From contig NC_049993.1 in the NCBI RefSeq assembly GCF_000003815.2, positions 6,200,706 to 6,264,705 on the forward strand: a stretch of 64,000 nt of DNA, given 5' to 3'. Source of the stretch: Branchiostoma floridae. Its lineage: Eukaryota; Chordata; Leptocardii; Amphioxiformes; Branchiostomatidae. Shown piece by piece: positions 1 to 64,000 of this stretch (position 1 is the stretch's first letter; every line of letters begins with the position of its first letter). Position numbers and translations under genes: made by a program. Below the pieces are notes generated by a model. The model was not told where the DNA came from. It was given only the letters and a program-made list of their open reading frames with translations, and made no database searches.

Positions 1-177
1 GGCACATTTGTATGAAGGTGGAATACATATTGTATTTGAGGCCTCAAAAAAGATGTCAGCCATAAAATCAAGTTGCGCTCATGTATCTCTGTTGCGTATA
101 ATAAGATTTAACAGCAGTGGCATGTCAGATCAATGCATCGTAGAAATAGGGGTCATCTAGGATTAAAATCATATTAA

Positions 178-391
178 CGCTAGTTCACCTTTATCCACAT
201 GGCAACCTATATCCGTTGTTAACAAAAACCAGATATTCAGAGATATGTAATCGACGAACGTTGGTTTTTTAATTGCAATATTTTCATAGCATTCCAGTCT
301 GAAACACTCGTCTGTTGACTTGATACTTGTAAATGCTCCGATTTTATGTACAACGAATAAAGGTTACTCCGCAAATAAAGGTGAACTAGTG
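178..391. mobile_element. TTAA-flanked MITE (piggyBac-like target site)
   Basis: The ends CGCTAGTTCACC and GGTGAACTAGTG are inverted repeats, extended inward by CTTTAT/ATAAAG. TTAA flanks the element at 174-177 and 392-395. Related, more decayed copies are at about 46085-46255, 47420-47650 and 51758-51958 (the last three in and around SYK introns). No transposase is present. Confidence 0.6.
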
Positions 392-590
392 TTAAAATCA
401 AATAGGTTGCCGGGAACCTTAAATGTTGTTGAGGTAAGTCATTTGCAGAAGCATGCAGAAAAATAAATATCATCTCAGACAATCACCGATGTTTTGCTGG
501 AGGGATGTTTACACAGAATTGTCTGCCATTCTCAGGTACTTTTGAGGTCAAGTGTTTTATTTAACCTCTCACCTCTGACCTGTGTTACAG

Positions 591-3500
591 AGACCACCTT
601 CCCCCCCTGAAGCCGAGGGCGACAGGAAGAAGGGTAGCAAGAGGAAGCAGCGTCAGGCCGCCAAGCGCGGGCCAGGGCGCCCCAAGAAGACTGACGAGAC
701 CGAGGAGTCGGCCGAACCATCCAGTAAATCACGGCGAAGGCAGAAGATTGCCAAATGTAAAACTGCTGCACTGGACCTGCTGCATGCTCAAACTGTGTCA
801 AACAGCACGTCTCCACAAGGTGGGTTGGAGGTTATCTGCTGTCATAACTACTCTATTTAATAACCTGGGTACCATCCAAGTAGTAGTTCTCTCCTATGTT
901 CACTCTGCTACCTGCTGGGGAACTGTATATTCAGATCTTTTGGTGGTGGCATTTGTTAATGAGCGAATTAAGGAATGGATTCTAGAGACCATATTGGAAC
1001 AGGCGTTCCAACAACTGTTTGAATAAAGTGATCAGTTAACCATTCCAAGTTTTTTGGGTAGCTGAAGAGAACATAGGAGCAAACTACTACGTGGATGGGA
1101 CCAATTAATGCACTTCAAACTTTGGACGAGAATTAAATATTCCAGGCCTTACAAAAAAGTTCCAAAATGGAATAGCAGAGAAGCGAATGTATATAGCGTA
1201 TAATAAATGTCAGAGCAAACTACTTTACGGTTGGTACCCAGGCTATCTATTCACCTGTAGAACTTGACACTTTGCATTATCTCTTATATTGCTAGTAAGA
1301 GACAGGGATAAACAAGTCCACAAGCCCTATAGTCCTGGGCAAGTGAAAATGCCAATCGGGCAAGTGCATGTCCTTCCCCACTTGCCCGATCGGACAAGTT
1401 AGCTTTTCTCCATTGAGTGAGATTTTGATGTACTTGCTACTTTTCAAAGTCATGACATCAAGCATTGATTAACACAGAAAATAGAGCCAATAACAAGAAT
1501 TCCATTGAAGGCCATGAATGTACATAGAAAAATGTCATTTAGATTTCGGGCAAGTGAAAAGTTAGTTCGGGCAAGTAAATTTTTTAAGTACTTGCCCGAT
1601 AGGACAAGTCAATCTTAGAAAACTTGTCCAACCCTGAAGAGATAAGCTTTCCAGTTTTCTGTAGTGAGTGACTTTCCATCATTTCTTCCCTGTGTAATCC
1701 CAGGTGCTCAGCACGACCGCGGGCCGACAAGTCCGTATGATCGGACGGTTCCCTTCACCCTCCCGCCTCACCCATATCGTCTTCAGCAGCAGCCAATGGT
1801 GGAGCAGGCTTTTCCCGCTCTGCAACGTTTGCTGGGTGAGTGAAGTTGTCATGGAGGAGGGAGTTGCATAGAATGAATAACAAGAAATCTGTGCAATGAA
1901 AAATAAATGTAATTGCTGAATGGATTTGAAATAGCACGAACGGTTTAGTTGTCTGAAAAAAAGTAATAATAATAATAAATTTTTCCTTTGTCTTCATCAC
2001 AAATTTGGTAATCAGCGTAAGGTTTTCAGTCCTACAACTTAGGACATGTTTCTCCTATGTCAGTAATTCTTTGGATATCTTATGAAACACTAAATGACAG
2101 GTTGTGACATGCCACAATAACTCAATCTATAGGTCATTTTCTATCTAAAACAGAACATCCCTGTAAACATGTTCCAATTTCTGCTATACACAGAAACTTT
2201 CAAGATGCAGTACCTCCAGTTTCTGGCCTACATGCGGACACCAGACTACAAGCAGCATCTACAGCAGGAAATACAGCAGGAAAAGGTAGGAAACAAACTC
2301 ACAGGGTTCACTTTATCAAGATTTTCTATATGAAATATATAGGATGGTAAAACAGGTAATATACACTACTTTGTTTGTTTTGTTTATTGGTGAAGGCTCA
2401 AATTGGCCCACAGGCTACTTTTCAGTGAAGTTATGAGGAAAGAGGTACATGTAAGGGTCAAACAAAATATATAACAGAGGTACAGTTTGCATCATTTAAA
2501 GTCCTAATAAGTGCATACACATATTTTACACATACATGGTACAAAATGTACTAAATGCATAATAGTGGGAGCTACTGCATGATTCAAGTCTGGTCGTTTT
2601 GGTCGTTTCTGTTACTCTCAAATGAGTCATGGAACTTTATGAGTTGCTATTCCTGACAAGAATATCTACTGTAAATGCATTTAAGTTCGCGGAGATTTAA
2701 TTTCGCGGTAGCGGGAAAAATGACTTTTCGCGGTGGTTTTAATTTCGCGGTAGCACCATGCACTGTAGTCTATTACTACCATGAAAAAATGTTCGCGGAG
2801 GTTTTAAATTCGCGGTAAAGTGGCCACCGCGAAAAATGCGAACATTAATCCACCGCGAACATTTCTGCATTTACAGTACTTTCTGACCTGTATCTGAACC
2901 TCTGTATTCTAAACATGCCATAGTTGCACTCCTTCAAAGTGGATGATAACCTCCAGTCTATTTTGTGTCCGCAGGCCCGACAGGAGCAGCTGACCGCCAA
3001 GGCCAGCCAGCTGAGCCAGCAGATTGAACAGCTGCTGGGGGAAGGCAAGAAGCTGCTGTCCACCAGACTACAGGAGGTCAGCTGCTGTCTTTTTAAAGTT
3101 AGAAGAGTGTAAACTAAAATTTTATGAACAAGAAATGGGAAACTTATTATGAGTGAATAATGATGACAATAAGAGCAGAAGTAGACTGTATTGACAATGA
3201 AGTGTGACATGTACTGTTTTAGATTACTGTACACAATGGTAGCTGATTCTGGGATCAAAGTATAAGTTTTTACTTTAAGTGAACATAGGTGCAAGGGCAG
3301 TGAAGGGCAAATTTTCAATACCTCAAAGTCAATCTGGTCTAACAATAGTTACACTTGCAGCCTTAATTCTTTTTGACTGAAGTACAAGCATTTAAAGACA
3401 AATCAATATTCTACAACTAGAAAAGTTTTGAAGAATACTTTTGGACGTTTAATGCTGCTTAAAACACAGCATAGGGGATCCAAAACAAAGCGTAGGGGCA

Positions 3501-6500
3501 GGCTTTTAGCCAGGCATGCATCAACGCGTCATCTGGACGCACTTTTCTTAGAATAACAAGAAATTTGATGCCCCTGGACGCCCTATACTGGAGAGAAAAT
3601 CGTCTGACAAGCATGAAATTCTGATTGACCAGGGATGCTACCAGGTGATCTGTGGTCAAAGTCTTCTACTGTGACCTCTGGAACAGTATTTTTGCCTCTT
3701 GGGATGCCTTAGAATGCGCTATTTTAACTTAAAATCATCAAAAACTCTGCACCATGGAAGGTGGATGCCCCCGGATCCGCCTACAATAGTCACCGTGACT
3801 CACCAACAAGTTCGGACTCCCTATTATAAAATCCTAGCTAAAAGCCTGCGTAGGGGCCCCTTATGCTCAACTGTACTGGACCCTGCATTTACATGAGTTA
3901 TCTGTTCTTGCCTTCAGCTGGGCATCAAGTCAGCTGCAGACATCCTGACGCTGTCCCAGAAGGAGGTGGTGCGGAACAGGGAGCTGCACCAGAAGGCACA
4001 GCAGCTGCAGCAGGACATCGACAAACTGGAGGCAGACAACAACAAAAAGGTCAGGTCATAGGTAATAGGTCAGGGTTCATCAAGAAAGGTCAATGACCAG
4101 AAGCAGTCAAGATAAAATGGTCAGCTCATGAGATAGAGTTCATGTAGTGAAGTTATAAGGCACAGCAGCTGCAGCAGGACATCGACAAACTGGAGGCAGA
4201 CAACAACAAAAAGGTCAGGTCATAGGTCAGGGTTCATCTGGTCACCTATGGATGGAGTCAAGATGTAACTCGAGATGTAACAGTCAGGTCATGAGATAGA
4301 GGTCATAAGTCAGAGGCACGGATGACATTGATTCAATGGAAATTAATGGAAGTAACTTCTGTGTTGAGGACTGATGTTAAACTTAAGGTATAACAATAAT
4401 ACAGATACAGATGACATGAGGCCGTATGACAAAGACGGCAGAGCATATATGACTGTTTTCTCCCCCAGGACTCCAACACATGGGATGTCAGTTTGTTTCT
4501 CAGAGTTAGGCTCACTCTTTGGAAATTTTTTTTTTAAAATATCGGGCAAGTAAATTGTTACTTAAATTTTTTATGTACTTGCCTGAAAGTAAATTTTAGA
4601 AAACTTGTTTGACCTTGTCCATGTTATAAATTCCAGGACCCAAACGGTGTGACCCGTGAGGCGGTGATGCAGGAGATCATGGCGGCCATGGCGGAGAGAA
4701 AACGTCTGAAGAAACTCACCAACCAGCTGGAGACAGAGGTCGCGACCTTGCAGAAGGGCGGGTCGGAGAAGGACTCAGCAGAGCATGCTGGGAAGGACCA
4801 GGAGGGTGAGACAGCAGATGGGGAGCAGGAAAAGTGAGAACCATGTTATATTTCTCTGCCAGCATCCGTCCTTCCGTCCATTTTGCAGCTGGAATGGACA
4901 AAAACTTTGCCCATTCCATCCTCTGTGATGGACAAAAATCGACATGTAGAGATATCAAACAAATGGAATTTTGCATATGCCATTGAAGATCATTTGAACC
5001 AAGCTGAGTCTTTTCTTCCAGCAAAATTTGCCCCTCAAAATGCAGGAAATAGCATTTCAAAAGGTCTTAGATTTAAAAAATTTCCACGGATGATCATGTG
5101 GAAGCCTCTGGAGCTTGACAGGATTTCCGTTCAGGGGACAAAAAAAGTTTCAGGCTGGCTAGAACACTGTAAGTGTGATATATGTCATTGACAAGTAGAA
5201 TGCCAATTAAGCCATTCCACTGAGATGGGCCACCCTAGCTAGATAAAGAAGAAATGAATGAATAGAATAAATTTGTAAACTAAGTCTTCTAAATCTTGGG
5301 GAGAAATGCCAAAGCTTATCCTTGCAACATGTTTATTTTGTTCTTGCAGAAGACTTGCCAATGATGTGTCCACCAGTGCTTCTGTTGCTATGGCAACAGC
5401 AAAGCTGACATCTCCCCTGACAGGTAAGGGAACATTTTGTGTCTTTAGCCATATAGAAGGAGCCACCATAGCTATCACTTAGTCATAGGTAAAGAGCTAA
5501 AGAAGAGGCCTGAACTCCAACAAGTGTGTGTTCTTTGGGTGACGGTCATAATCAAACCCTTGTGATCTCTAAGGACGCCTGGTTCAGGCCTTCTGTATGT
5601 AAATGTTCCAGTAGTTGGTGTATCCAGTAGGATTCCTAGTTTTAGATGGCATTGTCTTGTGGAGTCTTATTTCTTGTGTAGCAAAGCTTTCACAAGGGTG
5701 TGTATTTCCTCCAGGAGGGTTGGAGAGCCTGAGTCCTGACCGGAGTGGAGGAGGGGTGGGGAAGCAGCTGTCCCCCCACCCTGCCAGACAGGGCAGCCCG
5801 CTGCCTGACTACCGACGCTACTCCCCCGCCAAGCTCGCTCTCAGGAAACACTTCTCTCAGGTAAACATATAGTTGTTTGTTCCTCGTGGTTTGGTTTGTT
5901 TCTGTATCCATATTTCTTGTACATAGTTCTTTTTTATAAATAGTTTTTTATTGATTTAAAAAAAGGGAACATATACTGCACATGCATGGCATGAAGCAAT
6001 TGACACTAATGAGAAAACTACAAAACTGATAAGTAAAACAAAGTAGATAATAGAATTAAAGAATAAAGTAATAAGATGTTTGCACCCAAACTACCGTTTC
6101 TCTGATTATTTGTTTTATCTGTTCCTTACTCTGCTTTGTACATTTAGTAGTTTGTTTCTCTTTGTATGGTTTGTTTGTTTCTGTATCCATATTGTTGTCC
6201 TGGATCTTTTTTTACTTACCTGTTTTGTGCATAGTTGTGCATGTCCTCTGATTATTTGTTTTATCTGTTCCTGACTCTGTTATATCTCATGTATATTTAT
6301 ATTCTGATAATACCTTGCTTTATATTTCCTGTATACTTATTTATGTTGTTAGTATTCATTTATGCTATTGGAAACTTAACTGTGCAGTTCATGTTTATAT
6401 GTGCGGGAGTACAACTTGCAAAGGTGCATTCGCACCTGTTTTGCCCCCTCCTCATTCACTCTGTGTTAAATTCAATGAAACAAATAAGCAAATATGTGTG

Positions 6501-9500
6501 TTTTGTGCTTTTTACAGGAACCACGGTTAGCAGGTTGTGTGGATCTGCTGGGGCCAGCTCTGCAGAGGGAGCCAAAGGAGGGGGACCGCCCCTCCCCTCC
6601 CTCTCAGAGCCAGGGGGACGGGGCTAAACAGCCCGTGGAGGGGGCAGCGTCCTACATGGGTGGGCGCATCTCCCCCGTCAGTCCGGTCAGCCCTCCGGTC
6701 GCAGGGTTCAGCCTGCCAATCAGCATCCCGCTGGAGAGCGTGGACCCCCCGAAACTGCCGGTGAGCATTCCCCTGGCAAACCTGGATGCTGCCGAGAAGG
6801 AAGGTACCATTCCGAAGGAGGTAGGGCAGCAGGGACAGGGGAGTAAGTCCCCGAAAGGGAAAGCCAAAGGGAGGAAGAACTCGAGCACCTTCCCTAGCAC
6901 CGAAGCAGGGACAGCTTCTCCTGGTGGCCAGGCAGCAATGGGGGGAGACCGTCCTCACAGTAACAGTAGTGTGAGTTCGTCGCGCAGCTATCCGAGGAAC
7001 ACCCCCAGCCCCCGAGGAGGGGTGTCCCCCTTCAGCATCGACAAGCTGGTCTCCAGAGAGCGGTCGCCTAGCACCAGCCAATCTGCTGCTCAGTTTGCGA
7101 GGTCCGATGGAACCCCCACAACCACCCTTCCCACCTCCATGGGTTTCGGGACTCTGCATTACTCAGTCAACATGGTAGGGGGCGCAGGTGGACAAGGGTT
7201 TGTGAATCCTATGATGTATTCCAGCCTAGAACAAGCCAAGAGACCGGTCTTCAACGGTACATCTGGTGTAAACCCAGGGGACGTTGGCCCTCAGATTTTC
7301 TGTGGCGTGAACGCCCCAAACAACCCCAGCGTCCTGGTCAACACTGCGTGTGTCGTGGCCTCCAAGCAAACTGGAACAGACACAACACCCGCTCCAGAAC
7401 CAAAGGGGAGGAAAAAGAGAAAGCGGCAGAGGTCCCCCGCGCAGGACAGCGGTAGCAAGAAGCCGGCAGTGTCTGCTGCTCCGCCTGTACTTACCTCTCC
7501 TACCTCAACAGCCAATCACAAAAATAAGGTAACTGAGGAAAATGCTAAACTGGAGGGAGGTGCAAGCAGCGAAGGTAAAAATGAGGACCTGCCTACAGCC
7601 ATCGCGAACATCGTAACCAACATCAACCAACCGCTGGAGATCACGGCCATCTCGTCCCCCGAGTCTGCCCGTGATTCACCAGTGGCAGAGGTGTCCTCCA
7701 GGACAGTGCCTGGACAAACTGTCATCAGCAGCCTGGCAAAAGCACAGGCACAGGAGAAGGGTGCAGTGGACAGTCCTGAAGACAAGACCAGGTTTGTATG
7801 TTTGTAGGATTCAGCATACACTTGTACATCAGACAACCATTGGGTAAAAATGAAGATGTCATCATGAAAAGCCTAAGGAAAGCTGATATTTGACAGTCAA
7901 CAACTAATGGCAAATTGACTTTGCTTCATTTTTTCAGTTTCTCAGCAGCAGTCATTTAATTGTTGTCCTACTTGTTGTGTGACAGTTCCAGCAGCGTAGA
8001 AAAGGCTAAACGACCCCTGACCCCGGGAAAGAAGCCCCCGTCGCTGCCCAAGGAATCTGCGATGGTTGTGGCCGAGAATGACGACCAATCGAAGCACACC
8101 ATCTCCCCAAACACCAAGAAGTGGCAGGCCCAGCTCAGCAGCGGGTTTGACGCGCTCATGGCGTTTGCGTCGTCGGAGCTGGACCGGAGTCGTCGGAAGA
8201 GTTCTGAACACGAGAAGGAGCATCATGACAGCCAGGTAAGTTTCCAATCACTCAAAAAGCAGTTACTCAAGTACACTTCGATGAAGGGTAGACATCCAGG
8301 TAATAAGATATGCCAAATAGCAGTTACCCAAGCAACTGGATATGATTTTGGAAACGGTCAGACGTTTTAGATAAACATTCAAACTGATGAACAGTGTCAC
8401 TGACAAAAGGTATAACTATGGATTGCCCAGCAGTTAAAACTTGTCATCATCCGAGGTATCAAAAAAATTAAGAGCAAGTCAAAAACAAGAAAAAAAAACG
8501 TTTTTCTGATATTGATATATGAAGTTTGTTAGCAACTAAGTTAAACTTGAATTTTAGTCTAAAATTGGAAACAGTTGTTTAAAATCTTTTAAACCTGTGG
8601 TTGTGGACTGGTTGTCTCAAGGAAAATTTGTTTTCCTGAGGAATATCTCACTTATTTGTTTCACTCTGTTATCGCCAGGACTTTGACCTACGGGAGATGG
8701 TTTCCTCCCCTGAGTTGTCTGACAACGAGGAGTCTGCTGCAAGCAAGAAAAAGGAGACAGACGCCTCCCAGCAGAACAAACAGGTATTGCAGGTCTATCC
8801 AGCTCCTGATATTTGGTTCAACAAAAGTTTGCTTAAGACTGTTAAACTTTGTTATACTTAAATTTCAAAATATCTCTGACTTGGAATATTGAAGAATACT
8901 AGCTTGTAGGTCAAGAAGTCTTCAGTCTAAACGAATGTCTTTTCTTATCAGTGTTTTTCCACATTGAAGTGCTAAGTATCTCCCAACACTCAGATCATAG
9001 GGATGTTGATTTGATAGGGATTTACAAAGAAATGGCCATGGTTGAAGCCAAAGATTTTGTTTTCCCTTTTCCAATTTAAGGACCAGGCTGCACAGGGTAA
9101 GGCAGGGGGCAATGACCTACAGGGCGCTGACCCGCAGGTCAAGACAGAAGAGGTGGACTTCAAGTCAGAGACGGACACAGCGGAGGAAGACATTCCCGAG
9201 GACGGTACGTCGACCAACTACCCCCCTGAAGAGTGGAGCCAGGGGGGGCAGCCGTACAGGTGGCGGGATGGGAGGGAGCTGGCGTTTAAGGTGGAAGGTG
9301 AGGGTGAAGGTCAAAGTTGGAAGCTAACAGGCTAACTCAAGGCCAGAGTGATACAGTAATAAGTAATAACAAAGTGATAAGTAGTACAGGTATCAAGTTC
9401 TCTGCGTCGAATGTCTTGTAGCGACTTTGGGAACTGACTAGTATGGGAAATTTTTTGTGGGTGAAAAAGGTGTGGTTTCGGCCTTCTAACACTGTTTTAC

Positions 9501-10176
9501 ACCAGAAAAATCAGCTTTCCTCCTCAGTAAGACAGTTGTAGCCACACACTTCCCATTTAGAAAGCTGTTGCTTTTAAACATGTACAACTGGTACAAGTAG
9601 TTCAAGAAGAAACATTCTTCTAGAATGTAAATGAAAAGAGTGTGGGGGGAGCTTAAGCACTTATGAGATGGTCCTGTATACATTGTAAAGTAAAGGAGGA
9701 TAGGGGGTCTATAGCACTCAGTAGATGGTCCTGTCTACAGTCCTGTATTTGTGCACTTTGAGATGGTCCTGTATACATTGTAAAGTAAAGGAGAATAGGG
9801 GAACTACAGCACTTAGGAGATGGTTCTGTATACAGTGTAAATGAAAGGAGGGTGGGGAACTGTGGCACTTTGAGATGGTCCTGTCTACAGTGTAAATGGA
9901 AGGAGGATAGGGGGAACTATAGCACTCAGGAGATGGTCCTGTCTACAGTCGTGTGTTTTTGCCCCAGCAGAGCGACATGACCGTGGCATGAAGCTGGAAG
10001 GGTTCATGTGGGGGGAGCGGGGTACCGCTGGGATGTACCGAGGTGGCGGTGGTGGTCACCATGGTAACGGTGGTGGTTCCGGCGGAGGTGCTGGTGGTGG
10101 TGGGCAGAACTTCTCACCCAATAACAGATTCCAGCGGGGGTTCAGGCACCCGTCAGGGGACAAAGGTAGGACTTAC

Positions 10177-10228
<52 letters not shown>

Positions 10229-12325
10229 AACCTTTACTGCACTCAAGTATAAACTGAGACAGGTCATTGTATTGATTTTTCATTGCCTGTTGTTCATTGC
10301 TGACTTATGGTATGTTATCATCAGGCCACACCAATTTAACTTCTTGGTTCTTAGATTTTAGGAAAATGAAAAAGATGCTGAACTTGAAAAAAATATAATG
10401 AAAACAAAGCCCAAAGACCAGGTTTATGCCTTGGTGCACTCATTTTCATGAAATGAATACAGTCAGATTCAAGCCTGTCTCTCAGCCTGTTGCTTTTATG
10501 ATATATGCTTGCAGTATTTTCACTTTCTGAGAACCAAGAAATCAAATTGGTGTGGCCTCATCATTACCTTCACTGCACTTCATTGTGTTCATTTTTCGTT
10601 GTCTGTTGTCCATTGCTAAGCCTAAGATACAAAAATTCAAAACTGAATTTAGTCGTCTGCCTCCACAGGCTAGTGATTTGGACTGTTAATTTTAAGAATC
10701 GTTACAAAAAAAAATGGGAGTGAAGACAAGAAGTGTTACAGATCTCTGTATTCTGTGACTTCAATATCTGTCATACTCAATAACACTCATCTTTGAATAT
10801 CCTACTGCGACTTCTCAAAAGCAACCCAACTTATCTAAGGCCTGACTCTGAGAGAAACTGGATGGAAGGTTCTGTTTATTTTGCAGGTAGGAAGTACCAG
10901 CAGGGTAAGCGGCCCTGGCAGAATCGAGACCGGCGCGGGGGTGGACCCGCACACGAGGGGAAGTTCGGGAAAATCAAGAAATTCAAACAGAAGAAGCCGT
11001 GGCAAAAGGGCGACAAGTCCTTCCAAGACAACAACAGTCCCAGCCCGGGCTTCATGCAGAATCAGCCCCCCATGTCTACATCTGCCGGCGGCTCCATGTA
11101 CCCAAACATACCGCACCCGGGAGCGTTCGGGACGTCCGGATACGCGCCGGTGGGAGCGCTAGCGGCGCCTGGCGGGATGAGACCGTACCAGGCTGACAGC
11201 ATGGAGCTCACTAAGCCAGGGTTCCAGCCTCACTTCCACTCCGCCTTCCCCCCTCCCTCCTCCTCCTCCTCCCCTGCCTTCTACAACACCTCCCTGGGGA
11301 AGAACTTCTACTCCGTCCCCCCTCCATCGATCACTCTCCCCCCTCCCAGCATGTCGACCCACTCCCACGAGCAGCTCCCCCCTCCCCCTCCGCCTCCCGG
11401 TATGCCCCCCTCTCACCTCCCACCACCCCCTCCACCCTCTTCAAACAGCTCCAGCCTACCCCCTCCCCCGCCACCTCCTGGGCAGCCCCCTCCTAACCTG
11501 CACCCTCCTCCAATGCCCCCCCTGAAGAACGCCCCCCTGCGTCCTAGTGCCGTAAGCTCACCGATGTCAGCCAGGTGGGTGCCGGTCCCTTCCAGGTGAG
11601 GTGTCGGTGAACTGTCCAACTGGCTTCAAGGAGGGAAACGGGAGAAAACTATAGAAACCTATATAACTTAAACATCTTGACTTGAAAGTTACTAGCTGTA
11701 CAAAGGAATACAGAAATGCTTCTAGAGTCATCAAAGTTCTCAAGTTTTCTCCTTTTCCTTCCTGTGTCAGTTTGCAGGTTGTGATGAAAATGCATATCTT
11801 TTTCTCCATAGTTTGACACTAGGGATAGAAATTGCTCATGCTCATCAAAAATGTGCAATTTCTTTGGAGCAAAATATGAAGAGTAACTGTTGCATTGAAG
11901 TGTTTTCAGAGAACAATCCACATGTTGCAGTACTTGAATCACTTGACAACAAGCCTCACAGTGACAGCAAACCAATAACAGCAAGCCTCACAACAGCAAA
12001 GACATGCTGGAAAAAAAGCAGGTTTCTATGACAGAATGAATAAGAAGTTAAACACTGAAATGGTTTTGCATTTGCCTAGATTGCACAATAGAAGGAGTCC
12101 TGCTCTTTCCGGTAAAAAAAAGAATTCTAAGAAAAAATTTAGGGCTCTCAACTTTACACAACTTTGGAAACTCTCAACTTTGGAAAACAACTCTCTTGAT
12201 CTTGTGTGTGTTCTCACAGTGTGGGACCACAGCCTCCTCTGCTGCAGCCCTATGGCATGATGGGAATGAACAAACCCATGGCTCCCTTCCCAGGGTTCCC
12301 TGACTACAGCAACAGGCCGAGATGA
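591..12325 (+). CDS. DOT1L: DOT1L histone H3 lysine-79 methyltransferase, 3' part (15 exons, 5' end outside window)
   Basis: Exons: 591-819, 1704-1835, 2194-2285, 2975-3076, 3918-4049, 4637-4833, 5350-5423, 5715-5860, 6518-7791, 7986-8235, 8679-8783, 9081-9297, 9971-10165, 10887-11574 (or 11595), 12220-12325. All have AG/GT borders and the phases chain to one open frame of 1312 codons plus TGA. Identification rests on several stretches that match vertebrate DOT1L as I know it: TALDLLHAQTV-like (here AALDLLHAQTV), QYLQFLAYMRTPDYKQ, SPAKLALRKHFSQ, LPVSIPL and NINQPLEITAISSPE. DOT1L methylates H3K79 in nucleosomes in the nucleus and acts with AF9/ENL in transcription elongation. The SAM-binding catalytic domain is not in this window, so the protein is partial. 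The opening exon is Lys/Arg-rich with an RGPGRPKK AT-hook-like motif, consistent with the nucleosome-binding segment. The gene is convergent with KAT14. The C-terminal exons are lineage-variable, so their boundaries are less certain than the central ones. Confidence 0.93.
1303..1636. mobile_element. hAT-like MITE, GGGCAAGT family
   Basis: Starts CAGGGATAAACAAGTCC and ends CTTGTCCAACCCTG, imperfect inverted ends of hAT type. The interior repeats the motif GGGCAAGT/ACTTGCCC in both orientations. A fragment of the same family is at about 4540-4620. It lies in a DOT1L intron. A clean 8-bp target duplication was not found. Confidence 0.45.
2669..2876. mobile_element. TA-flanked MITE with GCGGTAGC-type interior
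   Basis: Inverted ends CTGTAAATGCA/TGCATTTACAG flanked by TA on both sides. The interior repeats the word TTCGCGGTGG/TTCGCGGTAG several times. A diverged copy lies at 39333-39515 in the large KAT14 intron, and truncated pieces are at about 31928-32000 and 32571-32611. This is a DOT1L intron insertion. Confidence 0.65.
3499..3848. mobile_element. hAT-type MITE with perfect 8-bp target duplication
   Basis: Inverted ends CAGGCTTTTAGC/GCTAAAAGCCTG. The 8-bp direct repeat CGTAGGGG flanks both sides (3491-3498, 3849-3856), the hallmark of hAT transposition. A second copy in opposite orientation is at about 44786-45139 in a SYK intron. Confidence 0.75.
4157..4237 (+). repeat. Duplicated 3' exon end plus splice donor of DOT1L
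   Basis: Near-exact copy of 3993-4082: the last 57 nt of exon 3918-4049, its AAAAAG/GTCAGG donor and about 25 nt of intron. The copy has no acceptor in front of it and lies within the intron. The original carries a 7-nt extra AATAGGT-type repeat just after the donor. Confidence 0.9.
6518..7791 (+). other. DOT1L: DOT1L large exon with AF9/ENL-docking repeats
   Basis: The largest exon (425 codons) is Ser/Pro/Gly-rich and probably disordered. At 6713-6733 it encodes LPISIPL and at 6755-6775 LPVSIPL, the paired hydrophobic motif that in human DOT1L binds the AHD domain of AF9/ENL. A second conserved block, NINQPLEITAISSPE, lies at about 7618-7664. Between them is a basic cluster (GRKKRKRQR, about 7406-7434) that could serve as a nuclear localisation signal. 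The AHD-binding role is established for human; its conservation here is inferred from the sequence match. Confidence 0.8.
9612..9966 (+). repeat. Intronic minisatellite of about 60 bp next to a DOT1L acceptor
   Basis: Around five to six imperfect units with the core GAGATGGTCCTGTCTACAGT followed by an AAAGGAGGATAGGGG block. The last unit ends just before the acceptor CCCCAGCAG of exon 9971-10165. Each core contains a pyrimidine-rich run ending in TACAG. Confidence 0.85.
9971..12325 (+). other. DOT1L: DOT1L C-terminal Gly-rich and poly-proline exons
   Basis: Exon 9971-10165 encodes a Gly/His-rich stretch; exon 10887-11574 begins with a basic block (KRPWQNRDRRGG, KIKKFKQKKPWQK) and ends in long Pro runs separated by His, Ser and Gly. 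The last exon encodes VGPQPPLLQPYGMMGMNK and stops at 12323-12325. Introns here are phase 1 or 2 and the frame is continuous through all three exons. I do not recognise this tail in vertebrate DOT1L, so it may be a lineage-specific extension. Poly-Pro runs could bind SH3/WW/EVH1 domains, but nothing in the window shows that. Confidence 0.75.
10177..10228 (+). repeat. (TCA)n microsatellite
   Basis: A nearly pure CAT/TCA triplet run starts about 12 nt after the donor of DOT1L exon 9971-10165. It is intronic and non-coding. Confidence 0.9.
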
Positions 12326-13208
12326 CAGAAGAAAGGTAGGTTGAAATCAGCTGTGTTAAATCATGGAATCAGCAGCATATTTGATTTGAGATTGTCTCGA
12401 AAGCATGGGATGCCTGAAGTACAGTAGAAGCTATTTAATTGCACAGTCACCCCATTGCCAGCATATTTCGTGCAATAATCAGGGTGGTGCAATAATGCAA
12501 AATTGGCCAGCTGGCCGCACCGGTTTGGGATTCAGTGCAATAAATAGAAGTGCGGTGTAATCCGTTGTGCAATAAACTTGCTTCTACTGTTAAACTTAAA
12601 GTAAATATTTTGTGAAGTGTATTATTATTAATGTTTCTGTCAGTATCATTCCTCTGTGCCTGCACCTATGTAAAGTGTATTCAAATTATTCTATGGAAGC
12701 CTCTTTGATAACAGTAGAATCCAGCGCGATAACCCAAGTTATCACCCGGTCCGGAACACCTGATTTGAATGATCACGGTCAAGTTTGACTTATTTACGAA
12801 ATGAAATCTTTCATGAATCTAGTGTTCTGTTTGTTTAGGTGGCAGCTAGAATGTGTTGGCTGACTACCTCATCGAGTTGGAACAACTATGCAACACCAGC
12901 CATGCAGACAGCCAATCACAGCAAGCTTGATACCCAACCAACCAATCACAACAAGCCTGGCAATCAGCCAATCCAGGCCAGCCTAGTAGAAGGCCAACCA
13001 ATGACAGCAAGCCTCACAACAGCAAAGACATGCTGGAAAATGCAGGTTTCTATGAGAGAATGAATAACTTAAAGATGTTAAAGATTGAAATGGTTTTGCA
13101 TTCTATTAGATACTTGCATCGGTTTTACACCTATACACTGATTCACATGAATTGTAGGCTATTGTGTAAGATAATGAAATTAAAGTTAAAGACTGACCCC
13201 TTAATAAA
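12326..13208 (+). other. DOT1L: Probable DOT1L 3' UTR
   Basis: After the stop there is a good donor (AAAG/GTAGG at 12335/12336) and an acceptor (TTTGTTTAG ending 12838), so the UTR may be spliced. The following sequence contains several CCAATCA/CCAATGA-like motifs and a candidate AATAAA at 13203-13208. No coding potential is seen. The end point is a guess based on the first AATAAA. Confidence 0.4.
12422..12589. mobile_element. MITE with CAGTAGAAGC inverted ends
   Basis: Ends CAGTAGAAGC/GCTTCTACTG, TA at the left flank and TTA at the right. The interior has repeated TGCAATAA words. It lies in the DOT1L 3' UTR intron or UTR. Confidence 0.55.
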
Positions 13209-14173
13209 TTGTAAACATTCACACATCTACAAGATAACATCATAAATAGACTGTAAAGATGTACATGTATCAGCATTTCTTCACTGTAGGTTCTATGCTA
13301 GTATAGGTCAAGTCTAGTGGTCAGTATGTCAAAATGAAGTAACTGTCCGAGTATTTTCTGGCCGTTTTACCAACAGCTTTAATGGCGATCTGACGCTGGA
13401 TAGAGTATCTGTTACATGAATTTTATGTTGATCTGGAGTGACCAAATGTGACATATTTAAAGACTATCATGTTCAAGTAGTGTATGATAGAGTAGTCCTA
13501 GTTAATGTACTTTGTAACATGTACTACATTTTGTAGCTCTAGTAGTAGTGAGTTATATTATAATTCCAAAGAAACTGGTGATGTACAGTGTAGATGTTTT
13601 GTACAAAATGAGTCATAAACCTGTTTATGGGGGGCTTTGGATGACAAACTGGATGTACAATTGTTATTGTAAAGAAATTCAAGCCCACCCTTGTATTTTT
13701 AGTGTCACATTTCAGTCGTTAAAAGTGGTTTGTATCTTTCTTTTTCTTTTTTACAAGTGTTAAAAAGGGTCTTCCATCTATAGGATGTTTGTTTTTTGGT
13801 ATACTTCAATTGTAGGTACCGGTAGTCATTTTCTTGAACATGCAGAAAGAATTTATGATGACTTTATATGACATTTGTATTACTCCTGCCAAGCACATGA
13901 TGTGAACCTTATGACTGTGAGAGGTTGATAAAGAAGACTGTGATATTGATGATGTTGTGGTATGACAAGGTGCTCTGTTTTACACATTCAACATCACTAA
14001 TGAACTGCCAGTGAGGTGTTAACATGTAAGATCAATATATTAATCAATCTGTCAAATGTTTCATAAGTTGATAGAGATAATCTGTTGTGCTGGTCTTGCC
14101 AGGCCAGAAGAGGACTGTACAAGTTTATACAGACTTTGTCCTAGATGTGAGTTCAAGAACTGCAACTCTTTTA

Positions 14174-14677
14174 CAGTCAAAGTCAGGGCTCTAGCCAGCG
14201 TCCGTTTTTCCGTCAATTGACGGAAATTTGCCGCGTTTGACGGAAAAATTTTAAAGCCAATCCGTCAACCTTGACGGACAAAAATTTGATAAAAGCTCCT
14301 TGGTGGAAGCTACAGGCGGCTTGGGGACGCCGTCCACGGCCGTAAAAGCCACACACTGTTTGTTTTGCTATTGCTATGATTGTTGACAATGTGTGTCGGT
14401 GCCCTTTCGCATACGATAATCACACAAGGTCTCAGTTCAGTCTCTCTAACTCCTGGAATAGTGTTTTCGCGACAATGGGAATTGGCTGACGGAAAAAAAT
14501 TTCGAGCTGGCTAGAGCCCTGGTCAAAGTTGTCCAAGTAGACCAACAAATTTTTCACTATAGGCAGGATTCTTGATGCTTGCGACAGAGGGTAAAATTAT
14601 CTTAGAGACCATCACAAAGTGGTCACATTTTCCAGGTGGTCTATATGTAGGGGAGGTCACTTGTACAGGTTTGACTG
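14174..14677. mobile_element. TA-type MITE interrupted by a younger hAT MITE
   Basis: The left end CAGTCAAAGTTGTCCAAGT is split by the insertion at 14184-14521; the right end reads ACTTGTACAGGTTTGACTG. The family is the same as the intact element at 44567-44744, judged by the shared CAGTCAAAC/GTTTGACTG ends. Confidence 0.6.
14184..14521. mobile_element. hAT-type MITE with perfect 8-bp target duplication
   Basis: Inverted ends CAGGGCTCTAGCCAGC/GCTGGCTAGAGCCCTG. GTCAAAGT is duplicated on both sides (14176-14183, 14522-14529). Subterminal TTGACGGA/TCCGTCAA words repeat inside. No transposase. The same family occurs at 53436-53788 in the other orientation. Confidence 0.85.
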
Positions 14678-14969
14678 TGGTAAAGACTAATAAAAACAAT
14701 CACAAATCATCCAGCAGCTAGATCCTTCACCCTTGTAGTGTTATGTGACTGTGACTAAAAAAAACTGCCATTTTGTAAAACGTTTGTAGATTTGATAGAA
14801 AAAACAAAACAAACAAACATAGTTGTAATAGTGATCTTTGTATCAATATTCTGAGTTTGTGTCGCTGTAAGAGTAATGGCTACATTTTTCACCTTGAAAC
14901 TAGAGAAATTTTCATGTAAGTTGATATGTTGTGCTGAAGATGAAGATGATCACAGATCTAAGTTATCAT

Positions 14970-15710
14970 AGGTATTCCAACGCTACCGCGAAAACGTCCT
15001 GCCGCATGGCGATCGGTAAATTTCTTACCATCTTCCCACACTCGCGGCACAAAAAGTATTCACTCCTAGAGGCATATTTACCCATAAAAATAAAGCATAT
15101 AAGTTTCTCTTTCGTGTGATATGTTTGTTCGGTCTGTTAAATGTCCAAAACGCCAAAAATTTGCCGATGAAAACGGCGCGCCGTGCGCCCCTCGGCCGGG
15201 GTTGGAAAACACGGGCCCGAAACCTCCCCCCTCCCCCAGCTCGCTACGCTGCGTTCACGGCGCTTGCGCATCGCCGTCTTAGACCGCAGCAGAATGAAAG
15301 TAGTGTCATTGCAAAGAGCAGATTACGAGCTTTAAAATGATACCGGTGACAGTTGTCAACTTTTATTTTTTGCCGGTAAAAATTCCACTTGAAGTGATTG
15401 ATCGATGTTTAATTGTAAAAATCTCCGCAAAAATTTTATTCTTGCCGGTTGTCACCCCTGTCCAAATGACGACAAAAAAATAGGCTACGTTTTGATGTAA
15501 TCGGCATGTCTATTGCATGCACGCCGGCGGATCGCGAAGCTTGTTTTCCTGGCGAGGTCGGCCCGAGCGCGCCGTGTTTGGCCGGCCGCGCAATCCTGAC
15601 GCGCCGAAGTTCGGCCGCGCGCCTCTTACAAATAGAAGTTATGTGACTGAAGCGGCACAAAAAGATCCTTTTCGACGCTATAGAGCAGGAATTTCCAGGT
15701 AAAATACTTT
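14970..15710. other. CpG-rich block of unknown nature
   Basis: Two CpG-dense stretches (15165-15260 and 15520-15630, with words such as GGCGCGCCGTGCGCC and GGCCGGCCGCGC) stand out in AT-rich surroundings. The word GCGCGGCCGGCC recurs near 18260. There is no splice-supported open frame. It could be a CpG-island promoter or an element interior; I cannot tell. Confidence 0.3.
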
Positions 15711-15964
15711 GATGAATTTTTAGTGTCTGCAAATTGTAGGTTTGTTTTGGGATGGGGTACTTTTGTGTCCTCAAGGAAGAAAATGTTTTCTTTGTTTTTG
15801 TTTGTTTTCACCATTTTTTTTGTCTATAGACAATGCTAGCAATGCAAAATCATGTCTTTATCCATGTTTTTAAGTCATGAGACAATGTAAAACATTACAG
15901 TTTTAGATTTGTTAATCATTCTATTTCTTTCTTTCTTGTTATGTGAAATTGGCCTTGTGAATCA

Positions 15965-16590
15965 TAAATTTTCTTGCCTTGTTCCAAGTTCAAAATACCA
16001 TGGTGTATTTTTTTTTACTTGTTGAACTTGAGGCAACCGTGGCCCCCGGTTAGGGGTCAGCCGGGGAACCTATGCCCAAATTTTTCAAAATAAATAATTT
16101 ATGGTATTTTCAATATCGTTAGTATTTGTGTGAATCATTTCTTGCCTTGTTCCAAGTCCAAAATACCACAGAGTATTTTTTTACTTGTTGAACTTGAGGC
16201 AACCGTGGCCCCCGGTTAGGGGTCAGCCGGGGAACCTATGCCCAATTTTTTAAAAATCAAAATAAATAACGACATTTTCAATATGATTATTTGTGTGAAT
16301 CATTTCTTGCCTTGTTCCAAGTCCAAAATACCATGGTGTATTTTTTTTACTTGTTGAACTTGAGGCAACCGTGGCCCCCGGTTAGGGGTCAGCCGGGGAA
16401 CCTATGCCCAATTTTTTTTCAAAATAAGAAATCAATGGTATTTTCAATGTCATTGTTATTATTCGTCAAATCATTTCTTGCCTCGTTCCGAGTCCAAAAT
16501 ACCAAGTGTATTTTTTCACTTGTGTGGCCACCTGTTCTAAGGTCAGCCGGGGAAGCTATGCCCAATTAAAAAAGATACTTATGGCATTTT
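15965..16590 (+). repeat. Tandem repeat, about 165-bp unit, four copies
   Basis: Units begin near 15975, 16141, 16303 and 16470 with CTTGCCTTGTTCCAAGT and contain CAACCGTGGCCCCCGGTTAG and GTCAGCCGGGGAACCTATG. The first three are close to identical, the fourth is shortened and diverged. It sits in the intergenic region downstream of DOT1L. Confidence 0.9.
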
Positions 16591-16599
16591 CATTTTCAT

Positions 16600-19320
16600 T
16601 GTGAAGTAAGTTTGTTACAACCAGATTGTTCAGGCTAGTGCTCTTTGTGCCATGTGGCATTTTGTTTGACTTTGCACGTCTGGATTATTTTGTTAAGTAA
16701 AGATCATAAATCTGCAGTACTTACCTGCAATATTATATTCTTGTCTCTACAGTTTGGTAATGGCGACCTCCAAGACAAGCCCACTTGGTACCCAGGTTCA
16801 GTCGTAGAAGATGGTGTAGAAGCAAATTGACACTTACTGACTTACCTTCTTCCATCCGGTTTTGGGAATTTATCTAATCTTAATCTATTTTAACTTCAAA
16901 TCTTCTTGATGTACATTGTATTATATAGAATTCAGTTACATGCATGTGTCAGTCTGATTCTTTCTTTATAACCACTTTATTACGTCATACAAAAGAACTG
17001 TAACTACAAATCACCGTAGTAACGGTGTGGTACTTGGGTAGGACGTCTTCGCCGCAGAAAGATGACCATCATCATTCATCACCATGGTAGACACAATAAT
17101 AAAACTAAAAGTTTAATTGTTTATTAGGAGGAATATTCTATCTAATCCGGGATGTGGCTGATAAAAGACCAGCAGAGAAAAAACTTGAAGAATGTAATGT
17201 TAGGTTGTAGTACCAATAAGTAGAGCGAGATACGCATGTATTGGATGGTGTAGGACAAATGTAAAGTTAACTAGTTGTGCTGCCAATTTAACTAAATAAA
17301 AGTGTTAAGTTTGTTAAGAAGGCACAGAACAGTTAGTGCCACAGAAAATGATAAGTAGGCCTGTTTTTTTGTGCAAAACTTTGTGTACTTTCTATGATAC
17401 CGGTGATAATTACTGATTGTAAGAATTATCGGGAAGTAACACATCCAAATTCCAAGAAATCTATGTACATTTACAGAAAATAGCCTGTACGTGACCTTGA
17501 AAAATGTTTACCTTGTCATGATAAGTTCAGTGTTTACATTGTCTATCTATCATTATTTTATCTCTTCTTCTTATAGTACTAACATCTGTCATGTATTGTG
17601 CAATTGTGAACTTATGCTAATGATGCAGTGTAACATTGTGCCTCATCAAATAATGCGAGATGTTCATGCAATCTTACCTTTGACCTTGACCAAGTTGACC
17701 TTCTTATTAAAGAAGTTACCATTGTTGACATTCTGTGGATGTGACATTCTTTGGTAATAGGAAATAACATAATGCTGTACATTGTAAAAGTATATTAAGT
17801 ATGGTACTCGGTCTAGTACAGTGCACCGTATAGTATACTCACCCGCAAAATACCATAGAACGCAATCAAAAATGTGTGTATATATACCCAAATTTACTCA
17901 TTTTCTTATGAAGTACAGATAACATGACTGTTATTGTGTGAAAGAACACCACTGGGTGCTGTTTTATGTGAAATATTGGAAGATATGGTCAATCCTGTCA
18001 AGAGATACAAGTGTGTAAACTTTGGAGGAATTTTCCTTCCCCAGGGGTCAAAGGTCACGCTGCCACCTGAGTAATTTGTTGCAAAATGCATACTTTGACC
18101 CTGTGTAAAAACATAATAAAAAGATATTAATGTCTGGAATCCTGTAGAATATTTCTATGTAGTGCATATTACAAGTAAATAAGATAAAATAAGCTTTTCA
18201 GCCTTCACTTACCTTTTTATCACCCCTTAAAAAAGCTATTTTTTTAATTTTTGTAATTTATCGCGCGGCCGGCCATTCCGGAGGGCAGATTTTGGAAACT
18301 TCAAGGAGCCATATCTCAGCAACCGCTTAAGATATTTGCTTCATTTAAAAAGCATTTTAATTCTCTTTATTAGCTCTTTCAGAAACAGTAAAAACTAATA
18401 TTGTATAATACTTTTGAAATTTTGGTTGGAATACCTAGTTATCATGTTGTCTTTTGCAAAGTGTTTTGCTACAGAGGTCACACGAATTGAAACATAAGAA
18501 AACATTATCGTGTAGAGGTAGCAGAACTTTTGAATTTCTAGAAAATTGACTGATACAACTTGCTTTCACGTACCTTTTTGCAGTTCAATATTTGTCTAGA
18601 TTAAGGAGCTTTTTTTACCATTTTGCTCAAAATTGACAGAATATTATTGATGTATACATTATATGTCTATCAGGTGAACAAGGGCATTTTATGTCCATAT
18701 GGACTAAGGTTACCATGTATACGCCATGCATAACATGAGGTAAAGGATTTTTGATAGAAAAAACTCATTTTAGGGCTTTAAGACTCATTTCATCCTTGTG
18801 TAATTGTTATTTCACATCTAGTATTTGATCGTGGCTGAAAAGCTGTTCCCAATTTCTACTGTGGTATTCCTGTTATTTGTAAGTTACATCAAAGAGCTTT
18901 TATGATAAAAGCTCCTTGGTTACATGAAAGGTTAATCATGGGTTTAACAATGACTTAGAACTTGGAAAGACCTCGGGAATTTGGAACATCTACCCAACTT
19001 AAAACTCTCTATTATAAAAGTATCACAGAAAGTAATATACCATAGTATGAAGAGATGCAAGAAATATGCAACTCTTGACTTTAACTTTGAAATCTGATGT
19101 TTCACTTTCCCAAGGTCCTTACAAATTAAAGTTGAGAAGTTCTAGCATGTGAGGACCACAGTGGTGGTGTTGTCAACAGTGTAAACCTGGCAGCTTTTAC
19201 ATTTTGTACCATGTGTTTGTACCAACAAGAGACTCATTACACAGAGTTTTTTTTTTACTAGATGACATGTGCCATAGTTACCTGATCTCCAAGCAGATGT
19301 ATGTCCTCAGCTTGTTCCAA
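16600..19320. other. Intergenic, no gene seen
   Basis: AT-rich sequence with no splice-supported open frame. It holds a small GATAAAAGCTCCTTGG motif near 18904 that is shared with the hAT MITEs. Confidence 0.5.
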
Positions 19321-19339
19321 CATAGTTGAGAAGTTTGAG

Positions 19340-19536
19340 CTTTGTTCCAACACAAGGAAGACACTCCACGAATTTTCAGTCGAACTCGTCGACCTTCATC
19401 AGATGACTGATTCACTGGGCTGACATTCAGGAAATAGGAAGTGACGTCAGGAGTGAATCAAACGTCGCTGGAAGATTGCATGTTGGCGAGATTGACTGAA
19501 AATTTATGGTAAGGGTCTTCCTTGTGTTGGAACAAA
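19340..19536. mobile_element. MITE with TTTGTTCCAACACAAGGAAG ends
   Basis: About 23-nt inverted ends around an interior that includes CATCAGATGACTGATTCACTG and GTGACGTCAGGAG. A larger relative with the same interior words is at 35616-36146 in a KAT14 intron. Confidence 0.6.
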
Positions 19537-20649
19537 ATGTATGGATTTTACCAACACAGATGAGTCTTCATTAGAATTGTTACAACATGTCTTTAAAGTA
19601 ATCCAGGTGTGTAAAAACAAGCTGTAGCTATACATTGCTTGGAAAGTTATCTTTAGCAATATGCTGGGTACATCAAAGTGAACTGTGGCTGATTTGTTAC
19701 TGGTGAACCAAAAGTGATGACCATTTTGATTGGTTGCTGATATGAACTTACAGTGTTAGCTCTGATTGGTCAGAATTTATATGTAGCAGGACCAATGAGG
19801 TTACTTTATTTGATTTTGAATATGGCTGCTTAGTATTTGGTTTATCTGTGATAGTGTAAATTGTTCTAATTATGTATATAGATATATATCTAATAGGCAA
19901 TTTGGGGTATCAAAAGCCACCACCCTTTCTCAGTCCAAACGTGGGACTGAATATCAGGGCTATAGACTGGATCTGGTGCTTATTTTCCAGTCGTGTACAC
20001 ATCTGGACACTTTTTCTTCTGAATGTATGATTAATTGTTATTAATTCAACCCTTCAATGTGCATAATTGTGATAATGTTGATTATTTATGATTCATGGAG
20101 GTGAGAAATTCTTTGTAAAAGCAAGTCCTTGGTAAAAGTGCTTGGGTGCTAGTCGGTATTAAGACTTTGATATGGTGAATTTACCAATGTTGTTCTTACT
20201 GGTATGTTCCAAGTAAGGCCTGGGTATAATTATTAAGAAGGCCTGTATCAGTCTGTACATGTAGGTGGAGACTTACCCGTTCATGAAGTGATGACGTCAT
20301 TGACCTTGACTGTGTGAAGTGTTTGGTGTAGAAATAAAATGCATCACGGGAAGAATGGATTGCTGTTGGCTGTTCTGCTTTTTTGTCCGTGTTGTATCAA
20401 TTTCAGAATAAAGCAACACATTCGTGACATTGTATATACATGTACTAGTAACTCTGCACCTTCCAAATAATGCTATATACTGCGGGAGATGTATAGAGAA
20501 TAGAAAATGATTTGTTTATGAAACGTCGCAGCCTATACGTGGCATACACCTGTATTTTAATCATTCACGATTTTAATCAATACGGGTCAAAAGCGTCCCC
20601 TAACAATCCGTTGCAGTACTGAAGCATTACGGTCACGATCAAGGCTGCA

Positions 20650-21380
20650 CCGCTCCACGGTTCAAAAGAGACACCCTACGGCTGACTGAGGTACTGCAAG
20701 TAGTGCTCTTTGCAAATGTTCATTTACACCGGGTCCCGTATTAGTGTACTGAATGACGCCCACGGACAATTACTCATTCCATAACGTAGGACCTCCTTGA
20801 CAATCTGAAAACACTCTTTTACGTGCCAAGAAGGGAGTTGTAAATAACAACCGTTGGTTGTTTGATCGACAACCGGTAATATTGTGCTGCATGACTAGAG
20901 TGGATAATCGGGGCATAGTATTGATCTTTTTCAAACGACCTGGGGCAAGTAGGGTCAAAGTTGAACCTTTGTACGTCCTGATTACATTGTTATGACCACA
21001 CGGCACAGTATAACCGATCTAAAACTCAATGAATTGTTCTGTAATCGATAACTACTTTCGCAGCCCCTACAGAAGAGCTTTGTATGGTGTATATAGTTAG
21101 TGCGTCACCTGAACTACTTTTTGAATAAAACCAAGTAGCTTTCCTTTCTCAAAACCGTGTAAATAACGTGTTTCTGTTAGCAAGGAGGTTAATACCTCCT
21201 TGGTCGTAGGGTGTCTATCTAAAACCATAAAAATGAATTGGCTGGGATAAAAGTTTTGCTAGGATCTACAGTCGCAGTACACCAGTCAGCCGTAAGGTGT
21301 CTCTATTTTAAACCTCTCTAGCTGCAGTACTTCAGTTAGCCGTGGGGCGTCTCTATTGTTGAACCGTGTTGACTGTTCCT
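20650..21380. repeat. Cluster of inverted and direct copies of a 45-bp motif
   Basis: The motif CAGTACTTCAGTCAGCCGTA plus GGGTGTCTCT and a GGTTC-type tail occurs once on the minus strand (about 20655-20700) and twice or more on the plus strand (about 21270-21315 and 21324-21372, with a partial at 21190-21225 next to the palindrome AAGGAGGTTAATACCTCCTT). This probably marks a decayed terminal-repeat element. Confidence 0.5.
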
Positions 21381-22032
21381 TTCTTTGTATGAGCATGTAA
21401 AATAGAAAGGGCATTATATCCTTGGTAACGTTATATGGTAAGGTCACACTGACTCGAATTTGCTGACATCCTCTGTTCACCCCAAAATCTATGCGAGCGC
21501 AATTGTCATAAAAACAAAGGTATCTATGATCAGAAGGCCGAATTCAAGTGGATAAATTATGATTATACCTTGTACTTTCTTTTTATCAGATTCAGATGAC
21601 AGTTTCCTCACATAACATTATCGTTATTGGCCATTTTGCTTCAAAATCAGTCTATTGGTATTGGCCTGTATTCGTGTATACAACCGACACTTGTTGGAAA
21701 TGTGAATATGATACAGGTGCTACTCTATTGCATAAAAAAAAACTTTTGTTGTGTCGCCTTCATTACGTGATCCTGTTTTGGCAATACTAGTTCAGAACTG
21801 TTCTTCTTTTATTATAGTGTGTTTTCAAATCATATGTTAGACCTTTGCAAATTTAGTTATGCACAGAAGTCCACTCCAGTCTTAATGGATGACAAATTTC
21901 AGACAACACCCATATACATTGCCCATTCTCGTACGAACCAGGCGGGGTTCTATGACGCGGGTTCCTCTCTGCATATAGAAGAATGGACGCCAACCCTAAA
22001 CTTGTGCGAAGTTAAAGATCACGATGGTCACA

Positions 22033-22368
22033 AAAATGCTTTCAGCCTGTGCAAAGTCTTGCTCTTTCAGTTCCAGCCCCAAACGGCTCCCCCGGCGTTC
22101 ACTAGTAACTCATACATCTTGTAACATTTTGAAAGGTAAATTGGATCCATATACACACAGAGAAAAAGACCATCGTATTTATTCAACGTCTTGCTGTTAA
22201 ACAAACTAACTTATGCGCAAAGTATTGCTCTTTCAGCCCAAATGGCTCCCCTGGCGCCCACAAGTAACGCATACACCTTGCAGCATTTTGAAAGGGAAAA
22301 TTTGATTCGTTTACAGACAGACAACAAACAGAGAAAACGACCATCGTATTCATTCAACGTCTTCCTAT
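22033..22368 (+). repeat. Tandem duplication of about 165 bp
   Basis: Copy 1 (22033-22197) and copy 2 (22203-22368) share GCAAAGT, TTGCTCTTTCAG, ACATTTTGAAAGG-like and GACCATCGTATT words at about 75-80 percent similarity by eye. Short open frames run through but show no coding signature. Confidence 0.6.
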
Positions 22369-22399
22369 TTAATAGATATACATGAAATTTGGATGTGGT

Positions 22400-23850
22400 A
22401 CCCCTTCAGAACTTGATGATTTTAAGGCATGTTCACCCGACCACATCTATTGGTAAATTCTAAGGCAAATGTGACATTTGTGACAATGTATCTTGTGGTT
22501 TTGTTTGTGAAACATTCTAGATATTGTCATTCTTGATTTCAAAACGTCACATTGTACGAAACGAAGTCAAATAAGCTTCAAAAATACAAACCCCCTTGGG
22601 AGCCTTTCGTGATTTCCCCATTCCCGAAAAGACGCAAATTTGGCAATTTGACGGTCGTCTTAGACACGTTTCTGACCGCGGCCGGGAGCGGTACTGCAGA
22701 TTGGGCTCTAATAGGGTATGTAGTCCCGTTTTTTTAACAACAAAAAGATACAACAGATTAGGCTTATGACGAGTGAAATCTTCCCGAAATAGGTCCTGAT
22801 ATCTTGGAATACATCTAGAATGACTTTTAAGACGCTAGTTGGCATAGAAAGGATCGTTTTTAGGCACAGCGCGAGTAGCTCATGAAACTCCAAGTCCGCC
22901 CGTCGAAGCGCCACCTACATTCATGTATGCATCATGTATTTACGTAATGAGCAGGTTAAGAATATATATGAACTTCGTCCGTTTTCCTTGAACAACTTTT
23001 TCCTTATACCCAACATTTCATCTGCTTAAATAGGGTGAGGGGACTGTCAGGACATCCCGGTCGTCACCCAAAAACATAGACCCTTACATCTGTTTGGAAA
23101 CGTTTCCGATTTCCCATGACTGTCACATTACCTTGGCCTTTTTCGTCTTTATAGAACTTATTCCTCTATTCCATTCTATTCTATTCCTCTATTCTATGCT
23201 TGTCTTGATAGTAATGGCATATCTTTGTACATGCTAAGTTTAACAACTTAGATTTAGCCACCGTAATTGGCAAATTACTATTTTTTCAGGCGCGAAAGAG
23301 GGTGTGAATGCCCTTTGCGTTAAGAGCTAAAATTCACGGTTAATCGTAACCAACCCGCTCTAATTCAACGTTAAGCGTTATCAGTATATTGTTTGTAACA
23401 CGTTATTGGGTGTTTTAATTCTACGTAACACGTTGTTATCCTGAATTCATCGTGAGAAATTCTTCGTGACGAGTTGACCTGAATAGGCAACGTAAGGTGA
23501 CGAATACACTGGGTTCAAAAGGACGTTATTGTCACTGGCTCCAAGCCTCATAAATCAACAGTTTTGAAGCAAAAGTTGCGCCGCCAAATGTAGGAGATTG
23601 AGTCCTACAGAATGCGTTTGGAAGCTTCAAAATTTACCGTTATGCGTTGTTGGTCTTCCTGAATTCATTAACCGTTACCCATACTCCTAAATTTACTGTT
23701 AAGCGTTGCCGGCATCTCTCCATGCAGACCCTCACTAAAAGTATCTTGCAAAGCTAATCTTCCCACCATTTCTATTTGTGACAAACTGGTTCAAAATTCA
23801 AACACAAAACAGACAACAGCAGACTAGCTCAGTTTCTGTATTCGTTAAGT
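22400..23850. other. Intergenic between DOT1L and KAT14, no gene seen
   Basis: No splice-supported frame. The stretch 23300-23720 repeats words of the type GTTAAGCGTT and CCTGAATTCAT, suggesting an old repeat, but no clear ends are visible. Confidence 0.4.
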
Positions 23851-23853
23851 TTT

Positions 23854-24702
23854 TTTATTCAACTTCCACATGTGTGTTACTGAATCTGTATAATTATGTC
23901 AACATTCAAACAAAAAGACAAAAAAACAAAGGATTCACCAACTTTATACATAATATAATATGTATCTGTAACAGATAGCTGATTCTTTACTTTTATCTAG
24001 AGTCAGATGATGACAGTCATGAAAACATCATCATCATGATAACTGGTAAACATAAGTTTAAAAATAAATGGTTTCTCTTTCTTCCTTTCTTTCTGTCTCT
24101 TCAAAACATAGACAGTCTTTGTTCTTAATACATGCCTGCATGGAGGCTATATGAGCAGGTAACCTCCTTAATGCTAGTACCCGCTAGGCATTTTATAGTC
24201 AGTTGGAAAGGAGATGACTAGAGATGCAATTACTGTTGGGCATACCATTGACATACATATATCAACTGTGCAACCAAACTATTCAACCAGTCCTGAATCG
24301 GTAATCTCAATTGGATGATATTAATTACAAAGAAGTGAAAAGACAGTGAACTCAAGATTTCTGCACCTATTCTAGCTCAAATGTCTTACTTGTTTCTGAC
24401 AAGTACTTAGCTGTGTAGGACAAACATGTCAAAAAAGGTACATGTATTTCCAACCTATCAATCTTCAAACTACTTTCTGATTGAATCATAAAACATACAT
24501 AAGAACAAAAGACCAGACTTCCAGAGGAGCACCAAATGTTATTTTCTGTTCCCTGAATGTGAACTGTTGCTGACAGTGGCAGAATGTGTCCCTTATTCTA
24601 TGAAAGCCAGTCTTTTGGTTCCATCTTCTCAACGTAAGGAAGAACTTGTGCCTAAACTCCATGCTTAAGACACTTTAAAGACACCCCAAAGCTCCTCCCG
24701 GT
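23854..24702 (-). other. KAT14: Probable KAT14 3' UTR
   Basis: Downstream of the TGA at 24705-24703 the minus strand has no further open frame. The first AATAAA I find on that strand is at 23859-23854 (TTTATT on +). The interval is AT-rich and holds a short ATC-rich run near 24025. The UTR end is inferred from this hexamer only. Confidence 0.3.
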
Positions 24703-27700
24703 TCATCTCCTCAGCCTGAGGAAGAAGGCGTGTTTGCACTCCGTGCTGTCCTCGGGGTAGTACTTGTCATAGAAGTCAAGGGCAAACTCCTCGACCTTGA
24801 AGCCAAACTTCTGGTACAGCATCATGGCGGGGTTAGTGGCGGAGACGTGCAAGGTCACGTCCTTCCCCATACAGGTCTGCAAGGTCAAGGACAAAAGTCA
24901 TTTTATTTTAATGTTTGACAAGGATCAGGAAAGAAGCATCTAAATGGTAGATACCAACTAATTACATCACGGCCATTGTCAAAAATCTAGGATTTGTATA
25001 AAATTCTGAAAATCCAAACCATTTCCCATTTGCTCCATTGTAAATAGAATGGCATAATTGCATCATCCATTATGGCATAAATCGGACATTGGAGTAAAAT
25101 ATCGCCAGGTCACATTGCATGCTGACCCAGAAATACATGTTTGTGATAGAAAACAATCTTTTACATGTACTTGTAAGTCCCACAACTCAATAAATAGAAC
25201 CTTGTACAAAATAAAGTATGATAATAAACACTACCCAAAATGATGGGAGATTAAGACAAAAAAAGACAGAGCTTGATCTACAAAAATTTCTTGTAAAGAT
25301 TAGACCTCGTCATTGTCGTGTGTAATGAAATTAATATGTAATTTACTTGCTGTAGCCTAACCTGTATGAGGTGGTACATCATGTGTCTAACCTGTATGAG
25401 GTGGTACATCAGGTGTCTAACCTGTATGAGGTGGTACATCATGTGTCTAACCTGTATGAGGTGGTACATCATGTGTCTAACCTGTATGAGGTGGTACATC
25501 ATGTGCCTAACCTGTATGAGGTGGTACATCATGTGTCTAACCTGTACGAGGTGGTACATCATGTGTCTAACCTGTATGAGGTGGTACATCATGTGTCTAA
25601 CCTGTACGAGGTGGTACATCATGTGTCTAACCTGTATGAGATGGTACATCATGAAGGTTCCGATTCCCGCCTGTCTCCACTCCGGGTGGACCAGAACAAA
25701 CGACACGTATGCCTCGTTGATTTTGACGTCGGGTACGAGGAAGGAGAAGCCAATCACCACCTGCCTGCAGTAGAGAAAAAGTTGAAACATGAAACCTCTG
25801 CTGTGTTGAAGATAAGATGTCTTATATTTGTTTGTTTATTTGTTTGTTTATCAAACTTAACCATCACAATGGAGGAGGAGTCAGAACAGGTGATTTTTCA
25901 CCTCTGCATGTTGCCTCCCCTTCAAATTTCTACTCCACTACTGGCTGAAATAGAGTTTATGTCTACTAGGAAGGCTACAAGTCTGGGTAGTAAAGAACGT
26001 TCTTAGATCGCGACAGTTTCACGTCCACACCTGCGGGCGAGCACGGTTGTTCGACGTCGAATAGCGACGTTTGCGCTCGTTCCGTAGGTGTGGCGTTCGA
26101 ACGCGTTTGCACACTTGAATAAAGTGGAGTTGAGTATAAGCATTCAAAGCGGCTGGTCGTGTCTTCTTTTGTTGTCCGTCTGTCGAGCTCTCAACCCTCC
26201 TAAACCCGCTGCAATGGACCACCATCCTACATTCCCTACATTTATTCCCTACAGTTTATTTCCTGGGATGTCCCTGTAGCTCAACGGGTATCAACCTAAT
26301 AGTTGAGCCCCTTGTTCAAATCTGTCAGTTTCTGGGAGAGCTCAGTTCAAATCTAGGGATGAGCATCTCTGTGACGGCTGCATCTGTCTTTCTGAAGGTG
26401 TTAAGTTCGAGGAGGCGCCTCAAGTACATAAAAGGGGAAGGGCTACCAACTCTCCATGTAAAAATATACCCTGCTACAACAACAGCAAGGAAACATGCTC
26501 ACCTACCGGGTATGTACCACTAGGCAATACAAGGTTTACAACAACAACAGCTTCGAAGGATTGCTTAGATTCATAATGTACTTACTTGTACAGCACCACC
26601 ACACTGAAGTCTGGGTACTGCAGGCATTCAGACACTGAGAGGGAAAACAGATCAAAGTACATCGGATGTTGACAGCAAGTAATGATTAGAATAAGGCCAT
26701 ACAAAATGAATCAACAAAGTGACAAAGCTATTGATGACGGCAAAAATTAGCAGCAACAACAGCATTCAAAGTTTTGACTTGGGGAGGAAAAATGGCCTTA
26801 TGAACGTATGATGTGAGCACTATGTAATATCATAATAGTTTAACCATTATAAGGTTTACTGGCAGTCTTGCAGGTGATATAAGCTATTGTAGTAGTACAT
26901 TGTAGTTTGAGCCACTCACAGTCGATGCCAGGCCAGAAGTACTGTCTGCACAGGGCGTTGACTGTTGGGATGTGCTGTGGACGGACGTAGCAGTAGTCTA
27001 TGGGTGCGGGAGGGGGAGCTATCCACGTGGGGTCATTCCTGTAAGGACCAAAAAGAGACAAGAGATAACATTTGTAGATTAAAAGTGGTCCTGAGGACAG
27101 AGAAAAAAAGCATGATGTTATAGATGCTTCATCAATAGTTATTATGATTGCATTTGCTTTATAATTATACATCACAGAAAACACACTTAACATTTGAGCA
27201 AAGTAATCCTGATAAACCAAGGACCACTACTCTTTTCAATAAGTGCGGTGGGTTCCTGAACATGCTTGAGGTGTGGCTCTCCTCAAACACCTCCATTTAA
27301 CGTCCTATTAGGGGGACCGTCCTAACTGCACCTAGGTACTCATTTTCACCTGAGTGAAGCAAGGAAAGCCGTGTTAAGTGCCTTTCCCAAGGATACAAGA
27401 TCAGTGGCACATCAATGGATTTGAACCCAGAACAAACATTTGACCATATGATTTCATAAATATTTAGAATGAAAGCTGTACCTGTGTGGATAGGCCTGTA
27501 TCTCCATGAGAAGTTTGAGTTTGAGTGGTCTGCTCTCATAGTCACGCCTGATGTAGGGTTTCAGTACTCTGTTGGAACAGAATCATACATGTCAAGAGCG
27601 AGAAAACCAGACATAAAAAAATGTAGTTTCACTACAACACATGCCTACAATATAATGTAACCCGTGATTCTTCTGATTTGTCACTATTATAATAATGGGC

Positions 27701-30700
27701 CCCCTCCCCACTCACCTGGCAGTGCAAGTAAGGACAGATGATACTCTGTAACCCTGTGATCTTTTAGCCTGGTATCCAGCTGTGTTGTTAGCCTGGTATA
27801 CAGCCGTATGATGCAAAAGACTCGGGAGCTATAATAATATTATAGCTCCCGAGTCTTTTGCATTTGAAGAGAGGACAGATGAGACTCAGGAGCTATAAAA
27901 CATGGCTGGATACCAGGCTACTTATTCTTCTTATTTTGTCACTAAAAATGCACCCCCCTCCCCTCTCACCTGGCAGTGGAAGGACTGATGATACTCTGCA
28001 GCCCTGTCTGTTCCCTACTCACCTGGCAGTGTAAGGACTGATGATGCTCTGCAGCCCTGTCTGTTCCCTACTCACCTGGCAGTGTAAGGACTGATGAAAC
28101 TCTGCAGCCCTGTCTGTTCCCTACTCACCTGGCAGTGTAAGGACTGATGAAACTCTGCAGCCCTGTCTGTTCCCTACTCACCTGGCAGTGTAAGGACTGA
28201 TGATACTCTGCAGCCCTGTCTGTTCCCTACTCACCTGGCAGTGTAAGGACTGATGATACTCTGCAGCCCTGTCTGTTCCCTACTCACCTGGCAGTGTAAG
28301 GACTGATAATACTCTGCAGCCCTGTCTGTTCCCTACTCACCTGGCAGTGTAAGGACTGATGATACTCTGCAGCCCTGTCTGTTCCCTACTCACCTGGCAG
28401 TGTAAGGACTGATGAAACTCTGCAGCCCTGTCTGTTCCCTACTCACCTGGCAGTGTAAGGACTGATGAAACTCTGCAGCCCTGTCTGTTCCCTACTCACC
28501 TGGCAGTGTAAGGACTGATGATACTCTGCAGCCCTGTCTGTTCCCTACTCACCTGGCAGTGGAAGGACTGATGATACTCTGCAGCCCTGTCTGTTCCCTA
28601 CTCACCTGGCAGTGTAAGGACTGATAATACTCTGCAGCCCTGTCTGTTCCCTACTCACCTGGCAGTGTAAGGACTGATGATGCTCTGCAGCCCTGTCTGT
28701 TCCCTACTCACCTGGCAGTGTAAGGACTGATGATGCTCTGCAGCCCTGTCTGTTCCCTACTCACCTGGCAGTGTAAGAACTGATAATACTCTGCAGCCCT
28801 GTCTGTTCCCTACTCACCTGGCAGTGTAAGGACTGATAATACTCTGCAGCCCTGTCTGTTCCCTACTCACCTGGCAGTGTAAGGACTGATAATACTCTGC
28901 AGCCCTGTCTGTTCCCTACTCACCTGGCAGTGTAAGGACTGATGATGCTCTGCAGCCCTGTCTGTTCCCTACTCACCTAGCAGTGTAAGGACTGATGATA
29001 CTCTGCAGCCCTGTCTGTTCCCTACTCACCTGGCAGTGTAAGGACTGATGATGCTCTGCAGCCCTGTCTGTTCCCTACTCACCTAGCAGTGTAAGGACTG
29101 ATGATACTCTGCAGCCCTGTCTGTTCCCTACTCACCTGGCAGTGTAAGGACTGATGATACTCTGCAGCCCTGTCTGTTCCCTACTCACCTGGCAGTGTAA
29201 GGACTGATGATGCTGCAGCCCTGTCTGTTCCCTACTCACCTGGCAGTGTAAGGACTGATGATGCTCTGCAGCCCTGTCTGTTCCCTACTCACCTGGCAGT
29301 GTAAGGACTGATGATACTCTGCAGCCCTGTCTGTTCCCTACTCACCTGGCAGTGTAAGGACTGATGATACTCTGCAGCNNNNNNNNNNNNNNNNNNNNNN
29401 NNNNNNNNNNNNNNNNNNNNNNNNNNNNNNNNNNNNNNNNNNNNNNNNNNNNNNNNNNNNNNNNNNNNNNNNNNNNNNCAGTGTAAGGACTGATGATGCT
29501 CTGCAGCCCTGTCTGTTCCCTACTCACCTGGCAGTGTAAGGACTGATGATGCTCTGCAGCCCTGTCTGTTCCCTACTCACCTGGCAGTGTAAGAACTGAT
29601 AATACTCTGCAGCCCTGTCTGTTCCCTACTCACCTGGCAGTGTAAGGACTGATAATACTCTGCAGCCCTGTCTGTTCCCTACTCACCTGGCAGTGTAAGG
29701 ACTGATAATACTCTGCAGCCCTGTCTGTTCCCTACTCACCTGGCAGTGTAAGGACTGATGATGCTCTGCAGCCCTGTCTGTTCCCTACTCACCTAGCAGT
29801 GTAAGGACTGATGATACTCTGCAGCCCTGTCTGTTCCCTACTCACCTGGCAGTGTAAGGACTGATGATGCTCTGCAGCCCTGTCTGTTCCCTACTCACCT
29901 AGCAGTGTAAGGACTGATGATACTCTGCAGCCCTGTCTGTTCCCTACTCACCTGGCAGTGTAAGGACTGATGATACTCTGCAGCCCTGTCTGTTCCCTAC
30001 TCACCTGGCAGTGTAAGGACTGATGATGCTGCAGCCCTGTCTGTTCCCTACTCACCTGGCAGTGTAAGGACTGATGATGCTCTGCAGCCCTGTCTGTTCC
30101 CTACTCACCTGGCAGTGTAAGGACTGATGATACTCTGCAGCCCTGTCTGTTCCCTACTCACCTGGCAGTGTAAGGACTGATGATACTCTGCAGCCCTGTC
30201 TGTTCCCTACTCACCTGGCAGTGTAAGGACTGATGATGCTCTGCAGCCCTGTCTGTTCCCTACTCACCTGGCAGTGTAAGGACTGATGATACTCTGCAGC
30301 CCTGTCTGTTCCCTACTCACCTGGCAGTGTAAGGACTGATGATACTCTGCAGCCCTGTCTGTTCGTCCGTCCCCACCAGCCTGTTCAGGAAGGTGCGTGG
30401 CTGCTGCCCCTGTGCCTTCACCGTGTGCGCCCGGCTCTGGAACCGGTCCAGGATGCGGAAGTCGCCGGCCGACCTTGAGACGAGCCCCTGCAGCCTGGAC
30501 GGACTGAAGGGTTCCGGCCAAGCGTTGTCGGTCGCGGTTGCTGTCCCCGTTGCCTCTTGGATACTCGCTGCCACCGCAGCGTCAATGTCAAACAGGGGCA
30601 GTCCTCTCTCTCTCTTCATCTGTTGTGGAGTGAGGGAGTGTTTTATATCACTGGAACAGTCAAATGTTCTGACTTCCAGCAATCATATATGTACAGGGGA

Positions 30701-32214
30701 GATGGAAATATGCTGGTTGGGCCAGAAAAAGATTCAGTTAACAGATACAAAATGAACCTATCGTTGGATAAATTCAACTTCTCCTTGCTTTTCTGTTATA
30801 GTGGACATAAAAGAACAGCTATGTTTTATGATCAATGGCTTGTCTAGTTCCATTAGGAATATGATTTTTTCTACAGTATGAAATAAGGAAAATGGTTTTG
30901 TATAACCTTATACAGTTCATTTCTCTCTATGGTATACCATCTACACTCTACTACAAATTGACATTCATCCTCTATTTTATTTAAATTACAATATTTGCAT
31001 AGTCTTTGTTCCAGAGGGGTGCATATTAAGACAAGCGGTTGTACACCCACCTGCCTGACCAGCAGCTTCCTGCGCAGCCGACGCGCCTGCGGAATGCTGT
31101 CCACTGCCGTCAGGTGCGCATTCAGGTGGCGCAGCAGCTGCCTCTCCTCATACAGGCTCATGGTGACGTACCTGGGAACATTCAGTTGTTTGTTTATTTG
31201 TTTGTTTATTTGCATGAGACAAAATGTCTGAGTTTATTTCAAATATGGAAGTTGGACTTACACAAATATCTAAGTCTTGGAACATTTCCTTTGAAATTGA
31301 AAATTGACAACAAAAAATAATGCAGCAAATCAAGTTAAAGTATCACTTAAGCAACAAATTTGTGTTGCTTCCAGCACGGTAAGATTTAGAATATAGAAAG
31401 AATATAGATAGATTTAATTTTATTTCCTTCATTTGTATCCATATCTATTGTATTACGTTTATGTTGGTATGGTGGCCTTGAATAGGAGACCTTTATAAGG
31501 AACACCAGTTCCACTGTGATGGAAAAGCTTAAGTAAAGGAAGAAAGAAAGAAACACATTAAGGAAATTGTACTTTGGTTTCTTGGGTTCCTCTGTTTCCT
31601 CCTCTTCCTCCTTCCCTTTCCGCACTGCACCTTTCTCTTCTTCAGCATCATCTACCTTCTCTACTACCTCTTCCTTCACTTTGTGTTCTTCCTCTCCCTC
31701 ACTCTCCCCTTCCTCACTTCCCTCTGTGGACGTTCTCTTCTCCTGTTTGTCCCCCTCCTGGGGGGTGGTAGGAGGGGGGGTGGGGCAGCTGAAGAGGTTG
31801 GAGGGGGGGAGCTCCATGCCAGGGTCGAGCTCCAGGTCTGCGTCATCACTCAGTATCGCTTCAGGAAGGGTTTCTGGGAAAAACAGTAACACAGTAACCA
31901 GAACGGCACACAATTCTTTTGTGACTACTGTAAATTCATTTACTCTTGAGGTGGTTTCATTTTGTGGTAGGACGGAAATGGAGCTTTTTGCAGTGTTTTG
32001 AATTTGTTAACGTTTGTGAATACATTCAAAACACATATTTGCAGTGTACCACAGAAACAGCGAAAATAAAACCCAAGAGAAAGTTTGCCAGCATATGTTT
32101 TACTTTATACCAACACATAAATGCTTCTGTTTCCCTGAATGACCAAAAGTTTGCACTTTCACAGAGCTGTATTGTCTTTGCCAATGAAGTTATATTTTGG
32201 GCATGTTTGTCTCT

Positions 32215-32287
<73 letters not shown>

Positions 32288-35200
32288 CTAAATATCTAGA
32301 GAAGCCTTGGATGGATCCTGAGGATATTTCAATAGGTAGGCAGGTTGGGGTCAGAAAAACAAAGGTCAAGTTCGATAATGGGCCCACTAGCAGCTTTTTA
32401 AAGTACTGCAGCGTAACTCCTATTTCTGTAGTCTAATTTACATAATCGTTGAACCACTTACCATCTGGCCTGAGGTCTCTCTCTGTCAGGAAGCCACTCA
32501 GAGGAGTGCTGCAGGCAGAACGGGAATCCAGCCCTGCAAACATCTAAACAACAACAACAACAAACATGTGCTGTAAATGCCTTCAAGTTTGTGGTGACTT
32601 AAATTCACAGCAGGGCTTCCGCTTTTAATTTTTCGTCCCTTTCATTGTTTTGGAGCCCATGTTGTTGATTTTCCTGTTAAAATATGTCATTTCAAACCTG
32701 TGAAAATAAAGTTTCAACAGTTTTGTCATGAAGGTATGGATGGAGTAGAATTTTTTTCCATCCTTAGATGGAGGGACAGGTCCAGGAGACCTTGAGAGTA
32801 AGGAGAAAATTGAGTTTCTGTGGTGCTTTTAAGTTTGTGATACACTACAGCCCCATACTGGGGTAATTGTAATATTGAATGAAATATCAACAATGTATGA
32901 CTAGCATCCATTCTAGTAGCGGGCTCCAAAGTCTCATTGAGGTATTAATTCAATAATAGACCAATTCATTGATTATAATATTTTGATTCATTGGTTTATT
33001 ACTCAGTTGATTGATTGTTTGATTGCTTTGAGGAGGTTTTTATTATACAAATAATCAAACCTCTGTCTCTGAGAACTCGAGGTCATCTGAGGGCGTAGGG
33101 GTGGGCGTGGCCAGGTCCTCCCGGGACACGTTTGGCGATGTGTCTGATGAGGTGGATCCAGGCTGGAGTCAAACACACACTTACAGTTAGAAATGGTAAA
33201 ACTCTTTCCCAAACCATGTATATACTCCGATACATGTACCGTTAGTGTTAGTCTGTGCTCTTATTGCATTTTACTAACATGGGGATGAAAAAAAAATGGG
33301 AGGACCACCAAGATCACATGAATAGGTTTTTATATACAAGCATAAACTTTTGACAGACAATACAGACTAAAATTAAGGGTTAATGACCTGCTTTCCTTCA
33401 GTATATACGGTGCCATAATTCATGATCGGTTCCTACATGATTGTATAATGAGCGACGGAGCATAGCGTAATTCCATGTGTTACTGTGTTATAACCAACAT
33501 GAAAAGGGGCCATTTGATTGGTTGACGTCGCCTGGCTATATGATAATGACAATTAACATACTAAAACAACCAAAGATGAAGAAAGGAAAATGAATGTGCT
33601 TACCTGGGGAGACACTGATGTCCCTTTCTTGGCTTTCCTGATGTCCTTCGCTTCCTGTAAAATATGTCCAACATGTGGGTGATACAAACAACTCCTGTGT
33701 TCTGACATGGTAGAGAAAAGGGTTGTGTACTTGTACATGGCCACTACAGTCACACAAGATGCTGTAACCCAATGACAAACTGACCAAACCATGGCGTGTA
33801 ATTCAATTGTCTCACGAGACTGAATGATGCCAACAATGGACTGTATACATTCCTGTGAAATTGTTCGGGTACAGGTTCAGACCTAAACATCAACAAGTGT
33901 CCCTGTACCTCTGCCTTTCACAAATCACCCGGATAGGAGACCTGGCAAATCCCTGTCTTGTTATCAGCCAGCAAAAGGTTATGTCACCCCGTAAGGTGCT
34001 ATAAGCCCGTCGTGTGTAAACATATCGACCACTGATGATGATGATGACATCATCCTTATGTACTATTCAGATCTTTGGTATATTGTAAATGTGTTTGTTC
34101 TTACATGTTATTCTGTTTTAAAATGAAATGATTAAAATTAAAGTACAAAAAAGAAGTTATGAGTCCCCGTACCAGAGTCCTGGACCTCTTCTCCTTGATC
34201 TCCATAGCTGACTGGATGGACATCTGTTTTTTCCGACACCTCAGCCCTTCGACGCGGATGGTCGGCTCAAACATGTCCCTCCGCGGGCGCTTAAACACCT
34301 GTTTGGGCGGGGCCTCGCCTGGGGAAGACAAGGTGGCAGACATTTACATCAGATTAGACACAGGACAGTAATCACAGAGGAAAACTTCTTCCCGAAAGCA
34401 GCACATATGGCCCTACATCTTCACCTCCACTAATCTTGAATGAACTTTAAGAAGTTCAACTTAAAATCAACCCAAGTCAATTGCATCCATCTTTGGCACA
34501 GGTAAAGAGGAACACTACATAAAGGATAAGAAGTCACAAAAACACAAGACTTTGCAATTAGTTGTTACCGGTACAAAAGTTAGCCTCCATAGCAGGCTCT
34601 TTTCTTGGCTCATAACACTTTTGTTGGCCATTTCTTTTTGTACTGGGTCACTTGAAAAAGGCCCCAGAGAGCCCTCTAATATTGGAGGCACACCTGAGTT
34701 TTCTGGCCAGTACACGGGTGGCTTGTTCTCGATCAGGCCCCACCATGCAGGTTCGTTGAATTCTCTCGCTCCTGATCGGAACACCTGGTGGTTGCCTACG
34801 GACAACACCCCGGCAACGGTGCTCCACCAAGTTGAGGTCTTCTTTCTGTTCAAACACAAATGTAGGCTGAGCAGTTAATGCCATGGTTCAAAAACACCAG
34901 GTCCAGGGTTACTCATTCCTAGACTGAGAATGCTACATTCAGGAAGAAATAAATCCACTAAGGCCATGTTGATTTGATTATATGGATGACATCCTCTGGG
35001 AATCCCAAAACTGATGCAAGCATGCAAATAAAAAAAAAAAAGTTAAGCAAAAATAAAAAGTTGCCTCATCAAATTTGAGTGATCTGGAAGGTTGGACAAA
35101 TAACAAGCACAGAGTATAGAATACAGAACAATAGATTCTTCTTTTAAGTTTTCACATGCTTCTTCTTTGACATTGGAATTGACATTAACATTGGTATAAA

Positions 35201-38200
35201 TTTTCCGATACACACATGTATATAAATATTTTATTTTTGGAAACGACTGAAAATTGCTGCATGCGATGTCATCCAGATAATAAAATCAACATGGCCTTAC
35301 TAACAAAATAAATCACATGGAGGTAAAAACATGATTTTCCTTGTACAGGTAACAGGAGGTGCACAGATCACCTGTCTCCAAGAAGAAGAGTCCAGTTCTT
35401 CTCGATGAAGGAGCAGATGTCCTCCTTCCAGCGGAAGTACCCCTTCTTGCCACGCCCCGCCAGCTGGAGGTTGTACATCGTCAAGATGACAACCTGCTGC
35501 CTGTCAATCAATCAATCAATCAACAATTGGTCACTCAATCCATCATTCACAAGTGAAAATAAGTCATGGCAATACTTTGAATGAAGACTCATCTGTGTTG
35601 GTATAATCTATAGTGGAACAGTTTTGAGCTTTGTTCCAACAGTAAGAAGACATTCAACATGAATTTTCAGTTTATCTTGTCGATCTTCATCAGATGACTG
35701 ATTCACTGTGCTGGCATTCCGGAGGTCGGAGGTGACGTCAGGAGCCAATCAAAAGTGGGGGGAAATTCTGTCTAGATAGGTTCCGTCTTCCTGCCACTTT
35801 TGATTTGCTCCTGATGTCTCTTCTGACTTCTGGAACGTCAGTGCAGTGATACAGTCTATATATGTTTATTGTTGCTGACACAGTTATGTTCACTCTCCGC
35901 CACTGCTACATTTAATCCAGTGTCTAGGTTTTTAAACTAAATTTGATTATGTATGTTTGTGAAGTGTAACAACTTTTAAGATTTTATGAAATGTAATTCT
36001 TTGGCACATTTCATGTGGCATTTATAATGTCATTTGCCATGCCAAGAACCAATAAAGCTGAATCTGAATCTCAGTCTTCTGATGAAGATTGATGAGACTG
36101 AAAATTGAGTGTTTTCCTTGTGTTGAAACAAAGCTTAAAACTGTTCAACCATGACAATACTTATACATGTAAAACACAGATGGTTTGGCATAATTATGGT
36201 GACAGAAGACCACACCCACTCCCTCCCTCCTTACCATGTGAGGCGGACCCGTTCAAACCACTCCTGTCCCTTCTCGTTGCACCTGGCACAGGTGAACCTG
36301 AAGAAGTTGTCTCCTTCCAAACAACTTGGACGGTTTGTCTTCAGACAACCTGGAAGGTAGACAATTTATAAACATTTTTGCTGCTCATTATGGTTATTCA
36401 GAAACAATCCTAGACTAGAAAGGCCGACATTTGCTTGGGTGCAAATACAGCATATTTCAGCCATACCCATTCCCACGCAACATTGGACTGTTCCAAGTTA
36501 CCCCTGCGCAAAAGTGCAATATTTAAACTGTAAGTTATCCCCAAAAGAGAACTAATACTGTGAATTGATTCCAGGTCAAAACAGAGCTTGCCCAATATGA
36601 ACCGGGCCCATATGGAAGAATATAATCTTCCACAGGAGCGCCTATGCATAACTGATTGGCTTTTAGAATTGCGGCAGCTCCTATTTTTCCGAGAGTGAAA
36701 AAAAACAAACGTATCTTCCATTCAGAAGATTTTCATCATGAAATTACATGACGCCATTCAACAATTTCCACTTCGATAACTAAGTCTAAGTACCGCCATA
36801 ATCTCCTTGTGATGTGGGTACATTTATTATTGCATTGAACTTTTTTTTAATCAAGTAGGGCATACGTTTTAATAATTGTCAAGCAGGTGCAGGTACTGTG
36901 TAGTAGGAGTGTGTTGTTTGTTTGTTTTTTTTCAAGCTAAAAACTTCAATCTTCTTGTTTTGTATGAGCCATTACATAAACGGAGACGTCTCGAATTTTT
37001 ACAAGAATTTTACCACCCTGTCGCTTCATTTCTTTTCTGAAAAATCCCAGGACCAACAAGTTAACTTGATTTGGCTTTATCTATATATTTCATTTTCCTT
37101 CGAATTCTTTGTTAAGTATATGCCCTGCATACCACTGTTAAATTGTTTTACTTTGTATGCAATCAGCCATCGGACGTTATCTTGTCTGAGTGTTGTAATT
37201 TCCTGCTCGTAGCGTGCGAGACCTGGAGGATAGGAGTTTCTACCTTGTTCGGGGGTTTCTTTTCGGAGGTCAGTGGTGATACTCTGGTACTAAGAGTGTT
37301 TTTATTGTGGGACCGCGTGGCACGATCGGGAGCGCGTTGGTCTCAGGCCCGAGAGGTCCGGGGTTCAAATCCGCTTGCCGTGTCACCGATCTTGTGCCCT
37401 TGGGAAAGGCACTTTACACGACTTTCCTCACCTAACTCAGGTGTAAATGAGTACATAGCTGCGGCTAGTGGCAGTGACAGGCCTTTGTGGTGGCGACAGG
37501 CCATAGGGGCATGTTCGGGCATGACGCACCCGCCATGACACCTGAGTCAGGGGTAGGAGGAACCCCTTGCATCCTTGGTCGGAAATCCTCCTAGGAGACG
37601 GAAACTCCAAACAACAAACCTGCATCTGCTGGGACCGTCTTACACGTTGCATACAGAATGCCCCTGTAGGACTAGTGCGCCAGTGGACGAGAGGGTGGAG
37701 AAGGACGTGCACACCCCTCCTTCACCTTAAAAACCAAAGTGCAGGCCAGGCAGACGGGTCGCCTTAAACCCGTCCACCTACCATTGTCTTCCGAGACAGA
37801 CGGATGCCAACACATAAGAGTGTTTTATTGGGCTCAAACTCTGGCAGTTTAAAGTTACTTACAATTTGAATGTACAAAGGTTACGTCAAAAAAGAACAAC
37901 AACAACACTAACGTTAGAAGTACCTACATTTGTTTGGGAAAAATACATGCATTCTCGCCACTGTCAAACTTACGTATCAAAACTAAACGCAAACTGTCCA
38001 ATTTTCCCGCGTTTTCTGCCAAGTAGCATTTTCTCGATTGTCTCAACTAACCCCCAAAGTCAAATCTGCCAAAAATGATTGATAGTGCCATAGTGGTAAA
38101 TTCATCGACACAGACTTGTATTCTGACGTTCAATGCACGCGTACCATCCGATACCGCTCAAATGACCCTGTCTGAACTCCAAATCCTCGCAAACTACAAT

Positions 38201-40041
38201 TTCAAACCGGGCACAGGGTAACATATGGCCACTGTAAGGCTGTAATATGCATCTGTTTGTGTATAAACGGGATTGCAAGGCCCCGCTTATGAATATTAAC
38301 TAGCATTCGCCTTTCTCGTCGCTGATTGGCTGGCGTCCATAAAGTAATTAACTCTCGCTCTCCCCAGACCGCTGGCACCTGGCACCTGTGGGCTCTGGGG
38401 TCACGGGAGTTCACGGGAGAAGGCCGAAAGAAAACCAATTTCCCCTCAGAAAAGTGCAGAAATTAATAATTTGAAATTGGCTCATGCCAAAAATTTTACT
38501 TGGATCATTTTACCAACTATCTAATGCCTATCTACACCAAATTTAAGGTCATTCCATTGTAATTCAATGGTACAGGGGGTCAAAATATTCCGTTGTGGTC
38601 AAAACGTGACCTTTAAACTTCAATAAAATCATTTTAGAGGCAGATATGAAAAAAATGAGAAAAAAGCACCTCGGTATTGACCCACTCTACCCTTGTGCCA
38701 AATTTCAGTTCATTCGGTCCCAGAACGACGGAGATGATTCGATTTGAAGATTTGACAGGAGAAAGAAAGAAAGAAACATTACGAATACAATATATTTCAC
38801 CATACCATATATGGTATGGCTGAAATATAATTAAGCATAACTTAAACACTGAATACACACCAATACACTGAATGAGAGCAATCACAATCACATGTTTATC
38901 ACATAAAATCAAAACAAAAGAATTCTGAATACACCCCTTCCACACACTCATGCTACTGAAAAATACACATATGGGCATCATCACGTGAGTTCTCATCATG
39001 CTTTTCTTCAAATGGGTGCGCCTTCTAGCAATTCATAGGAATACTGCACATGATATGGTAATCCCTAAACAACCTCAAATTCATGAGGTACAATGGCAAA
39101 GTTACCTGGGTGGAACCACAGTTTGCAACCATCACAGAAGTACATCAGTCCGTCCCGCCCTTTCCCACAGTAACACGTCACCTCGACATCCGACTCCACG
39201 TCCACTACCTCCTCACCCTCTGTCTCCATGGCAACCCCCTGAGGAGGGGACAGCAGAAGAGATGAAGGTTAGCTTTAAGTGACTTTTGGTGACTGACTAT
39301 TGTAAGAAATAAAAATATAAGTTAGTGAAGTACTGTAAATCACTAAATGTATTTAAGTTTGTGGGGATTTAATCTTGCGGTAGCGGGAAAAAGGACTTTT
39401 TGCGGTGGTTTTAGATTCGTGGTAGCACCATGCTCTGCAGTCTCTTACTGCCATGGAAAAAAGGTTGCGGTGGTTTTAAGTTGGCGGTAAACCACCACGA
39501 AAGTTTCTGCATTTGAAATTGTAAAGTCGGCCACGCGATTTTAGTCAGGAAAATCGCGTCAATAGTGAAAAAACCCTCTTATTGACAGGAACATCCTGTA
39601 AATTATTGTAACAGTGGGGGGGGGGGGGGGGGGGTTAAGTATCGTGAACCACTGTTACATTATCTATAGCCTCGGCCTCGGCCTTGTCAATAAGTTCAAA
39701 ACTTCTCGACCATACAAAAGGCAGTGTGTAGCATTTTTTTGCCTTTGTAGCTATTCCAGCTTTCGCTTACAAATCAAATGTTTTGTAAGTGAGGCACCTT
39801 CTGTCTTCCTTACTCAAGTTGAGCTTAGCTGAGCTGAGCTAGCTGGCCAGAGCAAAGTGCATGCCATATATCTGAGCCTGAGACATAATTTGGACGATCT
39901 CTTCACAGACAATATAACATATTGTAGCTGTTTAACCAAGAAACACATAGCCTTCACCTGATTTGGATCATATCGACAAGAAAAACAGAAATATAGCGAG
40001 TAAAAACAAACCTCGAGCTCAGATTTCGCGGCATCCGCCAT
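24703..40041 (-). CDS. KAT14: KAT14 (CSRP2BP/ATAC2) lysine acetyltransferase, complete, 17 coding exons
   Basis: Exons in transcript order: 40041-40012, 39238-39106, 36349-36235, 35500-35372, 34845-34694, 34318-34173, 33654-33604, 33162-33061, 32543-32462, 31873-31573, 31171-31051, 30619-30321, 27568-27482, 27038-26920, 26634-26586, 25764-25632, 24876-24703. All borders are AG/GT, phases chain, and the total is 2223 nt (740 aa plus TGA), close to the roughly 780 aa of human KAT14. Diagnostic matches include GDNFFRFTC, YFRWKEDIC, KKTSTWWSTVAG, SAMEIKEKRSRT, RGLPLFDID, DYCYVRP and a C-terminus ending STECKHAFFLRLRR. KAT14 is a GNAT-family subunit of the ATAC histone acetyltransferase complex and binds the LIM protein CSRP2; it acts in the nucleus. 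An acidic, Glu/Lys-rich, probably disordered segment is encoded by exon 31873-31573. Introns hold two junction-derived minisatellites, SINEs and MITEs. The gene is divergent from SYK and convergent with DOT1L. Confidence 0.95.
25361..25660 (-). repeat. 30-bp exon/donor minisatellite in KAT14, 10 units
   Basis: Ten units of 30 bp. On the minus strand each reads ATGATGTACCACCTCATACA (20 nt) followed by GGTTAGACAC. That is the last 21 nt of exon 25764-25632, ending in CAG, plus the first 9 nt of its intron. The exon's own end is the first unit; nine further copies follow in the intron. The unit is a multiple of three and has no stop, so the exon frame continues through the whole array as HMMYHLIQVR repeats. 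Confidence 0.95.
26262..26555 (+). mobile_element. tRNA-derived SINE in KAT14 intron
   Basis: Begins TCCCTGTAGCTCAACGGGTA (A-box-like) and continues to TTGTTCAAATCT (B-box-like). It has a body with GGAGGCGCCTCAAGTACATA and AAAAGGGGAAGGGCTACC and a CAACAACAACAG-rich 3' end. No target duplication was resolved. Confidence 0.55.
27297..27470 (-). mobile_element. SINE fragment in KAT14 intron, minus orientation
   Basis: On the minus strand it contains GGGTTCAAATCCA (B-box) and then CCTTGGGAAAGGCACTTAAC and CACTCAGGTGAAAATGAGTA. The same body words occur in the full element at 37308-37814 and in a fragment at about 48223-48330 in a SYK intron. Confidence 0.6.
27765..27920. mobile_element. Foldback element with 24-bp perfect hairpin
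   Basis: Outer inverted ends TAGCCTGGTATCCAGC/GCTGGATACCAGGCTA. In the centre, 27811-27834 and 27840-27863 are perfect 24-nt inverted repeats with a 5-nt spacer. The element separates one degenerate minisatellite unit (27711-27760) from the main 53-bp array. Confidence 0.75.
27962..30360 (-). repeat. 53-bp exon/donor minisatellite in KAT14 (contains 100-N gap)
   Basis: About 45 units in the assembly. On the minus strand each unit is GAACAGACAGGGCTGCAGAG (20 nt), then TATCATCAGTCCTTACACTG, then CCAG/GTGAGTAGG. This is the 44-nt end of exon 30619-30321 plus 9 nt of intron. The exon end is the first unit; the rest extend through the intron. Variants (GATGATAC, GATGATGC, GATAATAC, ACCTAG) mark individual units. 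Because 53 is not a multiple of three, the units cycle through frames and a stop follows shortly. N run at 29379-29478. Confidence 0.95.
32219..32284 (+). repeat. (GT)33 microsatellite
   Basis: An uninterrupted GT dinucleotide run in a KAT14 intron (AC on the sense strand), about 180 nt from the next acceptor. Confidence 0.95.
32612..32795. mobile_element. Decayed hAT-like MITE, CAGGGCT family
   Basis: It shares GTCATTTCAAACCT/GTCATTTCAAGCCT plus AAAATAAA words, and GGTCC-x-GGAGAC right ends, with 49766-49975 in a SYK intron. That copy runs from CAGGGCTGTCTCCAGC to CTGGAGACAACCCTG. Target duplications are not clear for either copy. Confidence 0.4.
35616..36146. mobile_element. TIR element in KAT14 intron
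   Basis: Ends GAACAGTTTTGAGCTTTGTT and AACAAAGCTTAAAACTGTTC are inverted repeats that extend inward past GAATTTTCAGT/ACTGAAAATT (about 60 bp). The interior has no coding capacity. It is the longer relative of 19340-19536. Confidence 0.65.
36235..39238 (-). other. KAT14: KAT14 PHD-like zinc finger exons
   Basis: Exons 39238-39106 and 36349-36235 together encode CYCGKGRDGLMYFCDGCKLW, then FHPGCLK, then FTCARC. The order is Cys-x-Cys, Cys-x2-Cys, His-x2-Cys, Cys-x2-Cys, which is a complete Cys4-His-Cys3 PHD pattern. The splice site falls between the His and the following Cys. PHD fingers usually read the histone H3 tail; substrate here is not deducible. Confidence 0.75.
37308..37814 (+). mobile_element. 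tRNA-derived SINE with target-site duplication
   Basis: The 5' part has an A-box-like TGGCACGATCGGGAGCG and a B-box GGGTTCAAATCC. The middle has CCTTGGGAAAGGCACTTTAC. The 3' body is about 350 bp. Flanks match: TAAGAGTGTTTTTATTG (37291-37307) and TAAGAGTGTTTTATTG (37815-37830). It lies in the largest KAT14 intron. The shared middle word across copies suggests a conserved SINE core domain. Confidence 0.75.
39607..39660. repeat. G19 homopolymer inside an inverted repeat
   Basis: GTAACAGTGG and CCACTGTTAC flank a run of 19 G (39616-39634) and a short spacer. Homopolymer length is likely unreliable in the assembly. Confidence 0.8.
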
Positions 40042-40061
40042 GTTGGTTCGGTCAAAGGTCA
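40034..40061 (-). promoter_or_regulatory. KAT14 start-codon context: TISU/YY1-like element and nuclear-receptor DR1-like site
   Basis: On the minus strand the start codon sits in CAACATGGCGGA (40045-40034), 11 of 12 matches to the TISU consensus SAASATGGCGGC, which directs initiation on very short 5' UTRs and overlaps a YY1 site. About 8 bp upstream of the ATG (40049-40061 on +) is CGGTCAAAGGTCA, a direct repeat with one-base spacing close to the DR1 consensus. Both are motif matches only; if the TISU reading is right, transcription starts within a few tens of bases of the ATG. Confidence 0.4.
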
Positions 40062-40099
40062 ACGTCCTCCAGAACCAAAAAAAATACTCAGGCATCATT

Positions 40100-42700
40100 C
40101 TTTTGTGCTATTTCATCAGATTTATGAGATTAAAAATATTTCTTATAGATATTTGTAGAAAGTGAAAAATTCCTGCTGTTGGTTTTGTTGTTATTTTGAT
40201 TAAATATGTCACATGACGTTTGGGGTCACGACAAGGGGTCATGACTGCCAATGAGGAAGTAGAAGTTTAGCTCCGGCCTGGAACCTTCACGACACAAAGT
40301 CTTAATTGTCTGCAAGTTTTTTTAGCCGAAATTGCATCTGGGAAGAGGTAGGGTGAAAGGTGAGATGTATATGAAGAATCTGAGACGTCTTGTTACGTCT
40401 TATAGGCGAAATATGTGCAGGTTTTGTTGTGTGTGTAAAGTAGCATGCAGGAAGTAAGATCTGAGTAACATTGTTGATGTTTATTTGTAAATTCCTTGAG
40501 TAATACTCAGCGATCAGCTAGGTGAAAATGCACATTTCACAACCTTAGGAAGTGGTTACGTCAGGTTCCTAGAAATAGAAGATGAGGTAAGCTGTATTTC
40601 CTCAGGACGCGCAGTTTCTTCAGGTGATAGGTACAGGTGGGTACAGGTGCATTGCATAGAATATTAAGCCCAGGCCGCTGTGATCATAAGGCGGAACCAA
40701 ACGTGCCGATAGGGACAGAAGATTTTATCTTTATGGTTAATGTCAACGTGTTGTCTGTTTTTAAGATAGCGTTGTCGACTAAGTCTGAGCACTGTAATAT
40801 GTAACTTGATAGACATCATTGGCAATAGATTTCTTTCTTAGATATCCAAAGTCGCTCTTTAGATGGTGATTATTTGAAAAAGCATTTCCTTCAGTTCCAA
40901 TCAAGGTTTTCCCTTTGCTGCTATGTGAAAGTATTATTAAAGGGGTCACTTTCATTATCTTCATGTTTGATTGAAAATTGATACATGTATTATCTTAATC
41001 AATCAGCTCTACTACAATGTTGTTTTGGTACATAACAGTTACTTGTTTATTCAACTTTCAAGATTTACATTTGTTGTTGAGCCACACCCACTGAGCATAA
41101 GAGAAAGTAAGGGAATAGGTTAGGGAGGATCTTATTTCAAATGTATGGCTACGAAATGACAAGAACCATGTGCATTGGGACAATAAACCTGATTTTAAAC
41201 AAAATCTTGGTTATCCACTATGAATGAGCTTAAAAAGCAACATGTATTGAATTTAAAACCTCCTTCTTTAATTTAAATAGTTTGGGTAAGTTTCACCTCG
41301 TGTCCTGCCCTCTCGGCTGGACAGCTGGCCAGGGTGGTCACATGGTCACCAAGGGTCAGCTATGGCTGGCATGCTGTTGACACCCTAACCACTGCCCTGG
41401 GTACCAGGGGGCTCCCCTTGGGTTTCTGCAGTCTTATGTTTGACATTTGTCTTTCATTTGTCATCAACTGTGCCACAAACCCCTTGGCAGCCTCCTGGCT
41501 AATCACCCAGCTGTCAGAAAACCCTTTGCTGACCTCCCAATTTTGGTATGTAATGTTTGTGTGTTTATGACCTGATGTCTTTTCAAAATGTTGTATCGAT
41601 TATGGGACAGATAGCAATTACAGTAGCTCATTACCATTAAGAATAATTGGAGCACAAATATTTTATTTGTAACTGAATATGATTTCATGGGAAGCAGTCA
41701 TATTATGTTTCCTACATATGATATGATCTGAATATGATATGTGGAAGGGAATAATGTGGCCACATGCCACTTAGAATAAACTAACCATCGTTTTTGCATC
41801 TTTAAACCTATAATGAAGAGAATAACTTCTGGTGAAAAGAATGCCCTGTAATTGCTCATCATGATCATAGACAGACATTTTGGCCAATCAAAACCAAGCT
41901 GTAGTGATTATTAGGGATTTTCAAAGGAAATGCCCTTGATATCAGGAAAGCTTGAAAACATCTAGGTCAAATTTGTACTCAAAGTTGATGATAAACTGTA
42001 TCAGTAGCGTGCACATGTGGCAGTTAAGCACAGTAGTAGCATTGATCAGTGACGATGAATAAATGAAGCTGCCACAAAATGGCCCTTAAAAAAGACAATT
42101 AATCAGTAACTAGAATTTTTATTTCTTTCACAAAATAACCACAATGTCTTCTTTGTTATTACTTCTTTGCCTTAGATAAGAATTATTTTGTTCTCCGTCT
42201 CTATCAAAACGTAAAGTAATCCAAATGCATCCTGTCCTGTTATCTTTGTGTGAAATTCAGGAATGGTTACTGATAATTGTTAGATAAGATGTTAAAACTG
42301 AGAGATGAAATAAGCACCCATTAGTAGTAGCATTCATGAATCACTATAAATAGTGTCCCTGTAGAATAAGAGACTTACCTTTGGTCCAAAATGCTGAGAG
42401 TTTGAATCCTGTCTATTCATTTTGCACACTTAATTTATAATTACTTACTACTTTTAAGGGTGATTTTAGTTGTATCCTTGAAGCCTTTGGATGCCAGTGG
42501 TCAATTGTCTACTAAGGAGGAAGCAGAAATCCCTCTTACCTTGTCATACTGTATATGTTGTGTCTGACCTTTGTGTTTATTACTTACAGCCAGTGGTAGC
42601 CTTGGACTATAAGTTGGACTAAGAAACATATTTTACACGTCATTGTTGGCATTCGCATTATACATGTACGCCCAGTAACATCATAATTTTTCATCTTTCA
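40100..42700. other. KAT14-SYK divergent intergenic region
   Basis: No open frame with splice support. It must contain the promoters of both genes and a non-coding first exon of SYK. The stretch near 40230-40350 is the least AT-rich part. Nothing else is recognisable. Confidence 0.5.
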
Positions 42701-42701
42701 G

Positions 42702-42837
42702 TGTGTAGCAAGGAACTACTTCTGCGCTGGGGTATTCTGCAAAGATCTCCAGCACTGTAGAGTCACGTCTTCAGGATGGACGTCCTCATGGGACATTAAA
42801 TCACCACTGGCATGAACAGCAAGGGAATATAGATGCA
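42702..42837 (+). other. SYK: SYK 5' UTR portion of first coding exon
   Basis: TTTTTCATCTTTCAG ending at 42701 is a strong acceptor, so at least one non-coding exon lies upstream, probably between 40.2 and 42.6 kb. One candidate is GC-richer sequence at 40250-40347 ending in GAAGAG/GTAGGG, but this is not proven. The 136-nt leader has short upstream ATGs. Confidence 0.5.
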
Positions 42838-45800
42838 ATGGCAGAGCCTGCAATCAACCCAGAAAACGTGCAATACTTCCACGGACTGATCTCACGCGAG
42901 GAGGCAGAGAAGAGCCTGACGGATGCCGGTTGCAGCGAGGGATTGTACCTCCTACGGGAGAGCACGACCACATCCAACACGTACGCGCTCTCGCTCTGCC
43001 ACCGGAACAAAGTCTACCATTATGCAATCACCCGGAACCAGCACGGGATGTACTCCATCGAGGACGGGAAGAAGTTTCCTGGCCCGGTAGAACTCGTGCG
43101 TTACCACGAGATCGAGCAGAACGGTCTCCTGTCGTGCTGCAAGATCCCGTGCATCCGTCCGCCCGGCCAGCCCCCGAAGATGGGATGCAGGACCATGGTA
43201 CAGCAGAATTTGGAAGGCTTAGCTAGGGATGTCCTGGGTCTCCAGGTGATTAAGTGTCAGCTGAAACTTCCGAGAAGTTCAGGAATAAGAGGGGGACTGA
43301 AACATATTAACTGAAACATATTCAACATTTGCAAGAAAATGCAGGACATTTCCCTCCATGATAAAGAAAGGAGTAGCTAAGGATAAGCATATTGATAAAA
43401 TCATGCATAACATGGAAGAAACCTGGAGGGAATTATTGTCTATTACCACTGCAATAATCTTTTTCAGCTTCAAGCTGCAATAGGTACAGAAAATTCAACA
43501 ATGTCACATACTAGAGGGCCCAAAATCTATCTTGACCTTTGTCTTACCAACACCCTTCTACATAACCAAAGATTATTGTAATCCATCCAGAGGTTGTTGC
43601 TGGTATGCTGACTACAAAAATCCAGAAACAGACAGACAGAAACACAGACACATCCAAAACTATATCCATTTTTCATTGAGATAATCACCAGTCTTGTCTT
43701 TACAGAGTACCAAGCTGGAGGACGACTTAACCGGCAGTCAGAAGCTGCACATAGAGGAGAAGGTGCTGAAGATCTACCACCTGCAGCCGGACTGCTACTG
43801 GTTCCACAGGTGCATCTCCCGCGATGAGGCTGAGAGACGACTGCTGAAGGCAGGGCCATTCGATGGCAAGTTTCTGTAAGTATACAAGGCCACGCCAACT
43901 GATTTCCTTGGTTATCGGATTTTTAAAGATAAAAATGTAGCAAGTGGACATCATAAAAGCGTAGGGCAGGGAGGAAAACTTGAATGTAACTGTATTCACT
44001 ACATAAAACTGAGTGCACCAAGGCTTGAACCTGGTCCTGTGGCTTTGTTTTCATAAATTTTTTTTTCCAGTTTAGCATATTTTAAATTTAAAAAAAAATC
44101 TAAGAACCAATAAATTAATTGGTATGGCCCAAGCTAAAGGTGAAAAATATCTGTATCAGATTATTTTGTGTCAATTTTGTGTATCATACCCGGGCTATAC
44201 TTATGTGCAATATTGGTTTTCTGATCAGTCTTTATTTTTCAGTATGGCCCGGAGATTCAAACGAGTGAAACTCACTTATATGTGCTGCTGTCAAAAATTC
44301 TACTGCAATTTGGCATGGAATGGCATGGTTTATTTCTTTTAAACAATCAGTTACCAATTCCTCCTTGCCTTACAGCATACGAGAGAGAGACGAGCCCGGC
44401 ACCTTTGCCATTGGTCTGTGCTACGGCAAGGCCATGTACCACTACAGGATCGACAGGAACTCAGACAACTCACTGTCCATCAAGGATGGCAGGAGGTTCG
44501 GCAGCCTGGTGGAGGTAAGGGAACTACTGCCTAATTATAAGGCTACACTAAACACATTTCCAACTACAGTCAAACCTGTATTAGGGGCCACCTCTACAGA
44601 GGGGCCACCTGTCCATAGTGGCCACTTTTTGTCGGTCCCTTGGGTATTTCATCTACAAGTTGCCACCTCTATACAGAGGCCACCTGTCTATAGTGGCCAT
44701 ATTTGTCCGGTCCCTTGAGTGGCCACTATAGACAGGTTTGACTGTAAAACCAGAAATTCTACATACACCCATATGTGGACTTCATCAGGCTTTTAGGTAG
44801 GATCTTATTATAGGGAGTCCAAATTTCTTGGTGAGTCATTGTAAGTGTAGGGGGTCCGGGGGCATCCACCTTCCATGGTGCAGAGTTTTTGAGAATTTTG
44901 AGAAGAAAAAAGGTCTATTCTAAGGTATCCTGAAGAGCAAAAATACTGAAGTAGGAGTAGAAGACTGTGACCATGCATACATGATCATGTGGCATCCATG
45001 GTCAATCAGAATTTCATGCTTGTCAGAGGATCTGCTCTTCAGTGTAAGGGTATTTAGTGTGTCCAATCTCTTGTTATTTTAAGAAAAGCTTGTCCAGATG
45101 ACACCATGAGTCTAATGTTGACACATGCCTGGCTAAAAGTAGGGATTACATATATGTAACCAGTATGCTAACCTGTGTAGTTGTTTTACAGATGGTATAT
45201 CACTACAGTAAGAAGGCTGATGGTTTGTTCTGCCCTTTGGATGAGATATGCCCCAGACCGGGCATCCCTGAACACCTCAGAGGTAAGCAAGTTATATTTT
45301 AAAACATACTGCTTTAGATTGAACCTGTAGTGATTGAAGGAAATGTATCACAAAATTGCTTCCCTGTGCAATCAGTGGCTGCTGCAATATGTAGTATATC
45401 TACTCCTGTCCATGGGAACTTTAATAATTCATGCTTTGTCTGCTCATGTCCATATTTTAGTCTCACTCTAACCTTCTTCCTGTTGTGAAGTCATCCATAA
45501 AGATAGTATTGTGTTTGTTAAAGTTAAGTCAGCATGGAGACGGTTAAGCATATAAATCATTGCTGAAGTAACACAGATCTAAGAAGGAGAAAATAATGAA
45601 CTGAAAGTTGATTTTTTGGGCCTATTTCATGAGTCTACAAAAACATCTTGCTATTGAGTTCTACCAACCAACAAACAAACAATCAGATTTATTCATTGTG
45701 TTTGTGTGTGTGTGTGTGATAGTATTCATTGCCCATTATACTTTGCAGACATTTTCCCCACCATGTACATTTTGCAGTCTGTGAGTGTCATCATGTTCCT

Positions 45801-48800
45801 CTACCCTAGGTGTGAAGCTGACGGTTGACTTCAAACCCCCTGCGCTGGACAGGAAACTGCCAGAGCCCCCCCTCCCCCAGCGACCAGACAGCCTCTCTCC
45901 GAACAGACCCCCTGCTCTCCCAATCAACCCCCCTGGCCGCACCCCCAGTCAGCGTAAAACGAGCTTACAGACCCCCGCCCACCCTGCACAGGTATGACTT
46001 AAGTTTCATGCTGTAGTGAGTAAATAAATGTACAGCTACAGGTATTAGTTTTATTTCAGGCTGATGTTTATGCATTTCATGTTAACGCTTGTTCCCCTTT
46101 ATATGCAGGGTAACCTATATCTGTTGTATTCAAAGCTATTTAGGGATATCAAGTCAAAGGACGGTGGTTTCAAACTGCAATATTTAACTGTCCCTTGACT
46201 TGAATTTTCTTTATCCTTAGATGCCCATTTTGAATACAGTAGATACAGATTAACCCATGAACACAGTTGAACAAGCATTTCAGAGTTTTGTATTAAATCT
46301 ATATTTTGCTGAAACTTATATATGAATGTTCATTTCCTTTATACATATGAAGTAGATAACAAGTAAGCTATGAGAAGCCAACTGATCAGCGTACATTGTG
46401 TAAGCTCATGAATGGATCATTCTGATATTTAATTTAGACACGTTGACAGTTAGGTAACTTGCTCATAACTTTCTCCTGCTGTTTTCTTGTGTGTGTGTTA
46501 CGATCAACAATCTGGTTTGCTCCTTCAGAAGTGGATGCAGAAGCGACGCAGTACCGAACCAGTACTGATGGGGCTGTTTGGGAATCATGTAGGATTATTT
46601 AAGTTTGCACTGCCAGCTGTAGAGGTGGGGCACTGTAAGGCCTTCATGCACTGGCTTAGGTTGCTATGTGTTTTGTTTTGGCAATACTCCTTTTCTGCTG
46701 AGGTAGCAACTGTTGAACAACCAAAACTCTCGTTTTTAGTAGTTCAAATAACGAGAGGATATTTTAAGGCTTAGCTTGGTTTTCTTTGCTTTAAATTTCA
46801 AAGTAATTTCAAACCATGCAGAAATATGCTTTACATCATGGGTCATATTCTAACAATTAAGTCCTAGGTCATATCCAACTTTGGTCACTCAGTGGTACAT
46901 GTATAGTTTATCATCTGTTCAACAGTTGCCATATAGTGAAAAGAGGGCCTTGTTAGATTATAGGTGGCCTGCTTGGATCTGTGACATAAATACTGGAATG
47001 TGAGACATCAGTAAGGTTATGCATTGGTTCAGAACTGGTGATTGCCTTTGTGCTGTGTGAAGGACTGCTACATAATTTACTAACTCAGTACTAAACATAC
47101 ATTTGTCTCCATCTGAGTCACAAGCATTTCATTTCAGTGTGTGGAGACTACTGCATACGGGAATGGTGGCAATAGATGGGTGCTACCTGTAGCTACCTGG
47201 TGCATTTTAATATGTCTATGGATTTGAATTTTCATGATGAAAATAAGGCACCTCTGCAATGCATGATAGTGACAGCATTGACTATCAATTATATTGTGAT
47301 ACATTGTGATCAATTATTTTATTCTGTGTAGTTGCTTGTGAAAAAATGTTTTGAAATGTTTCTCAGTCGGTAAGATCAGTGCATGTTAGTGTTTGTAAGT
47401 ACATGTTTAATGTTGTAATGCTAGTTCACCGTTATCTGTGGGGTAACCTATATCTACTGTATTTAAAACAGTTTATTTAGGCAGGCTCATGTAGGAATAT
47501 TAAGTTGATGGACACTTTGCAAATAACTGCTATATTTTGAAAATATTGAAATCTAAAACCACAGTCCATTGACTTGATATCCTTAAATACCCTGTTTTTA
47601 AAACCAATGGCTATAGGCTACCCTGTGGATAAAGGTGAACTTAAGTGTTAATTTGGCAAATTGAAAGAATCTTTTTAACATATTGCCTATAAAATTGTGT
47701 TTGGCTAGTCATAGACTATCAAAATAAAGGAATTAGTAGAAGTGTACAACCTACAGATATAAAGATAGTGTAATGTGTGGCCTACAGATGTAAGAATAAG
47801 TGCAGAAAGTAACAAAAGTATCTACTCTTTTTACAGGATGGACCTCAGGGTGGGAACAGGCCCAGGAGCCCCTTGCTGCCCCCCTCCCCTCGAGGCCTGC
47901 ATAGTCCCAGGTCCCCTGTGTCCCCCATGGCCCAGCCTGGAATGTCTTTGAACAGCTCTGCCATCACTAACTCCATCTGGGATGAGAGTGACCCAGGTGA
48001 GCTATATAATGACGATTGTATACTCTTAACAACTGAAAACTTCTAAGTTTAAAGCTTCCATCTCATGTGAAGGACCATACCACTAAAAAAAAGGCTTATT
48101 AGCTATGCCTAAAGTTTTGTACCGGATGACAAGTCAGTAATTTATGTTGGAAAATATGGATTTAAAGGTGCTTAATTTTTTTCCATATCTCAGTTGTTTG
48201 AAGCTCGATTCCTAGAATCCCAGCCCAGACATTGAAGTGTTCTTGAGAAAGGCACTCGAACAACTTCTGTCACTCCACCCAGGTGTAAAAATTAGTACCT
48301 GGCTTTGGTTGGCGAAGTAAAAAGGTTGAAGGAGAAGGATGGCTTCTGCCTTTCACTACTGAGTTGCAGACTTCAAAGTCAGTGGCCTAAAAAAGGTTAT
48401 GTCAGACTAATGTTACATTTTTATAGAACACTGTTCTTTTTTTTTAACCTGTATAGCGGACCAGCTCCCCCCAGTGCCACAGAACTGGGTGTACAAGAAG
48501 GACACCCCCCCTATGGAAGCCATGGGCTGGGAGAGTCCCTACAGTGATGTCACACTACGGGAGGGGAGGAAACTGGAGTTAGACCCCTCACGGCTACAGC
48601 TCAAAGAGAAACTGGGTTTGTCAGCTCATAAGTTTTTTATTCATTTTTTTACATGCATCTTGTTTGATTAGGTAGGGTGATTTTCAGTTTTGCATGATTA
48701 GAAATGTTAGGTTTTGGATATTACTTGTAGATAAGCATGATAGGTTAATCATATACAGTAATAATGGTGTGACCCTCCTTTTGAGAACAATAGCTTTAAT

Positions 48801-51800
48801 GATAAGTCCCAGTCATTGTGACAAATGTAATTCATTTCTAACTCCAGAAAAACAGTGCAGTGAGACGTCTCTGAAGAAAGTGTTCTACACGAAAGTAAAG
48901 CATTTTGTGGTACTTTAAGTTTTGTGTTCATGTGTTGTTGTTGTTGTTTTGTTTAGGTGCTGGGAACTTTGGCTCAGTACTGAGTGGGACGTACCAGCTG
49001 GGGAGGAAGACCATAGAGGTGGCCGTCAAGACGCTGAAGACAGAACAAGTACCCAACGAGGAGGTAAGGCTACTATAGAACTGTCCTGTCCCTTCCAATT
49101 TTCCAATTCCTTCCAAGTGTCCAATTTTCCTCCATCTTAATTTTGACTAGAGCCTTTCTTTAAAAACCTTGAGTGTTTGAATGGACTGCATAGTACAAAG
49201 ATATTTAACAGAGAGACCTAAGAAGTGAAACGAACGCAAAAACAAACAGTGTCACTCGCCTGACTGTATGTGGCTTTCTTGCAGTCAATGATCTTGAAAT
49301 ACCACACATAAACACTGCTTGCATCAAGCAGCCTATGCAGATTCCTTCATATGGAGATTGAGTGTTGTTGATAATCAACATGAGTGTTGTTTACTAGTAT
49401 TCTTGATTACCTGTTGTTATTTACAGCCTGAGATTCTGAAGGAAGCCAACATGATGAAGGACCTTGACCACCCCCACATCGTGCGGATGATTGGCGTGTG
49501 CCACGGGGAGACCATCATGCTCGTGTTGGAGCTGGCTCCACTTGGGCCGCTCAACAAGTACCTGAAGAAGAACGCGTGAGTGTTGTCTGGATGGTTAGGA
49601 ACAGCACGGGCAGTGTCTGTCTTTATATCAATTTGTCAGGGACCTCTGCGGTAGTGCAATGTCTAATCCACTGCATGAAGTACTGTACACTTCTACTACT
49701 ACTAGCGCCTGTGCATACAGTATCTTGTTGTTGTTTGTCAAAATACATTGCATACAACTTAGATTCAGGGCTGTCTCCAGCTTTCATTTTTGTAGTCTCA
49801 CTCATTGTTTAGGAGCTCATCTTGTTAATTTGCTATGTTAAATCTGTCATTTCAAGCCTAGAAAAATAAATTTTCGTCAATTTGCGTCAAGTTTGGATTT
49901 TGGGGAGGGACTGATTGATTTTTCAACAAGCAAATTTAGGGGATGGAAAAGACGGGTCCTGGAGACAACCCTGCTTTAAGATGAACAATATGCATGAAAA
50001 CTATTTATTTATTTATTATGAAAGCCATAGATGACAGATAGATTACCATTTCATATGCAAACATGACCTTACATGCTAACATTCCAGTGATGTGCTATTT
50101 TTGTGTACATGCTGAAAAGGGTACTCTCCAAGCAGAGGTTAGGCTCCGGCTGTTTTTTAAACGTTTTTTAGTCGTTTTTATCAGGCTTTCTATTTTGTAT
50201 TTTAACTTCCTGTGTCAAAACCTGTGTTTGACTGGCGTACTTCAAGAAAAATGACAAAATAGAAAGCCCAATAAAAACGACTAAAAAAAACGTTAAAAAA
50301 ACAGCCGGAGCCTAACCTCTGCTTGGAGAGTAGAAAAGGGTGCAAGCTCAATTCTCTGTTGCCCGGTTCCGGTAGCTCTGTGCGTCCGGAGAGAATAGTG
50401 GACCTGATGACGCAGGTGGCTGAGGGGATGGCGTACTTGGAGAGTAAGAACTTTGTCCATCGTGACCTCGCTGCCCGTAACATCCTGCTGGTCAGCGAAC
50501 TCTTTGCCAAGATCTCCGACTTTGGCATGTCCAAGGCCCTTGGACTTGGAAGTGACTACTACAAGGTACATTCAGAACAGTCTTTGTCCTGTCTGATTGA
50601 ATAGATAGAAATTTCTGATAATCTTAATTGGAAATGTACACGCAATAGAAGCAAATCAATTCTTAACTGTCTTTAGGCAGACCTTTGCATCCCACATTTT
50701 CTTATGACTTTATTCAGATTGCAACAGACAATATGTCCTTAAGAGTAAAATAAGACCCTTTTAAAAAGTTTTATGCCCCTTTTTTTTATTTTAGAAAATT
50801 GATGTGAATGCTCCCCCCCCCCATGTTTACATTACACAATATCATATCTTTCATGATTGTATACAATGATGTCACTTTCAGACGGACACTGCCGGCAAGT
50901 GGCCTCTGAAGTGGTACGCCCCAGAGTGCATCTACTACTACAAGTTCAGCAGTAAAGCAGACGTGTGGAGCTATGGGGTGACACTGTGGGAGGCCTTTAG
51001 TAATGGCAGGAAGCCCTATGCTGTAAGTGCACAAGTCTGAATTGCAAAACTTATAAAATGACAAAAGGATTAAACATACCAGTTCTTTGTTAGAACAAGC
51101 AGTTTTTGCTGTTGTCTGTTGTTCATTGGGGACTTTTGTTTGCATCTTGTAACTGCTTGGTGAACTGCCTTAAGGTGGAGAGGTGGAGCACATCAGTTTG
51201 GTAAGATAAAGTACAAATTTTGTATGACCAAACTGATACAAATCTAGGTTTCATCCCATCACAGCAGGAATGGTCCATTCTCTTATCGATAAGTGTGATA
51301 GGTTTTGAATGTACCAGAAATATTGTTAACCTCAAACACTGCTGTGTAGGTTAAATAAAATCCGTTTGTGTTTTGTGCAGGGCATGAAGGGGCAGGACAT
51401 CCTGACATGGATCGAGAGTGACCGGCGTCTGGACCGCCCTCCCACCTGTTCCGAGGAGGTGTACGCTGTCATGAGGTCCTGCTGGCAGTACAAGTAAGGC
51501 CAGAACATTCCACTTTCATCTCATGGGGAGGTCATGTCATCACTGACATCTTGTACCGACTATAGTTTATTTCTTGGGTGTGTGTGGGGAGGGGGGTACT
51601 GAAGTGTGTGGTTTGACTGTAAACACAATAACTCAAATGGAAGAGGTTATTATATTTTACAGCTTCCTTTTAATTGGAACTTAGTTTCAAAGTACAAATT
51701 GCATGCCGAAGAATCATATGGGCTATGTTTTCTCATATTGCAGTAGATTGCTATCACTAGTTCACATTAATCCGTTGGGTAACCTAAATCTGTTGTTTTC

Positions 51801-52260
51801 AAAGACAGGGTATTTAGGGATGTGAATGGACACTGGTTTTGTATGCACTATTTTCAAAATATTGCAGTTTGAAACCACTGCTGACTGTCAACTATCCCTA
51901 TATACACTGTTTTCAAAACAATGAAAATAGGTAACCTTGCAGATAAAGGCAAACCAGCATTACAGAGGGACATGCATTTTACCTTTTTTGACCTTTCTTT
52001 GAAAAAATGAATTCTAAAAAAAGGTAAAACATCAATGATAATTATAAATTGTTTATTGATTGCAGTTCCATTAATCTCCAATGATCATGCAGAGATACAA
52101 AAACTTAAGGATTTCATTGCTTAATTTCATCTATCTATGTTCCAGAGCCAAAGATCGACCAACATTTGCGGAATTGTCAGCCACCATGAAGGACCTTCAG
52201 TACCAAGTACAGCAGGGTACCATACTGGCAGGGCTGGAGCCAGGGGAATCCAGCTTGTAA
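42838..52260 (+). CDS. SYK: SYK-family non-receptor tyrosine kinase (SH2-SH2-kinase), complete
   Basis: Exons: 42838-43245, 43706-43875, 44376-44514, 45192-45282, 45810-45991, (candidate cassette 46529-46588), 47837-47996, 48457-48615, 48957-49063, 49427-49575, 50376-50565, 50882-51022, 51381-51493, 52146-52260. Without the cassette the CDS is 2124 nt (707 aa plus TAA); human SYK is 635 aa. Domains: N-SH2 about residues 12-105, C-SH2 about 160-260, linker about 265-430, kinase about 435-690. The family couples ITAM-bearing receptors to downstream signalling by binding doubly phosphorylated ITAMs through both SH2 domains. The start ATG is in an exon whose acceptor ends at 42701. An out-of-frame ATG at 42833 overlaps it and may lower initiation. 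One gene here stands for the vertebrate SYK/ZAP70 pair; SYK is the better match ([16 protein letters not shown]). Confidence 0.94.
44567..44744. mobile_element. TA-flanked MITE, CAGTCAAACCTGT family
   Basis: Perfect inverted ends CAGTCAAACCTG/CAGGTTTGACTG flanked by TA (44565-44566, 44745-44746). The interior has two imperfect copies of a GGCCACCTGTC-x-TAGTGGCCA block. It lies in a SYK intron. Confidence 0.75.
44786..45139. mobile_element. hAT-type MITE in SYK intron (copy of 3499-3848)
   Basis: Starts CAGGCTTTTAGG and ends CCTGGCTAAAAG. The interior is the reverse complement of the DOT1L intronic copy, including GGGGGCATCCACCTTCCATG. Confidence 0.65.
45810..48615 (+). other. SYK: SYK interdomain B linker exons
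   Basis: Exons 45810-45991, 47837-47996 and 48457-48615 encode a Pro/Ser-rich linker longer than the vertebrate one. It contains PEPPLPQRP (possible SH3 ligand) and, in the last of the three exons, WESPYSD at about 48530-48550. The latter corresponds to the ESPYADPEE region of vertebrate SYK whose tyrosines recruit PLC-gamma and Vav; one tyrosine is kept in that segment here, with another upstream in NWVYKKD. Confidence 0.8.
46529..46588 (+). other. SYK: Candidate SYK cassette exon in the linker (20 codons)
   Basis: A TCTGGTTTGCTCCTTCAG acceptor (ending 46528) and a GT donor (AATCAT/GTAGGA, 46589) bound 60 nt that are open in the required phase 0 and encode a basic segment ([10 protein letters not shown]...). 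Flanking exons meet in phase 0 with or without it, so it can be skipped without a frameshift. No transcript evidence is available; the donor is only moderate. Confidence 0.4.
48457..52260 (+). other. SYK: SYK tyrosine kinase domain exons
   Basis: The glycine loop GAGNFGSV begins at the junction of exons 48457-48615 and 48957-49063, followed by VAVKTL (ATP-binding lysine). Exon 49427-49575 encodes the alphaC helix with its Glu (EILKEANMM) and the hinge region. Exon 50376-50565 has the catalytic loop HRDLAARN, the DFG motif and the activation-loop tandem tyrosines SDYYK. Exon 50882-51022 has [12 protein letters not shown] and [13 protein letters not shown]. All catalytic residues are intact. 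The C-terminal tail is about 20 residues longer than I would expect for vertebrate SYK. Confidence 0.93.
50122..50332. mobile_element. Foldback MITE with perfect 8-bp target duplication
   Basis: Arms begin TACTCTCCAAGCAGAGGTTA and continue as inverted repeats over about 80 nt (one internal GGCTCCGGCTG/CAGCCGGAGCC block). GAAAAGGG flanks both ends (50114-50121, 50333-50340). The element inserted 43 nt before the acceptor of SYK exon 50376-50565. Confidence 0.9.
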
Positions 52261-55070
52261 CCAATCAGCACACAGCAACACCACCAAAGAGCCAATCAGG
52301 TGCCACCAAAGATGCAGTGTCCAATCAGGGATGATCAGGTTCAGAGAACAATCATATGGCCAATGAGGATGAAAGGTTCTCAACCAATCAGAATTGTTAG
52401 GGAAAACAAAGGTTGGGCATATCGCTATCCGATGCAGTGCTGATACAAGAGACACTGAATGTAAATATATTAAACTAACAATCAATTGATTGTAAAAATG
52501 GTAGAAATACTGGATATTCAGATGTTATTTTTAACATTTTTGTTATTCCTGCATACATAGATTTAATGTCACTATATATGTTCTAGACAGACGGATGGGT
52601 ACTGTCATTTTGCCCTCGTAAAATTTGAGTATTGCCATGATCCATATACCAAAAGTAGCTGGGCATGGGCATACTGTATTTGCATACTGTCAGCATTGTT
52701 CCTGCTCTTATTGCCTAGATGCTGCTTGAGTGTAGTTACCAATCATTTTATGCAATGTAGATTTTAAAGGAGTACAATGCTGAAAATATCATGTTTGAGG
52801 GAAAATGATTGAGTGTGTCTAGAAGTTTCATGTAAAAATTAGTGCCTTCTAATCTAAGATGTCACTGTCAAATAAAGAATGTAATTGGACCATTATGCAG
52901 GGTAGTCAGTATTGGTAATTAGGGATAAAGCACAGGGTAATATTACCTTTGTACAGAATAACTGATAGAGGTGGCCACTGTAAATATCACTATATGAATT
53001 GACATTTAAGGAAGCACCTTTCACTTTGTTATAGCAATGGAAAAATCTTATCTCCCTTCCTTATAGGCAATAGTGGGGTAAAGCTGGGCATCCATCTCGT
53101 AGGACCATTCTTCATTTTCTCATGCAAACATGTGATTTGTCTGATCAAGGACATTATCGAAGCCTTGGTCTGATGTAATAGAATGGGTCAAAAGCAGATG
53201 GTAAATTAGCTGCTGTTCATGGGGCATTACCAAATCAGTTTTTTACACAATCATGACAATACATTCTTCCGTTGACGTTCTTTTTTTTGTGTAAAGGTTT
53301 GCAGTAAGTAGGGCCAAAAAAGTAAGTTTTTTCATGATGGATTTAAAGTTGGAAGTTGGAAGTTAAAGCTCCAATTGTGTTGTCCTGTACCAATACAAAT
53401 GAGTTGTAATGGTAAATTGTGGGGTATCGACACAGCAGGGCTCTAGCCAGCTCAATTTTTTTTTCCGTCAGCCAATTCCCATTGTTGCAAAAACACTATT
53501 CCTGGAGTTAGAGAGACTGAACTGATACCTTGAAAAAAGGGTTTTAATGAGATTATCGTATGCAAAAGGGCGCCAACACACATTGTCAACAATCATAACA
53601 ATAGCAAAACAAACAGTGTGTGGCTTTTACGGCCGTGGGCGGCGTCCCCAAGCCGCCTGTAGCTTCCACCAAGGAGCTTTTATCATATTTTTGTCCGTCA
53701 AGGTTGACGGATTGGTTTAAAAAATTTTCCGTCACATACAGCAAATTTCCGTCAATTGACGGAAAAACAGATGCTGGCTAGAGCCCTGCGACACAGTTAC
53801 CCAGGTCTTAAAGATTCTGGGGCCCTTAATATCAGCCTAGCTCTATGGTCTCCTTTGGGTTCTCTGCAACTACCTATATTGCCATCAATCATGTATGTGG
53901 ATATTTTGTTTTATTATGTGAACATATGACATTCTTTATATGTGTGCCTGAAAATATAGTGTGTCAACATTGGGAAAGGTTTTATATCATATCTGAGAGG
54001 GGACACTGTATGGCTGCAGCTGACTAGATACTAGACGTTGTCCCAGATTTTTCTCTGAATATATTTTGAAGTAGTAAAAATGATAATGATTATGTAGCAG
54101 TTGGTACTATAGATGATGAAAATTGTATTTTATACCGCAACCTTAGAGGGGAACTTTGGATGTCTAGGTTTATCATGAAATTTGGCTAAAATGAAATGAT
54201 GGCAATCTTATGTGGCAGCAAAATTGAATTTGGTTAATAAAGTATTTTCATTTGTGCTAAATCAGAGTAGGATTTTTTATTAAAATTTTGCACTAGATGC
54301 AGAAACATGTTGATGATATTTGTATTACTTTAAAAAAGATGTATTGTTAACTTTATTTTTGGTCCCTATCCTCTCTTTACATTCAGCAGATTTTGGGAAA
54401 CCCCTGTGATGACTTGTAACCAATTTCATAACTACAACTGAAAGATATGGGAAATTGAAAAGGAACAATGCATAGCCCACAATATCTTTCATTCAAACAT
54501 GAAAAGGGTTATTTTTGAATAGAAAAAGTACCAAGAATTTTGTATGATCACCTATTCTACGAATAATGAAGTGGTTGATATATGAAACCCTGTGGATAAA
54601 TGTTCATAGAGGTACACAGACGTGATTGTCTACAGGTTGCAAAGGTTAATGTATTAATGACTGTAATTACTTTCATTCATTTGACATTTCCAGTTGATAT
54701 ACAATCTGCTTTGTAAGACAAGCCCATTGGTTATGGACCATGTATTTATTCCATCTTAGTCAGGGACATATCTGAAACTCATCTTCTGTTTGTTATTGAA
54801 TTATGAAGTAAAGAAGCAGGTGGTCAAGCTGTACCATTTTCAAATGCATACATTGTTTTCAGTAAATAGCTGAGAATTTCTACCTGTGGATAGAATGGAA
54901 GTGATGATGTATGGACAAGGTGATAGTAAGTGACAGGAAAATAGTTGTATCTATAGTCTTGTACACTTCCTGAATTTTGTGCCTTCTGAATTCTTTCGAA
55001 ATAAATATTTCATGTATTTTATGAGCATTTGTTACAACTACCAAATAAATTGTAAGGGTACATGTACTTG
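52261..55070 (+). other. SYK: SYK 3' UTR / downstream flank
   Basis: Immediately after the stop, CCAATCAG or close variants recur about five times (52261-52400). AATAAA hexamers at 52871, 54236, 55000 and 55044 suggest several possible polyadenylation sites. A hAT-type MITE lies at 53436-53788. No other coding sequence is seen in this 2.8 kb. Confidence 0.45.
53436..53788. mobile_element. hAT-type MITE with perfect 8-bp target duplication
   Basis: Same ends as the copy at 14184-14521 but opposite interior orientation. CGACACAG is duplicated at 53428-53435 and 53789-53796. It lies in the SYK 3' flank. Confidence 0.9.
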
Positions 55071-55239
55071 TTTCGCATTTTTATTTCACCCTGCTGCTGT
55101 GCTACTGCTGCATGTACCTCTAACTGCATGGAATCAGTAATGTTGTATCTTCCACTGTTATATTCATAATCATATGGGATGTAGCTATGTCAACACTCAC
55201 AACACGAGAAAAATATCATATCCCTTGTCCTGAAAACTC

Positions 55240-55455
55240 TTTGCACACAAACACACCTGTCCCTGGTGTTGAAAACTACCCTTCCCACACAGGTAAACAC
55301 ACCTGTCCCTGGTGCTGAACACCACAGATACTCAGGTAAACACACCTGTCCCTGGTGCTGAACACCACGGATACTCAGGTAAACACATCTGTCCCTGGTG
55401 CTGAACGCCGTCCACACACAGTACAGCTAAACATGCCTGTCCCTGGTGCTGAACA
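55240..55455 (+). repeat. 43-bp minisatellite, about five units
   Basis: Units of CACACCTGTCCCTGGTGCTG followed by AACACCAC-x-GATACTCAGGTAAA; clear 43-bp spacing at 55295, 55338 and 55381. Several units contain CAG/GTAAAC, a good splice-donor match on the plus strand. No parent exon is evident. Confidence 0.85.
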
Positions 55456-55545
55456 ATATACCCACACACAAACGAGAAAAGACAAGAGCTAGTTACTAAT
55501 AATCAATAGAAGTTTAACCATCTTCAACAATCTATTATCATAATA

Positions 55546-56658
55546 CCGGTGTGACAGCGATCTCGCNNNNNNNNNNNNNNNNNNNNNNNNNNNNNNNNNN
55601 NNNNNNNNNNNNNNNNNNNNNNNNNNNNNNNNNNNNNNNNNNNNNNNNNNNNNNNNNNNNNNNNNNNNNNNNNNNNNNNNNNNNNNNNNNNNNNNNNNNN
55701 NNNNNNNNNNNNNNNNNNNNNNNNNNNNNNNNNNNNNNNNNNNNNNNNNNNNNNNNNNNNNNNNNNNNNNNNNNNNNNNNNNNNNNNNNNNNNNNNNNNN
55801 NNNNNNNNNNNNNNNNNNNNNNNNNNNNNNNNNNNNNNNNNNNNNNNNNNNNNNNNNNNNNNNNNNNNNNNNNNNNNNNNNNNNNNNNNNNNNNNNNNNN
55901 NNNNNNNNNNNNNNNNNNNNNNNNNNNNNNNNNNNNNNNNNNNNNNNNNNNNNNNNNNNNNNNNNNNNNNNNNNNNNNNNNNNNNNNNNNNNNNNNNNNN
56001 NNNNNNNNNNNNNNNNNNNNNNNNNNNNNNNNNNNNNNNNNNNNNNNNNNNNNNNNNNNNNNNNNNNNNNNNNNNNNNNNNNNNNNNCATACTAAAAAAA
56101 CAGTCATGTTGGAGGTGAAGATATCCCTTGGCCAGGTGCATATACCAAAATGTGCGTTATTCTAATTAATACCTAATATTTGCATAATCAATAAAGACAT
56201 TACATAGTTCTTTTGTGGTCACTTCATGGTAGAGACTTCATATTGGAAAAATATACGTTGCTTAAGGACAGGTGAATACAATGAAATACATCTTATGTGA
56301 AGACTCAGGTATATGCAATAATGGGAATACAAAGGACCCAACCCTCCTTGTCTGAAACAAGTTCAACTATCTTATTACCATGTAATTACGTTAATATTGA
56401 TACTATGAATGCAGTTATGTATCAAACTCGTGTACTTATATCATTCTGAAACTGCATTTTGTGATTTATACCAATCAACTTCTAAAATGTCATGTAAACC
56501 CGTTTTTTTTGGGGGGGGGGCGAAATCGCTAAAGGGGGGCGAGGTAGGGGGGCGAGATCACTAGCCGGGGAGGGCGAGATCGCTAGTGATTTCGCCCCGG
56601 GGGGGGCGAGATCGCTAGTGATTTTGCCCCCGGGGGGGCGAGATCGCTGTCACACCGG
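55546..56658. mobile_element. TIR element containing an assembly gap
   Basis: The left end CCGGTGTGACAGCGATCTCG and the right end CGAGATCGCTGTCACACCGG are exact inverted repeats, flanked by TA on each side. Between them are 521 N (55567-56087), unique AT-rich sequence, and a G-rich array of GGGGGCGAGATCGCTAGTGA-type units at 56505-56645. True length is unknown. Confidence 0.75.
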
Positions 56659-57444
56659 TACGTTTACGACGATTTCTCTAGCCATACTGATTTGACAAAT
56701 TGTCAACGCATCATTTTCTCCAGTTACATGTTGCTATTATAGGTTACCCTTGCCACTTCTTCTATGTAACTTTTCTGCCACTCTTGTCCTGCTAAAAGCG
56801 CAATATTGTAATTGTAACACGCCGCGGAATTACACGGCGAACGGGCGCGTGGTTGGGAGGGGGTAAGAATACCGGCCGGAAGAAACACGGCACAATTAAC
56901 TGCCGCTATGTACCTTTATACATCCTCTGATGTTCCTTCCTTTTCTGTTAGTAAATGCATAAAACATAAACCTGCATGAGCATACAAAATGTCATGAGAA
57001 AACGGACCTATACTGTCAAGAATTTTCATTTAACTTCTGTCCGTCACAACCGCTATGACGTAACACTTCACTGCTAGCGTAGATATAAAAATGGCGGGAA
57101 AATGGCTGCGTACGTTCAATTTTGCCCATTCAGTCGTAGATCCGGGCTATTATGCAACGGTTCTTCACACTTTTACATGACTTGTAGGTCACCAACAGAA
57201 ATTCAAGATTGTTGTTGAATCATGTTCGTCTTGTGCCGTGAGCATGTGTAATTATGATCTACAAATCTGGCAATGAATGTGACAGTGTGTTCGTCCCACG
57301 ACGAGCTGCCTACCCCGAAAAAGACACTGAAAACTTTTGGCCTTGTTGTCTTCGAATGCATTGTTATCGATGCTTTGTAAATGATGTATTGGACACCTAG
57401 ATGTCTGAAGTGTGCACACCTCAGAAATAACTATTGTTGCATGT

Positions 57445-58190
57445 ATATACCTCGCATGTTGCGAGGTATATCCAAGGACCGTGGATTGATGAACTCCACA
57501 GCTGTGGAGTTCATCACTATGTTGATGAAATCCACAGCTGTGGATTTCATCGGTAGAATGATGATGAACTCCACAGCTGTGGATTTCATCGATATGTAGT
57601 GATGAAATCCACGGGCATTCCGCCGCTAATACTGACATTTGGCTGTGGACTTCATCAGTATGTAGTGATGAAATCCACGGGCATTTCGCCGCTAATACTG
57701 ACATTTGGCTGTGGACTTCATCAGTATGTAATGATGAAATCCACGGGCATTCCGCCGCTAATACTGACATTTGGCTGTGGACTTCATCAGTATGTAGTGA
57801 TGAAATCCACGGGCATTCTGTCGCTAATACTGATATTTGGCTGTGGACTTCATCAGTATGTAGTGATGAAATCCACGGGCATTCCGCCGCTAATACTGAC
57901 ATTTGGCTGTGGACTTCATCAGTATGTAGTGATGAAATCCACGGGCATTCTGTCGCTAATACTGATATTTGGCTGTGGACTTCATCAGTATGTAGTGATG
58001 AAATCCACGGGCATTCTGTCGCTAATACTGACATTTGGCTGTGGACTTCATCTGTATGTAGTGATGAAATCCACGGGCATTCTGCCACTAATATTGACAT
58101 TTGGTTGGCTGTGGATTTCATCAATATGATAGGGGTGAAATCCACGGGCATTCCGTCGCTAATACTGACATTTGGCTGTGGATAGTAAAA
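57445..58190. repeat. Hairpin island: palindromes plus 66-bp stem-loop minisatellite
   Basis: A hairpin with 12-bp arms and a 3-nt loop (57445-57471), then three 28-bp palindromes of type GATGAAATCCAC-AG-CTGTGG-x (57488-57515, 57524-57551, 57563-57590). Eight 66-bp units follow from 57601 to about 58134, and then a partial ninth. Every unit contains GATGAAATCCAC near its start and GTGGACTTCATC near its end, so each can form its own stem-loop with a loop of about 32 nt. Open frames on both strands result from the 66-bp period. Confidence 0.9.
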
Positions 58191-60000
58191 CGCCCTTTCA
58201 CTAATACTTTTACACAGAGTAATCTATTTTAGCTGATTTATGTCAATCGATTGTGTGATACAATATTAATACAGATACCATTTGTAACAATTTGAATTGA
58301 TTGACTATACAGAGCTAGAAGTACGAAAATGTTACTTTGAAAGTGATTTGCACAAAGCTAGAATGGCTTTATTGGATCGTGGAGTATATTATTGACAATA
58401 CTAGTAAACACAACAGACAGAGCCTCCAACAGACTCTAACCAGAACAACACAATGTCATGTAAAATATTTCTGGTACATTTCTAAGTTAAGCTGGATTCA
58501 AAAGACAAACACCTTTACTTTGTGCATCATATATTTTAGTCGCATGTTTGTGACTAGTGACCTTCTGTTTAATGATCGACGTGCAGTCTAATAACTGTTA
58601 TCAGACTGCACGTCGATTAGCAAATGAAATGCAACCCCTTTATACTCTTGTAGACAATTAGAACCTGGGCCAAAATACAATTGTAAGTCATAATCGTAAA
58701 CCCTTACCACCCAAGCCACAAAGCACAACATTGGGAAGCAGTGCAGTTCTGATGTATACAGTCTGCTGGTTTAGTATTGTTTGTGATTGAGTGAAGAACA
58801 AAAGAGCATAATAAGCAATTGGCCTTCTCTGGCTGGGAAAGTTGTCTTGCTAAAGCAAGAAGCTTTTATCAATCTTGATAAAAGCTCCTTATGCTAAGGG
58901 ACCAAGAACCCGATTTCCACCTCATACAAGGCACACATTCGTAACTTCTTTTCATTTGTAGATGAAACACAATTAGAACAAACAAGTAGCGTAAGAGGAA
59001 AGTTACATGGCTGGAATAAATGTGTAAACATTACAAAGTTTGGACATGACTTTACAGGCGGTCTCACAGCGCCACCTATCTACACTAGTTGGTATTGCAA
59101 CATGTCCTTCAAGTCGTACACAGTGAGATACTGTGCTGGCCGGATGTTTGCGGGCATTTTTAGCATCTTTCTTGAGAGAGTCAATACACTCCAAGCAACT
59201 CTGATTTGCAGGGAGTAAGTGCGTCTTTATTCATTAGAATATTTCTTTTATATGTCTTTCTTTTCTTTTGTATTCAAAGACGAATTTTGTACATAAAGAT
59301 GTATTTCTTGTTTGTTGAAGAATGAGGATCTAGGAACAAGAAAGTTTTGTGTATCCTTTAGGCTGGTGTATCTTTAAGAAGAAAAGCGCCGTTAAACGGC
59401 TGAAATCATCATTGCAGGTAAACCCGCATCCACAGGAAGGTTTTCTTTGTAACAGGGTAAATAACTAACCTCAAGAAGGTTTTCAACCTCCTTGCTAACC
59501 TTAAGTTTAATTGGACATCAAACGCTGGTCAACTATAATTATGCCATGGTTAGATTGATATAGTGGAAGATTCATACCACCACACCCATACCCCGCGTCC
59601 CAAACAGGTGATGGAGGGATAAGGAGTGCGGAAAGTCTCCATCCCTGAGCAGAGAGCGAGGCGAGTACTTTTCCCAAGCCATAAGAAATTAGAGAGGATG
59701 GTTGGGTGTTTAGGGTAAAGATACCTTCTTCTTTATATCTCAACACCCTCATACCATTCCTACTGTCCCTAATTGACCCGACTTTAATTTTCGCCTGTTT
59801 CTGCCAACCACCTTTTTATCTTCCTCCCCAAAGTCAAACTGTGCGCCTTTTTTGTGATAATATCTTTCCCTTTTATACCCCTGCACTCATTAGCATACGT
59901 GTACATTTGCATAACTCCTCTGATTGGTTACCCTCCAAAATTGAGTTAACTAACCACCTGTCTGTGGCGCGCGGGGACAGGTGTGACGCTGTGAATAGTA
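58190..60000. other. No gene seen
   Basis: AT-rich. It contains a near-perfect inverted repeat at about 58575-58620 (arms ATCGACGTGCAGTCT/AGACTGCACGTCGAT) and a GATAAAAGCTCCTT hairpin at 58860-58895. Confidence 0.5.
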
Positions 60001-60031
60001 CACAAAGATTATTCTGTCTCTTTGCATGCAG

Positions 60032-60540
60032 TTCTGGTCACCACTGGCTGAGCTTGTCCAGGTAGACCCACGGGCCAGAGCTGACACATCGTCTTGTTGG
60101 GAGACTCGTGCAGTAGTTTCTAACACCACAGCTTATGATGAGCACCAACCTCTTCTGTACTGCTGTTCACGGGACATGGAAATACAATGTCAGCAAGGCC
60201 ACGGCAGGTAAGTTTTATGGATGACGACATCATTAATTTTAAACATGTAGCCATGACCGTAGTTGTAGAAGGGAAACTAGTTCGATGTACATGTAGTAGT
60301 CAACTTGGTGAATGATACCAGTCTTCCAGACTTTGTGCATCGATCTTGTATGGCCTGTTTGATGTGATACCATCCAAGTTACTTTTGACCATGACGGATG
60401 CGGGTTTTCCTGCAATGATAATTTTAACCATTGGGCGGCGCTTTTCTTGTCTTTGCCATAGGATGCACTCCCTTGGCGAAGCAATCTTGATGCTGTTTCA
60501 CGGTCCACTCTGCAATGACGAGAAGACATATCCAAACCAG
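60032..60540 (+). CDS. Unidentified two-exon open frame (partial, weak)
   Basis: Two segments, 60032-60207 and 60462-60540, have acceptor and donor consensus (TTTGCATGCAG; GGCAG/GTAAG; TTTGCCATAG; CCAG/GTAACA). They join in compatible phase (2 to 1) into an 85-codon open frame containing DEHQPLLYCCSRDMEIQCQQ and RMHSLGEAILMLFHG. I do not recognise the protein. Codon use lacks the GC-rich third positions of the three real genes here, so it could be a non-coding transcript or chance. No upstream or downstream exon was found. Confidence 0.25.
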
Positions 60541-60799
60541 GTAACATCGTTATTGTCTGAAGAGTCAAATTAAGCTGATGATATCCCTACTAACTGCTAT
60601 AATCCAAGTTTATTTTTAGTTGAAAATACGCCCTCTTTAGAGTATCAATCTATTCATGTAAAACTACAATCCATATGTTAACAGTTGCAGAAGCTTTATT
60701 CTTTGAATCAACGTTTGAACCTCATTAATAAGATAGAACCATAGACATTATTAACAAAGGGGCACAACCTTAGAAGATGAGCAACACGTATAGACAGCG

Positions 60800-60945
60800 G
60801 AAGTTGTAACATTCTATTACAATCTGGGTTCGTATGATTATCTTAGAGACGTAGAAGTGACGGCCCAGAATTGCATGGAATGGCGCAGGATGGTCCACAA
60901 GAGACGTTGCCTTGATGCAGACCACTTGACACAACGATGAAGAGA
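60800..60945 (+). pseudogene. Possible non-LTR retrotransposon ORF2 C-terminal remnant
   Basis: A short open stretch ending at a TGA near 60940 translates to YLRDVEVTAQNCMEWRRMV followed by HKRR. This resembles the Asp-Arg-x-x-Trp-Arg motif near the C-terminus of many LINE reverse transcriptase proteins. No upstream RT motifs are present, so this is a fragment at best. Confidence 0.2.
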
Positions 60946-60959
60946 CCTTATCAAGTATC

Positions 60960-63170
60960 AAGTAAGTCAGTATGATTATCTTACGGTTATCTGACGGGTT
61001 TTTTTTGCGAGTTACTGTGTGAAGGAAAGACAAAGTTATGTTTTAGATAATTGATGTGACGTGTCATAAAAGCGCGACTTGAGCCCCTAACGTTTTTCTG
61101 CATCAAAAACCAGGATCATCCCCAGTCCATTCTACTCCACAGCTGCATAACAGTCGAGCCTAACGATTTTCTCATCGCATCAATGTGCGCAGTTACAATA
61201 AACCTGCTTCCATCAAACATAAATCATGTGTTGAGCTATAACTTGTTATGCTACGTGTTATTCAACCATATTTTATCCGATGTGATATCCTAGTCTGTTT
61301 TATCAAGCCCCATCCTATGGAATTCCAGTCTTGTGCCTCACGCTAATGTGCCTAGTGCCTCATGCTAATTTTTGCCATCGGAATCACAGCATATAGCCCT
61401 CTTCACCGCATGGATGCCACACACTTAGTCTTCTAGCGAAGTGGCATCATGACTCGCCACATTGTTCCCGAATTTTCCAATAGCATTGATACATTACATC
61501 CTTTACAAACATTATGTGTCATAGAAAGAAAGATTGTTACTTCCATATTGACGCACTAGCTGCAATTAGGTTGGAATTTGATCTCCCATTTTTTAGTTGT
61601 AACTGCGTTTAAGTTGTGGACCTGGAAGATGTATGTCAATACACAGCTGTAAACCCTTTCAAATCCTTCTATGACTGCAAATCCTTTTGACAGTTAGGTA
61701 TCTATAGATTACATCAAATAGCTGGGTGATTTCGGGCGTAAATGACGTTATAAAGCCCTCTTGAGATAGGATGTCCCCATTGACGTACTTGGGTGTTTAT
61801 CTCTTGCGCTATATAATGGGGAATCTTGGTCTTTATTGCGCTGCATTGTCTAGACCTAAGTTGCATTGGCTTTAAGAGAGATGGCTAAAAGCACCTCATT
61901 TGAGCATGCAGATTATGGCCATTGGTCATAAAGTAAGAAACAAGGACTCTCATCACTAATGAGTTGTCGTGGCTGGTTAAGACTATATTTCCCTAAAACA
62001 AAACACGAACATATTTCAATATATACTATGTACAATATGATATGTACTATGTACATACAGTAATATATGTATAGATCTGGTATCTACAAGGCTGTCCTGA
62101 TGAACCCGTATATATACGGGATGCACATATATGATTCCTGTAGGTGGGTTCAGTAAATACAGGTTTGTGGCATTTCTTACCACAGGAAACCGCATTGATC
62201 TGGAAGTCTGCAGCAGCAGCACAGAATAGGTCACGTTTTACTGATCAGATTAAACAACCAGCTTAGGAGGGTTAAATTGACAAAAAAAGTCTGAGCAGGA
62301 CAAAGGATCACAAAGGTCATAAACTTAGAACATGCGAGGGCCAGAGAAGTAGTATGGGGATTACGACCCCTATATCCACCTACCAAATATCATCAGGATC
62401 AATCAAAGGCGCTTTTCGAGTGATGCTGTTCACAGACAGACAGAAAGACAGACAGACGTACAAGCCTAAAACATAACCTTGCCATTCTGGCAAAGGTAAT
62501 AAATATATCTACCTTCGAAACGCACTTTGAATACGCACAAAGCTCGCTCCAGGCGCGTAGGAAAACGCCAGGTCAAGGATTCGGGTCAAAGTTCATATCT
62601 GACCGGATATCTGTAATCCGCACTGAAGGCCTCGTTTCGGTATTACTCCGCGGGTGCGCACAGAAGTATTCCCTCCGAAATATGAATGGGGCCCCAAAAT
62701 CGTGTGTTTATGTAGACGACAAATTGCCTTTTATCGCTCCCATGTCATATCGAAGGATTTGAGATGAAAGGTTGTGTATTTCTGACAGGATCGGGTGGAA
62801 AAGTTTCGGCATTCGGGCGATTCTCGGACGTGTACGTTTGTTTGTCCTGAGTAATGTGGTCAGCGGGTCACTGAAGGAAAGCCCCACTTTCTGGATAGTA
62901 TTTATGTGCAGTTATAGACGTTATAAAAATCGATCCACCGGTCAGATTTTGGGGATTTTTTTTTATTGAGTACTGGATAAGTACTTTTTCAATAGAAATT
63001 AAAACATCTCCAGTAGAGCTGTTTCTTTATTGGGTTTTCGCCCATTAAAGTTGCATATTTAAGCACTATTGTAAATGAGGCAAAATAAGTCCGGTATGAG
63101 GCCTTAAGGTTCCGGTTCGAATTGCGAAGTAATCCGTGAATATAAGACGCAAATCATAGTGAAACCCGAA
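60960..63170. other. No gene seen
   Basis: AT-rich, no splice-supported frames. A stretch at 62370-62500 has CCAAATATCATCAGGATCAA followed by CAGACAGACAGAAAGACAGA, typical of repeat 3' tails. A similar tail occurs at about 38690-38775 in a KAT14 intron. Confidence 0.4.
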
Positions 63171-63174
63171 AATA

Positions 63175-64000
63175 CGAATGAAGGCTCACCTGGGGGATAA
63201 CCGCTAACCGCTAAGCGAACCCTTCGGTAACCGCAAAAAAGCGACCCCTTACGATCGGACTTCCGAAATTTCATACATAATGTGCGTTACTTTCAACACT
63301 TGAATATCAAAGTAAAACCCGTGGGCAAAAGGTAAAAAGTGATTTGAGTACCCAAAATTACTTTGTAACTTTTCTACATACGAATGAAGGCTCACCTGGG
63401 GGATAACCGCTAACCGCTAAGCGAACCCTTCGGTAACCGCAAAAAAGCGACCCCTTACGATCGGACTTCCGAAATTTCAAACATAATGTGCGTTACTTTC
63501 AACACTTGAATATCAAAGTAAAACCCGTGGGCAAAAGGTAAAAAGTGATTTGAGTACCCAAAATTACTTTGTAACTTTTCTACATACGAATGAAGGCTCA
63601 CCTGGGGGATAACCGCTAACCGCTAAGCGAACCCTTCGGTAACCGCAAAAAAGCGACCCCTTACGATCGGACTTCCGAAATTTCATACATAATGTGCGTT
63701 ACTTTGAACACTTGAATATCAAAGTAAAACCCGTGGGCAAAAGGTAAAAAGTGATTTGAGTACCCAAAATTACTTTGTATTTTTTCTACATACGAATGAA
63801 GGCTCACCTGGGGGATAACCGCTAACCGCTAAGCGAACCCTTCGGTAACCGCAAAAAAGCGACCCCTTAGTCGGACTTCCGAAATTTCAAAGAAAATGTG
63901 CGTTACTTTCAACACTTGAATATCAAAGTAAAACCCGTGGGCAAAAGGTAAAAAGTGATTTGAGTACCCAAAATTACTTTGTAACTTTTCTACATACGAA
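63175..64000 (+). repeat. 206-bp satellite, four copies, continuing past the window
   Basis: Units start with CGAATGAAGGCTCACCTGGG at 63175, 63381, 63587 and 63793, and a fifth begins at 63997. Spacing is 206, 206, 206 and 204 bp. Units are nearly identical (a few substitutions and one small deletion in unit 4), suggesting recent amplification. The interior has GATAACCGCTAACCGCTAAG and GCAAAAGGTAAAAAGTG. Confidence 0.95.

Follow-up and report, generated by a model that had tools for sequence, protein, structure and literature searches.

A donor-bearing 30-bp minisatellite across an exon-intron junction of an amphioxus KAT14-like gene: a probable mirage with a presumed preference for its first donor

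The original paper on the mirage minisatellites of amphioxus Adh is reportedly that of Canestro (2002). The name is given in amphioxus to arrays that span splice junctions, and the units described in two papers, in the sections concerned with them, measure 10-72 bp in Adh3, 150-160 bp in the globin genes and 60 and 108 bp in PGBD5 (PMC3087553, PMC3902484). The globin cases are BflGb6 and BflGb9 (PMC3087553). As far as these sections go, regular splicing appears to be undisturbed, as suggested by Adh3 data and globin RT-PCR (PMC3087553), while splicing at the PGBD5 repeats is without cDNA support and the Adh and TnC mirages are said to yield no aberrant mRNA (PMC3902484). The first of these papers also states that mirage copies could serve as cryptic splice sites, reports variation in array length, with somatic instability for Adh3, and contains the proposal that mirages give rise to new introns (PMC3087553, relevant sections). 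Tandem repeats are mentioned for amphioxus huntingtin scaffolds in passages from which the word 'mirage' is absent (PMC2206037). A literature search with KAT14 among its terms returned no paper, and among the titles listed we recognised no further mirage paper and none naming a KAT14-like gene, most subscription journals lying outside the search.

The array described here lies on the minus strand of a 64-kb window of Branchiostoma floridae DNA (the whole stretch of 64,000 nucleotides that was analysed), whose repeat class, gene content and GC content of 41% point to a lancelet; the host gene we take to be KAT14 from its likeness to the human protein. Six exons of this gene were set by hand (Table 1), and when joined they read through without interruption for 286 residues up to the stop; the limits that the initial annotation gave for the last two exons are consistent with splice consensus and frame. 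The product contains a GNAT domain (PF00583, E 2.8e-11; PF13508, E 3.6e-10), and the 286-residue piece has no PDB match at E 1e-5. The junction that carries the array falls between YHLIQ and TCMGKD. It had been placed directly after the acetyl-CoA loop, but nine residues (TFMMYHLIQ) separate it from RQAGIG.

Table 1. Positions of the exons and arrays of the KAT14-like gene in the window (the slash in a motif marks the splice junction)
Feature	Positions	Strand	Remark
Upstream exon, bearing the 53-bp donor array	30321..30619	-	set by hand
53-bp-unit junction array, CAG/GTGAGT (a few TAG/GTGAGT)	27961..30364	-	broken by 100 N at 29379-29478
Single 53-bp unit, diverged, plus ~39 nt of the flanking sequence downstream	27677..27757	-	sequence alignment
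Exon	27482..27568	-	set by hand
Exon	26920..27038	-	set by hand
Exon	26586..26634	-	set by hand
Exon with GNAT loop RQAGIG, then TFMMYHLIQ	25632..25764	-	set by hand; ends at first donor
Array of ten 30-bp units with ten CAG/GTTAG donors	25353..25652	-	unit 1 includes last 21 nt of exon
Remaining intron from the 30-bp array to the last exon	24877..25352	-	
Terminal coding exon (TCMGKDVTLHV...FFLRLRR, stop)	24703..24876	-	set by hand

The array consists of ten consecutive units by unit-by-unit comparison with the consensus, and TRF agrees (25357-25653, period 30, 9.9 copies, 96% matches, score 559); with such a score and such identity over 9.9 copies, it is no chance repeat. As the initial annotation had stated, each unit combines 21 nt of exon-like sequence (ATGATGTACCACCTCATACAG) with 9 nt of intron-like sequence (GTTAGACAC). 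The tandem unit spans the exon-intron boundary, which was set by splice consensus and frame, and unit 1 is made up of the final 21 nt of exon 25764-25632 and the initial 9 nt of the intron. The donor CAG/GTTAG is present in 10 of 10 units, the last exon-like base ahead of each being 25632, 25602 and so on to 25362. The consensus is matched exactly by units 3, 6, 7 and 8, and missed by one base in units 1, 2, 4, 5 and 9 and by three in unit 10, which merges into unique intron sequence; the 30 bases beyond it are 21 off consensus. Unit 1 alone has CAT instead of CAC. The edge units appear to escape homogenisation, like those of the globin mirages in the account of PMC3087553 that deals with them. 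The junction has phase 0 and no in-frame stop occurs across the array, in keeping with the earlier description. The decamer that a downstream donor would insert is VRHMMYHLIQ, with V replacing I in units 2 and 4 and L replacing M in unit 9, a refinement of the 10 residues first given as HMMYHLIQVR. The array, its position, its donors and its frame are established here.

The 30-bp array had correctly been called the second in one gene; the other, with a 53-bp unit, has an N-gap within it, and the sequences on either side repeat exactly, 30194-29479 being identical to 29378-28663 over 716 bp. On both sides of the gap, 14 unit variants occur in the same order, with the end units cut. The simplest and most likely reading is that the 716-bp duplicate represents two overlapping contig ends left unmerged; it may also be a true duplication. 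The array is probably over-counted in the assembly, and about 30 units would remain once the overlap is collapsed. This apparent inflation next door is a reason to ask whether mis-assembly also made or enlarged the 30-bp array. We regard this as very unlikely, because that array is just 300 bp long and without N, and its unit variants are scattered, no single block having been copied.

Further down the intron of the 53-bp array, a diverged copy of the unit is accompanied by flanking sequence (89% identity in an ungapped stretch of 28 nt; identity in 67 of the 111 columns of the alignment when gaps and ends are counted), from which it follows that the junction at 30321 was probably duplicated more than once. 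Inverted repeats lie between this copy and the array (arms 27811-27836/27838-27863 and 27765-27786/27899-27920). In a pattern search, 43 of 43 downstream donor copies, a count in which the copies duplicated at the gap and the diverged one at 27716 are included, lead to a stop right after SPYTAR, at residue 101 of the translated piece. Since every downstream donor found gives a stop, the first donor must be picked often enough at this junction for the gene to function. The stop pattern is the strongest case within the window for first-donor use, as an argument and not a measurement.

We consider it highly probable that the 30-bp array is a new mirage minisatellite that is spliced mainly at its first donor. 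It is a real, well-formed addition to a known repeat class, which the initial annotation had overlooked. According to this scenario, a 30-bp segment straddling the exon-intron boundary by accident would have been duplicated in tandem. Ordinary minisatellite turnover, presumably slippage or unequal exchange, would then have lengthened the array and kept its units alike. The spliceosome would take mainly the first donor, and the nine extra copies would leave with the intron, the protein being unchanged. The array would be near neutral, and its length probably differs between alleles. We infer that a preference for the first donor would most likely come from its being transcribed earliest and from the context of a complete exon upstream of it.

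Within the window, overlap of arrays with junctions is not significant and the one test with a low P was framed post hoc; the assignment to the mirages therefore rests on architecture and published examples. Seven strong arrays were defined as the TRF rows, among 24, that score 230 or more, hand-merged and with one row of score 153 included. Two of the seven overlap a hand-placed junction, no more than chance (P about 0.5 under random placement), and a general enrichment of arrays at junctions was rejected. In two of the seven, a donor falls within the first unit, which speaks for the mirage reading (P about 0.014 under random placement, in that post hoc test). Close copies within 3 kb were found for 2 of 39 junctions, compared with 97 of 996 random gene-region positions, controls that include the arrays themselves; 18 of the 20 donors and all 19 acceptors lack a same-strand copy within 3 kb at a match of at least 20 of 24 bases. 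The hand-placed set of junctions omits several SYK-like exon borders as well as a weak donor close to 31573.

The window also contains, at 42709-52260 on the plus strand, a gene that encodes two SH2-like segments and, at the C-terminus, a tyrosine-kinase-like part, and that from its ORFs we take to be SYK/ZAP70-like; a check of 10 of its donors and 9 of its acceptors found no close copies. A 206-bp array of about four copies (63172-64000) has CAGGTGAG sites on the minus strand and runs off the window end. In a 66-bp array (57487-58182) several frames are open, since 66 is divisible by three.

The initial annotation had proposed a length-variable protein segment at the 30-bp array. If donors 2 to 10 were appreciably used, KAT14 would gain from 0 to 9 further VRHMMYHLIQ decamers, inserted beyond the nine residues that come after the acetyl-CoA loop. 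The frame arithmetic of this proposal is sound: all nine downstream donors keep the frame, add 10 to 90 residues in multiples of ten and reach the normal stop, for a translated part of 286 to 376 residues, and the ten donors are nearly equal in predicted strength. We nevertheless find it improbable. A unit divisible by three with three stop-free intron codons is likely enough by chance, and the sister array in the same gene, with its 53-bp unit, ignores frame. The insert would land inside the GNAT domain. With the first-donor join the GNAT match is unbroken (Acetyltransf_7, 39.9 bits), whereas with all nine decamers inserted Acetyltransf_7 scores 33.3 bits, a loss of 6.6, and covers the N-terminal half of the domain only, the C-terminal half being matched by FR47 only. 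Three NAA50 alignments, among 10 PDB matches, have only 4 extra residues at the junction point. An amphipathic helix was considered for the repeat peptide, whose hydrophobic moment is 0.05 at 100 degrees, 0.26 at 108 and 0.16 at 160. Appreciable use of downstream donors thus finds no support in the published mirages, the Adh and TnC cases included as far as they are described (PMC3902484), in the 43 stops of the 53-bp array or in the unbroken GNAT match. Less probable still is the extended form of the proposal, in which the donor minisatellite would give a histone acetyltransferase a catalytic domain of variable length, enlarged by n x 10 residues and differing between animals and, via somatic instability, between cells.

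The predicted properties of the donors bear on the mirage reading in both directions. Predicted U1 pairing in the 30-bp array is -7.1 kcal/mol at eight donors and -7.6 at units 5 and 10, and that of the 53-bp-array donor CAG/GTGAGT is -13.8 kcal/mol, in a list of 20 gene donors of which one is doubtful and one a base off. Because donor 1 of the 30-bp array has no advantage in predicted pairing, its preferential use is less certain. Of two equal donors, the intron-proximal one is often favoured, which also counts against first-donor use. In six folding windows, donor 1 ranked 2, 2, 5, 2, 1 and 4 among the ten in predicted accessibility; its position in the upper half in all six, and at the top in one, would weakly favour first-donor use. 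When the consensus base was introduced into unit 1 in silico, the accessibility of donor 1 went down in 5 of 6 windows and up in 1. Donors 1 to 6 of the 53-bp array were similar in two of three folding windows and donor 1 was ahead in the third, and the lack of a clear lead over the next five weakens the first-donor reading. Masking of donors by RNA structure was rejected as the likely explanation: predicted folding resembled that of shuffles (z -0.41 for array folding; -0.78 for the 30-bp-array piece; -0.49 for the 53-bp-array piece), and the modelled accessibility effect is too weak and too dependent on the folding window. No feature that we examined clearly accounts for a preference for the first donor.

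A further scenario is recursive or intra-array splicing, in which the AG/GT of every unit would allow pieces of the array to be removed stepwise, the same donor being re-formed each time. Each 30-bp unit does contain CAG/GT. At the 53-bp unit (30321 and downstream, minus strand), TCCTTACACTGCCAG/GTGAGT is a motif that we take to resemble a recursive splice site, and its AG has an acceptor score of 5.9, a value that falls among those of the genuine acceptors placed by hand in the window. Acceptor scores of the ten AGs in the 30-bp array run from -0.2 to 2.8, whereas the 19 genuine acceptors have a median of 7.2 (4 of 19 at 2.3 or less), and the acceptor score of the second unit is equalled by about 13% of all minus-strand AGs. 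With acceptors this weak, recursive splicing inside the 30-bp array was rejected as the main explanation and is retained as a minor and extremely unlikely rival.

With ten and about thirty near-identical donors at two of its junctions, the KAT14-like gene offers a natural test of spliceosome choice among equal sites. Of the donors in the 53-bp array, the first alone would give the full protein, and at the 30-bp array the frame is kept by every donor. If message decay concealed splicing errors at the former, such errors would still show at the latter.

Finally, we compare the 30-bp array with other known systems. Ordinary intronic minisatellites are homogenised head-to-tail arrays that are probably variable in length, and the 30-bp array is alike in these respects; it differs in that its unit contains exon sequence and a functional donor. 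In DOK7 intron 4, two donors of unequal predicted strength lie 11 nt apart and alternative use is shown, according to the part of the report that concerns them (PMC5585400). The 30-bp array similarly puts several donors at one exon end, but these are ten near-identical predicted sites spaced 30 nt apart. The amphioxus mirages of Adh3, the globins and PGBD5 are the closest parallel, with a junction-spanning unit and a repeated splice signal in common, and PGBD5, like the KAT14-like gene, has two arrays. The 30-bp array departs from these mirages in residing in a different gene, and in having a stop-free unit that is divisible by three at a phase 0 junction, such that in-frame read-through is possible.
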